DNA from: Paenarthrobacter nicotinovorans
GTDB taxonomy: Bacteria > Actinomycetota > Actinomycetes > Actinomycetales > Micrococcaceae
NCBI RefSeq assembly: GCF_021919345.1
Contig: NZ_CP089293.1
Span: forward strand, 496,001 to 560,000
DNA length: 64,000 nucleotides
Direction: 5' to 3'
A program made the translations under genes and the position numbers. This document shows positions 1-64,000 of this stretch, piece after piece. Within the stretch, counting starts at the first letter, position 1. Each line of letters begins with the position of its first letter. Below the pieces are notes generated by a model. It was not told the DNA's origin, searched no databases, and was given only the letters and a program-made list of their open reading frames with translations.

Positions 1-663
1 CCTTCCGGTGACGCGTCGGCGTCCACCGACATCCCGGCCGGGGCCATCCCGCTGCCGTCAGCATGGGAGAACTTCGCGGGCCCCAGCAACGTTCCAGCGG
101 ACGGCGACCCGTTGTTCAGCAAATGGGTCACGGGCGAATCGTCCTTCCAGTACTTGGCCGAGTGGACCCACGACGAATCATTCGGCATCACCAAGGACCC
201 CACCACGGGCGAAGAGATCCAGAAGAAGGCCCAAGGCACGGTGGAGACCGACGGCGACGGGATCGCGCTCGCCTATGCCTTCTTCGCTGAATCCGAGGAA
301 GGCAAGTTCGGCAAGGATCCGGCGGAAATCAAGAAGGCCCTGGAAGATATCGAGGCCCGGTACAAGGGCATGACAGCCACTGAACTGCCGCAGAACCTGG
401 TAGGCCACAAGTGCGCCTCGGACTTCAAGACCTCCAGGCCGGAGATCCGTGAGTTCCGTCGTGGTGCGGCTGTGGTTGTCGGATTCACCTGCACCAACGC
501 CCGCGGCGAGGCCATCCAGGCAGTGAACCTGTTCTCCGTGACGCCATGGGGCACTCCGCAGATGCTCGGTGTCAGCGGACACAAGACCTACTGGGACGCG
601 CACCCGGGTCTCTTCGAGCAGCTGGGTAACTCTTACCGCATCAACAAGTGGAAGATGGGCTAG
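1..663 (+). CDS. Hypothetical protein, 5' end outside the window
   Basis: Frame 1 is open from the first base to a TAG at 661-663, giving 220 residues; the true start is upstream. The visible N-terminal part (PSGDASASTDIPAG) is Ser/Ala/Pro-rich, like the linker that follows a signal peptide or membrane anchor. The rest is a mixed, acidic soluble domain with two cysteines (HKCASDF and FTCTNARG) that could form a disulfide. I do not recognise the family. Anchored actinobacterial proteins of this build are often extracellular, so a secreted or lipoprotein nature is an inference that depends on the missing N-terminus. The following gene is separated by 78 bases. Confidence 0.7.
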   Translation, partial: PSGDASASTDIPAGAIPLPSAWENFAGPSNVPADGDPLFSKWVTGESSFQYLAEWTHDESFGITKDPTTGEEIQKKAQGTVETDGDGIALAYAFFAESEEGKFGKDPAEIKKALEDIEARYKGMTATELPQNLVGHKCASDFKTSRPEIREFRRGAAVVVGFTCTNARGEAIQAVNLFSVTPWGTPQMLGVSGHKTYWDAHPGLFEQLGNSYRINKWKMG

Positions 664-729
664 GAACCCGCACTTCAGCGGGCCAGGGGCTCAATCGGGG
701 CACGGGCCCAAGCGGGGAAACGGCAGGGC

Positions 730-735
730 TAAAGT
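730..735 (+). promoter_or_regulatory. -10 box of a probable leaderless promoter
   Basis: TAAAGT ends 6 nt before the GTG at 742. There is no spaced Shine-Dalgarno sequence; the GAGGGG run touches the start codon. This fits a leaderless transcript starting at the GTG, a common actinobacterial arrangement. Confidence 0.5.
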
Positions 736-741
736 TGAGGG

Positions 742-1440
742 GTGACTGACCTTCCCCCCAACACAGCCCTGCCCGCCCCTGCCGCATCCCCGGAGGGGAC
801 CACCGCAGAAGGCGAGGCCGAAGCGAAGGCGGAGGTCGGCGTCGGGCCCTGGGAAGGCGAGTGGCCCGTTGGCGAGCACTGGGATCCGGACCTCCTGCGT
901 GACGGCGACCGGCGCAACGTGGTTGACCAGTACCGCTACTGGAAGCACGAAGCTATTGTCGCCGACCTCGATTCGAAGCGGCACGATTTCCACATCGCCA
1001 TTGAGAACTGGCAGCATGACCTCAACATCGGCACCGTGGTGCGGACCGCCAACGCCTTCCTCGCCAAGGAGGTCCACATCATTGGCCGACGGCGGTGGAA
1101 CCGTCGCGGGGCCATGGTCACCGATCGCTACCAGCACGTCCGCCACCACCCCACGGTTGAGGACTTCGTCCAGTGGGCCGAGGGGGAGGGGCTTGCCGTG
1201 ATCGGCATCGACATCTTCCCGGATTCCGTACCGCTTGAAACGTACGATCTCCCGAAGAACTGCGTCCTGGTGTTCGGGCAGGAAGGCCCCGGCCTCACGC
1301 CTGAGGTGCACGATGCCGCCGTCGCAACCCTGTCCATTGAGCAGTTCGGCTCCACCCGGTCCATGAATGCGGCCTCCGCGGCGGCCATCGCCATGCACGC
1401 GTGGGTGCGCCGCCACGTGTTCCAACAGCCGGTTTCGTAG
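742..1440 (+). CDS. SpoU/TrmH-family RNA 2'-O-methyltransferase
   Basis: Predicted SAM-dependent 2'-O-ribose methyltransferase of tRNA or rRNA, cytoplasmic, 232 residues. The SPOUT fold signatures are in order: motif 1 around residue 95 (NIGTVVRTANAF, with the catalytic-type Arg), motif 2 at about 178 (FGQEGPGL) and motif 3 at about 207 (SMNAASAAAIAMHAW), the last forming the SAM-binding trefoil knot. About 60 residues precede the domain, acidic and Ala/Glu-rich at first, and are probably flexible. The GTG start is chosen because a TAAAGT box lies 6 nt upstream and the coding frame opens there. The exact RNA target cannot be told from sequence. The stop lies 5 bases before a palindromic repeat that has been split by an IS30 element. 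Confidence 0.88.
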   Translation: MTDLPPNTALPAPAASPEGTTAEGEAEAKAEVGVGPWEGEWPVGEHWDPDLLRDGDRRNVVDQYRYWKHEAIVADLDSKRHDFHIAIENWQHDLNIGTVVRTANAFLAKEVHIIGRRRWNRRGAMVTDRYQHVRHHPTVEDFVQWAEGEGLAVIGIDIFPDSVPLETYDLPKNCVLVFGQEGPGLTPEVHDAAVATLSIEQFGSTRSMNAASAAAIAMHAWVRRHVFQQPVS

Positions 1441-1445
1441 CTTCC

Positions 1446-1473
1446 CCGAGTTGGCACTTAGTGACAGTCCCGG
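1446..1473. repeat. Left arm of palindromic repeat copy 1
   Basis: This arm matches the reverse complement of 2768-2795 at 22 of 28 positions. Core: TGGCACTTAGTGACAGTCCC against TGGCATTTAACGACAATCCC. Before insertion of the IS the two arms were separated only by TGC, so this was one near-perfect dyad just after the methyltransferase stop. It may have served as a terminator, although no T-tract follows. Confidence 0.75.
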
Positions 1474-1476
1474 TGC

Positions 1477-1504
1477 GGCGTCTTCAGGTGGCTAGTGCAA
1501 CACC
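1477..1504. repeat. IS30 copy 1 left terminal inverted repeat
   Basis: It pairs with 2737-2764 with four mismatches in 28. Its general pattern (GGC at the outer end, GCAAC.C at the inner end) is shared with the second IS element. Confidence 0.85.
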
Positions 1505-1524
1505 CCTGTAGTTGGAGGGGTGTC

Positions 1525-2757
1525 ATGGTCAAGAAGTTGCCGTGGTCGGTTCGTGCGTGTGCGTATGAGCACTTGCTGGCGGGTGAGGACACGGGACGAA
1601 GTGCTGCCGCGGCTGGGGTGTCCCGGCAAGCGGTGTCGCAATGGGCGAAACTAGCGGGCATGGAACTTATCTCCGGCCCTGGTGGTGGCGTGCGTCTTCC
1701 GATGGCTTCGGAGGTGCTTTCGCGGGATAAGGAGCGAAGGTACCGGCGGCTGACTTTGGAGGACCGGGCTTATATCAAGGCCTGTCTGGGCTTGCCGGAG
1801 CCGCGTTCCATGCGACAGATCGCCAAGGAGTTGGGCGTGCATCCATCAACGGTGTCCCGGGAGATCCGCCGACACAGTATCGAGCATTGGGCCCGGCGCT
1901 ATTACGACGCCGGGGTTGCCCAACACCGGGCACTGGTCCGCCGTAGACGGAACCGGCCCGTGAAGCTCTCTGCGGGAACGGCGGTGTGGAAGGAGGTCGT
2001 GGCACGCTTGAACCAGCGTTTCTCACCTCAACAGAGCGCTGCGGACCTGAAGAAGACGTTCCCCGAGCAGCCGGAGATGCACGTGTCCCACGAGTCAATT
2101 TACCAAGCCCTTTACGTGCAGGGCCGGGGTGCCTTGCGGCATGAACTTGCCGTGGAGAAGGCCCTACGTTCGGGCCGGACCGGTCGTAAGCCCCAATCAA
2201 AGCTGCCTGCCAGGAACGTAAGGCCCTGGCTTGAAGGGGCCCGGCTGAGCGACCGGCCCGCCGAAGTCCAGGACCGGGCCGTGCCCGGCCATTGGGAAGG
2301 TGATTTGGTCGTGGGTCCCGGTAACTCCGGGATCGTCACCTTGGTCGAGCGCTCCTCACGGTTCACTTTGCTGGGCCGGCTGCCGGGAGCCAGGGACAGC
2401 GCGACGGTCATCGAGGTCATGCAGAAAATGATCCACACCCTGCCCCAGGCGATCCTTAAAACGATCACCTGGGACCAAGGCACGGAAATGGCTCAACACG
2501 CCAAGTTCACAGTAGCGACCGGCTGCCAGCTGTTCTTCTGTGACCCGCACTCACCCTGGCAACGCGGCACGAACGAGAACACCAACGGACTGGTCCGCGA
2601 TATCCACCCCAAAGGCACGAACTTCAACCAGGTCAGCGACGAAGAACTCGCCCACACCCAGCACCTGCTCAACATCCGACCGCGTCAAACACTCCAATGG
2701 GACACCCCAACTGAAAGACTGACCAAACTAATCGATGGTGTTGCACTAGCAAGCTGA
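1525..2757 (+). CDS. IS30-family transposase
   Basis: DDE transposase of 410 residues that cuts and joins the ends of its own element. The N-terminal third holds helix-turn-helix segments (AAAAGVSRQAVSQWAKLAG, then RQIAKELGVHPSTVSREIRR), the second typical of the IS30 family. The catalytic core shows HWEGDL (first Asp), TWDQGTE (second Asp) and WQRGTNENTN (Glu), all intact. The ATG at 1525 is preferred over in-frame upstream codons because GGAGGGG at 1514-1520 is well placed. It is related to but clearly different from the transposase at 3850-5034: they share PAEVQDRAVPGHWEGDL and FCDPHSPWQRGTNENTN but differ elsewhere. They are therefore separate IS types, not copies of one composite transposon. 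Confidence 0.95.
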   Translation: MVKKLPWSVRACAYEHLLAGEDTGRSAAAAGVSRQAVSQWAKLAGMELISGPGGGVRLPMASEVLSRDKERRYRRLTLEDRAYIKACLGLPEPRSMRQIAKELGVHPSTVSREIRRHSIEHWARRYYDAGVAQHRALVRRRRNRPVKLSAGTAVWKEVVARLNQRFSPQQSAADLKKTFPEQPEMHVSHESIYQALYVQGRGALRHELAVEKALRSGRTGRKPQSKLPARNVRPWLEGARLSDRPAEVQDRAVPGHWEGDLVVGPGNSGIVTLVERSSRFTLLGRLPGARDSATVIEVMQKMIHTLPQAILKTITWDQGTEMAQHAKFTVATGCQLFFCDPHSPWQRGTNENTNGLVRDIHPKGTNFNQVSDEELAHTQHLLNIRPRQTLQWDTPTERLTKLIDGVALAS

Positions 2758-2764
2758 AACCGCC
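2737..2764. repeat. IS30 copy 1 right terminal inverted repeat
   Basis: Reverse complement partner of 1477-1504. It overlaps the final seven codons of the transposase, including the TGA at 2755-2757. Confidence 0.85.
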
Positions 2765-2767
2765 TGC

Positions 2768-2795
2768 TCGGGATTGTCGTTAAATGCCACCTCGG
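2768..2795. repeat. Right arm of palindromic repeat copy 1
   Basis: Partner of 1446-1473, separated from it by the IS. It contains GGGATTGTCGTTAAATGCCA. The same sequence with one or two changes recurs at 5085-5111. Confidence 0.75.
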
Positions 2796-2861
2796 CGGGG
2801 TGCGTGCGGCTAAGGCTGTGGATAACCCGATGCGCACCCGGCGGACCAGCAAGAATGGGGC

Positions 2862-3794
2862 ATGCGCAGGGCACCACTTCCGGATCATCTGGCCACGGGT
2901 TCCTTCTCTGTGCACGCATCGGACAAGGCCGGGGTAACCCGGTCACGGACACGTGCCAAGGACTTGGTGCTGGTTTCCAGGGGAATTCGTGTCCCGGCTG
3001 CGTCCGATGCTTCCGGAGCCGCCGCCTTGCGCGCCTACACGGATCTGGATGACTCCTCCATCCTCGTCTCGCTGTCGGCGGCGCGGCTCTGGGGTATTCC
3101 GGTGCCTGCCCGGCTCAGCGGGGATTGGCGCATCTACCTTGCACGACGCCGGGGATTCAGTTTTCCCCGCAGGGTCAACGTGGCGGGACACCTCCTCACG
3201 CTCCTTCCGGAGGAAACGGTGGAGTACGACGGCGTCCGAGTCACCTCGCCTGCGCGGACGTGGCTGGACTTGGCCGCGTTGTCCACCGTGGAGGACCTGG
3301 TTGCAGCCGGCGACTACCTCGTGTCCTCTCATGGCCCCGATTTCCCGGTGCCCAAGGAAGCGTTGTGCAGTATCGCAGAGTTGCAAGATGCCGTGGGAAG
3401 CCATCCGGGCATGCGGGGAGTGCGGACTGCTCGGGCGGCACTGGAACTCATCCGTGTCGGCGCCGACTCCGCCCCCGAATCGCGGATGCGCCTGGCCCTG
3501 GTCAACGCCAACCTGCCCGAACCCGTGCTCAACCACGCGATCCGCAATCAGTTCGGCCAGGCCGTGCTGTGGCCGGATGCCGCCTACCTTGAGTACCTGG
3601 TCTCCCTCCAATACGACGGCCAACACCATGGCGGCGCGGAGCAACACTTGCGGGATATCGAGCGCCAGGAGAAGTCGCTCGCCCTTGGCTGGCTGGAAGT
3701 CCGGATTTCCAAGCATGACCTCGAAGGTGAGCGGCCCGCCGTCGTCCATAAAGTCCGCCGTGCCCTCCAGAGCCGCGGCTGGCGCGCGAGGTGA
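2862..3794 (+). CDS. DUF559-type (Vsr-like) predicted nuclease with AbiEi-like N-terminal region
   Basis: This 310-residue protein resembles a family common in Micrococcaceae: an N-terminal winged-helix-like stretch (F.V..SDKAGVTRSRTRAKDLVLVSRGIRVP), a middle part like AbiEi antitoxin-type proteins, and a C-terminal DUF559/Vsr-type fold. The C-terminal signature PDAAYLEY, then QYDGQHH at residues 250-256, then RDIERQE and LGWLEVRI fits the PD-(D/E)xK nuclease plan, with Gln where many relatives have Glu before YDG. Nuclease activity is therefore uncertain. The ATG at 2862 fits the family's usual N-terminus. No toxin partner is adjacent. The TGA stop lies inside the left arm of the second palindromic repeat, so the gene is bracketed by two copies of that repeat, each now split by an IS30 element. 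Confidence 0.75.
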   Translation: MRRAPLPDHLATGSFSVHASDKAGVTRSRTRAKDLVLVSRGIRVPAASDASGAAALRAYTDLDDSSILVSLSAARLWGIPVPARLSGDWRIYLARRRGFSFPRRVNVAGHLLTLLPEETVEYDGVRVTSPARTWLDLAALSTVEDLVAAGDYLVSSHGPDFPVPKEALCSIAELQDAVGSHPGMRGVRTARAALELIRVGADSAPESRMRLALVNANLPEPVLNHAIRNQFGQAVLWPDAAYLEYLVSLQYDGQHHGGAEQHLRDIERQEKSLALGWLEVRISKHDLEGERPAVVHKVRRALQSRGWRAR

Positions 3795-3813
3795 CATTTA
3801 ATGACAATCGCAG
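3787..3813. repeat. Left arm of palindromic repeat copy 2
   Basis: It matches the reverse complement of 5085-5111 at 22 of 27 positions. The core TGACATTTAATGACAATC differs from its partner by one base. It includes the stop codon of the nuclease gene at 3792-3794. Confidence 0.75.
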
Positions 3814-3816
3814 CGC

Positions 3817-3844
3817 GGCAAAGTCAATTGGTGGGAGCAACGCT
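3817..3844. repeat. IS30 copy 2 left terminal inverted repeat
   Basis: Pairs with 5054-5081 with six mismatches in 28, all in the middle third. Confidence 0.82.
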
Positions 3845-3849
3845 GGGGG

Positions 3850-5034
3850 TTAGGCCGCTTGTAGCAGCTGGTTTAGCCGGTTGGCTGGGGTCTCGAGGTT
3901 CAGTGTTGGTCTGGGGCGGCGGTTGAGTTTCGCTGCGACCAGGCGGATGTCCTCGGGGGTGTGCACTGAAAAGTCAGTGCCTTTCTCGAACCAGAACCGC
4001 AGGAGCCGGTTGGTGTTTTCGTTGGTGCCGCGCTGCCAGGGCGAGTGCGGGTCGCAGAAGTACATCGTCGTATCGAGAGCGGTCTGGATTTTTGCGTAGT
4101 CGGCCAGTTCGGTGCCGCGGTCCCAGGTGATCGACCGGCGCAGGTGATCCGGGAGGGAGGCCATCTCCCGGATCATCGCGGCGGCAACGGTTTCCGCGGT
4201 GTGGTCCCCTGGCAGGTGCAGCAGGATCGTGAACCGGGTTGAGCGTTCCACCAAGGTTCCGATCGCTGTCCCGTTGGCGCCGATGATGAGGTCACCTTCC
4301 CAATGCCCGGGCACTGCCCGGTCCTGGACCTCGGCGGGACGTTGGCTGATCTTGAAGGCCTCTTTATAGGGGCTGTTGGCGCGCCGGTCAGTGCCGTGGG
4401 GGATGCGTTGTTTGCGTTTCAGGCTGAGCTTTTCGGCCAGGTCCGCCCGCAGGTTCCCGCGGGTTTGGACGTAAAGGGCCTGGTAGATCGTCTCGTGGCT
4501 CACCTGCATAGTCTGATCGTCACCGAAGTAATACGCCAACATCGAGGAGATCAGCTTCGGACTCCACCCGTCATCCATCCAGACGCCGACCAGCCGGCAC
4601 AAACCCTCGTCCTTGGCCAGCCTGAAGGGTTTGGGACGGCGCCTGTCCTGATGCGCTTTGGCGTGAGCGACCGAGGCGTAGTACTTCCCGTCCGCGCTCG
4701 TGTGGCGTTTGACCTCCCGCCAAACTACGGACTTATCCCGCCCGATCAATGCGCCGATCTTCGCGTAACTGAGGCCCATCCGCACACCCATCTGGATCAT
4801 GCCTCGCTCTTCCAGACCCAACGCACGGCCAGGGCCCCCGACTGAAGGAGCAGGATCGGCAAGACCTCCGGTAGCACCCCGGTTCACGGTCATCATTAGG
4901 CCAGACTGAACCCACCAATTGTGCCCGGTAGCGTGCACCGCCCCGACACGCCGGGCAGCAGTACGAACAGGCATCCCCGCACACACCAAATCAAGAAACT
5001 CAGTACGCGCAGCCTTGGGGAACAACTTGACCAT
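3850..5034 (-). CDS. IS30-family transposase
   Basis: DDE transposase, 394 residues. N-terminal helix-turn-helix regions are visible (RTAARRVGAVHATGHNWWVQSG; GLSYAKIGALIGRDKSVVWREVKRH). The catalytic residues are present in HWEGDL, TWDRGTE and WQRGTNENTN. The ATG at 5034 is chosen because GGAG lies 6 nt upstream and the N-terminus (MVKLFPK) matches the first IS30 transposase (MVKKLPW); TTG 5049 and ATG 5046 are possible alternatives. It points toward the nuclease gene, the opposite way to copy 1. Differences throughout show that the two elements entered the locus independently. Confidence 0.94.
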   Translation of the reverse strand: MVKLFPKAARTEFLDLVCAGMPVRTAARRVGAVHATGHNWWVQSGLMMTVNRGATGGLADPAPSVGGPGRALGLEERGMIQMGVRMGLSYAKIGALIGRDKSVVWREVKRHTSADGKYYASVAHAKAHQDRRRPKPFRLAKDEGLCRLVGVWMDDGWSPKLISSMLAYYFGDDQTMQVSHETIYQALYVQTRGNLRADLAEKLSLKRKQRIPHGTDRRANSPYKEAFKISQRPAEVQDRAVPGHWEGDLIIGANGTAIGTLVERSTRFTILLHLPGDHTAETVAAAMIREMASLPDHLRRSITWDRGTELADYAKIQTALDTTMYFCDPHSPWQRGTNENTNRLLRFWFEKGTDFSVHTPEDIRLVAAKLNRRPRPTLNLETPANRLNQLLQAA

Positions 5035-5053
5035 AAAACGCTCCATCAATCAG

Positions 5054-5081
5054 AGCGTTGCAACGACCCTATGACTTTGCC
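5054..5081. repeat. IS30 copy 2 right terminal inverted repeat
   Basis: Reverse complement partner of 3817-3844. It lies directly upstream of the transposase start. Confidence 0.82.
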
Positions 5082-5084
5082 CGC

Positions 5085-5111
5085 GCGGGATTGTCATTAA
5101 ATGCCAACTCG
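5085..5111. repeat. Right arm of palindromic repeat copy 2
   Basis: Contains GATTGTCATTAAATGCCA, the partner of 3792-3809, and is nearly identical to the right arm of copy 1 at 2768-2795. It ends about 130 bases before the fbaA start. Confidence 0.75.
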
Positions 5112-5166
5112 GCGGAAGTGTTAAGAGCCCCAGTGACCCGAAACACGGCGCCCCCGCGGATATCGC

Positions 5167-5172
5167 TAGGAT
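5167..5172 (+). promoter_or_regulatory. Possible fbaA -10 box
   Basis: TAGGAT lies about 70 bases upstream of fbaA and downstream of the IS element, so the insertion need not have cut the promoter. No convincing -35 hexamer is seen. Confidence 0.3.
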
Positions 5173-5240
5173 GGGTGCTAGCCGTAAGCGGTCTACTCCA
5201 GGGTTACCAACCCACAGACGAATTCAGCATAGGAGTCACC

Positions 5241-6259
<1,019 letters not shown>

Positions 6260-6260
<1 letters not shown>

Positions 6261-6682
6261 TGTCCGACGAATTCCGGAAGAACCTGATGGGGCCGGAGCC
6301 CACGCTCCTGCCCGCCGAGAACGAGATCTACCAGCACCTGGCCCTCGGCAAGGAAGCACTGGACCTCGTGGCGCAGAACCCCACATCGTCACTGCTGTGG
6401 GCCATCCTCGCCGAGGAAGCCTGGGCGGAGGGCCGGACCATCGAGTCCTACGCCTACGCCCGCGTCGGCTACCACCGCGGCCTCGATTCGCTGCGCCGCA
6501 ACGGTTGGCGCGGCGTCGGACCCATCCCGTGGGAGCACGAGCCCAACCAGGGCTTCCTGCGCGCGCTTTACGCACTGGGCCGGGCCGCTTCGGCGATCGG
6601 TGAAGCTGAAGAACCTGAGCGGATCGAGAAGTTCCTGAACGACTCGGACCCGAAGGCCAAGGCAGCGCTCGAAGCCCGCTAA
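6260..6682 (+). CDS. DUF3151 family protein
   Basis: A 140-residue soluble protein, overlapping the fbaA stop by one base, so the two form one operon. The sequence GPEPTLLPAENE, the helical middle (LLWAILAEEAWAEGRTIESYAYARVGYHRGLD) and the GWRGVGPIPWEHEPNQGFLRALYALG segment are typical of actinobacterial DUF3151. The function is unknown. Neighbourhood with fbaA and, 10 kb on, purA is a recurring actinobacterial arrangement. A perfect 19-bp hairpin follows the stop. Confidence 0.9.
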
Positions 6683-6691
6683 AGCCAAGCA

Positions 6692-6739
6692 AACGACGAC
6701 GGCGACCCTCACCAAAAGGCGAGGGTCGCCGTCGTCGTT
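6692..6739. terminator. Strong bidirectional hairpin terminator
   Basis: A perfect 19-bp stem (left arm 6692-6710, right arm 6721-6739, 10-base loop) lies between the convergent DUF3151 and iron-ABC genes. The stem base, AACGACGACGGCG, recurs in other hairpins of this window. Confidence 0.85.
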
Positions 6740-6746
6740 AAGGGCG

Positions 6747-7568
6747 TCAGTCCGTGACGGCTGAGTGCCGCGGGCGTCCCAGCGGGACCACCAGCGGCGT
6801 GTGCGTCACGGGGTCATCGATGATTTTGCAGGCCATCCCGAACACTTCCTCCACCAAGGACCCGGTGATGACGTCGGCGGGGGCGCCTTCGGCCACCACC
6901 ACGCCGTCCTTCATGGCGATGATGTGGTCCGCGTAGCGGCTGGCGTGGTTGAGGTCGTGGAGCACGGCAACCAGTGTGTGGCCCTTGTCCAGGTTGAGCT
7001 CGCGGAAGAGTTCCAGCAGCTCGATCTGGTGAGCAATATCGAGGAAGGTGGTGGGTTCGTCCAGGAGCATCAGCGGCGTCTGCTGGGCGAGCACCATGGC
7101 CACCCACACGCGCTGCCGCTGACCGCCGGAGAGCTCGTCCACCAGTCGCCCGGACAGGGCCGAGACTCCAGTGGCTTCCATGGCCTCCGCTACCGCGGAC
7201 TCGTCCTCCACACTCCACTGCCGCAGGAGTTTCTGGTGCGGGTACCGGCCGCGGGCCACGAGATCAGCGACCGTGATGCCGTCGGGGGCGATGGAGGACT
7301 GGGGGAGCAACCCGAGCCGGCGCGCCAGTTCCTTTGCGGGCAGCGACGTCACGGATTTTCCGTCCAACAGCACCTGTCCGCTGCGGGGCTTGATGAGCCG
7401 GGCGAGCGCCCGCAGCAGCGTGGACTTGCCGCAGGCGTTGGGCCCGACGATCACCGTGAACTTCCCCTCGGGGATGCGCACATTGAGGTTCTCGGAGATG
7501 ACGCGCTGCTCATAGCCAATGGTCAGGGCTTCTGCGTGGAGCTGCGGTGCAGCAGTGGTGAGGCTCAT
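6747..7568 (-). CDS. Iron-siderophore/heme ABC transporter ATP-binding protein (FepC/FecE type)
   Basis: Energises uptake of a ferric chelate together with the two FecCD permeases upstream. It has 273 residues with Walker A GPNACGKST, a Q-loop in LGLLPQSS, ABC signature LSGGQRQR, Walker B LMLLDEPTTFLD and switch His in AVLHDLNHA, all typical of the FecE group. The ATG at 7568 overlaps the upstream permease stop by 4 bases; the frame continues upstream inside the permease gene but only by chance. It is last in a three-gene minus-strand operon whose promoter region carries a DtxR-type iron box, so repression by iron is expected. Confidence 0.93.
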   Translation of the reverse strand: MSLTTAAPQLHAEALTIGYEQRVISENLNVRIPEGKFTVIVGPNACGKSTLLRALARLIKPRSGQVLLDGKSVTSLPAKELARRLGLLPQSSIAPDGITVADLVARGRYPHQKLLRQWSVEDESAVAEAMEATGVSALSGRLVDELSGGQRQRVWVAMVLAQQTPLMLLDEPTTFLDIAHQIELLELFRELNLDKGHTLVAVLHDLNHASRYADHIIAMKDGVVVAEGAPADVITGSLVEEVFGMACKIIDDPVTHTPLVVPLGRPRHSAVTD

Positions 7569-8629
7569 GATTTCCTTGCTTCCCTGGCCAGCAGCCAAAC
7601 GAGGTAGATACCGCCGATGCACACCGTCACAACCCCGACTGGCAGTTGGATCGGAGCGAAGAGACGCTGCGCTGCGAGGTCGCTGGACACCAGCAGGAAG
7701 GCACCCATCACCGCGGAAGGCAGCAATGTGATGCCGGCACTCCGGGTTAGCCGCCGGGCAAGCTGGGGAGCGGCGAGGGCCACGAAGGCGATGGGACCGG
7801 CCACTGCAGTGACGGCAGCCGTCAGGGCAACGCCCAGGATGAGCAGCAGCAAACGGGTGGGTTCGGCCCGGACGCCCAATGCGCGGGCGGCGTCGTCGCC
7901 CATTTCCAGGAGCTGCATGCGACGCGCCACGGCCAGCGTGGCCAAACCAACCACAACAACCACGACGGCGGCCGGCGCCGCTTGCTCCCACGTGATGCCG
8001 TTGAGGGACCCGGCTCCCCAGACGGCGGCCGCCAGGGCGGCCTCGAGTTCGGCTTGCAGGATGAGCCAGTGGTTCAGCGCAGCAAGCATGGCGCTGATGC
8101 CGATGCCCACGATGATGAGTCGGAAGCCCTGGGAACCACGGCGGTAGGCCAGCAAATAGACGGCCAGGGCTGTGAGGACTCCGCCCACCAAGGCGCCGGC
8201 CGCAACTCCCGCATAACTGCCACCCACCGTGAGCATCACAATGAGCGCCCCGGTGTAGGCACCCGTATTGAAGCCGATGATGTCAGGGCTGCCCAGCGGG
8301 TTGCGCGTCATGGACTGGAAGATGCCGCCGCTCATGCCAAGCGCCGCACCGAACACCAGCGCCGCCAGGACCCGGGGAAGGCGCCATTCCATGACGATTG
8401 TTTGGGCGAGCCCCGGGGCATCGCCGGTGAAGGCTTGCAGTACTTGTTGTACCGGGACCTCGTAGTCACCCGTCGCCAGCGAAACCACGGCTACTGCAAG
8501 CGCGGCCAGAAGCAGCGGAACGCAGACGAGCATGCTGCGGATATCCAGCCGGAGGCTCAGCGAACGGTTGCGGACCACAGCAACAGGCCGGCCGAAGTCG
8601 ACCCTCTTCCCTGGGTCCAGGCGGCTCAT
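7565..8629 (-). CDS. Iron-siderophore ABC transporter permease (FecCD family)
   Basis: Integral membrane subunit, 354 residues, with a cytoplasmic N-terminus of about 30 residues and then multiple hydrophobic helices. The FecCD landmark LPRVLAALVFGAALGMSGGI is followed by MTRNPLGSPDIIGFNTGA, the conserved loop contacting the ATPase. It overlaps by 4 bases with both neighbours (ATGA), so translation is coupled. It forms a heterodimer with the next permease. Ligand specificity cannot be read from the sequence. Confidence 0.93.
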   Translation of the reverse strand: MSRLDPGKRVDFGRPVAVVRNRSLSLRLDIRSMLVCVPLLLAALAVAVVSLATGDYEVPVQQVLQAFTGDAPGLAQTIVMEWRLPRVLAALVFGAALGMSGGIFQSMTRNPLGSPDIIGFNTGAYTGALIVMLTVGGSYAGVAAGALVGGVLTALAVYLLAYRRGSQGFRLIIVGIGISAMLAALNHWLILQAELEAALAAAVWGAGSLNGITWEQAAPAAVVVVVVGLATLAVARRMQLLEMGDDAARALGVRAEPTRLLLLILGVALTAAVTAVAGPIAFVALAAPQLARRLTRSAGITLLPSAVMGAFLLVSSDLAAQRLFAPIQLPVGVVTVCIGGIYLVWLLAREARKS

Positions 8630-9732
8630 AGCCCGCTCACTTTCCGGCGCCGTGCCAAGGCGATGAGTACAGGCGCGCCGATGAACGCTGTCACTACGCC
8701 TACCTGTAGCTCACCGGGTGCGGCAACCCTGCCAACAACATCCGATACCAGCAGCAGGATGGGGGAGAGCAGGACTGTCGTGGCCATGATCCACCGCTGG
8801 TCCGGGCCCACGATCCACCGGGCCACATGGGGAACCATGAGTCCCACAAAGCCGATGGCGCCAGCTCCTGCTGTGGCTGCGCCGCTGAGGAGGGTGATGG
8901 CCACGACGCCCAGGATGCGGGTGCGGTTGACGTTGGCGCCAAGGGAAGTGGCGAGGTCGTCTCCCAGTGCCAGAGCGTTGAGGCCGCGGACGCAGAACAA
9001 CGCCACGAGCAATCCCACGCCCATGAACGGTGCCACCGTGGCAACGGACTCCATGCTGCGGGTGTCCAGTGAGCCGATGCTCCACGAGCGCAGGTGGTCA
9101 AAGGCCTTGGGGTTCAGGAGTGTGAGTCCGGAGCCAATGCCGGTGAGGACGGCGCCCAGGGCAACACCGGCCAGTGTCAGCCGGATGGGATTCACCACGT
9201 TCCGTCCTGAGGTTCCGATCAGGTAGACCGCGGCGGTGGTGAGGATGGCCCCGCCAAACGCGAACCAGATGTAGCCGCTCAGGGTAGCTACCCCGAAGAC
9301 ACCAATTGCCACCACGATCGCAAACGAGGCACCCGCGTTGACCCCGAGGATGCCGGGATCGGCCAGTGGATTCCGGGTAATGGCCTGGATCAGCGCGCCA
9401 GCCATGCCCAAGGCGACTCCCACAGCGATCCCCATCAAAGTGCGCGGCAACCGGCTTTCAAGGATGATCGCGTGATCGGCGGTGTCCTGCGGGTTGGTGA
9501 AGGCCTGGAAAATGGTGGACGCCGGGATGAGCTTCGCACCGACACCCAGGCTTAGCACGACGGCACCGAGAAGGATTGCGGCCGCCGCGACCAAAAAGGT
9601 GACGCGCCAGCCGGATCTCTTGACGACGCCGCCGCGTGGGGCCGCGTTGTCACCTGACTGGGCCGCGGTTGCTGGCTCGCCGGCGTGCGGCTTGGGAGCG
9701 GGAGCCATCAGTTGGGACACGACAGGGACCAT
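8626..9732 (-). CDS. Iron-siderophore ABC transporter permease (FecCD family)
   Basis: First gene of the iron operon, about 368 residues. A long cytoplasmic N-terminus (rich in Pro/Ala/Gly) precedes the membrane domain. The FecCD motifs LPRTLMGIAVGVALGMAGALI and ITRNPLADPGILGVNAGA are clear. The start is uncertain: ATG 9732 is chosen, but TTG 9747 and an ATG at about 9712 (MAPAPKPH) are possible, and none has a good Shine-Dalgarno sequence. The divergent gene at 9820 encodes the binding protein, and an iron box lies between them. Confidence 0.9.
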   Translation of the reverse strand: MVPVVSQLMAPAPKPHAGEPATAAQSGDNAAPRGGVVKRSGWRVTFLVAAAAILLGAVVLSLGVGAKLIPASTIFQAFTNPQDTADHAIILESRLPRTLMGIAVGVALGMAGALIQAITRNPLADPGILGVNAGASFAIVVAIGVFGVATLSGYIWFAFGGAILTTAAVYLIGTSGRNVVNPIRLTLAGVALGAVLTGIGSGLTLLNPKAFDHLRSWSIGSLDTRSMESVATVAPFMGVGLLVALFCVRGLNALALGDDLATSLGANVNRTRILGVVAITLLSGAATAGAGAIGFVGLMVPHVARWIVGPDQRWIMATTVLLSPILLLVSDVVGRVAAPGELQVGVVTAFIGAPVLIALARRRKVSGL

Positions 9733-9801
9733 TTCAGAGAGGGGCAATAAAGGAAGGGCTATCCGTGACTGTCGTCACAACGTCACAGAAGTGTGCCCTA
9801 A

Positions 9802-9820
9802 TTAGGTTAGCCTTACCCAG
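9802..9820. promoter_or_regulatory. DtxR/IdeR-type iron box
   Basis: TTAGGTTAGCCTTACCCAG matches the established 19-bp DtxR/IdeR consensus TTAGGTTAGCCTAACCTAA at 16 positions. It lies between the divergent permease operon and the binding-protein gene. It overlaps the -10 box TAGCCT (9808-9813), so binding of the iron-loaded repressor would block transcription of 9820 and probably of both sides. Confidence 0.82.
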
Positions 9821-10872
9821 TGAAAAATGACGATTTTGAAGTTCAGCCGCCCAAGGGCTCCCGTGCGCGAAAGCTCGTAATGAAGGCGGTCGGTGCCACC
9901 TTGCTTATGGCCCTCGTCGCGGGCTGCGGCACCAGTGGTACGTCGGGTTCCAGTGCGGGCAACGCCGATGTTGCCACGGGAGGATCGAAGTTCACCACCG
10001 CTGACCAGGAAACGGCGAAGCTCGGCACGGACGCCGCGCCCGGCGTTTTCCCGCGCACCCTGACGCACGCAAACGGTGAAACAACCTTGGAAAAGAAGCC
10101 CACCCGCGTGGTGGTACTCGACACCGGCGAACTCGACGACGTCGTCACCCTTGGCGTCACGCCGGTGGGCATGGCCACCACCGAAGGCGCCAACCCGGTT
10201 CCCACCTACCTGGCTGACAAGGTCAAGGATGTCCCCTCCGTGGGCACCATCCAGGACCTCAACCTTGAAGCCATCGCAGCGCTCAAGCCGGACCTCATCC
10301 TCGGCAGCAAGCTCCGGGCCGACAAACTCTACAAGCAGTTGTCATCCATTGCCCCCACCGTGTTCAGCATCCGGCCAGGCTTCCCGTGGAAGGAAAACTT
10401 CCTCCTGGTCGGCAAGTCACTGGGCGAGGAAGACAAGGCCACCAAAGCCCTCAACGACTACCAGGGCGAAGCTGACGCGCTGAAGGCAGACGTCAAGGGC
10501 GACCCGAAGATCTCGCTGGTCCGCTTCCTGCCGGGCAAGATCCGCCTGTATGCCAACAAGTCCCTCATCGGCGTCATCCTGAAGGACGCAGGCTTGGCCC
10601 GCCCGGAGAACCAGAACATTGATGAACTCGCGGCTGAAATCTCGGCCGAGAACATCGAGCAAGGCGACGCCGACTGGATCTTCTACAGCAGCTACGGCGA
10701 CCCCTCAGCCACCGGTGAAACCGCTGTAGTTGAAGGCGCTGTCTGGCCCAAGCTCGGCGCAGTCAAAGCCGGCCACGCGAAAGCGGTCAATGACGACGTC
10801 TGGTTCCTCGGCCTCGGCCCCACAGGCGCCCAGCTGATCCTGAAGGACCTCCGCAGCATGCTGGTCGGCTGA
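9820..10872 (+). CDS. Iron-siderophore ABC transporter substrate-binding lipoprotein
   Basis: Captures a ferric siderophore (or heme) outside the membrane and delivers it to the permease pair encoded divergently. It has 350 residues: a basic n-region, a hydrophobic segment and lipobox LVAGC near residue 30, then a FecB/FhuD-type fold (KPTRVVVLDTGELDDVVTLGVTPVG; LEAIAALKPDLILGS; a long helix; WFLGLGPTGAQLILKDLRSML). GTG 9820 is chosen because the -10 box TAGCCT ends 6 nt before it, giving a leaderless mRNA. ATG 9880 would also give a valid lipoprotein signal but has no ribosome-binding site. Expected to be induced in iron starvation through the overlapping iron box. Confidence 0.92.
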   Translation: MKNDDFEVQPPKGSRARKLVMKAVGATLLMALVAGCGTSGTSGSSAGNADVATGGSKFTTADQETAKLGTDAAPGVFPRTLTHANGETTLEKKPTRVVVLDTGELDDVVTLGVTPVGMATTEGANPVPTYLADKVKDVPSVGTIQDLNLEAIAALKPDLILGSKLRADKLYKQLSSIAPTVFSIRPGFPWKENFLLVGKSLGEEDKATKALNDYQGEADALKADVKGDPKISLVRFLPGKIRLYANKSLIGVILKDAGLARPENQNIDELAAEISAENIEQGDADWIFYSSYGDPSATGETAVVEGAVWPKLGAVKAGHAKAVNDDVWFLGLGPTGAQLILKDLRSMLVG

Positions 10873-10899
10873 CCCGGCCCCACCACAAGAACCCCAACG

Positions 10900-10940
10900 A
10901 CGACGGCGGCCCTCACCAAAAAGGTGAGGGCCGCCGTCGT
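10900..10940. terminator. Hairpin terminator after the iron-binding protein gene
   Basis: Perfect 18-bp stem (10900-10917 with 10923-10940) with an AAAAA loop. Stem start ACGACGGCGG is shared with the hairpins at 6692 and 17470. Confidence 0.85.
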
Positions 10941-10947
10941 TGTGTGT

Positions 10948-11093
10948 GTTGTGGGGCCTGGTCTGCGGGTTATTCCGGGGGATTGGGACGCAAAGCGGGC
11001 CCCACAACGAAGGTGTGTGCGTTGTGGGGCCTGGTCTGCGGGTTATCCCGGGGGATTGGGACGCAAAGCGGGCCCCACAACGAAGGTGTGTGA
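10948..11093. repeat. Two tandem 73-bp hairpin-forming repeats
   Basis: Unit 1 (10948-11020) and unit 2 (11021-11093) differ at one internal base and the last base. Each unit begins with GTTGTGGGGC and contains its reverse complement GCCCCACAAC, so each can fold into its own stem-loop. The array lies directly after a terminator and ends at the stop of the convergent gene at 11094. Confidence 0.85.
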
Positions 11094-11726
11094 CTAGGCC
11101 TTGCGGGGAATGCCCGTGCGGGCCATGGCCTCGGCGTAGGCACCGTGGATGGCATCCAGGTATTCCTGCTGGCGTGCCGGCGTGCCCGCGAAGGAGCGGC
11201 CACCGAGCGAGCGGACTTTGAACGTCTTGAAACCGCGGCGCGCGATGCTGGCCGGTGCAGCCTTCATGAGCTGGTCCGCCAGGCGGTGGGCTTCGTTTCC
11301 GTGTGCCACCAGGGCAGAGGTGCGCGGCAGGAGCTGCAGGAGGCGAAGCAGTGGCTTGAGGCCCTCGGTGATGTTGGCGGGGGTGAGCTTGCCCGGCTCC
11401 TCGTTGGGTTCGATCCACGGGTAGGCGTTCCAGGGCATCATGAGCTCGGGACGGAGGCCCAGCTGCCACTGCATGCCGAGCATGCGCGTGGCTGCTTCCT
11501 CGTCGCCGGGGGTGATGAAGCCCTCACCGGTGGTGGTGCGCTGATTGGAGAAAAGGCTCACGATGCGGCAGTCATCCATGCTGTGGGCGGGGTCGATGTA
11601 GAGGACCTCGCTGCCTGGCTTCTGCTCCTTGATGGAGTCGCACAGCTCGTTGACCTCAGCGATGTGCGGTTCGTAGCGGCGGTTCCAGAGGATTTCTTCG
11701 GGTGATTCAGTCGCCAGTTCTTGCAT
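11094..11726 (-). CDS. Uracil-DNA glycosylase superfamily protein
   Basis: 210 residues. The block VLYIDPAHSMDDCRIVSLFSNQ, the segment GLRPELMMPWNAYPW and the late motif ALVAHGNEAHRL resemble the three active-site blocks of uracil-DNA-glycosylase-like proteins (water-activating loop, Asn-containing strand, and the H..H.S-type loop, here with Gly-Asn). It may remove damaged bases or may be a non-catalytic relative. The ATG at 11726 has AGGAG about 12 nt upstream, rather far. It stands alone and is convergent with the iron-binding protein gene. Confidence 0.72.
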   Translation of the reverse strand: MQELATESPEEILWNRRYEPHIAEVNELCDSIKEQKPGSEVLYIDPAHSMDDCRIVSLFSNQRTTTGEGFITPGDEEAATRMLGMQWQLGLRPELMMPWNAYPWIEPNEEPGKLTPANITEGLKPLLRLLQLLPRTSALVAHGNEAHRLADQLMKAAPASIARRGFKTFKVRSLGGRSFAGTPARQQEYLDAIHGAYAEAMARTGIPRKA

Positions 11727-12115
11727 CAGGGGTTAGGTCTCCTAGGTGTTACAGCGCACCGTTCCAAGGGGCCGCGGGCATGCCGCAGCCGAACCTCAAA
11801 GGGTGCTGTTGGGGGCTAACTAACCTTACCGGACTTACTGCCCCAATGGGGGCCGTCCCGGCGCGCCACTTAATGCGACGCGGCGTGTTGCCCGGGAAAC
11901 GTGTCAGGCATCTCGGCCCGCCCGCAACTGCGGCACAAGGTTCGACGCCGGTGCGGCGCTCCCTGCCAGCGTCGAACGCCGGCATTAACCCTAAAGTGCA
12001 CCTCGGCCGGGTGGGGCTTTTCCTTCCCCAGATAATGACGTTTGAAACTACTGGTTCCGGGGGAACCGTTCGGCCTCCCCGCCAGCTCAGCATCATCAAC
12101 TGTGGGGGTTAAACA
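11727..12115. other. 389-base intergenic region between divergent genes
   Basis: No convincing gene. Open frames on both strands here lack ribosome-binding sites and family features. It holds an inverted repeat (GTTCGACGC at 11940-11948 with GCGTCGAAC at 11969-11977) and GGTTCC...GGAACC at about 12053-12067. It should contain promoters for the gene at 11726 and for the SipW-type operon starting at 12116. Confidence 0.5.
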
Positions 12116-12844
12116 ATGGTCGCTAAGACGTCATCCAACAAGGCAACGAAAGTTCGGGCGCTCCTCGCCGGCGGGCTTGTCCTGGGCGTGGGAGCTGCGT
12201 TCACCTTGGCTGCATGGACAGACAACGAGTGGGTCTTCGGCAATTCCGGTGGGGACAACGGACCGGGCACGCTGACCTACCACATGGAGCAAAACACTTT
12301 CAGCAACACCAACGGTACGGGCGCCGATGCGTGGAGCGACAAGCCGAACATCCCCACCGTGCCGAGCTCGGCAACCGACGGGGCACTGACGTTCGGAGCC
12401 ATCTCGGCCGCCCTCAAGCCCGGTGATACTGCTTACGCGCCCATGCAGCTCCGGGCCGCGGCAGGTTCCGAAGCCCTGACGGCCACTTTGGCGGAGGCAG
12501 TCAAGCTCGGCGGAACCGCGCCGGCAGCCGACACCACCACCAATTCCCTGGCCCTCTACAACGCCCTGACCTACCGTGCGGTCCAGGGCGTCACACCGGC
12601 CAACTGCGCTGCAGGTACGCTGACCGGCGGCACCGACATCGTAGGTTCGGCAGCTGCCGGCGTCCCGCTGACGACAGTTTCCGCAACCCCCATCACACTG
12701 CCGAAGGGTGCCGACGCAGCAACGGCCGGCTCCGCGGTGAACATTTGCTTCGCCATCACCCTCCCGTCCGCCGTGACGGACGTGACCCTGCAGGGAAAGC
12801 AGACGGTTCCGCTGTGGAGGTTCACCAGCATCGTCAGCTCGTAA
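12116..12844 (+). CDS. SipW-dependent-type secreted surface protein
   Basis: 242 residues. The N-terminus (basic start, then GGLVLGVGAAFTLAAWTDNEWV) has the SipW-type signal layout: the hydrophobic core runs into a W-T-D-x-E-W motif just past the cleavage site. The mature part is Ala/Thr-rich with predicted beta strands, like TasA/camelysin-related fibre or matrix proteins. GTGGGGG directly upstream of the ATG acts as ribosome-binding site. Nine bases after its stop comes a dedicated ER/SipW-type signal peptidase, and 1.35 kb on a second protein with the same WTDSEW motif. A role in an extracellular fibre or matrix is inferred. Confidence 0.75.
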   Translation: MVAKTSSNKATKVRALLAGGLVLGVGAAFTLAAWTDNEWVFGNSGGDNGPGTLTYHMEQNTFSNTNGTGADAWSDKPNIPTVPSSATDGALTFGAISAALKPGDTAYAPMQLRAAAGSEALTATLAEAVKLGGTAPAADTTTNSLALYNALTYRAVQGVTPANCAAGTLTGGTDIVGSAAAGVPLTTVSATPITLPKGADAATAGSAVNICFAITLPSAVTDVTLQGKQTVPLWRFTSIVSS

Positions 12845-12853
12845 CGCAGCTCT

Positions 12854-13459
12854 GTGACAGAGCCCTTGACCCGGACCAGAAGCTCGTCCCCATTGCCCCC
12901 TTCGGCCCCTGCCCTAGGCGGGGCGGGCTTCTGGGCCGTCTTGTCCCGCATCCTCAAGGTCTCCCGTGAAATTGCCTTGACTCTGCTGGCCTTGCTCGGG
13001 CTGGTGTGCATTCTGGCGCTGGTCCTTGGTTTCGTCTACAAGGCGTCGTTCGTGGTCTTCCGGACCGGATCCATGGAGCCCATGTACCCGGTCGGGGCGC
13101 TGTCCCTTACCGTGCAGGTCCCCGCTGCGGAACTGGTCCCGGGTGATGTCGTCTCCGTGAAACGCTCGGAATCCGGCGTCCTGGTCACCCACCGCGTGGT
13201 GTCCGTGGAGCCTGACGGCTCTGGTGCTTCCTTACGGCTCAAGGGCGACGCGAACAGCTCGGAAGATCCGCTGCCGTACCAGGTGGACACCGCCCGGAAG
13301 GTACTGGCAACGGTACCCGCAGTGGGTTCCTGGGTGATGGCCATGCGGGGGCCTGGTTTCATCGGCGCTGCCACCATGGCGGTCGCCGCGCTTGTGGTGT
13401 GGGCGTACTGGCCCAAGCGGGTACCCCGTCACAAAGGTGTGGTGTCAACAGGGAGGTGA
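12854..13459 (+). CDS. Signal peptidase I, SipW/ER type (Ser-His)
   Basis: Membrane-bound protease, 201 residues, that would cut the signal peptides of the neighbouring surface proteins. One helix (about 37-57) is followed by the catalytic serine box FRTGSMEPMYPVG. The general base is His in VLVTHRVVS instead of the Lys of ordinary bacterial Spase I, which is the established mark of the SipW/archaeal/ER type. RLKGDANSSEDP is the conserved box D/E, and a second helix lies near the C-terminus (about 167-187). The start is GTG 12854. Confidence 0.92.
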   Translation: MTEPLTRTRSSSPLPPSAPALGGAGFWAVLSRILKVSREIALTLLALLGLVCILALVLGFVYKASFVVFRTGSMEPMYPVGALSLTVQVPAAELVPGDVVSVKRSESGVLVTHRVVSVEPDGSGASLRLKGDANSSEDPLPYQVDTARKVLATVPAVGSWVMAMRGPGFIGAATMAVAALVVWAYWPKRVPRHKGVVSTGR

Positions 13460-13466
13460 AAGAGCT

Positions 13467-14198
13467 GTGAAGCAGTGGAACCGGGTGGTGAGGCCCGCAG
13501 CGGCAGCGTGTGCCGCCGTCGTCGGGGTGCTGTTCTGTGCCGTCCCTGCCCAAGCCGCCGACCAGCTCATCCCGGTACCCGAGAACGGAACCCCGGGCGT
13601 CCTTTGGCTTTCCTCTTCCGTGTACCCGTTGGAGTTCCCGCAACTGGCGCCAGGCGATTCGTTCGTGTGGCAGATCGGGTTGTCGCTGGAAAAGCCCCAA
13701 GCCACCTCCTCCTTGCAGCTCGTTGCCACAGGCGGCCTGGCCGCCGCTGACGGATACGGCATCGCCATCGATGAATGCCCGTCCCCGTGGCAGGGCGACA
13801 GCGGGCTGAACAAGGAACTGAGCTGTCCCGAAGGCTCAACGCCCAGGATCCAGCCCACCCGCCTCAACGATTGGGACCAAGGCCTCCGTGTCCCGCTCAG
13901 CAACCTCCGGGCCGGGACCGCACCGTACCTCCGTTTCACCCTGGCAGGACCCGCCAGCGCCCCGCCCCAAGACGCGGCGCTCACCTTGGGGATCGGGGTC
14001 ACCGCCATGGGAGACGACGACGGCGGCAGCGCGCCTTCGCTGCCACCGGCCGCCGACGGCGGAAGCAAAGAACCCCTTGGAAGCACTGGTGCCACGTCCC
14101 TCCCCGCGCTCTTCGCCGGAGGCGCGCTGCTCCTCCTGGGAACCGCCGTCCTGGCGATGCTGAAACGGCCGAGTGAAGCCAAGGAGCAAGGCGCATGA
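13467..14198 (+). CDS. Secreted, membrane-anchored protein of the SipW-type module
   Basis: 243 residues. A classical signal peptide with cleavage at about AQA-AD is followed by a beta-rich domain with two cysteines (IDECPSPW, LSCPEG), a Gly/Ser/Pro-rich linker, and a C-terminal helix plus basic tail (LFAGGALLLLGTAVLAMLKRPSEAK) that anchors it in the membrane. GTG 13467 is chosen for GGGAGG at 13451-13456. It starts 7 bases after the signal peptidase stop and overlaps the next gene by 4 bases. It could be an assembly or anchor component; I know no named family. Confidence 0.75.
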   Translation: MKQWNRVVRPAAAACAAVVGVLFCAVPAQAADQLIPVPENGTPGVLWLSSSVYPLEFPQLAPGDSFVWQIGLSLEKPQATSSLQLVATGGLAAADGYGIAIDECPSPWQGDSGLNKELSCPEGSTPRIQPTRLNDWDQGLRVPLSNLRAGTAPYLRFTLAGPASAPPQDAALTLGIGVTAMGDDDGGSAPSLPPAADGGSKEPLGSTGATSLPALFAGGALLLLGTAVLAMLKRPSEAKEQGA

Positions 14199-15961
14199 CG
14201 CTCCGACGCCCGCTGAGCGAACCCCTGCGCCGGGCATTCCTCAACCGTCCACGCCGCTCGATTCTCGTGGCAGCAGTAGCCGCCATCAGCCTGGCCGCCA
14301 CCACAAGCATCACCACAGCTGCGTGGACGGACAGCGAATGGGTGAAAAGCGCCGTAGGCGTAAGTTCGCCCGGAGACTGCAGCACAAACTCCATGTTCAC
14401 CAACCAGGCCTGGGCGAGGGAACTGCACGGCACAGTGCTCAACACCAATCTGGACACCGTGGCAGGGGTCCAGGGGCTGAAAGTGCTGAACAACGGCACC
14501 ACCGCTTCGCCCACCCCGGTCTCTGCGGTGCTGGTGCCCGGCACTACGGACGCTTATGTCACCAAAATTCCGGTGACGGCCTTGGGCAGCAGCCCGGTCT
14601 CGGTGGGGCTGGGATTGGGTGTTCCCGTAGGCGGCCTGGGGACGTATACGCAGTGGGCGCGCTCGCAGAAAAGCGGGCAGGCCCAGGGCGCTTCGGGGCT
14701 GGTGTCGGACCAGACGGGTGCAGTGGATGTCGCAGGGACAGCGCAGGGAGCAGGCAGTGCCCCGAAAGCGGCCAGTATTTCGCTGGGCAACATCGTTCCT
14801 GCCTCCTTGTCCGGGGTGACCCTTGATGTTGGGGCGATTGCATCGTCCTCCAAGGTGGATAGCTGTGTCATGACCAACGGGTGGCCGATGCTGGACACCA
14901 CACCTACCGTCCAGCGCCAGTACGGGATTGCCGGGCTGGACCTGACGGCGGCGATTCCCGCCGTCGGGACGTTGTCCACCAGCGGGGCTTCACTGGTGGG
15001 GACGGTTCCTGCGCAACTGAATGCGTTGCTGGGGACGGGTGGGTTGACTACCGGGATCTCCGACGGGGTCTCGGCACTGATCAACCCGTTGCTGGGGACA
15101 TTGTCGCTCGGGTCCATCAGCACCACTGCGACGCTCTCTGCCCCGGATCTGACCGGGGTCACCGCCATGATGACCGAGTCCATGACTGACGGGATTGTCA
15201 CCGTCAACCTGGGAACCGGGACGGTCAAGGTCAACATCGCGGCCCTGACCGGCAGCTCGGTGACTGGTTTGAACGGCATGGAACCCAATCACGCTGTCGT
15301 TCTGGATGCGGCCACGACGACGGCGGTGACCTCCAGGGTTACTGCCTTGCTGGATTCGTGGAAGAACCGGGTGCTGGCTGCGCTGACTACCGCGCTGCGC
15401 GCCATCACATTGAACGCCACCACCAACATCACCCTGAAACTGGCCGGGCTCAACGCAGCGACCATCGGCGTCAAGATAGGCGCGGCCACCGGCGCCAGCA
15501 CAGGTATATCTCTGGGCGACTTCCTGGATGGCACCGCCACGGCACCCCAAGTAACCGCCAACGTCATTGGCCTGGATTTGGGAGGTGTGGTGGCTGCTTT
15601 GCTGGGACCCATTACCTCGGCCCTCCTCACTGGAACCAACAACGTGGTGAAGACCGTCCTCAACGCCACCATCTTCAACACCGGCCTGGTTGCCAACCTG
15701 GGTACAAGCCTGCAGGCCTTGATCACACCGGTGATTAACGCCGTCGGGCCAGTCCTGACAGCTGTCCGGACGCTGGTGGCCATCAATGTCAACGTCCAGC
15801 CCGATCAGAGCTGGCCCGGCACCAAACCGGCGGATGTCACTGCTGCGGCGGGAGAATACAAGGTCTCGGCCATTCGCGTGGGGCTGGTGGACAGTGCCGG
15901 CCTGCTGAGCCTGTCGTTGGGGAGTTCGTCGGCCGGTCCTGCCGCCCTGGTTGTCCCCTGA
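14195..15961 (+). CDS. SipW-type surface protein, choice-of-anchor G-like
   Basis: 588 residues, last gene of the module, coupled by an ATGA overlap. A basic N-terminus and hydrophobic core lead to AAWTDSEWV, the same motif as in the protein at 12116. The long mature part is Thr/Ala/Gly/Leu-rich with repeating beta-strand patterns and only two cysteines, as in 'choice-of-anchor G' actinobacterial surface proteins; it ends without a hydrophobic anchor. Very low charge suggests a packed extracellular stalk or fibre. That it is processed by the neighbouring peptidase is inferred from the shared motif. Confidence 0.75.
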   Translation: MTLRRPLSEPLRRAFLNRPRRSILVAAVAAISLAATTSITTAAWTDSEWVKSAVGVSSPGDCSTNSMFTNQAWARELHGTVLNTNLDTVAGVQGLKVLNNGTTASPTPVSAVLVPGTTDAYVTKIPVTALGSSPVSVGLGLGVPVGGLGTYTQWARSQKSGQAQGASGLVSDQTGAVDVAGTAQGAGSAPKAASISLGNIVPASLSGVTLDVGAIASSSKVDSCVMTNGWPMLDTTPTVQRQYGIAGLDLTAAIPAVGTLSTSGASLVGTVPAQLNALLGTGGLTTGISDGVSALINPLLGTLSLGSISTTATLSAPDLTGVTAMMTESMTDGIVTVNLGTGTVKVNIAALTGSSVTGLNGMEPNHAVVLDAATTTAVTSRVTALLDSWKNRVLAALTTALRAITLNATTNITLKLAGLNAATIGVKIGAATGASTGISLGDFLDGTATAPQVTANVIGLDLGGVVAALLGPITSALLTGTNNVVKTVLNATIFNTGLVANLGTSLQALITPVINAVGPVLTAVRTLVAINVNVQPDQSWPGTKPADVTAAAGEYKVSAIRVGLVDSAGLLSLSLGSSSAGPAALVVP

Positions 15962-16165
15962 CTTTGTCCACAACTGCAGGCCAACGTTGGGCCAACACCA
16001 GAGAAACCGTTGCCATCGGCTAAACTTGGCTGGTAAGAGCCCCGAACTCTTGCGTATGCCAGCCCACGTGGCAGGCTGCACCGGTAACGTCGGGGCATTC
16101 TCATGTACGGCGCCAAGCCCCAGTCATCCTTCTGGGGTCAGCCCGAAAGAATGGGGGAGGATCCC

Positions 16166-17455
16166 ATGCCCGCTATCGTGATCGTCGGAGCCCAGTGGGG
16201 CGACGAAGGCAAAGGCAAAGCAACCGATCTGCTCGGTGGCCGCGTTGACTACGTGGTCAAGCCCAACGGCGGTAACAACGCCGGGCACACCGTGGTTGTT
16301 GGCGGTGAGAAGTACGAGCTGAAGCTCCTTCCCGCGGGCATCCTGAGCCCCAACGCAATTCCCATTATTGGCAACGGCTGCGTGGTGAACCTGGAGGCTC
16401 TCTTCCAGGAAATCGACGGCCTTGAAGCCCGCGGCGCTGACACCTCGCGCCTGCGCGTTTCAGCCAATGCCCACCTTGTTGCGCCGTACCACCAGGTGCT
16501 GGACAAGGTCACCGAGCGCTTCCTTGGCAGCCGCGCCATCGGCACCACGGGCCGCGGCATCGGTCCGGCTTACATGGACAAGGTGGCCCGCCTGGGCATC
16601 CGCGTCCAGGATGTCTTCGACGAGTCCATCCTCCGCCAGAAGGTGGAAGGTTCCCTGCGCCAGAAGAACGAACTGCTGGTCAAGGTCTACAACCGCCGCG
16701 ACATCGTGGTGGATGAGATCGTGGACTACTTCCTGTCCTTCGCCGAGCGGCTCCGCCCGTTGGTCATCGACAGCACCCTAGAGCTGAACAACGCCCTGGA
16801 TGAGGGCAAGGTTGTGCTCATGGAAGGCGGACAGGCAACGTTCCTGGACGTGGACCACGGCACGTACCCATTCGTCACTTCCTCCAACCCCACGGCAGGC
16901 GGCGCATCCGTTGGTTCGGGCATTGGCCCCACCCGCATCTCCCGCTCCATCGGCATCATCAAGGCCTACACCACCCGCGTTGGCGCCGGCCCGTTCCCCA
17001 CGGAACTGTTCGATGAGATGGGCGTCTACCTGCAGAAGACCGGCGGCGAGTTCGGTGTCAACACAGGCCGTCCCCGCCGTTGCGGTTGGTACGACGCCGT
17101 CCTGGCCCGCCACGCTTCCCGCGTCAACGGTTTCACGGACTACTTCGTCACCAAGCTGGACGTCCTGACGGGCATCGAGCAGATCCCGGTTTGCGTTGCC
17201 TATGACGTCGACGGTGTCCGCCATGATGAAATGCCCATGACGCAGACCGAGTTCCACCACGCAGTGCCGATCTTCGAGTACTTCGACGGCTGGACCGAGG
17301 ACATCACCGGTGCCCGCACCCTGGAAGACCTCCCCGAGAACGCCCGCAACTACGTGCTGGCCCTCGAGAAGCTCTCCGGCACGCGCTTCTCGGCCATCGG
17401 CGTCGGCCCGGACCGCGACCAGACCATCGTGGTCCACGACTTGATCAACGACTGA
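16166..17455 (+). CDS. purA: Adenylosuccinate synthetase
   Basis: Joins IMP and aspartate with GTP hydrolysis, the first committed step to AMP. 429 residues, full length. Key motifs: [14 protein letters not shown] (GTP/phosphate loop with catalytic Asp), [10 protein letters not shown] (catalytic His), [44 protein letters not shown] and the C-terminal GPDRDQTI. The ATG at 16166 has GGGGGAGG at 16153-16160. A possible promoter, TTGCCA (16010-16015), 18 bases, TAAGAG, lies about 130 bases upstream. A strong hairpin follows. Confidence 0.98.
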
Positions 17456-17469
17456 CCACCAGCTGATTT

Positions 17470-17528
17470 ACGACGGCGGCGGGTCCCCTCGGTTCCATAC
17501 GGAACCTGAGGGGACCCGCCGCCGTCGT
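17470..17528. terminator. Long hairpin terminator between convergent purA and histidine kinase gene
   Basis: Stem of about 27 bp with one bulged base (left arm 17470-17496, right arm 17501-17528). It begins ACGACGGCGG and belongs to the hairpin family shared across the window. Confidence 0.85.
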
Positions 17529-17538
17529 TAAGTTACGG

Positions 17539-18753
17539 TCAGCTCCCACTGCCCAGGTGGATGGATACCGCGGTGCCGCCGCCCGGTGCGGATCCGATCT
17601 CCAGCCGTCCACCGGCTGCGCCCACGATGCGTGCACAGGTTGCCAGGCCGAGGCCTGTTCCAGGCGGATCGTCTTCCCTGTGCAGACGGACCAAGGGGTC
17701 CAGCACCCGGTCACGGTCGTGTTCGCTGATTCCCTTGCCGTTGTCGATCACCCGGAAGGTTGCGCCCTCGTCCGTCCGTTCGCCCGTGACGTGGATGGCC
17801 GGCGGAACTCCGGGTCTGGTGTAGGTGACCGAGTTGTGGATCAGGTTCTGAAGCAAGACCCTCATCTGGCCGGGATCGGCACTGAACACAAGATCATGGC
17901 AGTCCACGGAAGCCCCGTTCGCTTCAAGGCTCGCAGCCAAGTCCTGGACCACGTCTTCCATCAGGGCCTTAAGCGAGATTTGGGCAGGCCGCACATCTCC
18001 GCCGATAGTGGCGTAGGCAAGGACGTCTTCCACCATGCTCAGCATCCTTTGCCCGGAATTGGCCACGACGTCCAGGTACTGGGCAATGGTCGCATCGGCG
18101 GCGTCCTGGGCCTCCATTTGGCTGAGTTCGACGAAGCCGAGGATGGAAGTGAGTGGATTGCGCAGGTCGTGGCTGATGCGGCCGGCGAATTCGGCGAGCA
18201 GGGCGTTGCTGCGCTGCGCCTCGGCCAGCGCCTCGGCCAGTTCCCGTGCGCGGTGTTCAAGGGCGAGGGCTTCGACGACTTCCGCTGCCAGGATCTCGAG
18301 GCCCTGGCGTTGCCGGTCGCTGAGCCGGCCGGTTTCCCGTGCGCCGGCGCAGAGCGTGCCCAGAACAAAACCGTCGTCGCTGACCAGCGGCACGGAAGCG
18401 TAGAACCTGATCGCGCCGCGGCGGCCGTCCACAAACGGGTTGTCCCTGTACCGCGCATCAAGCGATGCATCTTCCACCACCGTGGAGGCCCCGCTTTGGA
18501 AACCGACGGCACACATCGAATCCTCGCGGCTGCATAGATACGGCTCCAGGCCGGCCGTGGCCACTTGGTACTGCAGATCCTCCGTGATGATGTTGATGGC
18601 CGTCACCGGTTGTCCGCACACCGTCCGGGCCAACTCCACCAGGTTCTGCAGCCGCTCCGAGGGTACGGGAACAGCGATGTCCAGCCCCGGTCCGGGGACG
18701 GGAAGGCCCTTGCGGGAGAGCATCGAATCCCTGGGTAACTCGCCTGTTCTCAT
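17539..18753 (-). CDS. GAF-domain sensor histidine kinase (orphan)
   Basis: 404 residues, soluble. A GAF domain spans about residues 25-165 (CSREDSMCAVGF and FVDGRRGAIRFYASVPLVSDDGFVLGTLC). A coiled coil follows, then HisKA with the phospho-acceptor SHDLRNPLTSILGF, and an ATPase domain with N box QNLIHNSVTYTR, G1 DNGKGI and G2 GTGLGLA. It should sense a cytoplasmic ligand or redox state and phosphorylate a response regulator, but no regulator gene lies next to it. No transmembrane helix is seen. It is transcribed toward purA. Confidence 0.92.
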   Translation of the reverse strand: MRTGELPRDSMLSRKGLPVPGPGLDIAVPVPSERLQNLVELARTVCGQPVTAINIITEDLQYQVATAGLEPYLCSREDSMCAVGFQSGASTVVEDASLDARYRDNPFVDGRRGAIRFYASVPLVSDDGFVLGTLCAGARETGRLSDRQRQGLEILAAEVVEALALEHRARELAEALAEAQRSNALLAEFAGRISHDLRNPLTSILGFVELSQMEAQDAADATIAQYLDVVANSGQRMLSMVEDVLAYATIGGDVRPAQISLKALMEDVVQDLAASLEANGASVDCHDLVFSADPGQMRVLLQNLIHNSVTYTRPGVPPAIHVTGERTDEGATFRVIDNGKGISEHDRDRVLDPLVRLHREDDPPGTGLGLATCARIVGAAGGRLEIGSAPGGGTAVSIHLGSGS

Positions 18754-18917
18754 CCAGCCATCCTGTCAGATGAGCACTACAGGTCCTTGTCACAAAACAG
18801 CTGCCTGTCGTCGTGCTCTGCCCGGACCCGGGACTAATTCCGTTACCCCCGCCGTTACCTCCTTTGGGGGCATGCCCCGGCAACGAACGCAACGAGACGA
18901 CGACGGGGACGAGATAC

Positions 18918-20373
18918 ATGACTACAGAGACTGCTGACGGAGTCGGATTCCGTTCCCGACGCGGACCCATCCTCATTGCCTTGATGCTTTCCACGGGCTT
19001 GGTGGCCATCGATTCAACGATCGTCGCCACGGCCGTGCCGTCCATTGTGGAAGACATCGGCGGTTTCAGTTCCTTCCCCTGGCTCTTCTCGGCGTACTTG
19101 TTGGCACAGGCTGTTTCCGTGCCTATCTACGCCAAGCTTTCCGACGTCGTGGGCCGGAAACCGCCTCAGCGGCATTGGCCTGTTCCTGCTGGGATCCATA
19201 CTGTGCGGGGTGGCATGGAGCATGCCGGCCCTGATTGCCTTCCGGGTGCTTCAAGGCCTCGGGGCAGGCGCGGTGCAACCAGTGTCAATCACCATCGCGG
19301 GGGACATTTACACCCTTGCCGAGCGCGCCAAGGTGCAGGGTTATCTGGCCAGCGTGTGGGCCATCTCTTCCGTGGTGGGGCCAACACTCGGTGGCGTCTT
19401 TGCGTCATTGGGGATCTGGCGCTGGATCTTCCTGATCAACATCCCGTTGTGCTTCCTGGCGGGTTGGATGCTGGTGCGCACCTTCCACGAGGACATTGAG
19501 CGTGCCAAGCACCGGATCGACTACCTGGGTGCCACCCTGCTGACCGTTTCCTTGAGCCTGCTGATTCTCGGTGCGCTCGAGGGTGGCCAGGCATGGGCCT
19601 GGAACTCACCCGTCAGCATCACGGTCTTCGCGGTGGGTACCTTGCTGCTGGGCGCTTTTGTCTTGGCTGAGCGGCGGGCGGCGGAGCCGATCCTCCCGTC
19701 ATGGGTTCTGTCGCGACGGTTGCTCGCCACCACAGCCGTCATTTCCTTCGGCGTGGGCGCAGTCATGCTGGGCCTCACTTCCTATGTCCCGACCTTCCTT
19801 GAAGGTGCCCTGAAGACGTCTCCCATTCTGGCCGGCCTTGCATTGGCTGCCTTGACCCTGGGCTGGCCGATCAGTGCATCACAGGCCGGCCGGTTCTATC
19901 TGCGGATCGGGTTCAAGCCGACGGCCTTGATCGGCATCTCCATCTCGGTGGCGGGTGCAGCAGTACTGGCGCTCACCGCGTCCTCGCCCAACGTCGTGTT
20001 GGTGGCATTGGCGTGCTTCATCGTGGGCTTGGGGCTTGGCCTGGTTGCGACCCCCAGCCTCATCGCCGCCCAGTCGAGTGTTGAATGGAACGAACGCGGA
20101 GTGGTCACCGGAACCAACCTCTTTGCCCGTTCCATCGGCAGCGCCCTGGGAGTGGCTGTCTTTGGTGCGATCGCCAACGCCATCTACGCCGGCGATCCAA
20201 GTGGTGGCGCTGATCCGCAAACCACCATTAACGCGTCTGCGGCGGTGTTCGTGGCGGTGCTTGTCAGCGCCGTCCTCACTGTCGTGGCCGTGATCGCCAT
20301 GCCCGCTGCGCAGCGGGCGGACAGCAACACCCCGAAAGAAGAAAAGGCCGCTGTGACACCTGCGGAGGACTAA
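18918..20373 (+). pseudogene. MFS (DHA2-type) multidrug transporter with a frameshift near residue 80
   Basis: The N-terminal frame starts at ATG 18918 (MTTETADGVGFRSRRGPI) and gives TM1 and TM2 with the first motif KLSDVVGRK. Then the family match jumps to another frame (SGIGLFLLGSILCGVAW, and so on) at about 19157-19170. The second frame runs to 20373 and carries the remaining helices and a charged tail. The joined product would be about 485 residues, a 14-TM drug/proton antiporter. Either one base is in excess (for example in aaaccgcc) or a few are missing. It may be a real inactivation or a sequencing error; everything downstream is otherwise intact, suggesting a recent event. Confidence 0.8.
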
Positions 20374-20376
20374 TCT
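20371..20376 (+). promoter_or_regulatory. -10 box of probable leaderless promoter for the SMP-30 gene
   Basis: TAATCT overlaps the preceding stop codon and ends 7 nt before ATG 20384; no Shine-Dalgarno sequence is present. Confidence 0.4.
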
Positions 20377-20383
20377 CGAACGT

Positions 20384-21256
20384 ATGGATGAACTGATCAC
20401 CGGCACTCTGGAAAAGCTCTTTGAAGGCACTGTGTGGGCCGAAGGGCCGGTCTGGATTCCGGAATCTCAGACGGTTCGTTGGAGCGACATCCCCAACAAC
20501 CGCATCCTGGAGTTCAACCCCGCCACGGGCGCCACGCGCGAGTACGCCACCGCCGTCGAATACACCAACGGCCGGACGCTCGACCACGACGGGGACGTAG
20601 TGCAATGCAGCCACGGCCGAAGGCGCGTGGAGCGGGACGACGACGGCGATGTGACGCCGATCGTCGACTCGTTCGGTGAGTACCGGCTCAATTCGCCCAA
20701 CGACGTCGTGGTCGCCGCAGATGGAACGGTCTGGTTCACTGATCCGCCCTATGGAATACTGCCGGGCACGGTTGAAGGTCATGAAGGCGAACAGGAGTAC
20801 GGTGGCTGCTACGTGTTCCGCTTCGACCCCGCGACGGAGGAACTAAAGCCGGTGGTCACGGACCTGGTCCATCCCAACGGCCTGGCTTTCTCGCCGGACG
20901 AGTCACTGCTGTATGTTTCGGACACGGCGGGGGCCGCGCATGGCGTCCCGTTCCGCATCGCAGCCTACCCCGTGGAAGAGGGGGCGTGTGGGGCCGGAAC
21001 CACGTTCGTAGAGCTGGAGGAGGACCGGGCTTCTGACGGTTTCCGCGTTGACGTCGAGGGCCGGATATGGACATCGGCGGGGGCGTCTGTCCGTGTTTAC
21101 GCGCCGGACGGCAGTCTGCTGGCCGCCGTCGAACTTCCTGAAAGGGTTTCCAACTTGTGTTTTGGTGGTCCCGACGGGCACGACCTTTACATCACGGCCA
21201 CCACGTCTCTGTACCGTCTTCGCACCGGGACGCGCGACACTGTGTGGACGCGCTGA
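20384..21256 (+). CDS. SMP-30/gluconolactonase-family lactonase
   Basis: 290 residues, six-bladed propeller type. EGPVWIPESQTVRWSDIPNNRILEF gives the first metal Glu, SPNDVVVAADGTVWFTDPPYG the Asn ligand region, and NGLAFSPDESLLYVSDT the later Asn/Asp ligands. These are the conserved Ca/Zn site residues of SMP-30 enzymes that hydrolyse sugar lactones or related esters. The substrate is unknown. It starts 11 bases after the MFS reading frame, with a possible leaderless promoter of its own. Confidence 0.88.
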   Translation: MDELITGTLEKLFEGTVWAEGPVWIPESQTVRWSDIPNNRILEFNPATGATREYATAVEYTNGRTLDHDGDVVQCSHGRRRVERDDDGDVTPIVDSFGEYRLNSPNDVVVAADGTVWFTDPPYGILPGTVEGHEGEQEYGGCYVFRFDPATEELKPVVTDLVHPNGLAFSPDESLLYVSDTAGAAHGVPFRIAAYPVEEGACGAGTTFVELEEDRASDGFRVDVEGRIWTSAGASVRVYAPDGSLLAAVELPERVSNLCFGGPDGHDLYITATTSLYRLRTGTRDTVWTR

Positions 21257-21353
21257 CCCGGGCTCCCGCTGATTTATAAGGGTGCTGTGGTTCTGGCCGG
21301 GCTGGTTCGATACGCTGGGTCAAAGCGACACCACTGCAACCAGGGGAGTGAGC

Positions 21354-21587
21354 GTGTCAGGACCTAATCCCGACCCGTACGAGGACAAGATCACAGGCTT
21401 GGAACCCGGTGGTGGAGTGCCGCCGGGCGAAACCCCGCCCGGCGAGTCGTCGACGGCCGGCCCCCAAGGCCACGATGAGGGTGGCCCGAGGAAGGGCACC
21501 CAGGTCCTGTGGCTCTCGATCATAGGCGTCTTTGTCCTGTTGTCGATGCTGTACTTCATCGGGTACATCGTGGGGTTCTTCGACTGA
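21354..21587 (+). CDS. DUF6480-like small membrane protein
   Basis: 77 residues. The motif NPDPYEDKITGLEPGGGVPPGETPPGE is characteristic of DUF6480. A single C-terminal helix (VLWLSIIGVFVLLSMLYFIGYIVG) follows, so the acidic Pro/Gly-rich N-terminus is exposed on one side of the membrane. GTG 21354 is chosen for AGGGGAG 5 bases upstream. The function is unknown. Confidence 0.8.
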   Translation: MSGPNPDPYEDKITGLEPGGGVPPGETPPGESSTAGPQGHDEGGPRKGTQVLWLSIIGVFVLLSMLYFIGYIVGFFD

Positions 21588-21635
21588 GCCGGCCAGCTAA
21601 GGAATAGCCGGCCTCAAGTGGAAGTTGACGCTCAC

Positions 21636-22559
21636 ATGAAGGCAATTACCTATAACAAGTACGGAAACCCGGACGTCCTGGAACTCACTGATCAGCCAAT
21701 GCCCAAAGTAGGGCCGGGCATGGTCCTGGTCAAAGTCAAGGCGGCCTCAGTGAATCCGGTGGACTGGAAGATCATGGCCGGCTACTTGGACCCCCTCATG
21801 GACCTGCAGTTCCCGGCCATTCCCGGGTGGGACGTCGCCGGCGTAGTGGAGTCGACAGGTATTGACGCTCCGCACTTCAAGCCCGGCGATGAGGTCATCG
21901 CCTACGGCCGCAAGGATTACGTCCACGGTGGCAGCTTTGCTGAATACATTGCCTTGCCGGAGCGGCTCCTGGCCCGCAAGCCGGAGTCCTTGGACTGGAA
22001 CGAATCCGCTGGCTTGCCGCTGGCCGGGTTGACTGCATTTCAGGTGCTGAAGCGGTTGGAACTGGCTGCGGGCGAGACTGTCTTGATCCATGGCGGTTCG
22101 GGCGGCGTGGGTTCGCTCGGCATCCAGATCGCGAAGGCCCTTGGTGCGAAGGTGATCGCCACTGCCTCGGAGAAGAACCATGACTTCCTCCGGTCCCTGG
22201 GGGCCGAACCCGTGGCCTACGGCGAAGGGCTGGCGGAGAGGGTGCGTGCCCTGCGCCCCGAAGGCGTGGAAGTGGTTGCGGACTTCGTGGGCGGCAACCT
22301 TTCGACCACCCTGGAGGTCCTGAAGGAAAACGGTCGCCACGCCTCCATCGCGGACAGTGATGTCGAGGAGCACGGCGGCACCTGGATGTGGGTGAATCCC
22401 GTGGGTGCTGAGCTGCAGGAACTTGCCGATCTGGTGGACGGGAACAAACTCCAGGTTGAGGTAGCGGAGACTTTCCCCCTTGCTGAGGCGGCGGAGGCGT
22501 TCCGCCTCAACATGGAAGGCCACACGCGCGGCAAGATCGTGGTCACGGTCGGAGCCTAA
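21636..22559 (+). CDS. NADP-dependent zinc-independent oxidoreductase (quinone-reductase type MDR)
   Basis: 307 residues. The GroES-like N-terminal half (SVNPVDWKIMAGY, FPAIPGWDVAGVV) is followed by a Rossmann domain with VLIHGGSGGVGSLGIQIAKALGA. The structural zinc cysteines of alcohol dehydrogenases are absent, which points to quinone reductase or enone reductase activity. ATG 21636 (MKAITYN) matches the family N-terminus; GTG 21618 would add six residues. Confidence 0.9.
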   Translation: MKAITYNKYGNPDVLELTDQPMPKVGPGMVLVKVKAASVNPVDWKIMAGYLDPLMDLQFPAIPGWDVAGVVESTGIDAPHFKPGDEVIAYGRKDYVHGGSFAEYIALPERLLARKPESLDWNESAGLPLAGLTAFQVLKRLELAAGETVLIHGGSGGVGSLGIQIAKALGAKVIATASEKNHDFLRSLGAEPVAYGEGLAERVRALRPEGVEVVADFVGGNLSTTLEVLKENGRHASIADSDVEEHGGTWMWVNPVGAELQELADLVDGNKLQVEVAETFPLAEAAEAFRLNMEGHTRGKIVVTVGA

Positions 22560-22874
22560 GGGCATAACGCGAACGACGGCGGCGGGTCACGTTGGGTTTC
22601 GTTTCGGAACCTGGCGTCGGCCCGCCGTTTTGCGTGAAGCATGGTGCTTCTTCAGCAGGTGTTCCTTCAGCCCGGGGTTTCTTCAGCATGGGGGAATTTG
22701 CCTTGTTAGGCCATCTTTGTGAGACTGAAATCCTCTATTCCCCAGTGTTAGGCCGATGTTTTGACGGACATTCAAGGTTTCGCGACGCAAACCAAGCGCT
22801 GACACGCACCTGATGTCCTTCCGGGCCGGTGGTTGCAGCGCATTCGCTGAAATCACTGGAGTCCTGAAAACATC
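22560..22874. other. 315-base intergenic leader before the ABC-F gene
   Basis: It starts with a degraded copy of the window's hairpin family (22573-22632, ACGGCGGCGGG with CCCGCCGT). Further on are a GAAGCA...TGCTTC hairpin (22636-22650), three TTCAGC repeats (22651-22690) and a direct repeat TGTTAGGCC at 22704-22712 and 22746-22754 (42-base period). ABC-F resistance genes are often controlled by leader attenuation; whether this leader does so is not shown. Confidence 0.4.
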
Positions 22875-24518
22875 ATGCCTTTTACAAAAAATCCGTCCAT
22901 CACCCTGACTGACGTCCGCCTTCAATGGCCGGACGGCACCACTGCCCTCACCGGGATTTCCGGGATTTCCGGGACCTTCGGAGTGGGCCGCACGGGCCTG
23001 GTGGGATCCAACGGTGCGGGAAAATCGACGTTGCTGCGCCTCATTGCCGGCGTGTTGACTCCAACGAGTGGCCGGATCAGCACCAACGGCGAGGTCGGCT
23101 ACCTTCCGCAGACACTTACCCTCAAAACCGACTCAACCGTAGCCGACTTGCTCGGTATCGGCCCTAAGCTGCGGGCCTTGCGCGCCATCGAATCCGGCGA
23201 CGCCGCGGTGGAGAATTTCGAGACAGTGGGCGATGACTGGGACATTGAAACCCGTGCAGACGAGTCCCTGCGTCATATCGGCTTTTCAGGATCGGACCTT
23301 GACCGGAACGTCGGCGAGATTTCGGGCGGCGAAGCCATGCTGGTCGCGATCACCGGACTTCGGCTCCAACGGACGGCAATTACGCTGCTGGACGAGCCAA
23401 CGAACAACCTGGACAGGGATGCCCGGGCAAGACTCTCCGGCCTCATCACTTCCTGGCCAGGAACGCTGGTGGTGGTCAGCCACGACCTCAGCTTGCTGGA
23501 GTTGATGGATAACACCGCGGAGCTTCATGCCGGGGAACTCACGGTCTTCGGAGGTCCATACAGCGCCTGGCGGTCCCACATGGATGAGCAGCAAGCAGCA
23601 GCTGTGCAGGCTGCCCAAGCTGCAAAGCAGGCTGTGAAGATCGAGAAGCGCCAACGCCAGGATGCTGAAACGAAGCTGGCCAAGCGTGCCCGGACCGGCC
23701 AAAGCAGCTACGACAACAAGAAGGGCTCCAAGATTCTCATGAACCAGCGGGCCTCCGACGCGCAGGTGTCTGCGGGGAAGCTGCGCTCGGGGTCGGACGA
23801 CAAGGTTAACGCCGCCCGGACCGCACTGGACGAGGCCTCGTCCAGAATCAGGGAAGAGGAGCGGATCAGCCTGAATCTTCCGGATCCGGACGTTCCCCGT
23901 GGACGCCGGATAGCCGAGTTGCGCGGGACCAATCGTGCCTTCTTCGTAGAAGGCCCGGAACGGGTGGCCATCATTGGTGCGAACGGAGTGGGAAAGACCA
24001 CTTTGCTTGAACGCGTGGTCGCCGGTGAGTCCTTGCCCGACAACGACGAGGTGAGTGACGTCGTCGAATCCGGCACCGCGGGTGGTCGACTTCTCACCGG
24101 GCGTGCCGGCTATCTGCGGCAGCGCCTCGATGGCTTGGACGATGCCGCGACCACGCTGGAAAATGTCCAGGCTTCGGCGCCAAGCGTTCCTGAAGGTGAA
24201 ATCCGGAACCAGTTGGCGCGGTTCCTGCTAAGGGGCGACAGCGTCTACCGGCCCGTTCATACGTTGTCCGGTGGCGAGCGGTTCAGGGTTTCGTTGGCCC
24301 GGCTCCTCTTTGCCGATCCGCCGCCACAGGTACTGATTCTCGATGAGCCCACCAACAACCTGGACATCCAGAGCGTGGACCAGCTCGTGGAAGCGTTGAA
24401 CGTCTATCGCGGCGCCGTGATCCTGGTAAGCCACGACGACGACTTCCTGGACCGTCTGGATCTGGACCTTGTGCTGAACCTGGACCATGACGGATCACTC
24501 ACGGAGTTGCCGTCGTAA
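22875..24518 (+). CDS. ABC-F family ATPase (ribosome-associated type)
   Basis: 547 residues, two ABC domains in one chain and no membrane part. Domain 1 has Walker [10 protein letters not shown], signature ISGGEAML and Walker [12 protein letters not shown] highly charged linker (about 240-300, [20 protein letters not shown]) corresponds to the P-site tRNA interaction motif. Domain 2 has [17 protein letters not shown] and [11 protein letters not shown]. Such proteins act on the ribosome, rescuing stalled translation or protecting it from antibiotics; which applies here cannot be told. The ATG is at 22875. Confidence 0.92.
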
Positions 24519-24589
24519 GGAAGTAAGTTCCGGAACCCTGAGGCGGGACACGCGCCATGTAGTCTGGGAATTTCGATTTGGGGGAATTC

Positions 24590-24970
24590 ATGGTGACTCG
24601 TCAGCGCAGCGGCTGCTTTTCCGTAGTGGCGGCAGGAATCCTGCTGATGGCGTGGATCGGCTCCATTTTCTGGACTGCCATCGACGAAGGTGCGGTGCCC
24701 GCCGACTCGTCGTTCCTTGCCATTCCGTTGCCCAGCGAAGCCGGGGCGATCAGCACACACTGTGGTTCGGGAGGCTGTTCCCGGGTAATGACCGTAAACG
24801 TCAAGCCACCTCAGACATCGCAGTCGATTGCAGCGGAGATGGGGCTGACGCAGGAACGCTGCGAACCGATGAACCTCTGGACCATGCGGAAGATTTGTAC
24901 CGGAGTCTCCAGTGACGCCGGGGGGCTCAAAATCTACCTGCAATACTCCACGTTCTTCTCCAAGTACTAG
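24590..24970 (+). CDS. Hypothetical single-pass membrane protein
   Basis: 126 residues, with one N-terminal helix (CFSVVAAGILLMAWIGSIFW) and an extracytoplasmic part with four cysteines (HCGSGGC, RCEPM, KICTG) likely to form disulfides. ATG 24590 has GGGGGA 5 bases upstream, and a TAGTCT box lies at about 24558. I do not recognise a family. It is followed by a hairpin terminator. Confidence 0.65.
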   Translation: MVTRQRSGCFSVVAAGILLMAWIGSIFWTAIDEGAVPADSSFLAIPLPSEAGAISTHCGSGGCSRVMTVNVKPPQTSQSIAAEMGLTQERCEPMNLWTMRKICTGVSSDAGGLKIYLQYSTFFSKY

Positions 24971-24984
24971 CTTCGAGGTGCCGG

Positions 24985-25050
24985 GCACGACGACGGCGGC
25001 GCGCCACCCTCGGCTCCCATGGAACCGAAGGTGACCCGCCGCCGTCGTGC
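24985..25050. terminator. Imperfect hairpin terminator between convergent genes
   Basis: Arms GCACGACGACGGCGGC (left) and GCCGCCGTCGTGC (right) with a partly paired middle (CTCGGCTCC with GGAACCGAAG). Member of the ACGACGGCGG hairpin family. Confidence 0.75.
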
Positions 25051-25073
25051 TTTAAGCGGATGGCCGGTGAGGT

Positions 25074-25955
<882 letters not shown>

Positions 25956-25961
25956 TTACAA

Positions 25962-25990
25962 ATACTATAGAACGATCGTTCTCATTTCAA
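25962..25990 (-). promoter_or_regulatory. Hydrolase promoter
   Basis: On the minus strand: TTGAAA, a 17-base spacer, TAGTAT. The spacer contains operator O2. Confidence 0.75.
25969..25982. promoter_or_regulatory. TetR operator O2
   Basis: AGAACGATCGTTCT, a perfect 14-bp palindrome with the same core as O1. It sits inside the hydrolase promoter spacer and just upstream of the tetR -10 box. Confidence 0.85.
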
Positions 25991-25991
25991 G

Positions 25992-25997
25992 TAGTAT
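25992..25997 (+). promoter_or_regulatory. -10 box of the leaderless tetR promoter
   Basis: TAGTAT ends 6 nt before ATG 26004; no ribosome-binding site is present. Confidence 0.6.
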
Positions 25998-26003
25998 TGG
26001 GGT

Positions 26004-26570
26004 ATGGATATTTCCGAGGTCCGGCACCGCATCGTCGCGACGGCTGACGGGCTCTACAACGCCAAAGGAATCCAGTCGGTGGGTATGGACGAGCTGCGGA
26101 CCGCGGCGGGTGTCTCACTGAAAAAGCTTTACCAGGAATTTCCGTCCAAAAGCAGCATTGTCATGGCTGTTCTGGAGCGCAGGCACGAGTCCTGGACCGA
26201 GGGGCTGGACGCGATGGTGCGCAAGGCCCCGGATCCGCGGGGCAAGCTCCTGGCCATCTTTGACTACCTCTCCGGATGGTTCTGCCAGGATTCGTTCCGG
26301 GGCTGCGGCTTCATCAACAGCTTCGCGGAGTTGGGTGCTGTCAGCCCCGAAGTAGCTGAGTATGCGCGGAAGCATAAGGAATCGTTCCAGGAATACGTTG
26401 CAGGCCTCGCCGCCGGGGCCGGCGCGCCGGCGTACCTGGCGCCCCAGCTTTCAATCCTCGCCGAGGGCGCGCAAACGACGGCGGCCATCGCCGGCTCGCC
26501 CGAGGCTGCCGGACAAGCGCGGCAGGCCGCCGAAGTGCTGATCGACGCTGCATTGGGCCAGGCTTCCTAG
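26004..26570 (+). CDS. TetR-family transcriptional regulator
   Basis: 188 residues. N-terminal HTH: ATADGLYNAKGIQSVGMDELRTAAGVSLKKLYQEFPSK (residues about 11-50), then an all-helical ligand domain. Two perfect palindromes in the divergent promoter region are the likely binding sites, giving autoregulation and control of the hydrolase at 25074-25907. The inducer is unknown. The start is ATG 26004, probably leaderless. Confidence 0.92.
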   Translation: MDISEVRHRIVATADGLYNAKGIQSVGMDELRTAAGVSLKKLYQEFPSKSSIVMAVLERRHESWTEGLDAMVRKAPDPRGKLLAIFDYLSGWFCQDSFRGCGFINSFAELGAVSPEVAEYARKHKESFQEYVAGLAAGAGAPAYLAPQLSILAEGAQTTAAIAGSPEAAGQARQAAEVLIDAALGQAS

Positions 26571-26615
26571 TCGGATTGCCTCCTGGTCCGGAACCTGCCG
26601 GTCCCGGCGCCGCCC

Positions 26616-27965
26616 TCAGCGGGCCTCAAGCTCCTCGAGTGTCTTGCCCTTGGTGTCGGAAGACCTGAGGGTGGCAATGGCTGAGATGATGCAGATGCCG
26701 AGCGTTGTCAGCCCGATGACCATGGGGATGTTGGCAGACCCCGGGGGAGCAATTGCGGTAAACAGGCTCGGGAAGAACGAGGCAATCATGAGTCCGATGT
26801 TCTGGGACACCGCGAATCCCGTGACGCGCATCCGCATGGGGAACTGCTCCTGGAAGAACGTGGCGAAGGTGGCGTTCCACATCTGGAAGAGGATGCCCTG
26901 GACGATCACAACGCAGACGAACACCAAGGGCAGGCTCCGCTGTTCGATCGCCCAAAGGTAGCCCATGGTCAGCAGCCCCCCGGTCATGCCGCCGGCCACC
27001 ATCAAAGCACGCCGCCCGATCTTGTCCGAGAGTGCGCCGAACGCCGGAATGGTGAGGACGGCGGTGACATTGGCGGCCATGGTCACCCAGAGGAACTCGC
27101 TGCTGGAGAAGCCGATCCCGTAGCCCTTCTGGGTGGCGAACGAAACCCCGAAGATCAGGGTTGCCATGCCGATGACGTTGGTGAAGGTCATGGCAATGCA
27201 GCGGATCAGAACCCAGGGGTGGGTGCGCAGGAGGTCGACCAATGGGAACCGGCGTTTGGCGGGGGCTGCCTCGGACTGTGCCAGGTAGGCCGGTGGCTCC
27301 TGCACCCGGCGGCGAATAACGTAACCTGCCACGATCACTACGGCGCTGAGCAGGAAGGGAAGCCGCCATCCCCAGGAGTGGAACTCTTCATCCGGCAGTA
27401 GGGCGGCCAGGGGAATCAGCACTGCTGTGGCCAGAATCGAGCCGACCTGCGTGCCTTGGAGGCTGAAGCTGGCAAAGAATCCCCGCCGGGCGTCGGGGGA
27501 ATGTTCCACGATCATCGCGCTCGCACCGCCGAGTTCGCCGGCGACGGCGAAGCCCTGGATCAGGCGGAGGATTACCAGCATGACGGGGGCCAGGAGTCCG
27601 ACCTGTCCGTAGGTGGGGAGGAGACCGACGGCAAAGGTGGCGAAACCCATGAGCAGCATCGCGAAAACGAGCACCTTCTTGCGTCCGTGCCTGTCACCGT
27701 AAGCGCCCAGGACCACTGCGCCCAGGGGTCGCGAAACATATCCCACTGCGTAGGTGGCCAAGGAGGCGATGATTCCCACCGTGGGATTCTCTGTGGGGAA
27801 GAAGATCGTGGGAAACAGGAGCGTTGCTGCCAGCGAGTACAGGGCGAAGTCGTAGTACTCCAGTGCGCTGCCGATCCAGCCGCTCATGGCGGCCTTCTTC
27901 GGGTCCTTTGGGGCGGTGCTTTCGCTGGCTACGGGAGGGATCTCCCTCCGGTGCATGACGGTCAC
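26616..27965 (-). CDS. MFS transporter, metabolite:H+ symporter (MHS) family
   Basis: About 449 residues, 12 predicted helices. The MHS signature is clear: GWIGSALEYYDFALYSLAATLLFPTIFF, then YVSRPLGAVVLGAYGDRHGRKKVLV and RLIQGFAVAGELGGASAM. Members import carboxylates, osmolytes or shikimate-like compounds. The start is taken as GTG 27965 because AGGAG lies 9 bases upstream; ATG 27956 and TTG 27995 are alternatives. No co-transcribed enzyme shows the substrate. Confidence 0.9.
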   Translation of the reverse strand: MTVMHRREIPPVASESTAPKDPKKAAMSGWIGSALEYYDFALYSLAATLLFPTIFFPTENPTVGIIASLATYAVGYVSRPLGAVVLGAYGDRHGRKKVLVFAMLLMGFATFAVGLLPTYGQVGLLAPVMLVILRLIQGFAVAGELGGASAMIVEHSPDARRGFFASFSLQGTQVGSILATAVLIPLAALLPDEEFHSWGWRLPFLLSAVVIVAGYVIRRRVQEPPAYLAQSEAAPAKRRFPLVDLLRTHPWVLIRCIAMTFTNVIGMATLIFGVSFATQKGYGIGFSSSEFLWVTMAANVTAVLTIPAFGALSDKIGRRALMVAGGMTGGLLTMGYLWAIEQRSLPLVFVCVVIVQGILFQMWNATFATFFQEQFPMRMRVTGFAVSQNIGLMIASFFPSLFTAIAPPGSANIPMVIGLTTLGICIISAIATLRSSDTKGKTLEELEAR

Positions 27966-28194
27966 GTCGCTGTACTCCTCTGGCGTCGCTGGCAAAGAAC
28001 AAACTTCGTCTTGAATCGATTCATAATCCTACGACGTGACCTGGGTTACGTCAACGGAAGATTGGTTCCCGGATGCCATTGGATCCATGGCGCAGGAACC
28101 GGCCGATGCGCAGCGTTGCGGGATAGCCCCGACGGGCACGGCGGGGCTAGGCTTCTTGGACGCGCCGAACGGCGCGGCAGGAAGAAGACTATTC

Positions 28195-29496
28195 GTGTTT
28201 GAAGCCCCCAGCATCTTGTTCCTCTCAGCAGGCTTTGCAGTGTTGGCCGCTGCCGTCCTGCCAAAACTGTTGCGACGCATGCCGCTGTCCATGCCGATGG
28301 TCTTTCTTGGCAGCGGGATCCTGGCGTTCACTCTGCTTCCGGACCTGCCGGACCCTGATCCTGTCCGCTACGGGGAGTTCGCTACCCACCTCACTGAAAT
28401 CTGCGTCATCATCTCCTTGATGGGCGCAGGTCTGGCCCTCGACCGACCGTTCCGGTGGCGCGGGTGGTCAACCACTTGGCGGCTGCTTGGCATCGTTATG
28501 CCCTTGTGCATCCTGGTGATGACGCTCCTGGGAATGTGGGTGTTGGGGTTGGGGCTCGCCGCCGCCATTCTTGTTGCGGCCGCGATTGCCCCCACTGACC
28601 CGGTGTTGGCCTCCGAGGTCCAGGTGGGAAAACCTGCGGACAGCGAAGAGGATCCGGACGAGGACGAGGTGCGCTTTGCCCTGACCTCGGAAGCCGGCTT
28701 GAATGACGGGCTTGCCTTCCCCTTTGTCTACCTCGCCATCCTCATCAGCCTGGTGGGAGCCGCGCCGGCTGCGTGGTCGGGGGAGTGGGTGGGTGTTGAT
28801 TTGCTCTGGCGGATTGCCGCGGGGGTCCTGATCGGATTCGGCACGGGCAAGCTGTTGAGCCTGATCTTCTTCGCTGCCAAGGGAAAGAGTTTCCGCCTGT
28901 CCGAGCATTCCGAGGGCTTCGTTGCCCTGGCGGCCACGTTCCTGGCCTACGGCGCTACGGAGCTGGTGGCTGGATATGGCTTCATCGCAGTCTTCATCTG
29001 TGCCCTGACCATCCGTTCCGCCGAGCATAACCACGCCTACCACCAGGTCCTGCACAGCTATGTAGAGCAGTTGGAGCGGCTGATGACTGTGGTGATCCTG
29101 GTCCTCCTTGGCGGCGCTATTGCACGTGGTCTTTTGGAAGGCATTGGTTGGCCTGAAGTGCTGGTAGCCCTGGCGTTCCTCTTGGTGGTCCGGCCCGTGG
29201 CCGGCTGGATAGGGCTGATGCGTGGAAAGACCGGACCCCGCGAACGCCTGGCCATTTCGTATTTTGGAATTCGAGGGATCGGCTCCCTCTTTTACATTGC
29301 CTTTGCGATCAGCCACGGACATTTCGAAGACGAGGCCCACAGTCTGTGGGCAATGGTCGGATTGGTGGTGGCGCTGTCCATCGTGGTCCACGGGGCTACC
29401 ACCGCGCCGTTAATGAACCGGCTGGATCGACTTCGCGTTGCGCAAGCGCGTAAGCAGCACGGTGACGAGGGCCGGGCTCCTACAACGGCTGTTTAG
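28195..29496 (+). CDS. Cation:proton antiporter (CPA1/NhaP-like)
   Basis: About 433 residues, 11-13 helices. VAAAIAPTDPVLASEVQVG carries the APTDP ion-site motif and LTSEAGLNDGLAFPF the catalytic ND pair, both typical of Na+(K+)/H+ antiporters of the CPA1 group. A cytoplasmic acidic insertion (DSEEDPDEDE) sits between them. GTG 28195 (VFEAPSILFL) is chosen for AGGAAGAAG at 28179-28187; upstream extension to 28036 lacks membrane character. Probably works in pH or salt homeostasis. Confidence 0.9.
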   Translation: MFEAPSILFLSAGFAVLAAAVLPKLLRRMPLSMPMVFLGSGILAFTLLPDLPDPDPVRYGEFATHLTEICVIISLMGAGLALDRPFRWRGWSTTWRLLGIVMPLCILVMTLLGMWVLGLGLAAAILVAAAIAPTDPVLASEVQVGKPADSEEDPDEDEVRFALTSEAGLNDGLAFPFVYLAILISLVGAAPAAWSGEWVGVDLLWRIAAGVLIGFGTGKLLSLIFFAAKGKSFRLSEHSEGFVALAATFLAYGATELVAGYGFIAVFICALTIRSAEHNHAYHQVLHSYVEQLERLMTVVILVLLGGAIARGLLEGIGWPEVLVALAFLLVVRPVAGWIGLMRGKTGPRERLAISYFGIRGIGSLFYIAFAISHGHFEDEAHSLWAMVGLVVALSIVVHGATTAPLMNRLDRLRVAQARKQHGDEGRAPTTAV

Positions 29497-29797
29497 GGGC
29501 GGCTGTCCGCGTCCCGGCTGCCGCCGTCGCCGTATTTCATAAATATTTTGGAGTAATTAATCCGTGCTGGAAAGCCATCCCTAAACGCCGATAGTCAGCA
29601 CCCTGATGGTTTGAGCAGGGACGATACCCAAAACGGCCGGATGGAGGGGTCGCCGGGGTGCTCCCGCACCGGGTTATCGCTCCATCGCCGGCCCTAGGCA
29701 CACCGCGATCGCGGGCGTACAGTCCGCTGTATAGCTCCCCCGCATCCTGTTGGGCAGTTGCTTTGGGGCGGTCGCCCCGCTGGGGGAAGGAACTGCC
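29497..29797. other. 301-base leader/promoter region of the adhesin gene
   Basis: Contains an AT-rich patch (29532-29565, ATAAATATTTTGGAG) unusual for this GC-rich window and probably the promoter, then about 230 bases of potential 5' leader with a hairpin GGTGC/GCACC at about 29655-29672. I could not match it to a known riboswitch class. Confidence 0.4.
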
Positions 29798-31072
29798 ATG
29801 CACCATAGCTCCGCGCGAAAAAATCCAGGGATACATTCAGCGGGATCGAGCCGCCGGCGCACGTCGGTAACAGTGGGGGCCGCCTCCGGAGTTCTTCTCC
29901 TTGCCGGTGCCATCATGCTCCAACAATCACCTGCATTTGCGGCGACGCCGGTAAACCTGGGTACTGCGGGGTCGTACTCGGTCCTTGCCGCCACCACGGT
30001 GACCAACACCGGCCCCACCACCCTCCAAGGAGACCTGGGCCTGAGCCCCGGCACCGCCATTACCGGCTTTCCGCCCGGCACCGCTGCTGGCACAATCCAC
30101 GCGGCCGACGCGGTGGCTTTGCAAGCACAGTCGGATCTGACCACCGCCTACAACAATGCGGCAGGGCAAGCGTTGACGGCGAGCGTATCGGGCGACCTGG
30201 TTGGCCAGACTTTGACGGAAGGTGTCTACAAGTCAACATCGTCGCTGGCGCTCAGCGGCCAGCTGACACTGGATGGCCAGGGTAATCCGGCGTCGGTGTT
30301 CGTGTTCCAGGTGGCGTCCACGCTGATTACTGCGTCCGCCAGCAGCATCATCTTCACCAACGGCGCCCAAGCCTGCAACGTGTTCTGGCAGGTCGGCAGC
30401 TCGGCAACCCTGGGCACTGCCTCAAGCTTCAAAGGCACCGTACTTGCGCTGACGTCGATTACAGCCCAGACCAACGCAGTGGTGGAGGGGCGGCTCCTGG
30501 CGCGTAATGGTCAGGTTTCCCTGGACACCAACGTGGTAACCGCACCCGCTTGCGTCACGACCCCCACCACCTCCGCGCCACCTGCAACAGCGACGGCGAC
30601 GCCGACCGCGACGGAGACAGTGACAGAGACGGCGACTGCGACCGCGACTCCGACCGCGACGGAGACGGTGACAGAGACGGCGACGGCGACTGCGACGCCG
30701 ACCGCGACGGAGACGGTGACAGAGACGGCGACTGCCACTGCGACGCCGACCGCGACGGAGACGGTGACAGAGACGGCGACTGCGACTCCGACCGCGACGG
30801 AGACGGTGACAGAGACGGCGACTGCGACGGCGACCGCGACCCCGACAGCCACTTCCACTGACGGTGCCACTCCGGTCCAGTCCGCACCCTTGGCTGGGAC
30901 GGGTAGGAATCAGGGCACCAACGTGGACACTGCAGCAAGGGTTTCCAACACGGAGCCCATGAGCCGCACGGCCGTGCTCGGCACGATCTTGGTGGCCCTG
31001 GGCGGTGCAGGAATTCTGACTTTGGGCATCCGCTTCCTGACCGCTATTCGCAGGGAAAACCAGCAGGACTAG
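29798..31072 (+). CDS. Ice-binding-like (DUF3494) cell-wall adhesin with Thr-rich stalk and LAxTG-like motif
   Basis: 424 residues. Signal peptide: basic start, hydrophobic SGVLLLAGAIML, cleavage at about AFA-AT. The DUF3494 domain spans about 45-245 (NLGTAGSYSVLAATTVTNTG; GDLGLSPGTAITGFPPG; FVFQVASTLITASAS; CNVFWQVGSSATLG; GRLLARNGQVSLDTN). A stalk follows, made of about five repeats of 14-16 residues (ATATATPTATETVTET) containing no Ser, Lys or Gly. Then comes PLAGTGRNQ, an LAxTG-type sorting motif, and, about 27 residues later, a hydrophobic helix with basic tail (FLTAIRRENQQD). A sortase gene follows after 4 bases. DUF3494 proteins bind ice or serve as adhesins; which holds here is unknown. 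ATG 29798 has GGAAGGA upstream. Confidence 0.88.
   Translation: MHHSSARKNPGIHSAGSSRRRTSVTVGAASGVLLLAGAIMLQQSPAFAATPVNLGTAGSYSVLAATTVTNTGPTTLQGDLGLSPGTAITGFPPGTAAGTIHAADAVALQAQSDLTTAYNNAAGQALTASVSGDLVGQTLTEGVYKSTSSLALSGQLTLDGQGNPASVFVFQVASTLITASASSIIFTNGAQACNVFWQVGSSATLGTASSFKGTVLALTSITAQTNAVVEGRLLARNGQVSLDTNVVTAPACVTTPTTSAPPATATATPTATETVTETATATATPTATETVTETATATATPTATETVTETATATATPTATETVTETATATPTATETVTETATATATATPTATSTDGATPVQSAPLAGTGRNQGTNVDTAARVSNTEPMSRTAVLGTILVALGGAGILTLGIRFLTAIRRENQQD
30590..30850 (+). repeat. In-frame 48-bp tandem repeats encoding the Thr-rich stalk
   Basis: Four full 48-bp units, one 42-bp unit and a degenerate end, each rich in gcgac and gacgg. The unit-length change and near identity suggest length variation by slippage or recombination. 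Confidence 0.85.
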
Positions 31073-31076
31073 CAGC

Positions 31077-31817
31077 TTGCATCGAGGATCTGTACAGCGA
31101 GGCAGGCACCGCCGTTCGCCGGGGCGTTGGAAACAACGGCGAACGGCGGTCATCGCCTCCATGGCTGTAGTGCTGTTGGCGGCGTTGCTTCCGGGGTGGT
31201 CAACGCAGGCCGCCACTGATTCCGGGCCAACGGTCGCGGCAGGTGAACCATCCAAGGCAGTCAGCGCTATACAGCCGTTCACTTCGAGCAGCGCTTCTGC
31301 GGCACCCTCGACGGCACCTGCTGCTGCACCCGCGCCGCAGCCAGCGCCCAGCGAGGCGGCCGCAGCGGCGACCGGTTCGCCACCCTTGCACATAACGTAC
31401 GCGAGGGTCGGGATGGACCAGGCGATCGTGCCCCTTGCCCCGACGGAGGCCGAACGGGAACTGGGTTCCATCGTCCCGCCGTACACACACGATGCGTATT
31501 GGCTCGACCCGTACGGCATGCCGGGTGCGGGATCAACCAACACCACGTACCTGGTGGGACATAGCTGGGAGGGACAGGCGTCTCCCTTCAACAACATCAG
31601 CACCCTCGCGCAGGCGGGTGACCGCATCACCGTCACAACCGCGGAGGGGCTGCTGGAGTTCAGGGTCGACTCGGTGGCAACGGAGTACAAGGACACCCTG
31701 CGGGACAGTGAGATCTGGGACAGGGTGCCGGGGCGTCTCATTCTCATCACTTGCTACGCGGCTGATCTGTGGGGGAAAAACATCGTCGTGCTGGCGAGCC
31801 CGGAGCGCGTGCCGTAG
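31077..31817 (+). CDS. Sortase (class E/F-like), adjacent to its likely substrate
   Basis: 246 residues. A very basic N-terminus (about 24 residues) and one helix anchor it in the membrane; an Ala/Pro/Ser linker leads to the sortase barrel. The catalytic His is in TYLVGHSWEG and the Cys in LILITCYAADLWGKNIVVLA. The Arg usually found shortly after the Cys is not obvious; Lys in GKN sits nearby. The start is TTG 31077, 4 bases after the adhesin stop. Placement and the LAGTG motif of the upstream protein suggest that it links that adhesin to the cell wall. Confidence 0.85.
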   Translation: MHRGSVQRGRHRRSPGRWKQRRTAVIASMAVVLLAALLPGWSTQAATDSGPTVAAGEPSKAVSAIQPFTSSSASAAPSTAPAAAPAPQPAPSEAAAAATGSPPLHITYARVGMDQAIVPLAPTEAERELGSIVPPYTHDAYWLDPYGMPGAGSTNTTYLVGHSWEGQASPFNNISTLAQAGDRITVTTAEGLLEFRVDSVATEYKDTLRDSEIWDRVPGRLILITCYAADLWGKNIVVLASPERVP

Positions 31818-31890
31818 CGGATTGTTGCGTAATGCGTGCGGGCTGGAGGGAAGCGGTGCCGCAGCGAGCAGGCCGTGGAAGACTGGACAC

Positions 31891-33024
31891 ATGTCTTCCC
31901 GTCCCGTGAAACCGCGCCCCCAGCCCGACGTCGTTGAAACTGACGGTCCCAAGCCTGCGGGCAAGGGGCGCCGCCACCTGGCCATGAGGCTCGACGACGC
32001 GTGGCTGGGTTTCCAGACCCGCCTTGCCATCCGGCGTGGCAGGGTGGAGACCGTGATTCCGTATACGGGCTACGGCTCGACGACTTGGGTCCGGGTGCTG
32101 GCCCGCGTGGTGCGAAGTGATCCCCGCGACGCTGCAGGTCACGCAAAGCCCTTGCAGGAAAGCATGCGCGGCTGGCGGAACTTCACGAGTGCTCCTGTAG
32201 CCAACGCTGCGGTAAAGGTGACTGTGGCCGGTTCCGTCCATGACGTTGTCGCAGACCGCGGCGGTGTGGTTGACGTGCGCATCCCGGTGACCCTGACAGC
32301 TGGTTGGCACACCATCACGCTGCAGTCGGGGGAGTCCCACGTCGTGGAGGCTCCCGTGCGGATTGTTGCGGACGACACGGACTTTGGAGTCGTCTCGGAC
32401 ATCGACGACACGGTCATGGTCACCGCGCTGCCCCGGCCTTTCCTGGCCGCCTGGAACACGTTCGTGCTCAACGAACATGCCCGGACTCCCACTCCGGGCA
32501 TGGCGGTGCTGTATGAACGGATCGCCAGGACGGCCCCGTCGGCGCCGGTACTGTACCTCTCCACCGGGGCCTGGAACGTTGCCCCGACGCTGTCGCGTTT
32601 CCTTTCCCGCAATCTGTACCCGGCTGGTCCCAAGCTGCTGACCGACTGGGGCCCAACGCCGGATCGCTGGTTCCGCAGCGGCCAGGAACACAAACGGACC
32701 TCGCTGGAACGCCTCGCGGAGGAGTTCCCCCACGTCAAATGGCTCCTGGTTGGTGACGACGGACAACATGACGAAGCCATTTACTCCGAGTTCGCCCAGC
32801 GGCACCCGGAGAATGTCCGGGCCATTGCCATCCGCCAACTCTCGGCCGGCGAAGCGGTCCTCGCAGGCGGTCGGTCGAAAACGGGCGGTCAACCCACACC
32901 GGGGGTTCCTTGGATCTATGCCCCGGACGGTGCAGGCATGTCGGCCCGGCTCGAGGAGTTGGGCATTATCCGGAGCGACGTCCGTTCTGCCGACGATCCC
33001 GAAGAAGGCGACATCCAGGCCTAG
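31891..33024 (+). CDS. App1/DUF2183 family phosphatase
   Basis: 377 residues. A beta-rich N-terminal part is followed by a HAD-like catalytic domain: FGVVSDIDDTVM (DxDxT nucleophile motif), VLYLSTGAWN (second motif with Thr) and WLLVGDDGQHDEAIY (acidic metal-binding motif). Yeast App1 relatives dephosphorylate phosphatidate; the bacterial substrate is not established. ATG 31891 begins the family-like basic N-terminus (MSSRPVKPRPQ); the frame is open far upstream by chance. Confidence 0.88.
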   Translation: MSSRPVKPRPQPDVVETDGPKPAGKGRRHLAMRLDDAWLGFQTRLAIRRGRVETVIPYTGYGSTTWVRVLARVVRSDPRDAAGHAKPLQESMRGWRNFTSAPVANAAVKVTVAGSVHDVVADRGGVVDVRIPVTLTAGWHTITLQSGESHVVEAPVRIVADDTDFGVVSDIDDTVMVTALPRPFLAAWNTFVLNEHARTPTPGMAVLYERIARTAPSAPVLYLSTGAWNVAPTLSRFLSRNLYPAGPKLLTDWGPTPDRWFRSGQEHKRTSLERLAEEFPHVKWLLVGDDGQHDEAIYSEFAQRHPENVRAIAIRQLSAGEAVLAGGRSKTGGQPTPGVPWIYAPDGAGMSARLEELGIIRSDVRSADDPEEGDIQA

Positions 33025-33150
33025 CCCTGGCCCGCCACGCGGCGGTCAGGGCCCGCTCTTTTGCGGACGGCTGGCGGTTAGCGCAGCACGCAGGGACGCC
33101 TAGGCTTGCATCAGGTCACGACGAGGTGGCCGGAATTGATGGAGGTCGAG

Positions 33151-34119
33151 ATGACAACTTTACGGAAAGTGCCGCCATTTGATGCCGAACTAGGGGCTAC
33201 CCTCGGGGCGCTGGGCGACCTGATTGCTCCCACCCTGACCCCGGACATGATTGAAGGAATGCGGGAGTCGTTCGTTGTGGCTCCCGTCGAAGATCTCTTG
33301 TCGGGACGCCCCGTAACGCACTTTGAGCGGACCATTCCGGGCCCGTTGGGTGCTCCCGACCTCACAGTGTCTGTTTTCCAGCGAACTGACCACGCCCCTG
33401 GAGGGCCCGGTATCTATCACATCCATGGTGGCGGCATGGTCATGGGTGACCGGTTTCTTGGAGCGGACTCCCTGATTGACTGGGTGGAGCAACTGGACGC
33501 GGTGGCTGTCTCGGTGGAGTACCGCCTGGCCCCCGAAAACCCTGATCCGGCACCCGTGGAGGACTGCTATGCGGGCCTGGAGTGGATGGCGGCGAACGCA
33601 GAAGAGCTGGGTGTGGATCCCGAGCGGCTGGTCGTCGCGGGTGCCAGCGCGGGAGGAGGACTGGCTGCAGGCGTGGCACTGATGTCACGCGACCGTGGCG
33701 GCCCCGCCCTGGCAGGGCAGCTGCTGATCTACCCCATGTTGGACGACCGCAACGAGAGCCTGTCCAGCCACCAGTTCGACGGCATCGGCGTCTGGGACCG
33801 GACCAGCAACGACACCGGCTGGGATGCCCTCCTGGGGGACCGCCGCAAAACCAGTCAGGTATCCATATATGCGGCGCCTGCCCGCGCAGCCGATCTTTCG
33901 AACCTGCCCCCCGCCTTCATTGACGTTGCCTCCGCCGAAGTGTTCCGGGATGAGGACGTGGCCTACGCGTCGACCATCTGGGCCTGCGGAGGGGATGCGG
34001 AACTGCACGTCTGGCCCGGCGGCTTCCACGGTTTCGATATTTTCTTCCCCCAGGCAGCGCTTTCGGTCCTGGCCCGGGAAGCCAGGACCAGGTGGCTCCG
34101 ACGCATATTGGGCACCTGA
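33151..34119 (+). CDS. Alpha/beta hydrolase (HSL-type lipase/esterase)
   Basis: 322 residues. Oxyanion motif IYHIHGGGMVMGD, nucleophile GASAGGGLA, acid Asp in DVASAEVFRDEDVAYA and final His in WPGGFHGFD, the order and spacing of hormone-sensitive-lipase-type carboxylesterases. No signal peptide, so cytoplasmic. ATG 33151 has GGAGG at 33141-33145; the upstream in-frame ATGs at 33106 and 33139 lack one. Confidence 0.92.
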   Translation: MTTLRKVPPFDAELGATLGALGDLIAPTLTPDMIEGMRESFVVAPVEDLLSGRPVTHFERTIPGPLGAPDLTVSVFQRTDHAPGGPGIYHIHGGGMVMGDRFLGADSLIDWVEQLDAVAVSVEYRLAPENPDPAPVEDCYAGLEWMAANAEELGVDPERLVVAGASAGGGLAAGVALMSRDRGGPALAGQLLIYPMLDDRNESLSSHQFDGIGVWDRTSNDTGWDALLGDRRKTSQVSIYAAPARAADLSNLPPAFIDVASAEVFRDEDVAYASTIWACGGDAELHVWPGGFHGFDIFFPQAALSVLAREARTRWLRRILGT

Positions 34120-34213
34120 TGGACCTGTCCCGCCGCCGCAGTTTGTTGCCGCAGCGGCAGGACTGGAGCACCATTGAGTTCCCGAAGGTTGACGATGTGG
34201 TGGGCGGTAGGAA

Positions 34214-35212
34214 ATGCAAGGACTGGTGTGGCGCCTCAAGGCGCTCGACCCTGAGGCTTCGGAAAGCCTCAAAGTCATTACGTATTTCGATGCCCTGGTC
34301 AACAGCCGGGCCAATGCGGAAATGCTCATCCACGGAGCGGCGGCGCTCTGCGGGTGCCCCGTTGGCTATGCCATGGACGGCAGGAGCGTCTGCGTGGATG
34401 CCTCGGGCGGGAAGATCTCCGGGCAGCAGGGCGACTGGCCATCCAGGCCGTTCGGTGTCGACGGGAAAGCCTGGATCCAGCGCCCCGGCCCGGCGTACGC
34501 CAATGATGAGCTCATCCTGGAACGGCTCGCCATCGCTCTTGGGATCTTCTGGGACCGCAGGAGCCCTGTCGCTGCAACACGGCGGGCAATGGATACCCTC
34601 TTGGACGCTGACGCTTCCGACGACAAGCGCATGGAGGCGGCGCAACTCCTCCATCTGAACCGCGACGCCTTGTACCGGGTCCATGCAACGCCCGGAGCTA
34701 CCCAGGGATCAGGTCCCACGGCTTTGCTGCACACCCCCTTTGGGGCCATCAAGGCGGCAATACGCCCGGCCGGTGCAATGGTTGAACAGCACGCCCCGGC
34801 AGGAATCGGCCTTCCCAAACCTCCCCGCGAGCTTTACCTCTCGTGGGAAACGGCGTTGCTGGCTCTCCGGCTCACCAGCCCGCGCCATCAGATCCAGGAC
34901 GCCGGCGAGCTCGGCGGTTTGGTAGTCCTGGCAGGGGTGGCCACTGACACAACACGGGAACCGCCTGACCTGACGGCCTTGAAGCGGTTGATCGAGGCTC
35001 AGCCCAAGGCGTATTCCCTGCTCGAGGCCATAGCGGAGGCAGGCAGCCTCCGTGCTGTGGCAGGGCAGCTCAATCTGCACCATTCGAGCGTTCAGCACCG
35101 GGCGGCGGAGTTTTCGACTGCCCTGGGCTTTGACATTCGAACGCCCCAAGGCCGTGTACGCCTTACCCTTGCGTTGGCATTGTTCCTGCTTGCCACCAAT
35201 AACTTTGATTGA
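34214..35212 (+). CDS. PucR/CdaR-type helix-turn-helix regulator
   Basis: 332 residues. The C-terminal region (LLEAIAEAGSLRAVAGQLNLHHSSVQHRAAEFSTALGFD) is a PucR-type HTH, where the second helix region follows a stretch of about 30 residues. The N-terminal two-thirds is a GAF-like or ligand domain with three cysteines near the start (ALCGCPVGYA, SVCVDA). The start is ATG 34214 with a poor ribosome-binding site. The target is unknown; it faces the LacI regulator gene with 3 bases between stops. Confidence 0.75.
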   Translation: MQGLVWRLKALDPEASESLKVITYFDALVNSRANAEMLIHGAAALCGCPVGYAMDGRSVCVDASGGKISGQQGDWPSRPFGVDGKAWIQRPGPAYANDELILERLAIALGIFWDRRSPVAATRRAMDTLLDADASDDKRMEAAQLLHLNRDALYRVHATPGATQGSGPTALLHTPFGAIKAAIRPAGAMVEQHAPAGIGLPKPPRELYLSWETALLALRLTSPRHQIQDAGELGGLVVLAGVATDTTREPPDLTALKRLIEAQPKAYSLLEAIAEAGSLRAVAGQLNLHHSSVQHRAAEFSTALGFDIRTPQGRVRLTLALALFLLATNNFD

Positions 35213-35215
35213 GCC

Positions 35216-36310
35216 TCAGCTGCCTGCCTTGCTGAGGGCGTCGGCGTTCCTGGGAGCACCCACGGAGCCGCGCTGAATCAAGCTCGCCGCCAGTTCGGGG
35301 GCAGGGGAAACTGATTTCCTGCCCTCGATCTGCCGGATCAGGGCTGACGCCGCCGCCATGCCCATGTCGTAGACGGGTTGCGCGATGACCGTGAGCGGGG
35401 GAGTGGTGAGCCGGGTCCACGCGAAATCGTCGTACATCAGGAACGAGACATCTTCCGGGATGGAGAGGCCGAGGTTCTGCACCGCTTCCACCACGCACAA
35501 CGCGATGAGGCCGTCCGAGGCGATGATGGCCGTAGCGGGATCCGGGCCGTGGAGCAGCTCGCGGGTAACGCGCATGATGGAGTCGGCGTCGCCGGCGTTG
35601 AGGCGGACAAGATCGGTGGGCTGCGGGAGGCCCGCTTCGTCGAAGGCCCTGTGTATTCCGTCCAGACGGTCTGAAATTTGTGAGGAGTCCAGCTTCATCC
35701 CGGCAACGTACGGGGCACTGGTCCGGACCGTGGAGACGAAGGCGATCCGTCGGTGTCCGGCCGCGATGAGGTGCTTGGTGGACTCGTGGGAGATGCCTCC
35801 CATGTCCACCGCGAACGTCTCGGCATCCAGCCCTTCGGCGGCACGGTCCAGCAGGACCAGCGGACGCCCGGACTCACGGACCTGCCGCAGGTGTGCGGTT
35901 TCCACCGAGGAAGCCGGAGCAACAATGAGTCCATCAACCCGTTTGTCCAGCAGCACCCGGACGGCATCCACTTCTGCGGCCTGTTCCTCGTCGGTGTTGA
36001 TGAGGATGACGTTGTAGCCGCTCTTCTTGGCGGCGTCCGTGATGCCCCTTGTGGCGAGCCCGAAGTGCGGGTTTTCAATATCGCCTACCACCACCCCGAT
36101 GGTGTTGGATTTGCCGGTGTTCATGCTGCGGGCGAGCTCGTTGGGGCGATACTCAAGTTCCTCGGCCGCGGCGAGGACGCGTTCACGGACGTCGTCGCTG
36201 ACGGCGCCGTAATTGCCGAGCGCCCGCGCCGCCTGGGCTTTGGACACTTGCGCAGCTTTGGCGACGTCGGCAACCGTCACGTCCCGCCGTCGGGATCCGT
36301 CAGTGCTCAT
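35216..36310 (-). CDS. LacI-family transcriptional regulator
   Basis: 364 residues. DNA-binding head VTVADVAKAAQVSKAQAARALGNYGAVSDDVRERV, hinge ELARSMNTGKSNTIGVVVGDI, then the periplasmic-binding-protein-like core. ATG 36310 is chosen for AAAGG upstream (GTG 36316 possible). The divergent amino-acid-type ABC operon has twin near-palindromic sites between promoter and gene, the likely operators. The effector is probably the substrate of that importer. Confidence 0.93.
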   Translation of the reverse strand: MSTDGSRRRDVTVADVAKAAQVSKAQAARALGNYGAVSDDVRERVLAAAEELEYRPNELARSMNTGKSNTIGVVVGDIENPHFGLATRGITDAAKKSGYNVILINTDEEQAAEVDAVRVLLDKRVDGLIVAPASSVETAHLRQVRESGRPLVLLDRAAEGLDAETFAVDMGGISHESTKHLIAAGHRRIAFVSTVRTSAPYVAGMKLDSSQISDRLDGIHRAFDEAGLPQPTDLVRLNAGDADSIMRVTRELLHGPDPATAIIASDGLIALCVVEAVQNLGLSIPEDVSFLMYDDFAWTRLTTPPLTVIAQPVYDMGMAAASALIRQIEGRKSVSPAPELAASLIQRGSVGAPRNADALSKAGS

Positions 36311-36331
36311 GTTCACCTTTCCGAAAGGGTG

Positions 36332-36361
36332 TTGACGCGGCTTTGTGAGTTCCGCTACATT
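36332..36361 (+). promoter_or_regulatory. Promoter of the amino-acid-type ABC operon
   Basis: TTGACG (36332-36337), 18-base spacer, TACATT (36356-36361). The twin operators start 15 bases further down. Confidence 0.6.
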
Positions 36362-36375
36362 TCAATCAATCGATG

Positions 36376-36414
36376 TGAGTCCGGTCTCAATTCTAGGGAC
36401 TGAGACCGGACTCA
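36376..36414. promoter_or_regulatory. Twin LacI-type operators
   Basis: TGAGTCCGGTCTCA (36376-36389) and TGAGACCGGACTCA (36401-36414). Each is close to a palindrome with a central CCGG, and the two are exact reverse complements separated by 11 bases (25 bases centre to centre). This fits two LacI dimers on nearly the same face at the transcription start. Confidence 0.8.
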
Positions 36415-36489
36415 GCAAGACCCGACATCGAGCAATATCTCCAGCGGCTCCTGACAGCACCGCTTTCCCTCCCACGATTGGACAACGCT

Positions 36490-37356
36490 GTGATCAAAAT
36501 GAACTTCCGCCCGGCAGCGCTCGCAGCCACAGCCTTGGCGGCCATCCTCGCCCTTTCCGGCTGTGGTGGATCCTCAGCCGGCAGCTCACCGTCAGCCGAC
36601 AACCCCTATGGACTCATCCAGCCCGGCACCATCCGCGTTGCAAGCCTTGGCGACTCCAAGCCGTACACCTTCACCGATGGCACCGGGAACTTCACAGGGT
36701 TCGACGTTGAACTCTTCAAGGACGTGGCCCACCGGGCAGGCGTGGACAATGTCGTCTTCACCGGCCAAGACTTCTCCGGGCTCCTGGCAGCGGTATCCAA
36801 CGGCCAGTTCGACGTCGGCGTGGCCGCTATCGGAATCACCGACAAGCGCAAGGAAACCGTGGACTTTTCCGACGGATACCTGGCCGGTTACCTGACGGTC
36901 ATCACCACCAAAACCTCTGGCATCAAGGATGTGGACGGGCTGAACGGCAAGCGCCTGGGCGTGGTCCAGGGCACCCTCCAGGAAGCCTATGCGGTGAAGA
37001 ACTTCACCTCCGCCCAGCTTGTGAAGTTCCCTGACAACAACACGGCCATAGCCGCCGTCAACAGCGGGTCCGTGGATGCACACTTCCTCGATTACGAGGC
37101 CGCCAAGGCTTACCAGGAGCAGTTCGGCCTGGTCAGTGCCGCCGACATCCCCTCCTTCGACGCCCCGGCAGGATTCGCGATCGCCAAGGACAAGCCCGCC
37201 TTCAAGGAGGCACTGAACAAGGGCCTCGCCGCCGCGATGGAGGACGGCACCTGGAAGAAGCTCTACCAGAAGTGGTTCCCGGGCTCACCGATGCCCGAGC
37301 AGTACCTCCCCAAGGCCGAGCAGACCTCCAGCCCTTCCCCCACGGCCGCCAAGTAA
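36490..37356 (+). CDS. Amino-acid-type ABC transporter substrate-binding lipoprotein
   Basis: About 288 residues. Signal peptide with lipobox ALSGC. Mature part is SBP family 3: [78 protein letters not shown]. It ends with a Ser/Pro tail. The start could be GTG 36490 or ATG 36499. First gene of a LacI-controlled operon with permease, ATPase and two oxidoreductases. The ligand is a polar amino acid or an amino-acid conjugate by family, not proven. Confidence 0.9.
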
Positions 37357-37394
37357 GCCGTTCCGCCCAACCAACCAACGTCTGAGAGCACTCA

Positions 37395-38183
37395 ATGGAT
37401 TGGCTCAATACCATCAGCCGCACGTTCTTCGACTTTGACGCCATGGTCGAAGTGCTGCCCCAACTCCTCGGAGTTGGCCTCCTCAACACCCTCATCATTT
37501 CCATCGCAGCAACCATCCTCGGCGTAGTGATGGGGATGGTGGTGGCGGTCATGGGCATTTCGCGCTCCAAGTGGCTGCGGATCCCGGCAAGGATCTACAC
37601 GGACCTGTTCCGCGGGCTTCCCGCCATCCTCACCATCCTGCTGATCGGCCAAGGATTTGCCCGGTTGAGCCAGTCGGTCTTCGGTCCTTCTCCCTACCCC
37701 TTGGGCATCATTGCGCTGAGCCTCATCGCCAGTGCCTACATCGGAGAGATCTTCCGTGCGGGGATCCTCAGTGTGGACAAAGGCCAAGGAGAGGCGTGCC
37801 GCGCACTGGGAATGAGCTACACCAAATCCATGGCGCTGGTAGTGGTGCCGCAAGGCGTTCGCCGGGTACTCCCGGCCTTGGTGAACCAGTTCATCGCCAT
37901 CGTCAAGGATTCCTCCTTGGTTTACTTCCTGGGCCTCCTTGTCAGCGAGCGGGAACTGTTCCGGGTGGGCCAGGACGCGGCGGTGCTCTCCGGCAACCTC
38001 TCGCCGTTGGTCATGGCGGGCATTTTCTACCTGATCATCACCGTTCCCCTGACCCACCTCGTCAACTACTTCGACAACAAGTTCCGCACCGGCCGCCGTC
38101 GTCCCACGGCACCCACCAGCGGGCTGAAGGAAGTCAAGGAACTCGACGCGGCCTCGCCGCTCATCACCGGGAGCAACACGTGA
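37395..38183 (+). CDS. Amino-acid-type ABC transporter permease (HisM/GlnP family)
   Basis: 262 residues, about five helices. The ATPase-contacting EAA loop GEACRALGMSYTKSMALVVVPQGVRRVLPALVNQ and the following IVKDSSLVYFLG are diagnostic. Only one permease gene, so a homodimer is likely. The stop overlaps the ATPase GTG by 3 bases. Confidence 0.93.
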   Translation: MDWLNTISRTFFDFDAMVEVLPQLLGVGLLNTLIISIAATILGVVMGMVVAVMGISRSKWLRIPARIYTDLFRGLPAILTILLIGQGFARLSQSVFGPSPYPLGIIALSLIASAYIGEIFRAGILSVDKGQGEACRALGMSYTKSMALVVVPQGVRRVLPALVNQFIAIVKDSSLVYFLGLLVSERELFRVGQDAAVLSGNLSPLVMAGIFYLIITVPLTHLVNYFDNKFRTGRRRPTAPTSGLKEVKELDAASPLITGSNT

Positions 38184-38968
38184 ACCTCACCAGCAGCAGT
38201 GCAACCAGCACCAACAAGACCAGCCAGGACATCGAAAAGTTCCACGGATCCAGCCTGGAACTGCAGAACCTGACCATGGCCTACGGGGACGTGGAAGTAC
38301 TCCGCAACGTCAGCCTCACCGTGGCCCCGGGCACCACCACCTGCATCATCGGTCCATCCGGCTCCGGCAAGTCCACGCTCCTGCGCGGCGTCAACCGCCT
38401 GCACGAGCCCAAAAGCGGCGACGTGCTCCTGGCCGGCGAAAGTGCCCTCAAGGTGAAGCCTGACATCCTGAGGGCCCGCATCGGCATGGTGTTCCAGCAC
38501 TTCAACCTCTTCCCGGATCACACGGCCCTGGAGAACGTCGCACTCGCACTCTGGAGCGTCAAGGGCATGTCCAAGGCCGAGGCCAGGGAGCGCGCCCGGC
38601 GCCGACTCGCCGAGGTCGGTCTCGCCGAACGCGCCGACCACCGGCCCCGGGACCTTTCCGGAGGGCAGCAGCAGCGCGTCGCCATCGCACGGGCACTGGC
38701 CATGGAACCGGAGGTCATGCTCTTCGATGAAGCCACCAGCGCCCTGGATCCGGAACTCGTCAAGGGCGTCCTGAACCTCATGGCCGGGCTGGGCCGGCGT
38801 GGCATGACCATGCTGGTGGTCACCCACGAGATGGGCTTCGCCCGTAAAGTCGCCGACCAAGTGGTGTTCATGGACGAAGGCGAGGTAGTGGAGATCGGCA
38901 CACCCACCGAGCTCTTCGACAACCCGCGCAGCGAACGCCTGCAGCGGTTCCTCTCGGAAGTCCTGTGA
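38180..38968 (+). CDS. Amino-acid-type ABC transporter ATP-binding protein (GlnQ family)
   Basis: 262 residues. Walker A GPSGSGKST, Q-loop MVFQHFNLFP, signature LSGGQQQR, Walker B VMLFDEATSALD and H-loop VVTHEMGFA. GTG 38180 overlaps the permease stop. It has a Ser/Thr/Asn-rich N-terminal extension of about 25 residues, unusual for this short family. Its stop overlaps the oxidoreductase start. Confidence 0.94.
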   Translation: MNLTSSSATSTNKTSQDIEKFHGSSLELQNLTMAYGDVEVLRNVSLTVAPGTTTCIIGPSGSGKSTLLRGVNRLHEPKSGDVLLAGESALKVKPDILRARIGMVFQHFNLFPDHTALENVALALWSVKGMSKAEARERARRRLAEVGLAERADHRPRDLSGGQQQRVAIARALAMEPEVMLFDEATSALDPELVKGVLNLMAGLGRRGMTMLVVTHEMGFARKVADQVVFMDEGEVVEIGTPTELFDNPRSERLQRFLSEVL

Positions 38969-40011
38969 TGGGCGGGGGAACAGCGGCACCCATCAGGACC
39001 GCCGTCGTCGGATTCGGTGTTTCCGGCAAGGTCTTCCACACACCGCTCATCGAAGCCGACCCGAACTATTCGCTGGACGTGATTGTGACGGCGGACCCGG
39101 AACGGGCCGCCGAGGCCGCTCGCCTCTACCCTCAAGCCAGGATTGTGCCCACGCCGGAGGACATGTTCAACCGCGCCGCCGAGCTGGACCTGGTGGTGCT
39201 GGGAACCCCGCCGCTGACGCACCTGGAACTCGGGGCAACGGCGATCGCCCATGGCTTGAACGTGGTGGTGGACAAACCTTTCGTGTCCACGGTTGCGCAC
39301 GGCGAGGAGCTGCTGGCCCGCGCGTCCGACGCCGGTGTGCAGCTTACGGCCTTCCAGAACCGCCGGTGGGACGCTGACTTCCTTACGCTCCGGAAGCTTG
39401 TGCGTGACGGCGGGCTTGGCGAAGTGCGCACCTTCGAATCCCGGTTCGAGTGGTGGCGGCCCGAAGGTTTCGGCAACTGGCGCGATTCGGCAACGCTGGC
39501 CGAAGGCGGCGGGATCCTCCACGACCTCGGGGCGCATTTGATAGACCAGGCGATCCAGCTTTTCGGGCCGGTTGCGGAGAGCTACGGCGAGGTCGCCAAC
39601 CACGGGCCGCATCCTGAGGCTGCGGACACCGAAGCTTTCGTCTCCCTGCTCCACGAATCCGGCGTCCGCTCGCGGCTGTGGATGAACGGCATGGCAGCGC
39701 AAGTGGGTCCGCGATTCCATGTGCTGGGCTCCAAGGCGGGCTACACCAAATGGGGACTCGACGGCCAGGAACCCGCGCTGGCAGCGGGCGTCACGCCGTC
39801 GGACCCGTCCTACGGTGTGGAGTCCCAGGAGTCTTGGGGCGTTCTGGGAATCGACGGTTCGGCAACGCCTGTCCCCGCGGAAAAGGGCGACTACCCCCGG
39901 TTCTACAGGGAACTCGCCACCTCGCTCCGGGGCCAGGGCCAGCTGCCCGTGCAAGCTGCAGAAGCGCTGGAAACCCTCAGGATCATCGAAAACATTCACG
40001 CCTACGCATAA
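38968..40011 (+). CDS. Gfo/Idh/MocA-family NAD(P)-dependent oxidoreductase
   Basis: 347 residues. Rossmann start TAVVGFGVSGKVFHTPLI, DKPFVSTVAHGEEL (the EKP-type active-site motif, here DKP) and GGGILHDLGAHLIDQ in the substrate domain. Such enzymes oxidise sugars, inositols or imino compounds. It overlaps the ATPase stop by one base (TGATG), so it belongs to the importer operon and probably handles the imported compound. Confidence 0.9.
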   Translation: MGGGTAAPIRTAVVGFGVSGKVFHTPLIEADPNYSLDVIVTADPERAAEAARLYPQARIVPTPEDMFNRAAELDLVVLGTPPLTHLELGATAIAHGLNVVVDKPFVSTVAHGEELLARASDAGVQLTAFQNRRWDADFLTLRKLVRDGGLGEVRTFESRFEWWRPEGFGNWRDSATLAEGGGILHDLGAHLIDQAIQLFGPVAESYGEVANHGPHPEAADTEAFVSLLHESGVRSRLWMNGMAAQVGPRFHVLGSKAGYTKWGLDGQEPALAAGVTPSDPSYGVESQESWGVLGIDGSATPVPAEKGDYPRFYRELATSLRGQGQLPVQAAEALETLRIIENIHAYA

Positions 40012-40049
40012 CGGCGTTTCACCGCATCAACACATAGAAAGGGAGAACC

Positions 40050-41162
40050 ATGTCCTCCACCAAGCACGTTGCCGTTATCGGAGGCGGCATCCTGGGCGTC
40101 TCCACCGCAGTCCACCTGCTCCGCCAGGGCGCCTCTGTGACCCTCCTGAGCGAGCAGGGCCTCGCCAGCGAAGCTACGGGCCGTTCTCTGTCCTGGCTCA
40201 ACTCGGCCGGTGAACGCTCCACGCCCTACCACCAGCTTCGCGTAGCCGGGGTGGACCGGTACCGCACGCTCTTTGCTACCGATCCCAGCCGCGAGTGGTT
40301 GCAATTCGGGGGAGGGCTCATGTGGAACGCGGCCGGGCAGGGCGAAGCCACGGAGGCCCGGCACGCTTACGAAAAGTCCATCGCCTACGACTCCAAACTG
40401 CTGGCTCCGGATGAGATCGAGTCGGTCACCCCGGGTATTGATGCACGCGCTGTTCCCGAAAACGCCATATTCAACCCGGGCGAAGGCTGGGTCAGCCTCC
40501 CGGACCTGGTGAACTTCCTGATGGAAGACTTCCACGCCTTGGGCGGCAACCTCGTTCTGAACGCTGGAAAAGTCTCGGTGACGGTCGACGGCGGCCGGGC
40601 CGCCGGCGTCGAAACCGCGGCAGGCGATACGTACGCCGCGGACGCCGTCCTGGTTGCCTGCGGTGCCGCAACACCCGCCGTCGTCAAGGCTCTGGGCGTC
40701 GACATTCCCAACGGTTCCCCGGTGTCCATGCTTGTGGTGACCAAGCCGGTGGAGCACAATGTCACCGCTGTGATGAACACGCCGCGGGCCGCTGTGCGCC
40801 CCAACCCGGGAAATACGTTCGCGCTGGATCACGACTGGTACGAGGAGCGCATCACCGAGCACGGCGACGGTTCATTCACCATCCCCGATGAGGTGGTCCA
40901 GGAGCTGGCCGACGAGTCTTCCAAACTCATTGCCGGCAACCCGGAACTGAAGCCGGCGTCGTGGAAAATCGGCTACAAGCCCATTCCGGGGGACGGCGAG
41001 CCCGTGTTCGGCGAACTGGGCCAGGTGCCGGGCTGCTTCGTTGCCTTCACACACTCCGGTGCGACGTTGGGGCTCATTGCCGGTGAATTGCTCTCCGGAG
41101 AAATCCTGACCGGCGAGAAGCACCCGATGCTCGCGACGTTCCGTCCAGGGCGATTCTCGTAG
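40050..41162 (+). CDS. FAD-dependent amino-acid oxidase-like (DAO) oxidoreductase
   Basis: 370 residues. FAD-binding start VAVIGGGILGVSTAVHLL with GxGxxG-type motif, EATGRSLSWLNSAG after it, and the C-terminal GCFVAFTHSGATLGLIAGELLSGE. It belongs to the D-amino acid/opine/sarcosine oxidase superfamily. AAAGGGAG precedes the ATG. As last gene of the operon it suggests that the imported compound is an N-substituted or D-amino acid, opine or related imino acid (inference). Confidence 0.9.
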   Translation: MSSTKHVAVIGGGILGVSTAVHLLRQGASVTLLSEQGLASEATGRSLSWLNSAGERSTPYHQLRVAGVDRYRTLFATDPSREWLQFGGGLMWNAAGQGEATEARHAYEKSIAYDSKLLAPDEIESVTPGIDARAVPENAIFNPGEGWVSLPDLVNFLMEDFHALGGNLVLNAGKVSVTVDGGRAAGVETAAGDTYAADAVLVACGAATPAVVKALGVDIPNGSPVSMLVVTKPVEHNVTAVMNTPRAAVRPNPGNTFALDHDWYEERITEHGDGSFTIPDEVVQELADESSKLIAGNPELKPASWKIGYKPIPGDGEPVFGELGQVPGCFVAFTHSGATLGLIAGELLSGEILTGEKHPMLATFRPGRFS

Positions 41163-41186
41163 CACTTCCCTCGAGCTCTGAACAGG

Positions 41187-41233
41187 CCAACGGCCCCGAT
41201 ACGCCATCTGCATAAGCGTGTCGGGGCCGTTGG
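41187..41233. terminator. Hairpin terminator after the oxidoreductase operon
   Basis: 18-bp stem with one mismatch (41187-41204 with 41216-41233), 11-base loop, followed by GGAGTTTC. Stem CCAACGGCCCCGATACGC is unlike the ACGACGGCGG family. Confidence 0.85.
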
Positions 41234-41245
41234 AGTTTCAGGGCT

Positions 41246-41294
41246 CGCCGGGCCTGATCGGGCTGGGGGGAAAGGAAACCGATCAGGCCCGGCG
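41246..41294 (-). terminator. Hairpin terminator of the TasA-like gene
   Basis: Perfect 16-bp stem CGCCGGGCCTGATCGG (41246-41261) with 41279-41294, 17-base loop, just after the stop of the minus-strand gene. Confidence 0.85.
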
Positions 41295-41308
41295 GGGTTT
41301 GGGGTGGT

Positions 41309-41917
41309 CTATTTGGTGGTTTCGGTGCGTTGGGTGCCGGTGAAGGCGAAGGCGATGGTGGAGGTGGCGCCTTGGAAGGTGTTGTCTGCGGTGGTGGGGA
41401 ACGCGGTGGTGACTTTGAGGTTGTCGGTCTTGGCTGAGGTCAGGGAGGTGAGGTTGTTGAGGACCTTGTTCGCTGCGATGACGGGGCCGTTGGCCAGGGC
41501 GGTGGTTTTGGTGCCGGCGCAGGTGTAGGGGGCGGCGGTGCCGGTCCAGGGCACACTGCAGTTTTCGATGGTCAGTTGCAGGCCGTTGGTGGTGTCGGTG
41601 GTGAGGAGGGAGGCGGTGGCGCCGGCGGAGGTGGTGAGGGTGACGTTGTTCAGGTCGGAGTTGCCGGTGTTGGCCAGGGTGACGAGTTTTTCGACTTTGT
41701 CGCCGGGCAGCAGGCCTGCGATGGGGACGTTGAGGGTGTTGGCTGGTCCGGGGGCGCCCAGGGCGATGGTGACGGTGCCTGCGGTGACGGCTTGGGAGGC
41801 GGAGGTGGAGGAGGTGAACGCGCCGTAGGTTCCCATGCCGGCGACGGCGGCTGCGGTGCCGACCAGTGCGACGGAGGCGAGGATTTTGCCGGAGGTGGTT
41901 TTGAGGCTGATGGCCAT
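41309..41917 (-). CDS. TasA/camelysin-like secreted fibre protein
   Basis: 202 residues. Signal peptide with Ala-rich core (ILASVALVGTAAAVAGMGTYGAF) followed by TSSTSASQAVTAGTVTIAL, the layout of TasA/CalY proteins with SipW-type processing. The mature domain is Thr-rich with LPGDKVEKLVTLANTGNSDLNNVTL, typical of the family, and two cysteines. Codon choice is strongly biased to a small set of G/C-ending codons, suggesting very high expression. No signal peptidase gene is next to it; the one at 12854 could serve it. It has its own terminator. Confidence 0.8.
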   Translation of the reverse strand: MAISLKTTSGKILASVALVGTAAAVAGMGTYGAFTSSTSASQAVTAGTVTIALGAPGPANTLNVPIAGLLPGDKVEKLVTLANTGNSDLNNVTLTTSAGATASLLTTDTTNGLQLTIENCSVPWTGTAAPYTCAGTKTTALANGPVIAANKVLNNLTSLTSAKTDNLKVTTAFPTTADNTFQGATSTIAFAFTGTQRTETTK

Positions 41918-42208
41918 GGGGATCAGTGTCCTTTCGTGTGGCCACCGTGAGACCGGCCGGCCGTTTCTTCAGCCGGTGTGGCTGACAAGAAATACTTTGC
42001 CGGGCCTGGATCAAGAACCAATCCTGCAAACCCACAACACTTCCTCAGGAAACCCTCAAGAAAACCGCACCCACTGCTTGCTCGTCCCGGCTCTCAATGC
42101 CAAGCGACCAACGAAGTTTCCGATCGAGCAGTTTTGGAGAAGCCCCACGGGCCGCCGGGTCATAGCGTTGATGGTGTCAAGCAAAAAGACCAGGGGAGAG
42201 AGATCGCC
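41918..42208. other. 291-base divergent intergenic region
   Basis: Should hold the promoters of the TasA-like gene (minus) and DUF1801 gene (plus). A possible minus-strand promoter is TTCTTG, 17 bases, TATTTC at about 41990-42019. No gene seen. Confidence 0.35.
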
Positions 42209-42667
42209 ATGACGGACAACCAGCAAACGGCTACCAAAGAAAAGTCCTACGACGGCTTCACCGAGGACGAACGCGCGGCCATGAAAGAAAGGGCGCAGGA
42301 GCTGAAGAAGGCGCCGCGCAAGAAGGCCTCCAAAGCCGACGGTGAGGCCGATGTCCTGGCCAAGATCGCCGAGATGCCCGAAGCGGACAAAGCCATGGCC
42401 GAACGCCTGCACGCCCTGGTCAAGGAACACGCGCCGGAACTGACCCCGAAAACCTGGTACGGAATGCCCGCTTATGCCCGGGACGGAAAGAACATCGTGT
42501 TCTTCCAGAGCTCCCATAAGTTCAAGGCCCGCTATGCCACGCTCGGCTTTGAGGAGAATGCAAAGCTTGACGACGGCGACATGTGGCCCACGTCGTTCGC
42601 CCTCAAGGAGATCACGCCGGCTGTTGAAGCGAAGATCGTCGAACTGCTGAAGAAGGCACTCGCCTGA
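42209..42667 (+). CDS. DUF1801 family protein
   Basis: 152 residues. A charged N-terminus (Lys/Glu/Ala, [15 protein letters not shown]) is followed by the DUF1801 core: [33 protein letters not shown] and [16 protein letters not shown]. The fold is related to frataxin-like/YdhG proteins; function not established. ATG 42209 has GGGGAGAG upstream. Its last 136 bases overlap the convergent AI-2E-type gene. Confidence 0.88.
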
Positions 42668-43830
42668 CAGTCGGACTTCCAGCTCGGGCGGCCGCCACAC
42701 CGGCTGGCTGTTGCCGGCGGCAGGTCCGGGTTGACCGGCTCAAGGTCAGGGTCTTCCGCCGTCCACACCTGCACGATGGCCCAGGTGACCGCGGCGATGG
42801 GTACAGAGAGGACGGCGCCGATGATGCCGGCCAGGATGGTGCCCGCCGTCAGTGCCATCAGGATCACCAGGGCGTGCAACTGCAACGACTTGCCCATGAC
42901 CACCGGCTGGAGAAGGTCGCCCTCAAGCTGGTTGACCGCGATCACTGCAATGACCACGATGAGTGCCACGATCGGACCGTTCGCCACGAGGGCCACCAAC
43001 GCCGCCAGAATGCCGGCGACGGTAGCACCCACCAAGGGGATGAACGCGCCAATAAAGACGATGATCGCCAGGGGGATGGCCAGCGGCACTTGGAGGATCA
43101 GCAGCACGGCTCCGATGGCGACTGTATCCACCAAAGCCACAATCGCCGTCCCCCGCACGTAACCGCCCAGTACTTCCATGGTCCGTTTGCCAACGCGGCG
43201 GAGCTTTGCTTCGCGAGTGCCCTTGAACGGACGCAGGAAGAAGTCCCAGATCTTGGCGCCGTCCTTGAGGAAGAAGAAGAGTATGACCACCATGAGGCTC
43301 GCGCCGGCCAGGAACTCGGTCACCACGGACAAACCGGTCACGGCACCGGAGCGCACTTGGCTGCTCTGGGCGAAGTCCACTAAAGCTTGCCGGGCTTGGT
43401 TGAGCTGTTCCTGATCCAGGGGGAAGGGCCCTGTGAGCAGGAAGTTTTCCAGCTCGTCCAGGCCTTCTGCCGCTTGGCTGATCAGTTCGTCCCATTGGCT
43501 GCGCACCGACAGGACGATGATGCTCACAACGCCGCCCAGGACAATCAACAGTCCCAGGAATGCGACGGCGGTGGCGAGACCGCCACGCCAGCCACGGCGC
43601 CGGAGCATGTTGACGAACGGGCCGATGGCGGCGGCCAGGATCAGTGAGACAAGGACCGGGATCACCAGCAGCCGGATCTGCAGCAGCGCGAACACCACCA
43701 CTACTGCCACGACCAGAATCAGGAGAATCTGGGCGGCACGGATAGCCGTCCGACCCAGTGAGTCCTTCCACAGGTCGGGCTTGGGTTTGTTGCGCGTGGA
43801 AAGGTGAGCCGCTTCCTCGGATCGCGTCAT
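42532..43830 (-). CDS. AI-2E family transporter (PerM-like)
   Basis: 432 residues, about eight helices. Recognisable family pattern: [96 protein letters not shown] and [23 protein letters not shown]. Family members move autoinducer-2 or ions; the substrate is open. ATG 43830 has AGGAG 5 bases upstream. The usual family end comes at about PVNPDLPP (42730); the last 55 or so residues read through and antisense to DUF1801, suggesting a lost stop or a late frameshift. Confidence 0.85.
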
Positions 43831-43934
43831 GTGAACTCCTGTTCGTTCGCATCGGTCAGCCGATGGGATCAAACGTAAGCCTACTGACTATTTGCGGGGG
43901 TGGCTCCTCCTGCGCGGGACAGGGGCCGGCGTGA

Positions 43935-44123
43935 CTAGTAGGTGGGGTCCGGGTTGGGGGTGGGGGGAACCGGGCCGGGGTCGGGAATCGGTGATGGTCC
44001 CGGCGTCGGATTGGGGTCCGGTATGGGGCTCGGAGGAAACGGCGTCGTGGGGTCCGGTGGCGGAGGTACGGGGCCGGGGTCGGGCGGGAACGGCTCGGGC
44101 TCGTGGGCTGGGGGCAATGTCAT
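43935..44123 (-). CDS. Small proline-rich protein
   Basis: 62 residues, about half proline, in P-x-P-D-P / P-G-P patterns (FPPDPGPVPPPPDPTTPFPP). AGGAGAG lies 4-5 bases before ATG 44123, a good ribosome-binding site, supporting translation. No signal peptide or membrane helix. It would form polyproline-II structure. The opposite strand is also open as a Gly-rich frame but has no start signal. Function unknown. Confidence 0.5.
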   Translation of the reverse strand: MTLPPAHEPEPFPPDPGPVPPPPDPTTPFPPSPIPDPNPTPGPSPIPDPGPVPPTPNPDPTY

Positions 44124-44222
44124 GATCTCTCCTCTGCGTTCTGGTGAATGGTGCTCGGGGTAGATACCAGCAGCCTAGGCGCGGGCCCCTTGCTGCGCCA
44201 CCACTCCGCGGGCTGTTTCAAT

Positions 44223-44244
44223 TTTTAGGTCATATGACCTAAAA
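44223..44244. promoter_or_regulatory. TetR-type operator
   Basis: A perfect 22-bp palindrome with half-site TTTTAGGTCAT. It overlaps the -10 box TAAAAT (44240-44245) of the gene at 44253, so bound repressor would block transcription. Confidence 0.85.
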
Positions 44245-44245
44245 T
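44240..44245 (+). promoter_or_regulatory. -10 box of probable leaderless promoter
   Basis: TAAAAT ends 7 nt before ATG 44253; the operator overlaps it. Confidence 0.6.
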
Positions 44246-44252
44246 CGGATTC

Positions 44253-45299
44253 ATGAAAGATCATCTCAAGCTCGATACCTCCGGTCCAGTGCTGATTGTC
44301 GGCGGTTACGGAACGGTCGGCGCAGCGCTCACGCAGCATGCACAGGGGGAGTGGCCGCTTCTCCTGACCGGCAGGAACCCGGACCGCGGGAGCCACCTGA
44401 CCAATGACAGAGTGACTGTCCGGGCATGGGACCTCAACCAGTCCGAGCCCTTCGAAGCGCGGGTCCGGGCAGTAATCAGTACAGTCAATGACCCCGATGA
44501 CAGGGTGCTTCGGGCAGCTGTAAGCGCCGGGATTCCGTACGTTGACGTCACCCGTTGGACCAGCCGGGTCACCCGGGCCGTCACCCTGTCCACCCTGTTG
44601 CAGCCCACGGCGCCTGTGCTGCTCAGTTCGGGGTGGATGGGTGGCGTCACCAATACCGTGGCGGCAGCCCTGGCCCGGGAAGTGGGCGGAGCAGCCGAGG
44701 TGGACATTTCCATCAGGTATGACATCAATGACCAGGCGGGGGCCGACTCCGTTGACTTCATGGATCGGCTGGGACTGGAGTTCGAAGCCCGCAAAGGCGG
44801 CAAGGCCGCCGTCGTACGTCCCTTGACCGACACACGCTGGGTGGATATCGCCGGGCACCGCACCAAAGTCGCCAGGCTTGACACCCCCGAGCAGTTCACG
44901 CTGCCGCTCACCTTGGGTGCAGGTTCTGTGGCAACGAGGATCGGCTTCAGTTCCAATACATCGACGACGGCGTTGCTCGCCGCGCGCGCGGTGGGGCTGT
45001 TCCGGTGGGGCAGCGGCGAGAAATGGGCGCCGCTGCGTCGTTCGCTGCTCTACTCCCCGGGATCGGGCGGGACGGCGCATATCCGGGTGGAAGTGACTGG
45101 TCCGGGCGGCACCGGGACTGCCACTATCACCGATCCCCTGGGGCAGGCCCACCTGACGGCAGCGGGTGGACTTCTTGGGCTCCACACGGTGCTCAGCGAT
45201 GATGCGCGGCCCGGCGTTTCCTTTCCCGAATCGGCGCCCGAACCGGCTGCGCAGCTCGCCAAACTCGAGTCATACGGTGTGACAATATTGAGGTCATGA
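44253..45299 (+). CDS. Saccharopine dehydrogenase-like NAD(P)-binding protein
   Basis: 348 residues. N-terminal Rossmann motif VLIVGGYGTVGAALTQHA, then AVISTVNDPDDRVLRAAVSAGIPYVDVTRW, the pattern of saccharopine-dehydrogenase NADP-binding domains. The C-terminal half is a poorly conserved substrate domain. Enzymatic role unknown. It forms a two-gene operon with the TetR gene (ATGA overlap) and is controlled by the palindrome over its promoter. Confidence 0.82.
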   Translation: MKDHLKLDTSGPVLIVGGYGTVGAALTQHAQGEWPLLLTGRNPDRGSHLTNDRVTVRAWDLNQSEPFEARVRAVISTVNDPDDRVLRAAVSAGIPYVDVTRWTSRVTRAVTLSTLLQPTAPVLLSSGWMGGVTNTVAAALAREVGGAAEVDISIRYDINDQAGADSVDFMDRLGLEFEARKGGKAAVVRPLTDTRWVDIAGHRTKVARLDTPEQFTLPLTLGAGSVATRIGFSSNTSTTALLAARAVGLFRWGSGEKWAPLRRSLLYSPGSGGTAHIRVEVTGPGGTGTATITDPLGQAHLTAAGGLLGLHTVLSDDARPGVSFPESAPEPAAQLAKLESYGVTILRS

Positions 45300-45898
45300 C
45301 CGAAAGCAAGGGCGCGCTGCGCAGGGCGGCCCTTCTGGACGCGGCCGAAGAAGTGCTGGTTACCAAAGGCAACGCAAACGCTGCCATGCGGGACTTCGCA
45401 GCCGCCGCCGGGGTGCGGGTCGGGCACCTCCAGCACTACTTTCCCACCAGGGCTGACCTCATTCGCGCGGTCCTTGAGCGATCGCTGGAGCGCTCGCTTC
45501 ATCGGCTCAATGACGTCACCGACGTGGACCTCGCGCCGGAGGCTGCCGGCGGGCTTGGCATGGATGAGTCACAGCGGCTCCTGACCGCGTTGCTCCGGGA
45601 ACACTCCGACATGGCCGACGTCAGGATGCACCTGGAGATCTGGGCGCTGGCCGCCTCGGATGAAGCAGCTGCCGGGGCCTTGCGGGGCTTCTATTCCCGG
45701 TACACCGCGCACGTGCAGGGTCTGGTCCGCAGGGGAAGGCCGGAGCTCCCGGACCAGGAAGCCAACGCAGTGGCCGCCGCAATTGTGAGCTTGTTCGAGG
45801 GTGCGGCCGTCACGCGTTCTGATATTGCGGGACTTCGAACAGTGCACGGTGACCAGGCGGTCATCCGCACGGCGCAGTGGTTGATCCACGGGCAGTAG
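45296..45898 (+). CDS. TetR-family transcriptional regulator
   Basis: 200 residues. HTH: LLDAAEEVLVTKGNANAAMRDFAAAAGVRVGHLQHYFPTRADLIRAV. Its C-terminal part (ALLREHSDMADVRMHLEIWALAASDEAAAGAL) is of the BetI-like or TetR_C type. Overlaps the dehydrogenase gene by 4 bases, so it is likely to autoregulate through the palindrome at 44223-44244. Confidence 0.92.
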   Translation: MTESKGALRRAALLDAAEEVLVTKGNANAAMRDFAAAAGVRVGHLQHYFPTRADLIRAVLERSLERSLHRLNDVTDVDLAPEAAGGLGMDESQRLLTALLREHSDMADVRMHLEIWALAASDEAAAGALRGFYSRYTAHVQGLVRRGRPELPDQEANAVAAAIVSLFEGAAVTRSDIAGLRTVHGDQAVIRTAQWLIHGQ

Positions 45899-46152
45899 GG
45901 GCCAGTCTGTCCCTGCCCCGGCTACCCCGCCCGGACGGGCGCTGAACGGCGCCGGAAAGGCTTCCAAAAAAAGTTTGTACTCCCGCGTAACCCTTTGCCG
46001 CGCTCCGACGATTACGTCTGTGAAAGGGCCGGGTTGGAATTTGTCCCCCATCATCTTCCAGCCCGGCTCTTCCATGTCCGGGAGTTCCTGCCGGTCAAGG
46101 GTTCGTCCTTTGGCAGGCCCGGCAGAGCAGTTACTCTTGGTGGGGTCGTCCG
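45899..46152. other. 254-base promoter region of the sigma-factor operon
   Basis: No gene seen. GTAACC at 45987-45992, 16 bases before CGATTA, resembles an ECF-type -35 region, which would allow autoregulation. TACTCT at 46132-46137 is a possible housekeeping -10. Confidence 0.35.
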
Positions 46153-46770
46153 TTGCGGGAATCGGATGATCTGGCTCCCAGCCTGGACCAACCGCCGATC
46201 GAAAGTCCGAAATCTGTGACCGACGCATTGACCGACGAAGCGCTTCACGCACTCCAAGGCAATAACGCGGAACTGTTCAGCGCCGTTTACCAGGCCTATG
46301 CAGGCCAGGTTCTTGGGTATTTGACGGCCAAAGGCGTCCCGGACCCGGAAGCAACCACGCAGGATGTTTTCCTCGCTGTCCTTCCACGCCTGGACGAGAT
46401 CAATGGAGGCGTCAACGGCCTCAGGACCTTTATCTTCTCGGTAGCCCACGCCCGAATGGTGGATGAGCACAGGAAGGAAAGCCGGACACCTGACCAGCAC
46501 GAGTTTGAGCCCGAGCGGGATGCGCGCGAAGCGAGCTCGGCAGAGGCTGAGGCGATGCTGCGGTTGGCCCCCTACGAGGTGATGGCGTTGCTGGAACACC
46601 TCGGCGAAGAGCAGCGGGAGGTCCTGACGCTCCGCATCGTCGCAGGCCTCACCGTGGAGCAGGTGGCCGGAATCATGGGGAAAACCGCCGGTGCAGTGAA
46701 GCAGCTGCAACGGCGGGCACTGATCACCCTCCGTGAGCATTCGGCAGTAAAGGAATACGTGTCGCCATGA
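46153..46770 (+). CDS. ECF-type RNA polymerase sigma factor
   Basis: About 205 residues. Region 2: LFSAVYQAYAGQVLGYLTAKGVPDPEATTQDVFLAVLPRL, then FIFSVAHARMVDEHRKE. Region 4: LEHLGEEQREVLTLRIVAGLTVEQVAGIMGKTAGAVKQLQRRALITLRE. There is no anti-sigma ZAS domain here; the coupled next gene (ATGA overlap) is a membrane protein that may do this. The start is uncertain: TTG 46153 or GTG 46216 (MTDALTDEAL). Confidence 0.9.
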   Translation: MRESDDLAPSLDQPPIESPKSVTDALTDEALHALQGNNAELFSAVYQAYAGQVLGYLTAKGVPDPEATTQDVFLAVLPRLDEINGGVNGLRTFIFSVAHARMVDEHRKESRTPDQHEFEPERDAREASSAEAEAMLRLAPYEVMALLEHLGEEQREVLTLRIVAGLTVEQVAGIMGKTAGAVKQLQRRALITLREHSAVKEYVSP

Positions 46771-47567
46771 CATACAAGGATTTGGACCGCGGGCAGATCG
46801 TGGACGAGCTGCTGCTCGACGCCGGTCTCAGCGACGCGTCCGATGTTCGGCAGGCGCTTCTGGCCATGGGGCAGCTTGCCGACGCGGCGGCTCCTGCACC
46901 CGGCGCGGAACTCGCTGCCATGCTGGCGGGACCGCATGATGAGGTTTCCAAACGACGTTGGCGGCATAAGCACCGGACCGCAGTAGTAAGTGTTGCCGTG
47001 GTTGCGGCGATGGGACTTGGTGCCAGCGGTGTTGCAGCCGCAAGTTCAGGCTTTACGCGGAGCCCGTCGTTCGAGGGTCTGCTGGGCACTGTCGCCCCGC
47101 ATCGGGCCGCTGCAGCGCCCGCCTTGCCCGCTCCCGATGCTCCCAAGGTCAGCACCGCGCCGGCGCCGTCGGTGGATCCGGCCGCGATCCCGCAGCCCTC
47201 TCCGGTGCAGCCAACGCCGGCAACGATGATCCCGATTCCCGCGCAGCAACAGGCGCCGGCAGCATCCCAAGCAGTACCCCAGACGCCGCCGGGAACCGCG
47301 CCCGCTGCTGCCACCGCCGTCGTGCCCGCCGCGAATCCGCCAGCGCCGCAACCGGCCAAGGCTGTGCCGGGAGCGATGCCCGCTGCGCCCACCACGCCGG
47401 CGCCTTGGCTGCGGCCCGGCCCGGCGGGCCCAGGCGCCCTGCCCGGCAACGGCCTTTCCGTAGCTTCTGAAAAGGAGGCCATGGCGCAGCTCAAAGCCGC
47501 TGAAGAAAAACTGAAGCAGTGGAAGAAGCAGCTGAAACGGCAGGATCCGGCACAGCCACGTCCGTGA
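46767..47567 (+). CDS. Membrane protein co-translated with the sigma factor (possible anti-sigma)
   Basis: 266 residues. A cytoplasmic N-terminal part of about 70 residues (DELLLDAGLSDASDVRQALLAMGQLAD) is followed by one helix (AVVSVAVVAAMGLGASGVAAASS), an extracytoplasmic Pro/Ala-rich region of about 130 residues and a C-terminal Lys/Glu helix (MAQLKAAEEKLKQWKKQLKRQ) that could coil. The coupling to a sigma gene suggests an anti-sigma role, but no HxxxCxxC zinc motif is visible, so this is inference. Confidence 0.7.
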   Translation: MTYKDLDRGQIVDELLLDAGLSDASDVRQALLAMGQLADAAAPAPGAELAAMLAGPHDEVSKRRWRHKHRTAVVSVAVVAAMGLGASGVAAASSGFTRSPSFEGLLGTVAPHRAAAAPALPAPDAPKVSTAPAPSVDPAAIPQPSPVQPTPATMIPIPAQQQAPAASQAVPQTPPGTAPAAATAVVPAANPPAPQPAKAVPGAMPAAPTTPAPWLRPGPAGPGALPGNGLSVASEKEAMAQLKAAEEKLKQWKKQLKRQDPAQPRP

Positions 47568-47588
47568 TTCCCCGCGTGAGGACGGCAG

Positions 47589-47594
47589 TAGGCT
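47589..47594 (+). promoter_or_regulatory. -10 box of probable leaderless promoter
   Basis: TAGGCT ends 6 nt before ATG 47601. Confidence 0.5.
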
Positions 47595-47600
47595 TGGACC

Positions 47601-48026
47601 ATGATGCACGTCAACGATCCCGCCGTCGTCGAACGGTTGATGCGGACCAAAGGCACGTGGGCCATCGTCGGCCTCAGCAACAACGAGTGGCGTTCGGCCT
47701 ATGACGTTTCGCTTTACGTCCGGGACAAGATGGGCATGGAGATCATCCCCGTCAACCTCAAGGGCGAGGACGTGCACGGCGAGAAGGGCTACAAAAGCCT
47801 GGGGGACATTCCCCTCGACAAGCACCCCATCGATGTTGTGGATTGCTTCGTCAATTCCGAACGTGTTGGTGCGGTCATCGACCAGGCAATCGAGGTCGGC
47901 GCCAAGGCGGTATGGCTCCAGCTGGGAGTCTTCGACGACGACGCCACGCAACGCGCAATGGACGCAGGCCTCGACGTCGTGGTGAATTCATGTCCGGCGC
48001 GTGAAGGCTGGCATTACGGCTTGTGA
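47601..48026 (+). CDS. CoA-binding domain protein (YccU-like)
   Basis: 141 residues. GTWAIVGLSNNEWRSAYDVSLYV is the Rossmann-type CoA-binding start; PVNLKGEDVHGEKGYKSLGDIP and AVWLQLGVFDDDATQRAMDAGLDVVVNSCPARE complete the family pattern. Function unknown; the cytoplasmic fold is like the CoA-binding domain of succinyl-CoA synthetase. Confidence 0.9.
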   Translation: MMHVNDPAVVERLMRTKGTWAIVGLSNNEWRSAYDVSLYVRDKMGMEIIPVNLKGEDVHGEKGYKSLGDIPLDKHPIDVVDCFVNSERVGAVIDQAIEVGAKAVWLQLGVFDDDATQRAMDAGLDVVVNSCPAREGWHYGL

Positions 48027-48089
48027 TTCCTGCGCTGGTTCTTCTGCTAGATTGCTGCTGACTCATCTCTTCAGCCCCGGGGGACGGCC

Positions 48090-48947
48090 ATGTCCGGCGA
48101 CCATTTTGCAATGCCATTTTCCATTCCCAGCAGACGGGCCGCCTTGGGTATCTTCGGCGCCTCCATGGTGGCCGGTCTAACCGCCTGCACTGCCGCTGAA
48201 GGGGCGGAAAGTTCGACGCCGGCGCCTGCGCCGACTGACACGGCAACGCCAGCGGCCTCCCCTTCGGCGACGGCGACGCCCACCCCCACGCCGACCCCCG
48301 CAGCAACGAAGCGGATCCGCCGCTCCTTCATTCCGGACTTCCAGCTGCCGCCGGTCGTGGGCGGCCTCGCCCCAGTCATCACCAGGATCCCCACAAAGCA
48401 CCCGGTCGTTTTTCTGACCATCGACGACGGCAACATCAAAACCCCGGAATCGGTCAGACTCATGGCCGAATACGACTACCCGGCGTCGCTGTTCCTCACC
48501 AAGGACACCATCGCTGACAATCCGGCGTTTTTCAACGCCTTCAAAGCCCAAGGCAGCCTGGTGGAAAACCACACGGTCACCCACAACATCAACATGGTGC
48601 GCCAATGGGGATATCAGCAGCAGCTCAATGACATGGTGGGAATGCAGGAGTACGCCCTCCAGCACTATGGCCGCCGGCCAACACTTTTCCGTCCGCCGGG
48701 AGGCGCATATTCCAACGTGATGCGCCAGGCCGTTGCCGATGCCGGCATGAAAGCCATCATTACTTGGGAAGCCAAAGCCAACGCGGGAAAAATGGACTAC
48801 CAAGTGGGCAACGCTTTGCGACCGGGTGACATTGTGCTGATGCATTTCCGGGCAGAGTTCGCCGCTGACCTGGCTGCTTTCCGGGCTGCGCAGCTTGCAG
48901 CGGGGCTGGAAGTGGTGCTGCTTGAGGACTTCCTGGGCGTGGCGTAG
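48090..48947 (+). CDS. Polysaccharide deacetylase lipoprotein (NodB fold)
   Basis: 285 residues. Signal peptide with lipobox VAGLTAC (a twin-Arg SRRAALG precedes it), a Thr/Pro linker, then the NodB domain: VFLTIDDGN (metal/base Asp), NHTVTH (metal His-x3-His) and RPPGGAYSN. The last motif, LMHFRAEF, carries the His. Acts outside the membrane, removing N- or O-acetyl groups from a cell-wall or capsular polysaccharide. GGGGGA lies upstream of the ATG. Confidence 0.9.
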   Translation: MSGDHFAMPFSIPSRRAALGIFGASMVAGLTACTAAEGAESSTPAPAPTDTATPAASPSATATPTPTPTPAATKRIRRSFIPDFQLPPVVGGLAPVITRIPTKHPVVFLTIDDGNIKTPESVRLMAEYDYPASLFLTKDTIADNPAFFNAFKAQGSLVENHTVTHNINMVRQWGYQQQLNDMVGMQEYALQHYGRRPTLFRPPGGAYSNVMRQAVADAGMKAIITWEAKANAGKMDYQVGNALRPGDIVLMHFRAEFAADLAAFRAAQLAAGLEVVLLEDFLGVA

Positions 48948-48973
48948 CCGTACCTGCAGCGGTGGCGCTCCAG

Positions 48974-48979
48974 TAGGCT
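48974..48979 (+). promoter_or_regulatory. -10 box of probable leaderless promoter
   Basis: TAGGCT ends 6 nt before ATG 48986. Confidence 0.5.
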
Positions 48980-48985
48980 CGCTCC

Positions 48986-49396
48986 ATGGATGTTTCCCAG
49001 CTCCGTGAGATATGCCTTGGCTTCCCGGGCGCCTTTGAGGACTTCCCGTTCGGGCCCGGGACATCGGTCTTCAAGGTCCGTGCCGCCGTCGCCGGTGGTG
49101 CCCGGCACGAGGCCAAGATGTTCGCGCTGTCCTCCATGGATCCGGACGACTGGTCCGTGAGCCTGAAGTGCGAGCCTGCCCTGGCCGAACAACTCAGGGC
49201 GGCCAATCCGGAAATCACCGGTGCCTGGCACATGAACAAGACCCACTGGAACGGTGTCCGACTGGATGGTGCCCTTCCGGACGGGATGGTCCGGGACATG
49301 GTGGAGGACTCCTACGACCTCGTGGTGGCCACGCTGAGCCGCAAGCAGCAGGAGCAACTCGGCTGGGCCCGGCTGGCGCGCCCGCAAGGGGGCTGA
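48986..49396 (+). CDS. MmcQ/YjbR family protein
   Basis: 136 residues. LREICLGFPGAFEDFPFGPGTSVFKV, FALSSMDPDDWSVSLKCEP and HMNKTHWNGVRLDGALPDGMVRDMVEDSYDLV fit the YjbR (cyaY-like, DNA-binding-fold) family. Function not established; monocistronic. Confidence 0.9.
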   Translation: MDVSQLREICLGFPGAFEDFPFGPGTSVFKVRAAVAGGARHEAKMFALSSMDPDDWSVSLKCEPALAEQLRAANPEITGAWHMNKTHWNGVRLDGALPDGMVRDMVEDSYDLVVATLSRKQQEQLGWARLARPQGG

Positions 49397-49965
49397 TGCC
49401 CCTCCCCATGGCGCTGACATCGGACTAGATTGATAGTGCATACCAGGCGACATCAGCCACCGGGCTGGTCAGGAGCGGTTTGATGGTGGATACACGAAAG
49501 CACAGGCGCAGCTGTGGAACGTCCCACCGATCGCGCTGAGCCGGTGAAGCGATGCGCAAAGCCCACGGATATGCCACTGCTTCCCTGGATGAGCGAACCA
49601 CGCGGCGGATGATTGCTTCGCGCACTCGCTCCGGAGTGTTTACGGACGGTAAAAACCGCCTCACTGACCCCGCGACGGAGTCCGGGGATGGTCGAAAATT
49701 GGGCGGAACCAAAGGGAACTGAACATCCCGACGGGGTGTATCGCCGGTCCCGGACGGAATGCGGAAAGGCTCTCGCGGAGGGACCGTGAAAAGATCACGC
49801 TTTGACAAATGTTGATCGAAACTGCGGAGAAATATTGATTTTCGATCATTCGTGGTGAAGTATGTCACACGAAGGTTGGTGCTGCCAGAGCGTCAGCCCA
49901 GACTGTCCGACTGGACGGCCCTAGCCGCCGGAGTCGGCCTTACGAGTCACTAGAGGGGTATTGAA
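49397..49965. other. 569-base intergenic region before ngcE
   Basis: No supportable gene. An open frame of 147 codons on the minus strand lacks a ribosome-binding site and family features. The part near 49795-49860 is AT-rich, with TTGACA (49802-49807) but no matching -10, and an inverted repeat (next entry). It probably contains the ngc promoter and operator. Confidence 0.45.
49813..49848. promoter_or_regulatory. Inverted repeat upstream of ngcE, possible operator
   Basis: TGATCGAAA (49813-49821) and TTTCGATCA (49840-49848), 9-bp perfect arms separated by 18 AT-rich bases. Confidence 0.45.
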
Positions 49966-51375
49966 ATGACCATTCAGCACCAGTCCGTCGGTCGCCGTGG
50001 ATTCCTGCGCGGGGCACTCGCAGCAGCCGTACTCGTGCCCATGGGGGGAACCATCGCATCCTGTGCTGCCGGGGGAGGCGGCACCACCACCGGCCCCACG
50101 GGCACTGTCTCCGACACCAACCCGTTCGGCATGGCTGACAAGGCCACCCTCGACGCCGTGATCTTCAAGGGCGGCTACGGTATCGACTACGTGGATTTCG
50201 CCGGCAAGATCTTTGAAAAGACGCACGAGGGTTCCACCGCAAAGATCGCTCCGTCCACGGACATCGCCCAGGAACTCCAGCCCCGTTTCGTCGGTGGCAA
50301 CCCGCCGGACCTGATCGACAACTCCGGCGCCAAGGCAATCGGCTTCAGCACCATCCTGGCCCAGCTCGAGGACCTCACCCCCGTGGTGGAGGCCAAGAAC
50401 CTCGAAGGCAAGGTCATCAAGGACACCCTGTACACAGGCGTGCTGGCTCCGGGCACTTTCGACGGCAAGCTTGCCGCGCTGAACTACGTACTGACCGTCT
50501 ACGCCGTCTGGTACTCGGATTCCCTGCTCAAGGAAAACGGCTGGACCGTTCCCAAGACCTGGGATGAAATGTATGCGCTCGGCGAGCAGGCAAAAGCCAA
50601 GGGCAAGTACTTGTTCGTGTGGGGCAAGGAAGCCGCCACGTACTACCAGGAACTCGCCATCGCGTCCGCCATCAAGGAAGGCGGGGACGAAGTCCGCCTC
50701 GCGCTGGAAAACCTCAAGGAAGGTTGCTGGTCTCACCCGGCCATCCAGTCCGTCTTCACCGCACTGGACAAGATCGTGAAGGCCGGCTTCTTCAAGCCCG
50801 GCGGCTCGGGCACGCAGTTCACGGCCGCCCAGGCGCAGTGGAGCAACGCCCAGGAGGCTGTGTTCTACCCGTCGGGTTCGTGGATCGAGAACGAAATGAA
50901 GGACCAGACGAAGGCCGGCTTCAACATGATGGGCGCCCCGGCGCCCTCGGTCAGTGCCAGCCCCAAGATGCCTTACACCGCCCTCCACAGCGCAGCCGGC
51001 GAACCGTACATCGTCCCGTCGCAAGGCAAGAACGCGGCAGGCGGCAAGGAAATGCTCCGCATCATGCTGTCCAAGGAAGCTGCAACCAACTTCGCCAAGA
51101 CCAAGTTGGCTCCAACGATCGTCAAGGACACCGTTCCGGCAGACGGCTTCGGATCCACCGCTCTGGTCTCGCAAACCAAAATGCTGGGCGATGCCGGCGA
51201 CGACGTCTACTCCTGGAACTTCATCGACCTTTACGGAACCAACAAGGACCAGCTCGTTGTCTGGAACACCTTCCTGGACGGCAAGTCGGACGTTGCAACC
51301 CTGACCTCCGCACTGCAGAACATCACCGACAAGGTCCGTAACGACAGCTCGGTCAAGAAGATCGAAGTGAAGTGA
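49966..51375 (+). CDS. ngcE: N-acetylglucosamine/diacetylchitobiose-type ABC substrate-binding lipoprotein
   Basis: 469 residues. Twin-arginine start VGRRGFLRG with lipobox IASC, so a Tat-exported lipoprotein. The family signatures of NgcE follow: VIFKGGYGIDYVDFAG, LQPRFVGGNPPDLIDNSGAK, LNYVLTVYAVWYSDSLLKENGW and VFYPSGSWIENEMK. It binds N-acetylglucosamine or chitobiose in Streptomyces relatives. The GTG of the first permease overlaps its stop. AGAGGGG precedes ATG 49966. Confidence 0.88.
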   Translation: MTIQHQSVGRRGFLRGALAAAVLVPMGGTIASCAAGGGGTTTGPTGTVSDTNPFGMADKATLDAVIFKGGYGIDYVDFAGKIFEKTHEGSTAKIAPSTDIAQELQPRFVGGNPPDLIDNSGAKAIGFSTILAQLEDLTPVVEAKNLEGKVIKDTLYTGVLAPGTFDGKLAALNYVLTVYAVWYSDSLLKENGWTVPKTWDEMYALGEQAKAKGKYLFVWGKEAATYYQELAIASAIKEGGDEVRLALENLKEGCWSHPAIQSVFTALDKIVKAGFFKPGGSGTQFTAAQAQWSNAQEAVFYPSGSWIENEMKDQTKAGFNMMGAPAPSVSASPKMPYTALHSAAGEPYIVPSQGKNAAGGKEMLRIMLSKEAATNFAKTKLAPTIVKDTVPADGFGSTALVSQTKMLGDAGDDVYSWNFIDLYGTNKDQLVVWNTFLDGKSDVATLTSALQNITDKVRNDSSVKKIEVK

Positions 51376-52397
51376 CCGTAGTGAAAACACAGCAGAGCCG
51401 GAACGACGACGGCCTGGCCGCCGTCGTTCCGGCCGCAGCTCCACAGCAATTGGTCAAGCGGCGGCGCAAGCCGCTGACCTGGGACAAAGTCAGCTTCTTC
51501 GCGGTATTCCTCGGACTTCCGCTGGCGATCTACCTGTTGTTCGTGATCTGGCCGTTCATCCAGGCATTCGGCTACTCGCTGACGGACTGGTCCGGCTTCT
51601 CGCCCACACAGAACTTCATCGGCCTGGAGAACTACACCAAGATCTTCACGGACGATATCTTCATGAAAGCCATGGGGAACAACATCCTCCTGGTTATTTT
51701 CCTGCCGATCATCACCATCATCCTGAGCCTGGTGCTGGCTTCCCTGGTGACCGTTGGCGGAAGCAGCAAGGGGCAGATCAAGGGCCTCCGGAATTCCAGC
51801 TTCTACCGGGTTGTGTCATTCTTCCCGTACACGATTCCCGCGATTGCCATCGGCATCATGTGGGGGCAGATCTACGATCCTTCGGGCGGTCTGCTGAACG
51901 GCATCCTTACAGGGCTGGGTCTGGACCAGTTCAAGGACTTCGCCTGGCTGGGCAACAAGGACACTGCCATGATCGCCACGATGTTCGTGATCGTGTGGGG
52001 CTTCGTTGGCTTCTACATGGTCCTGTTCGTCGCAGGCATCAAGGGCATTCCCGCTGAACTCTTCGAAGCGGCAAGGATCGACGGCGCGGGCCGCTTCCGC
52101 ACCGCTGTGTCCATCACCATTCCGCTGATCCGGGACAACATCCAGACCGCCTACATCTACATGGGCATCCTGGCATTGGACGCGTTTGTCTACATGGCCG
52201 CACTGAACTCCGGCGGTGGTCCGGACAACTCCACACTGGTCATGGCGCAGCAGTTGTTCTTCACAGCCTTCAGCAAGGGGCAGTTCGGTCTCGCCAGCGC
52301 CATGGGTGTCGTGCTGGCCATTGCAACGCTGATCTTCTCCGGATTGGTCTTCTTGGTCAACCGGCTCACCGGCGGCGATAAGGATGTGAGCCTGTAA
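51372..52397 (+). CDS. ngcF: Sugar ABC transporter permease
   Basis: 341 residues, six helices, MalF type, with a cytoplasmic N-terminus of about 45 residues. EAA loop: GIPAELFEAARIDGAGRFRTAVSITIPLIRD. GTG 51372 overlaps the ngcE stop by 4 bases. It pairs with NgcG and needs an external ATPase such as MsiK, since no ATP-binding gene is in the operon. Confidence 0.9.
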   Translation: MTVVKTQQSRNDDGLAAVVPAAAPQQLVKRRRKPLTWDKVSFFAVFLGLPLAIYLLFVIWPFIQAFGYSLTDWSGFSPTQNFIGLENYTKIFTDDIFMKAMGNNILLVIFLPIITIILSLVLASLVTVGGSSKGQIKGLRNSSFYRVVSFFPYTIPAIAIGIMWGQIYDPSGGLLNGILTGLGLDQFKDFAWLGNKDTAMIATMFVIVWGFVGFYMVLFVAGIKGIPAELFEAARIDGAGRFRTAVSITIPLIRDNIQTAYIYMGILALDAFVYMAALNSGGGPDNSTLVMAQQLFFTAFSKGQFGLASAMGVVLAIATLIFSGLVFLVNRLTGGDKDVSL

Positions 52398-53290
52398 TGA
52401 CGACAAAAGTTTCAACTCCGGAAATGAAGTCCCTGCACTTCCAGCCGCGGACCCCGGCAACATCCACGTCCGACAAAGTGGTGGGAGCGGTCTCGCACAC
52501 TGCCCTGACCATTTGGACGCTCATTGTCATCCTGCCGTTGCTGTGGACGGTCATGTCGTCCTTCAAGACGTCCAGCGAGATCTTTGCTTCGCCGTTCGCC
52601 TTGCCGTCCCAGTGGAACCTGGATAACTACACCAAGGCGTGGAGTGAAGCAGGCATCGGAGCTGCGTTCCTGAACTCCGTGCTGGTGGTCGCTGTGGCCC
52701 TGGTGATCGTCATGGTCCTTGGCGCCATGTGTGCCTACGTGCTTGCCCGCTACACCTTCCCGGGCAGCAGGGCCATCTACTACCTGATGCTCGCCGGCCT
52801 GACTTTCCCGATCTTCCTGGCCATGGTTCCCTTGTTCTTCGTCCTGAAGAACATGGGACTGCTGAACACACTGCCCGGGTTGATTCTGGTCTACGTCGGC
52901 TTCGCGCTGCCGTTCACGGTGTTCTTCCTCTTCTCCTTCTTCAAGTCGTTGCCGCACGAAATCACAGAGGCAGCAGCCCTTGACGGTGCGGGGGAGTGGC
53001 GGACGTTCTTCCAGGTCATGTTGCCGATGGCCAAGCCGGGCCTCGCCTCGGTGGCCATCTTCAACTTCCTGGGCCTGTGGAACCAGTTCCTGATCCCGGT
53101 GTCCATCAACGCCGCCGGTCCACGCGTGCTGTCGCAGGAACTGGCGGCCTTCGCCGGCCAGATGGGCTACGCGGTGGACTTCGGGGCATTGTTCGCCGCC
53201 GTTACCGTGACCGTGGTTCCGGTGCTGATCGTGTACATCATCTTCCAGCGCCAGTTGCAGGGCTCCGTTTCACAGGGCACCTCAAAGTAG
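52397..53290 (+). CDS. ngcG: Sugar ABC transporter permease
   Basis: 297 residues, six helices, MalG type. EAA loop: SLPHEITEAAALDGAGEWRTFFQVMLPMAKPG. ATG 52397 overlaps the previous stop (TAATG). Terminator follows. With ngcEF it forms an amino-sugar importer dependent on a shared ATPase encoded elsewhere (established for Streptomyces Ngc/MsiK, inferred here). Confidence 0.9.
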   Translation: MTTKVSTPEMKSLHFQPRTPATSTSDKVVGAVSHTALTIWTLIVILPLLWTVMSSFKTSSEIFASPFALPSQWNLDNYTKAWSEAGIGAAFLNSVLVVAVALVIVMVLGAMCAYVLARYTFPGSRAIYYLMLAGLTFPIFLAMVPLFFVLKNMGLLNTLPGLILVYVGFALPFTVFFLFSFFKSLPHEITEAAALDGAGEWRTFFQVMLPMAKPGLASVAIFNFLGLWNQFLIPVSINAAGPRVLSQELAAFAGQMGYAVDFGALFAAVTVTVVPVLIVYIIFQRQLQGSVSQGTSK

Positions 53291-53314
53291 TACAACAGCG
53301 CTAAAAACAGAGTT

Positions 53315-53351
53315 CGACGGCGGTCCGCACCCCAGGTGCGGGCCGCCGTCG
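53315..53351. terminator. Hairpin terminator after ngcEFG
   Basis: 17-bp stem with one G-U type mismatch (53315-53331 with 53335-53351), starting CGACGGCGG; member of the shared hairpin family. Confidence 0.82.
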
Positions 53352-53388
53352 GGCGTTAAGGGCAGCGGGGGAGGGGGCGCGATCCGGT

Positions 53389-54303
53389 TCAGTCCCTGCC
53401 GGCCTCAATGAACTTAAGGGCGGTGTACCCGGGGTTTGTCAGGAGGACCTCGTGGCTGCCTTCCATACTGACCAGCCGGAAGACGCCCAACCTGTTTGAT
53501 AGCCGGGGGTGCCGTCCCCATTCCCCCTGGGTGATGTCGTTGTCGTCCAAAGGCGCGATGTAGCTGAACGCCTGGGGAACGCGCTCCCAACCTGTCATGT
53601 CTGCAGGGTCGGTGAATGCGCCGAAGGGCTGGGGGCGCAGTACATCGTAGATTTCCTGGGCGTGTTCGGCGCTTCCATCGTTGAAGAATCCGTCCCTCCA
53701 CACGAAGAACGGCAGGACCACCGAGCCGTCAGAGCGTTCGTCGGCGCTTGCCTGCAGGGCGGCCCGGAGGTGCGGCGGTACCTCGTCCACCAGCGCTTTG
53801 CCGTGCTCCGGCACGAACGCTGCAAAGTAGACGAGTCGTCGGATCCGTTCGGGCATTTCAATGGCGACCCTGGAGATCAGATAACCGCCCCAGCTGTGGC
53901 CCACCAGCACAAAGTCGCTGAGGTTGTGCTCCCTGATGTATTCGATGATCGGCTCGGCCGCACCGTTCAGGTTGACGTATTTGCTGTCGTTCGGCCCCAG
54001 TCCACCCGCAGTGGGGGTATGAACTTCGTGCCCTGCCGCCTCAAGGTGGGTGCGAACGGGGTCCCACATTTCGCCGTAGTGCCAAGCGCCGTGTACAAGG
54101 ACAAACTTCACCAGCGCCAGCATGGTGCCGACGAGGGGATCGTCCGTGGGGAAGAAGAGCTTATTGAATACCAGTGCAGCGGCTGTGCCGTAGAGAAAGA
54201 AGTCGTACCATTCCACTGCCGTACCGGCGAGGCTCGAAGCAGCAACCACGGGCAAGCTGGAGTGCTTTTGCTGCCTTGGCTCGGCTTTCTTCAAATCGGT
54301 CAT
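53389..54303 (-). CDS. Chimeric protein: MHS-transporter N-terminus fused to an alpha/beta hydrolase
   Basis: 304 residues. Residues 1-64 (LPVVAASSLAGTAVEWYDFFLYGTAAALVFNKLFFPTDDPLVGTMLAL) are the N-terminus and first helix of an MHS-family MFS transporter. Residues 65-304 (KFVLVHGAWHYGEMWDPV, nucleophile VGHSWGGYLIS, SMEGSHEVLLTNP with final His) form a complete soluble alpha/beta hydrolase. The GTG at 54111 is the likely original hydrolase start. The transporter's other 11 helices are gone, so a deletion has joined two neighbouring genes in frame. The product may be a membrane-tethered hydrolase. Expected control: the divergent GntR regulator. Confidence 0.85.
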   Translation of the reverse strand: MTDLKKAEPRQQKHSSLPVVAASSLAGTAVEWYDFFLYGTAAALVFNKLFFPTDDPLVGTMLALVKFVLVHGAWHYGEMWDPVRTHLEAAGHEVHTPTAGGLGPNDSKYVNLNGAAEPIIEYIREHNLSDFVLVGHSWGGYLISRVAIEMPERIRRLVYFAAFVPEHGKALVDEVPPHLRAALQASADERSDGSVVLPFFVWRDGFFNDGSAEHAQEIYDVLRPQPFGAFTDPADMTGWERVPQAFSYIAPLDDNDITQGEWGRHPRLSNRLGVFRLVSMEGSHEVLLTNPGYTALKFIEAGRD

Positions 54304-54431
54304 TGTGGGGATCCTTTTGCGATTGGGAGCGGCCGGGCTTCTTGTGAGGCGGGCCGATGTCCCAAGAAATTGAGGGGTTCCAGTGCGTGAGCGGAATCAC
54401 TTGAGCCGCCACTGAAAACTACTGTAGACGA

Positions 54432-54443
54432 GTTGTATACAAC
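54432..54443. promoter_or_regulatory. GntR (FCD) operator
   Basis: GTTGTATACAAC, a perfect 12-bp palindrome, typical of FadR-type GntR sites (core GTATAC). A second GTATAC at 54504-54509 lies near the regulator start. Confidence 0.7.
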
Positions 54444-54533
54444 CTGTCTATAGTTAGGGTTAAAGATTCTTCCAGACGTCCGGGACCCTCCTGGAGGCAA
54501 CTCGTATACTGGGCTTCGCGAGAAAGGCTCTCC

Positions 54534-55175
54534 ATGATCCAAATGACTCCCACTGCGCAATCCCAGCCCGAAGTGGCTTATCAGTGGATGAAAAGCTACA
54601 TCGCTGCCCTCCCGCGGGAGGAGGAGACGTTCCTCAACGAGGCCGTCCTCGCCAAGACCACGGGCACATCCCGTACGCCGGTACGGGAGGCCCTGCTGCG
54701 CCTCGAAGCGGAAGGCTTCGTCAAGCGGATCCCCCATAAGGGCGCGTTCGTGCCCCCAATTTCCGACCCCGATGTGCGGGCAATCCTGCAGGCCAGGGCC
54801 GTGGTGGAAAAGTGGGCCGTGTCAGCCCTGGACACCATGGCCGACGCACAGATCGACGCTTTCCAGAGCGTCATCGACCAGCAACGGGAAGCCAAGAATG
54901 ATCCCGCGCGCTTCATTGAGCTGGATACCGAGTTCCATACGCTCATGGTTCAGGCCGGCGGAAATCCGGTCCTCGCCGACTTCTACGCCTCGCTCCGGCA
55001 GAAGCAGCTGAGAATCGGCGTCAAAGCAGTGTCCCGGGGATCGGATCGCGCCGGTGATGTGCTTCGCGAACATCAACTGATTGTGGACGCCCTGCGCAGC
55101 CGAAGCCTGGAAGCGGCCCACCAAGCCATCGATGCGCACTTGGACTCCACCCGATGGGCCGTCATCGGCTACTAA
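54534..55175 (+). CDS. GntR-family regulator (FadR/FCD type)
   Basis: 213 residues. Winged HTH: LNEAVLAKTTGTSRTPVREALLRLEAEGFVKRIPHKGAFVPPI. Helical FCD effector domain follows with metal-site-like ELDTEFHTLMVQAGGN and VLREHQLIVDALRSR. Divergent from the transporter/hydrolase gene and likely its repressor. Its stop overlaps the convergent DUF503 stop by four bases. Confidence 0.92.
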   Translation: MIQMTPTAQSQPEVAYQWMKSYIAALPREEETFLNEAVLAKTTGTSRTPVREALLRLEAEGFVKRIPHKGAFVPPISDPDVRAILQARAVVEKWAVSALDTMADAQIDAFQSVIDQQREAKNDPARFIELDTEFHTLMVQAGGNPVLADFYASLRQKQLRIGVKAVSRGSDRAGDVLREHQLIVDALRSRSLEAAHQAIDAHLDSTRWAVIGY

Positions 55176-55465
55176 TCCTCGCTGTGCAACTCCCGCTGCC
55201 GTGCGCTAAGCAGCTCAAATTCAGGCCTGGCAGCCACGAAACGTTCAACGGCGTCGAGCACTTGCTGAAGGTGGGCGTGGTCAGGGGCCACCACAGCAGC
55301 GCCAATCAAAGCGCGCCGGTGCTGGTCCTGGAAGCCGGTCTCAGCTGCGGAGACCTCAAAGCGGCGCTTGAGTTCGGCGACCAGCGGCCGGACCAGCGAA
55401 CGCTTCTCCTTCAGGCTGTGAACATCGCCCAGCAGGACATCAAATTCGATCCACCCGATCCACAT
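55172..55465 (-). CDS. DUF503 family protein (YlxP-like)
   Basis: 97 residues. MWIGWIEFDVLLGDVHSLKEKRSLVRPLVAELKRRFEVSAAETGFQD is the DUF503 signature. Small ferredoxin-like fold; related YlxP genes occur near rbfA in other bacteria, so an RNA or ribosome role has been suggested. ATG 55465 (GGGG 4 bases upstream) or ATG 55474. Overlaps the GntR gene tail to tail. Confidence 0.88.
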   Translation of the reverse strand: MWIGWIEFDVLLGDVHSLKEKRSLVRPLVAELKRRFEVSAAETGFQDQHRRALIGAAVVAPDHAHLQQVLDAVERFVAARPEFELLSARQRELHSED

Positions 55466-55485
55466 AAACCCCATTCAACAGCAAC

Positions 55486-55540
55486 GCGGGGTCACTTAAG
55501 GCCCATGTCAGGGGCGTTTACGGGCCAAAAGTGACCCCGC
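55486..55540. repeat. Hairpin-forming inverted repeat upstream of DUF503
   Basis: GCGGGGTCACTT (55486-55497) and AAGTGACCCCGC (55529-55540), 12-bp perfect arms, with GGCCC/GGGCC pairing inside. Placed between two divergent genes, so probably not a terminator; may be a REP-like element or operator. Confidence 0.6.
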
Positions 55541-55670
55541 CTTGTTTGAGGTCTTGAGGGAATCTTGATCGAACGCAGCAAGGCGTCTTGAGTTCGGCCC
55601 GGCAGTGTCTATGAGGTTGGCCCAAAAGGGCCCCCGACTCATCCGCTGCTAGTTACCCAGGACTGACATC

Positions 55671-57647
55671 GTGACCCAAAACCCTGCCAGAGCCCGCGCC
55701 CGATCCCGCACCGCAGCCATACTCATCGCCTGCGCCGCCACCCTCGCGGTTTCCGCCATCACGGCCCCTACGGCTTCGGCCGGTCCCGCACAGGGAGCAG
55801 TGGTCCGGGCGTCCTCCAGCGTGTCGGCCATGGCCGGCCAGGTGGAGCAGACACTTGTGGTTCCGGTGACTGCGGGATTGGAGCCCACGCGGATCAAGGG
55901 CAGCATCGTGGTCTCCGGAAAGCCGGAAGGAACAGTCCGCGCAACGGTCAACGGCAGGATAGTCCTCGAAGCCAACGCAGCAGCAGCCATCGCCCTAAAC
56001 CAGGCAGTGAGCAGCGCAGACGTCATCAACCAACAGATGACCGTGGGACTGCAGTTCATCCCGGCGGCGCAGACTATGTGCGTCCTCTCAAACGCCACAG
56101 CCACGCTGAACAACCTCGCAGTCGATTTCTCCGGAACCGCGGAGGTTCCCACGACCGTCGGCGGGTTCTTCCCGGTGTCCGTGCCCGCCGTCGTACTTCC
56201 CGTCCCGGCGGACCCGGGTGCCGATGTTTCCGCAGCCGTCATGACTGCCGCCGCCTCGATGACGCACCGCTACCCGGACGCCTCTGTCAGCGTGGTCCCG
56301 GAAGCCGGACTTGCCGCCCGGGCGGCCGGCCTTCCTGCGGGCAGCCGGGTCCTCAGCGTCGTGGGTGACCAAGGCGAAACCAGCACCAAACTCTCCACCA
56401 CATCCGGCCTCCCGCAGCTCATCCTCAGCGGCCATGACGAACAGCTCCGTACCGCCGCGCGCGCACTGGCCAGCGACAATACAGCGCTCGCCGTGACATC
56501 GTCCGTCACCGGGTTGACGTCCGCATTGCCTGCGTCGCCCGGCCTGACGCAAAGCCTCAAGGACCTGGGCAGCAGCACCCTGAAACTCTCCGGATACGGC
56601 ACGCCGGAATCGTACGTGGGAGTCACCCAGTCCCAGTTCGGCGGTCCCGTCCAATCAGTGAAGGTCCAGCTCAAGGGCACGCACACGGCCGTGCCGGCCA
56701 ACGCCCAGGCTCAGCTTTCCGTCTTCTGGAACGATTACCTGCTTAGCTCCAGGAACCTCGACGGCGGTGACAGCTTTTCGGTGGACGCCGAAGTACCAGC
56801 CGGGCAGCTTCAGGCGAACAACGGCCTCCGGATCCGGCTCGCGGCCCTTCCCGCGGGCGGTGATTGCACCGGCCCCGCAGGTGTGATGCCCATGGAGGTC
56901 ACCGTGGACACGGCAGGCAGCACGCTGACTGCCGCCCGGGGCGGTTCCATGAAGGCCGGTTTTGCACGGTTCCCCCAGGCCCTGGGACAGAGTGTTCCCG
57001 TAGCGTTCGGCGACGGCAACGCGCAGGCAAACACCGTGAACGCGGCCACCCTGGTAGCTTCCCTGCAGCGGCAGAGCGCCACCTTGCTGGACACCCGGGT
57101 GGTGGGCCTGGATACCTTGGCCGGCTCCAGCGAGTCCGGACTGGTGGTGGGCGCCACCGGCGATGTTGCCGACAAGCTCTCGGCACCCCTGCGTTTGGCC
57201 GAGTTCCGCACCATCTCGCCGAAGGACGTCGAATACGGGGTGGGCACGTCGGCACCGTTCGGTGTCCTGGAGGCGTTCGAACAAGGCGGCCGTGATCTTT
57301 TGCTCCTCGGGGCGTGGGCACCGGACGGCGACGCTTCCGCGGCTGCGTTGCAGGCTTCCCTGACCTCGCACATCAGTGGTGTTGACGGCGGTTGGGCATC
57401 ATTGTCCCGGAACCTCCTGGTCACCCAGCCCTCGGGTACGCCGGTCTTGCTGGAAAGCAACGTGGTGGTTCCGCAGAAGGCCGTCACCGACGACTACCGT
57501 CCCTACGCCTGGTGGATCGGCGGTGCAGTGCTGGTGCTGGGCCTCGCGTTCGCCGCCCGCACCATCCTGATGCGGCGCCGGGCCAAGGAAGCTCAGGCTT
57601 ACGTGGACGCTGAACAGAAGGCGACCGAACCGGGCCATGGCAACTAG
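55671..57647 (+). CDS. BcsB-like exopolysaccharide synthesis protein
   Basis: 658 residues. Signal peptide (AATLAVSAITAPTASA), a long beta-rich extracytoplasmic part, and a C-terminal helix (WWIGGAVLVLGLAFAARTILM) with a basic tail. The layout and motifs such as FWNDYLLSSRNLDGGDSFSVDAEVPAGQLQANNGLRIRLAALP match cellulose-synthase BcsB-type proteins, which guide the growing polymer. First of a co-translated cluster (overlaps the GT-C gene by 11 bases). No BcsA-type synthase is present; the GT2 gene two on may be the synthase. Confidence 0.8.
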   Translation: MTQNPARARARSRTAAILIACAATLAVSAITAPTASAGPAQGAVVRASSSVSAMAGQVEQTLVVPVTAGLEPTRIKGSIVVSGKPEGTVRATVNGRIVLEANAAAAIALNQAVSSADVINQQMTVGLQFIPAAQTMCVLSNATATLNNLAVDFSGTAEVPTTVGGFFPVSVPAVVLPVPADPGADVSAAVMTAAASMTHRYPDASVSVVPEAGLAARAAGLPAGSRVLSVVGDQGETSTKLSTTSGLPQLILSGHDEQLRTAARALASDNTALAVTSSVTGLTSALPASPGLTQSLKDLGSSTLKLSGYGTPESYVGVTQSQFGGPVQSVKVQLKGTHTAVPANAQAQLSVFWNDYLLSSRNLDGGDSFSVDAEVPAGQLQANNGLRIRLAALPAGGDCTGPAGVMPMEVTVDTAGSTLTAARGGSMKAGFARFPQALGQSVPVAFGDGNAQANTVNAATLVASLQRQSATLLDTRVVGLDTLAGSSESGLVVGATGDVADKLSAPLRLAEFRTISPKDVEYGVGTSAPFGVLEAFEQGGRDLLLLGAWAPDGDASAAALQASLTSHISGVDGGWASLSRNLLVTQPSGTPVLLESNVVVPQKAVTDDYRPYAWWIGGAVLVLGLAFAARTILMRRRAKEAQAYVDAEQKATEPGHGN

Positions 57648-59331
57648 CGTTGCCACGCGGCGCCGCGCTGCCCACCGGCAGCCGGTGCTGCGGTCCCTGT
57701 CATCGCTGATGATCCGGGGTTGGGAACGGCTCGGCGCCCCGGTGGACGGACGCAAGGTCCCGGGCACCAGGATTGTGGCCTTGTTGGCCGCAGTGGTGGG
57801 CTACGTTGCTTGCCTGTACACCATCGGCCACGGCACCAACCTGGACTACTCCGACGCCCAAAGCCACCTGACCATCGCCCGGCGCATCTTCGACAGCAAG
57901 GCGCCCGGCTTTGAACAGCTCGGCACGGTGTGGCTGCCCATGCCCCACCTTCTGCTGGCGCCGTTCGTGGTGAACATGTGGCTGTTCAGCACGGGCTGGG
58001 CTGCGGGACTATTGGGGATCCTCGCCTTGTCCGCTACCGCCACGGGCCTGTACCTGATCGCAGCGCGCCTCGGTTTGGGCCGGGCGGGCCGCCTGGCGAC
58101 CACACTGGTGGTCCTGGCGAACCCGGCGGTCCTCTACGTTTACACCACTGCTTTGACCGAGCCCGTGCTGATCATGTGCATCGTGGGCGGCATGGCAGGG
58201 CTGGCACATTGGTCCACCAGCCGGCGTCGGATGAGCGCCGGTGAACTGGCAGTCTTTGCAGGCATTCCCTCGGCCGCAGCCGTCCTCTCCCGCTATGAGG
58301 GGTGGGCGCTGGTGATGACCGGGACGCTGTTCGTGCTGATCGTCTCCAAGCGCCGCACAGGCCAATGGCGCGAAGCCCTCACCATGGCCGGCGGCTACGT
58401 GATGATCCCTGCTGCGGCGGTGCTGTGGTGGCTTTCGTACAACTGGGCCATCTACGGCAACCCGCTTGAGTTCATGTTCGGGCAGTATTCCGCTTACGCG
58501 CAGCAGAAAAACATCACCGACGGCGGCCTGTTGCCTACCAAGGGCAACCTCGGACTGACGCTGACTACTTTCCACTGGTCGTTGCTGGAAACCGCGGGGG
58601 TGGTGGTCCTCGCCCTGGCGGCGTGCGGCGCCGTCGTGCTGGTCTTCAGGAGGGGCTTCGCGAACAGCACCCTCCTGGTGGCGGTGACCGGCAGCGCCTA
58701 TGCCTTTGCGCTGTTGAGCCTCTTCCTGGGCCAAACGGCCATCAACAATGACCACTCGCTTCCCACCACCTGGTGGAACAACCGCTTCGCCCTGACGGCG
58801 TTGCCGTTGGTAGCGGTTTTGGTGGCCGTCTTCGTGCAGGAACTGACCCGGCCGGCGCGGCTCCGGCCCTGGCTGATCTGTGCTTTGCTGGGTGCATTGG
58901 TGGTGCAGAACGTGTGGTGGAACGAGGACCCCACCGGGAGGTTGGCCGTCCTGGCGGAAGGCAGGATGTCAGCTGAATCCACCACCAACTCCACCGCCGC
59001 CGCCCGTTGGCTGAACCAGCACTACGAATCCGGCGGGATCCTGATGGACGAAAGCGCACGCGGAAACGCAGTGCTTCCAGTGATGGGCATCCCGCTCAAG
59101 GAAATCTACAACAGGGCCTCCGGCGATTACTTCGCTCCTGCGCTGGATGATCCGGCCAAGTATGCCAAATGGGTGTTCGTTAACGTCGAAGCAGGTACAG
59201 GAGCGCGGGATTCGGGCCCCACCGACCTCGTTTACCAGGCGATCATCAAGAACCCTTCCTTCGGCGTGCGCTACTCCGTCGCCTTTTCCACGCCCACGCA
59301 CCGGATCTATGAAAGGTCCTCGGATTCATGA
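57637..59331 (+). CDS. GT-C type membrane glycosyltransferase
   Basis: 564 residues, 10-12 helices. YSDAQSHLTIARRIFDSKAPGFEQLGTVWLPMPHLLL has the Asp-containing first luminal loop of GT-C enzymes (ArnT/PMT-like) that use polyprenyl-linked sugars. The C-terminal luminal part (about 450-564) is soluble. ATG 57637 lies inside the BcsB-like gene. Role: adding a sugar to the same surface polymer, inferred from the cluster. Confidence 0.82.
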   Translation: MATSVATRRRAAHRQPVLRSLSSLMIRGWERLGAPVDGRKVPGTRIVALLAAVVGYVACLYTIGHGTNLDYSDAQSHLTIARRIFDSKAPGFEQLGTVWLPMPHLLLAPFVVNMWLFSTGWAAGLLGILALSATATGLYLIAARLGLGRAGRLATTLVVLANPAVLYVYTTALTEPVLIMCIVGGMAGLAHWSTSRRRMSAGELAVFAGIPSAAAVLSRYEGWALVMTGTLFVLIVSKRRTGQWREALTMAGGYVMIPAAAVLWWLSYNWAIYGNPLEFMFGQYSAYAQQKNITDGGLLPTKGNLGLTLTTFHWSLLETAGVVVLALAACGAVVLVFRRGFANSTLLVAVTGSAYAFALLSLFLGQTAINNDHSLPTTWWNNRFALTALPLVAVLVAVFVQELTRPARLRPWLICALLGALVVQNVWWNEDPTGRLAVLAEGRMSAESTTNSTAAARWLNQHYESGGILMDESARGNAVLPVMGIPLKEIYNRASGDYFAPALDDPAKYAKWVFVNVEAGTGARDSGPTDLVYQAIIKNPSFGVRYSVAFSTPTHRIYERSSDS

Positions 59332-61283
59332 CCCCTGCTTCCCTCGTCAAAGGACAGTTCAACCGGCAGTCGATCGGCCAGACACTGCTCGCTGCAGGCC
59401 TTGTGACCCCTGAACAACTGCAGCGTGCACTGGATCGGGCCGCGATCGAAGGCGGTTTGCTGGGACGGCACTTGATCCTGGAAGCCGGGCTGGACCGGCG
59501 TCGGATCTATGAAGTGCTGGCCCGGCAGTGGGACGCCCCGCTGGTGGATCTGGTGGCCGAGCCACCAGCGGACGAACTCATGGAGCAGCTCATTTTCAGC
59601 GAGCTTGCGGAACCTCAATGGTTGCCGTGGCGCAGCGAGGACGGAGTGCTGACCGTGGCGACGGCGGTTGTTCCGTCCGCGGCAATCGCCGAGGAAGCAG
59701 CAGCGAAGTTCGGGGCCACCGACGTCGTCTTCCGCACTACGACGGACTGGGACATCAACCAATCCATCCAACGCTCCTTCAGGCGCCACCTGCTCTACGA
59801 ATCCGCTGAACGCCTGGCCGAGGAACGGCCGGGTGACTCCGCACGCATCGCGCTGACGCCGTGGCAACGGTACCTTCCTGTGGTCCTTGTAGCGGCAATC
59901 ATGGTGGCGTTCGTGATCTCGCCGCTGACGGCGGTCATCGTGCTGCTGGCTGCGGCGAACATCGTCTTCCTGATCAGCATCGGATTCAAGACGTTGGCCA
60001 GTCTCCGTCGGCCTTTCGACAAGCTCCACGAGGCGGCAGTGGTCCGGGCACGGAACAAGGAACGTGCACGACGCGGCCTTCCGCCGGTGGCCGATGAGCG
60101 GATTCCGGATTCCGAGCTACCCGTCTACACGATCCTTGTACCGGTGTTCCGCGAGGCCAACATCATCGACAAACTGCTGACGAACCTGGGGCAGCTGGAT
60201 TACCCCCGGTCCAAGCTGGATGTGCTGGTCCTCCTGGAGGAAGACGACGCCGAGACCATCGCCGCGGCCAAGGCCTCCAGGCCGCCGGAGTACGTCCGTA
60301 TCCTCATCGTTCCGCGGGGCGAGCCCCAAACCAAGCCAAGGGCGTGCAATTACGGACTGACGTTTGCGCGGGGCGAATACGTGGTCATTTACGACGCCGA
60401 GGACCGCCCTGATCCGGGACAGCTGAGGGCTTCCATTGCAGCCTTCAAACGGGATGAGTTCGAGCGGAAGCACCTGAACCCCGGCCGCAAACCGCTCATC
60501 TGTGTCCAGGCCGCGCTGAATTACTTCAACGCCGACCAGAACGTGCTCACGCGCCTGTTCACCATCGAGTACACGCACTGGTTCGATTCCATGCTCCCGG
60601 GCCTGGACAACTCCGGGATCCCGTTGCCGCTGGGCGGCACGTCCAACCACTTCGTCACCGCGCTGCTCAAGGAAGTTGGCGCGTGGGACCCGTGGAACGT
60701 GACAGAGGACGCGGACCTGGGACTTCGGGCAGCCGTGGACGGTTACCGGGTGGGTGTCATCGACTCCACAACGTGGGAGGAGGCCTGTTCACAGGTGCCT
60801 GCCTGGATCAAGCAACGCACCCGCTGGATCAAGGGGTACATGATTACCTCGGCGGTGAATACCCGGAACTCCCTGAGGTACATCAAGAGCACGGGGGTAG
60901 CCGGAACCGTAGGCTTCCTTGGCCTGATCCTCGGCACGCCGCTGGCGTTCCTGGCCTATCCGCTGGTGGTTGGATTCACCGTGGTGACCTACATCGGTTA
61001 CGACATCGTAGGCCTGGTCCTTCCCGGGTGGTTGCTGGCCGGAGGGGTGGTGTCCATGCTGTTCGGCAATGCCATGATGATCATCGTCTCCGGTGTCGCC
61101 ACCTTCCGCAGGCATGGTTGGAGGATCGCGATTTTTGCCTTGCTGAACCCGTTCTACTGGGTCCTGCATTCCGTGGCGGCGTGGCGCGCAGCCTGGCAGA
61201 TGCTGACCAGCCCCCATAAATGGGAGAAGACCCCGCACGGGCTGGAGGCGGAATACCACGACGACGGCCACTGGGTCGGGTGA
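59328..61283 (+). CDS. GT2 polysaccharide synthase with N-terminal MshEN-like c-di-GMP-binding repeats
   Basis: 651 residues. Residues about 14-75 hold two copies of the motif L-G-x-x-L-x-x-x-G-(L/V)-x(4)-L/I-x-x-x-L-x-x-A/Q (SIGQTLLAAGLV... and LLGRHLILEAGLD...), as in MshEN domains of MshE-type ATPases, an established c-di-GMP-binding module. Two helices (about 180-215) precede a GT2 domain: YTILVPVFREANIIDKLL, DAEDRPDPGQL (DxD), WNVTEDADLGLR (TED) and QRTRWIKGYM (the Q/RxxRW polymer-synthase motif). Three more helices end the chain. ATGA overlap with the GT-C gene. Processive synthesis gated by c-di-GMP is inferred. Confidence 0.85.
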   Translation: MTPASLVKGQFNRQSIGQTLLAAGLVTPEQLQRALDRAAIEGGLLGRHLILEAGLDRRRIYEVLARQWDAPLVDLVAEPPADELMEQLIFSELAEPQWLPWRSEDGVLTVATAVVPSAAIAEEAAAKFGATDVVFRTTTDWDINQSIQRSFRRHLLYESAERLAEERPGDSARIALTPWQRYLPVVLVAAIMVAFVISPLTAVIVLLAAANIVFLISIGFKTLASLRRPFDKLHEAAVVRARNKERARRGLPPVADERIPDSELPVYTILVPVFREANIIDKLLTNLGQLDYPRSKLDVLVLLEEDDAETIAAAKASRPPEYVRILIVPRGEPQTKPRACNYGLTFARGEYVVIYDAEDRPDPGQLRASIAAFKRDEFERKHLNPGRKPLICVQAALNYFNADQNVLTRLFTIEYTHWFDSMLPGLDNSGIPLPLGGTSNHFVTALLKEVGAWDPWNVTEDADLGLRAAVDGYRVGVIDSTTWEEACSQVPAWIKQRTRWIKGYMITSAVNTRNSLRYIKSTGVAGTVGFLGLILGTPLAFLAYPLVVGFTVVTYIGYDIVGLVLPGWLLAGGVVSMLFGNAMMIIVSGVATFRRHGWRIAIFALLNPFYWVLHSVAAWRAAWQMLTSPHKWEKTPHGLEAEYHDDGHWVG

Positions 61284-61396
61284 CGTACCGCACCTGATCT
61301 TGAGCCAATCTTGAGCAAATGCCGCAGAGAGGTTGAGTAAGCACCGCCACACTGAATCCAAAGCCGCAGGATGACCAGCTGAGGGGGTTGGACACG

Positions 61397-62572
61397 GTGC
61401 TCGATCCGTTCTCTGTAAGAGTCGCCCTGGGCGTCGTCACAGTAACCCTCTTGGTGTTGTTCTGTACCTCCTTCCACCGCACCCGTTCGCCGTATGCCGG
61501 TTGGTGGAGCCTGGCCTTGCTGCAATTCATGGCCGGTAACACAGCCTTCCTGCTCAACGGATCCCCGCATCAGCAATGGGCCAATCCGGTGGGAAACGTC
61601 CTGGTGGTGGCTGGAGCATTCAGCGTGTGGGCCGGAGCCCGCTCCTTGCTGGACCTCAAGACCGCACGCTGGCAACTTGCCGCAGGTCCTGTGGTCACTG
61701 CTGTTGCTTCTGTCCTCGAAAGCCCCGCCACCAATGTCTGGTCCGGGGGCTTCGTCTATCTGGCCATGATGGCCACCGGGATTGCCTTGGCCGCCCGGGA
61801 TCTTTGGCTGATCAAAGCTTCCCATTCCCAGGTCCACAAGGCGTTGTCGCTGGCAGCAGGTCTCCTGGCCACGTACTACCTGGGCCGCTTTACGGTCTAT
61901 GCACTGGAAGGGCCGGCAAGTGAGGCCTTCCGTATGTACTTCGGTCCCGGACCGTCGGGCCTGGTTTCGCTGGTGCTGCTGGTGACGGTGTCCTTCAGCA
62001 TGACGGCCCTCACCAGCGACCAACTCATCAAGGGTTTGAAGGAGCGGGCGGCCCGCGACCACCTGACCGGCCTGCTCAACCGTGGAACGTTCCTCGAACT
62101 GGCCACCACCGAGCTCCACCGTTTGTACTCCACAGGATCCGGCGCTGCCGTGGTCCTGGCAGACCTGGATCACTTCAAGGCAGTCAACGACGAATACGGT
62201 CATGGCGCCGGGGATGAGGCCTTGAAGGCCTTCGCTGCGGCCTGCGCCGCGTCCGTGAGGTCCACGGACCTCATTGGACGCTACGGCGGGGAGGAGTTCA
62301 TCCTTTTCCTGCCCGGGGCCACACAGGAGCGGGCTGAGAGCATCGCCGTCGAAATCAGCCGCCGGACCGCAGGCATGCGCACACCGGAAGGTATCCCGTT
62401 CCCCACCATCAGCTATGGAGTTACGTCCAGCATCTCTGCCGGAGCCGATCTGAACTTCATGATCGAGGTAGCTGACGCAGCGCTTTACAGTGCCAAGGCA
62501 CAAGGAAGAAACCGGATTGTAGGAGCCGACCGCCTCGAGGCGGCCACTATTGCGGATGAGGCACGATCATGA
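61397..62572 (+). CDS. Membrane diguanylate cyclase (GGDEF)
   Basis: 391 residues. Six or seven helices (about 1-210) are followed by a GGDEF domain: RDHLTGLLNRGTFL, VVLADLDHFKAVNDEYGHGAGDEAL, then GGEEF at about 297-301. GGEEF is an active-site form, so c-di-GMP synthesis from two GTP is expected. No I-site RxxD five residues ahead is clear (RSTDLIGRYGGEEF has RSTD, which fits the inhibitory site). GTG 61397 is used because GAGGGGG lies 9 bases upstream. The product could feed the MshEN-like GT2 synthase upstream. Confidence 0.92.
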   Translation: MLDPFSVRVALGVVTVTLLVLFCTSFHRTRSPYAGWWSLALLQFMAGNTAFLLNGSPHQQWANPVGNVLVVAGAFSVWAGARSLLDLKTARWQLAAGPVVTAVASVLESPATNVWSGGFVYLAMMATGIALAARDLWLIKASHSQVHKALSLAAGLLATYYLGRFTVYALEGPASEAFRMYFGPGPSGLVSLVLLVTVSFSMTALTSDQLIKGLKERAARDHLTGLLNRGTFLELATTELHRLYSTGSGAAVVLADLDHFKAVNDEYGHGAGDEALKAFAAACAASVRSTDLIGRYGGEEFILFLPGATQERAESIAVEISRRTAGMRTPEGIPFPTISYGVTSSISAGADLNFMIEVADAALYSAKAQGRNRIVGADRLEAATIADEARS

Positions 62573-63072
62573 CGCTCAATGAACTGACCACCAGGATCCA
62601 GATCCAGCACAACCAGGAGTTGTCCGTCTTCAGGAAAGACATCACCAGTGCTCCCTACAAAGCCGGAACAGCCACATCCTTGAACGCGGACCGGCGCTCG
62701 GTGCGGATGGGTCCTGTCCAGTCCGTTGAGGACGGAAACGCCAACCTGACCATCGTGGCCGATGTTGAAGGCCTTGCCTGGTTCACTGCGGACAAGGGTC
62801 TCCTGGGAAGTTGCATCACAGTATCCATCGCCGGCCACCGGCGGAACACCGGCACGCGCGTCCATCTCCCGCTCGCTGAATGCGATGCCTGGATCGAGGC
62901 CATCCTGGGCGGGTCATGGATCACAAACGTCTACCGCATGGGCAACAAGGCAAAGCCCGACGGCCGGCTGGATATCGCTTCCTATCGCTTGTTCCTGGAC
63001 GAGCACCGCAACCCGGTTCCCAAGCCCCAGGCCGTAGCCGATATGACGCTGCGCAGCCTGGACGAATCGTGA
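62569..63072 (+). CDS. Unknown protein in the c-di-GMP/exopolysaccharide operon
   Basis: 167 residues, soluble, no signal peptide or helix-rich membrane part. Coupled on both sides by 4-base overlaps between two GGDEF genes. NADRRSVRMGPVQ, followed by ANLTIVADVEGLAWFTADKGLLGSCITVSI, suggests a beta-rich fold. I do not recognise the family. It lacks the RxxxR...DxSxxG PilZ pattern, so a PilZ assignment is not supported, but the position suggests a c-di-GMP effector or partner. Confidence 0.7.
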   Translation: MTLNELTTRIQIQHNQELSVFRKDITSAPYKAGTATSLNADRRSVRMGPVQSVEDGNANLTIVADVEGLAWFTADKGLLGSCITVSIAGHRRNTGTRVHLPLAECDAWIEAILGGSWITNVYRMGNKAKPDGRLDIASYRLFLDEHRNPVPKPQAVADMTLRSLDES

Positions 63073-64000
63073 CCAGTACCAAGCCTCGCCGGCTGGTGTC
63101 CACTGATGATGACGACCCCCGAATACAAAGCCTGGAACGGCAGGTCCGGGCACTCATGCAAGAACTCCATGAGGTCCGGAATGAACGACGCTATGAGGCC
63201 CTCACCGACCCCCTGACAGGCGTCGGCAACCGGCTGGCCCTGGCCGATGCCTTCAAGGAAGCCACGGCTGCCATGGCCAACAGCATCGCCCCGCCCGCGC
63301 TGCTCCTGTTGAACCTGGACGGATTCAAGACGTTGAAGAACTCTGCGGGCCATGCGGCAGCGGACCAGGTTCTGGTCACCGTTGCCATGCGCATCCGCTC
63401 GGCAGTCCGGGAGAACGACGTCGTCACCCGCCTGGGTGGCGACGAATTCGCTGTGTTGATGCCCGGCACCCCCAAGAACCGGGCTGCCGCCGTCGGGAAC
63501 CGCATCCTGGCCGCGCTGGAACCCGGCATCGACCTCGGCAACAACAGTGTCCAGTGTGCTGCCAGCATGGGCCTGCGGATCGCCGAGCCGCACCACACCC
63601 TGGAGGACCTCCTCCAGGAAGCCGATTTCGCCCTGGAGGAATCCAAGAGCGAGGGCCGGAACAAGCTCAAGCTCTTCGATCCCGTGACCGTGCACTCCCG
63701 GCAACTCCAGCGGCAGATCGTGGGCGACCTGAGGGAGGGGATCCGCTCTGAGCAGCTGGTCCTCTATTACCAACCAATCGTTGACCTTGCCACGGGAACC
63801 ATTGAGGGTTGCGAGGCCCTGGTCCGCTGGAACCATCCGATACACGGGCTCATCATGCCGGACCAGTTCATTCCCGTGGCAGAGGCCACCGGGTTGATTG
63901 CGGAACTGGGCAGGTGGGTCCTCCGCACAGCGATGCGCCAGCTGAGGCAATGGCGGGATAACCCGGCGACGTCGGATCCCGCCTTCTCCATGCGCATCAA
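63069..64000 (+). CDS. GGDEF-EAL dual-domain c-di-GMP protein, 3' end outside the window
   Basis: GTG 63069 overlaps the previous stop; 310 codons are visible and the frame is open at the right edge. A short coiled coil (about 20-45, SLERQVRALMQELHEVRNERRYEAL) is followed by GGDEF with DPLTGVGNRLAL, LLNLDGFKTLKN and RLGGDEF (G123-F127), intact for cyclase activity. The EAL domain begins near 228 with LVLYYQPIVDLATG and E249-A-L-V-R-W, also intact in the part seen. It could make or degrade c-di-GMP. No membrane helix is visible. Its rate balance with the upstream cyclase would set the local signal level. Confidence 0.92.
   Translation, partial: MTSTKPRRLVSTDDDDPRIQSLERQVRALMQELHEVRNERRYEALTDPLTGVGNRLALADAFKEATAAMANSIAPPALLLLNLDGFKTLKNSAGHAAADQVLVTVAMRIRSAVRENDVVTRLGGDEFAVLMPGTPKNRAAAVGNRILAALEPGIDLGNNSVQCAASMGLRIAEPHHTLEDLLQEADFALEESKSEGRNKLKLFDPVTVHSRQLQRQIVGDLREGIRSEQLVLYYQPIVDLATGTIEGCEALVRWNHPIHGLIMPDQFIPVAEATGLIAELGRWVLRTAMRQLRQWRDNPATSDPAFSMRI

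Follow-up and report, generated by a model that had tools for sequence, protein, structure and literature searches.

A gene cluster of Paenarthrobacter nicotinovorans encodes a GT2 synthase with an MshEN domain at its N terminus next to a predicted diguanylate cyclase, and the same promoter element precedes the synthase genes and the cyclase gene. From these features of the 64,000-nucleotide stretch that we analyzed (the window), we lean toward a model, held with moderate confidence, in which an MshEN-gated exopolysaccharide (EPS) synthase and a co-regulated source and sink of c-di-GMP obey one transcription factor. The processive, BcsA/NfrB-like GT2 protein would make and extrude the EPS, with a BcsB-like protein outside the membrane and a multi-pass putative GT-C protein as partners. 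Its MshEN domain would sense c-di-GMP and switch synthesis on. The c-di-GMP would come from a membrane cyclase that carries a product-inhibition site and would be removed by an EAL phosphodiesterase; the degenerate GGDEF half of the latter may be a sensor of c-di-GMP or GTP, and both enzymes may be tethered or tuned by the small orphan protein. The factor would turn on both units through tandem CTTGA repeats with 11-bp spacing, and in the Paenarthrobacter lineage the second unit would be a private switch for the synthase. The six genes are as follows.

55671..57647, + strand: BcsB-like protein, extracytoplasmic (PF03170; topology read by eye)
57637..59331, + strand: multi-pass membrane protein (by eye), putative GT-C glycosyltransferase (sub-threshold NF047440)
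59328..61283, + strand: GT2 synthase with N-terminal MshEN (profile matches, AlphaFold, fold matches)
61388..62572, + strand: membrane diguanylate cyclase, GGDEF (PF00990, active-site alignment)
62569..63072, + strand: orphan protein of 167 aa (homolog search, fold search)
63069..64000 and on to C1:560526 beyond the window, + strand: GGDEF-EAL protein of 485 aa (PF00990, PF00563, alignment)

The original prediction had joined these genes, called as open reading frames in this order, by five consecutive overlaps or short gaps into one operon. The tight spacing is real and consists of four overlaps (11 bp between the bcsB-like and GT-C genes; 4 bp each at the GT-C/GT2, GGDEF/orphan, and orphan/GGDEF-EAL junctions) and one 104-bp gap between the GT2 and GGDEF genes. 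The cluster stands, but we rejected a single proven operon because a conserved direct-repeat element sits inside this gap, and two co-regulated units are the better reading. We thus infer that transcription probably proceeds in two units and that a copy of this element heads each of them. Neither a terminator nor a sigma-70 promoter was recognized in the gap, so one long operon is possible.

55552..55592, + strand: control element of direct repeats ahead of the synthase genes (exact match to TCTTGAGNNAATCTTGA; locus alignment)
61298..61337, + strand: second copy of this element, in the gap between the GT2 and GGDEF genes (locus alignment)

On the synthase side, CTTGA occurs at 55553 and 55564, followed by a third copy, CTTGAG, at 55587, and CTTGA-N6-CTTGA precedes the synthase genes in 12/12 Paenarthrobacter-type loci aligned. 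The gap copy, with CTTGA at 61299 and 61310 and GTTGAG at 61332, is present in 13/13 loci. Across Paenarthrobacter, the element stands at five orthologous promoters; in this genome, it precedes both cluster units and is found at three other promoters. When one mismatch was allowed, the genome contained 13 sites for the element pattern and 8 for the control; only exact copies stand out over the control. Exact copies also occur elsewhere, 1 to 3 each in 14 of the 28 genus or Pseudarthrobacter-type genomes searched (24 in total), and tblastn gave no match to the five Paenarthrobacter target proteins at any of these 24 loci, which led us to reject a strict link between the element and EPS genes. 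In the 600 bp upstream of the bcsB match, all six Pseudarthrobacter-type loci have CTTGA pairs, but none were found at the four other loci with a bcsB match (L061, L062, L065, and L069). The conserved promoter element offers a handle on the regulator of matrix production in this bacterial group.

The catalytic part of the synthase and the two motifs of its sensor domain map as follows.

60093..61247, + strand: GT2 catalytic and membrane part, aa 256 to 640 (motifs, fold)
59370..59441, + strand: MshEN motif I, aa 15 to 38, with R9 to S and Q32 to A (alignment to MshE)
59457..59528, + strand: MshEN motif II, aa 44 to 67, with R38 to L, G47 to A, and Q61 kept (alignment to MshE)

The fold of the synthase is BcsA-like: BcsA and hyaluronan synthase match it over about 350 to 400 residues, and PF13641 scores 81.5 bits. 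Its DxD (DAED, 356 to 359), TED (459 to 461), and QxxRW (496 to 500) motifs are invariant in 71 sequences and, joined to MshEN, make up an NfrB-type architecture. The NfrB equivalog NF008411 reached 21.2 bits against a cutoff of 1170, with its best stretch in the MshEN part, and the BcsA equivalog TIGR03030 reached 30.6 against 699.1 bits; we consider that the protein works like NfrB, yet we do not file it as NfrB. JGI gives the label XagB to two homologs, a name that we did not adopt (for XagB, see PMC3609779). In the BcsB-like protein, which has a signal peptide and a C-terminal membrane helix (read by eye), PF03170 matched aa 216 to 400 only, with 28.1 bits for a cutoff of 21. A single NF047440 match, at 18.9 bits for a cutoff of 200, underlies the GT-C label, and we therefore do not treat that identity as settled; the gene conservedly adjoins bcsB and gt2 in related loci.

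An MshEN-type module in place of the PilZ domain of BcsA had been proposed for the synthase, and the profile and structure checks bore this out. PF05157 scored 39.2 bits (cutoff, 23.1) at aa 69 to 153, AlphaFold yielded the four-helix bundle, and NF053729 ("cyclic di-GMP-binding domain, MshE-related") scored 40.0 bits at aa 16 to 67, barely over its threshold of 38. The genome search returned one MshEN, on this protein, and no PilZ, which is absent from the GT2 protein as well. Since the synthase carries the only copy of the two receptor families searched, it is a natural candidate c-di-GMP output in Arthrobacter-type soil bacteria. The two predicted 24-residue motifs are present but imperfect compared with Vibrio cholerae MshE, for which the contact list comes from the accessible part of PMC5013675. 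The synthase retains L10, G11, L25, L29, L39, G40, L54, L58, and Q61 (with Ile at the L10 and L54 places), but R9 is replaced by S15, Q32 by A38, and R38 by L44, in addition to G47 by A53. Three of the four polar or stacking ligand side chains are thus gone, and the complete tandem RLGxx..LxxxLxxQ motif is not present. The Escherichia coli binder NfrB, for which c-di-GMP binding was measured, lacks two of the same three residues and retains R38; therefore, binding by the synthase MshEN is plausible, as judged from the alignment.

The predicted cyclase (start at 61388, with GTG at 61397 as an alternative read by eye) retains the metal-binding Asp, the guanine-binding Asn/Asp, GGEEF, and an RxxD I-site, with residue roles that we take to be those of PleD. 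PF00990 matched twice in the cluster, with 135 and 125 bits, and PF00563 (EAL) also matched. The GGDEF-EAL protein has an intact EAL half, with ExLxR, N, E, DDFG, K, E, and Q, which we take to be the active-site residues, all in place. Its GGDEF half reads LNLDGFKTLKN instead of LDxDxFKxIND, with the first Asp changed to Asn and the guanine-binding Asn to Lys in all 11 Paenarthrobacter-type rows aligned; because this half has lost its metal and base residues, the protein is probably a phosphodiesterase. An operon with its own c-di-GMP synthesis, as originally proposed, thus has one complete cyclase adjoining the synthase, and a second cyclase is rejected. The orphan protein gave no confident fold match, and the organism-named ones among its 22 homologs all come from Paenarthrobacter/Arthrobacter. 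The cyclase is a member of a family of paralogs, one of which, at 54%, is encoded at another place in this genome. Beyond the cluster, the genome holds two further cyclase genes, one GGDEF-EAL gene, and one EAL gene, so the c-di-GMP pool need not be private.

Among the loci examined, the MshEN-GT2 protein is more widespread than its link to c-di-GMP enzymes, which occurs in three lineages. No cyclase or other c-di-GMP enzyme lay in the flanks examined at 6/6 Pseudarthrobacter-type loci, which encode the same eroded protein, or at 13/13 MshEN-GT2 loci more distant than these; several of the contigs were short. Pseudarthrobacter-type genomes contain cyclase relatives of 50 to 53% that are unlinked to the synthase, and one of seven has a pair of CTTGA repeats in its upstream 500 bp. 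The claim that c-di-GMP from the cluster's own enzymes directly gates synthesis accordingly draws support from the MshEN domain, the BcsA-like fold, and the neighboring complete cyclase, and is weakened by the eroded pocket, the probable phosphodiesterase role of the GGDEF-EAL protein, the reading of the six genes as two units, and the cyclase-free relatives.

The eroded pocket raises the alternative that MshEN no longer binds its ligand in the Arthrobacter group and now has a structural or docking role, with the c-di-GMP signal relayed by a different receptor, for which the degenerate GGDEF half is a candidate. We consider this unlikely, though it is the rival that deserves most weight. Both Arg and one Gln are lost in all 13 Paenarthrobacter-type and all 6 Pseudarthrobacter-type rows, His replaces Q61 in three of these Paenarthrobacter-type rows (L046, L049, and L059), and only 44 of 121 family members have an Arg at the R9 or R38 place. 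The RxxD I-site is retained in 11/11 degenerate GGDEF rows, and Listeria PssE, a degenerate-GGDEF I-site receptor, is essential for EPS (available text of PMC4125290). XpsE is a precedent for lost binding (accessible part of PMC5013675), but it lacks both glycine positions and several hydrophobic ones, whereas the cage glycines are kept in 120/121 family members here, and NfrB binds despite its own losses. The nine retained contact columns have a mean entropy of 0.82 bits, compared with 2.21 at the three lost positions and 1.74 in the remaining columns of the stretch, a contrast that does not separate ligand constraint from fold constraint; conservation of the cage residues may reflect the needs of folding.

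If ligand-gated synthesis is set aside altogether, the c-di-GMP and EPS genes could be mere co-members of one biofilm regulon, neighbors without direct gating, which we find improbable. The element shared with three other promoters fits such a regulon, as do the Pseudarthrobacter-type loci that manage without the cyclase, orphan, and GGDEF-EAL trio, but the one MshEN found in the genome lies on the GT2 protein, and the GGDEF-EAL copy is specialized relative to its 59% paralog. Least probable to us is that the GT2 and putative GT-C proteins decorate a cell wall glycopolymer or a lipid-linked intermediate; the invariant catalytic motifs, the BcsB-like partner, and the long BcsA/hyaluronan synthase matches argue for a processive EPS synthase.

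The MshEN-gated synthase model has a close counterpart in E. coli NfrB (of the system NfrBA-YbcH), a GT2-MshEN protein activated by the dedicated cyclase DgcJ. The accessible text of PMC8669469 describes an NfrB homolog from the Gram-positive species Eggerthella lenta. It also places a GGDEF gene next to nfr in most pseudomonads, a further likeness to our cluster besides the shared catalytic motifs. In NfrB, however, MshEN is C terminal and the partner is outer membrane NfrA; the Paenarthrobacter domain is N terminal, its partners are the BcsB-like and putative GT-C proteins, and its cyclase unit also encodes the probable phosphodiesterase and the orphan protein. BcsA-BcsB resembles our system in the GT2 fold with a transmembrane part, the BcsB-like partner, and the proposed c-di-GMP gating; here, MshEN replaces PilZ at the opposite end, and a putative GT-C protein is added. 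The MshE/PilB-type ATPases share the four-helix tandem 24-residue motifs and an alpha/beta subdomain, but the synthase has no ATPase, has lost three ligand side chains, and conserves R57 and W68 (119/121 family members each), which lie outside the published motif (PMC5013675, available part).

Such circuits had been called little studied in this Gram-positive lineage. There are precedents in Bacillus subtilis ydaJKLMN, an EPS operon under c-di-GMP with the locally acting membrane cyclase DgcK (PMC7064775, available part), and in the Listeria EPS cluster pssA-E, also under c-di-GMP (PMC4125290, available part). The top-listed open-access literature matches included no paper on the Arthrobacter-type MshEN synthase. 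On MshEN, the available parts of PMC13232838 and PMC12564702 go no further than a mention of NfrB from E. coli or a citation of the MshEN paper. YdaK and PssE are separate receptor proteins, whereas in Paenarthrobacter the candidate receptor forms part of the synthase itself; like PssE, the degenerate GGDEF half could also serve as a receptor. The principle is already known from NfrB; what looks new is its Gram-positive form, in which the sensor is partly eroded and a DNA control element is shared.

In some relatives, the element precedes TasA/SipW-type and Hpt genes. A broader and rather unlikely scheme is a program for the biofilm matrix in which one regulator, perhaps phosphorelay driven, would act through the CTTGA repeats to turn on an Arg-less MshEN-gated synthase together with the enzymes that make and remove its c-di-GMP; in some relatives, surface proteins of the TasA/SipW type would join this set. 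MshEN domains of the GT type would then form a class of ligand readers of their own, in which the near-invariant R57/Y61/W68 possibly replace Arg stacking. If the Arg-less pocket binds c-di-GMP, then the motif published for MshEN is too stringent, and domains presumed to be nonbinders merit reexamination.

The MshEN-GT2 and c-di-GMP gene cluster of the original prediction is genuine, and its anatomy has good support. Its six genes stand in the predicted order, and the five overlaps or short gaps said to join them are overlaps of 11, 4, 4, and 4 bp plus a single 104-bp gap that separates the GT2 gene from the GGDEF gene. In the 4.48-Mb genome (window at C1:496001-560000, C1 being contig NZ_CP089293.1), the GGDEF-EAL gene, the last of the cluster, is complete and encodes 485 aa. 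Because the next two large genes, with AIRS and glutamine-amidotransferase domains (purL/purQ-type), lie on the opposite strand, the cluster probably ends after the GGDEF-EAL gene. Among the loci listed, the closest relative of the GT2 (96%) was that of Paenarthrobacter histidinolovorans.

Retention of the ligand-contact residues of the GT2 MshEN domain, whose loss the original prediction listed in its refuting condition, was partial. We transferred the contacts of Vibrio cholerae MshE from the available part of PMC5013675 by alignment (MshE numbering, window GT2 residue in parentheses). Nine are kept, L10 (I16), G11 (G17), L25 (L31), L29 (L35), L39 (L45), G40 (G46), L54 (I60), L58 (L64), and Q61 (Q67), and R9 (S15), Q32 (A38), and R38 (L44) are lost; MshE G47 corresponds to A53. 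In a family sample of 121 sequences, the window GT2 and the best 120 of 7601 matches, Arg occupied the R38 place in 9 and the R9 place in 39, so that absence of R38 is usual and R9 is missing in two thirds. Gln was found at the Q32 place in 84/121 and at the Q61 place in 97/121 (both in 65/121, at least one in 116/121), both glycines in 120/121, and L, I, V, M, or F at all six hydrophobic places in 110/121. Q32 was lost in all Paenarthrobacter-type (13/13) and Pseudarthrobacter-type (6/6) rows aligned and in the single Tersicoccus row; the "-type" labels follow similarity and record names, some loci being named Arthrobacter sp. only. Escherichia coli NfrB, in our alignment, has Pro at the R9 place, lacks Gln at the Q32 place, and retains R38 and Q61; it binds c-di-GMP with a Kd of 1 ± 0.35 μM, according to the available part of PMC8669469. 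In MshE, the penalty is no more than about fivefold for changes of R9, D12, and Q32 and exceeds tenfold for hydrophobic changes (available part of PMC5013675), but these changes were mostly single, whereas the window GT2 combines three losses. Judged from its sequence, the window GT2 MshEN is likely to bind c-di-GMP, but more weakly or through a differently made site.

A profile search of the window's genome returned 5 GGDEF, 3 EAL, and 1 MshEN matches and no PilZ match. Of the two GGDEF genes, the first encodes a membrane cyclase whose metal, base, and I-site residues are intact in the Paenarthrobacter-type orthologs aligned. The second encodes the GGDEF-EAL protein, whose GGDEF half is degenerate. 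Where active cyclases carry LDxDxFKxIND, this half reads LNLDGFKTLKN, with the first Asp replaced by Asn and the guanine-binding Asn by Lys in 11/11 Paenarthrobacter-type rows aligned; all EAL residues looked for are present in the alignment. Since the EAL residues are kept and the GGDEF metal and base residues lost, the protein is probably a phosphodiesterase. Its 59% paralog elsewhere in the genome (locus L140) retains canonical GGDEF residues. For the cyclase, the same genome encodes a 54% paralog, and relatives of 50-53% occur in Pseudarthrobacter-type genomes, apart from the synthase. Between the two enzymes is encoded:

62569-63072, + strand, 167-aa orphan protein with 22 homologs

Mean column identity of the orphan is 81% across 21 sequences; its AlphaFold model is confident and gave no clear fold match in structure comparison.

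The bcsB-GT-C-GT2 unit and the GGDEF unit are each headed by CTTGA-N6-CTTGA(-N17/18-TTGA), the TTGA lying 33-34 bp from the first CTTGA copy.

55552-55592 and 61298-61337, direct-repeat element (further sites at fetched loci L124-L126 and L135-L137)
L136:3254-5992 (fetched locus), 912-aa LuxR-type regulator, PF00196 over the cut-off, AAA matches just below it

In the alignment, the element is present before bcsB in 12/12 loci and in the GT2-GGDEF gap in 13/13. The exact pattern CTTGANNNNATCTTGA has 5 copies in the window's genome and, with one mismatch, 13 sites versus 8 for a reversed control. Eight Paenarthrobacter genomes together contained 37 exact copies and none of the control, and the 31 copies whose position was examined all lie at five orthologous places.

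Places of the 31 examined element copies
bcsB unit, 7
GGDEF unit, 6
912-aa LuxR-type regulator, 7
57-aa peptide (apparently a single membrane helix), 5
DUF1206 membrane protein, 6

By eye, an array of four 11-bp repeats of the element lies upstream of the LuxR-type gene. The protein, so far linked to the element only by the site ahead of its gene, is possibly an autoregulated or relay regulator. The 11-bp period resembles that of OmpR/PhoB-family sites. Divergent from the 57-aa peptide gene in the window's genome is a weak Hpt gene (23.7 versus a cut-off of 24.6 bits).

The search was extended to another 28 genomes, comprising 22 from the genus in which no full-length GT2 was found and 6 of Pseudarthrobacter type; 14 of them carried 24 exact sites in all (control, 0). 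The five Paenarthrobacter target proteins had no tblastn match at any of these 24 sites. Nine downstream ORFs were picked for domain search: two were Peptidase_M73 (camelysin family), one of which fell below the cut-off of the TasA equivalog itself (21.8 versus 450 bits); one was SipW-type (TIGR04089, 131.9 versus 60 bits); three were Hpt-like (35.8, 24.7, and 18.2 versus 24.6 bits); one contained GH26, one was an MFS protein, and one had no domain match above cut-off. The Hpt genes at element sites hint at a phosphorelay.

Among 77 loci (76 from a GT2 search plus the window), bcsB, putative GT-C, and GT2 genes occur together in Paenarthrobacter-type (short contig L046 excepted), Pseudarthrobacter-type, Glutamicibacter, and Tersicoccus loci. 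The fetched flanks held c-di-GMP enzymes in 12/12 complete Paenarthrobacter-type loci (L046 stops within the GGDEF gene), 1/2 Glutamicibacter, 1/1 Tersicoccus, and 0/6 Pseudarthrobacter-type loci. They held none in 13 more distant loci judged MshEN positive by a custom profile, several on short contigs and one (L067) with a weak and partial MshEN, and such enzymes flanked 5/54 GT2 loci without an MshEN match. The linkage of MshEN-GT2 to c-di-GMP enzymes, which rests on three lineages, is suggestive. Full-length GT2 orthologs occur in 4/37 genomes of the genus as grouped by the search database, the window's included, which makes the cluster accessory. Of 296 genomes drawn across the class, 24 had a GT2 match at E ≤ 1e-60, which covered the MshEN part in 7, the window's included.

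GT2-MshEN gating through a dedicated cyclase is already known from NfrB-DgcJ, and an NfrB homolog in a Gram-positive has been mentioned (both in the available part of PMC8669469). Among the open-access literature matches listed, we found no actinobacterial BcsB-linked synthase with an N-terminal MshEN and a cyclase/phosphodiesterase unit under a common promoter element.

Two minor observations concern the DNA before the bcsB-like gene. The ORF at 53389-54303 (- strand) is chimeric: residues 1-67 match MHS/shikimate-type transporters and the remainder is an alpha/beta hydrolase. Of 11 relative loci searched, 7 have the transporter start and none has the hydrolase part in the fetched flanks, which looks like a replacement or insertion within a transporter gene. 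At 55486-55540 lies an inverted repeat, GCGGGGTCACTT...AAGTGACCCCGC, visible in 4 of 12 aligned loci (L013, L045, L060, and L064) but not in the other eight. No exact copy of GGGGTCACTTNNGG lies elsewhere in the window than in the two arms of this repeat, which may be a small mobile element or a REP-like one.
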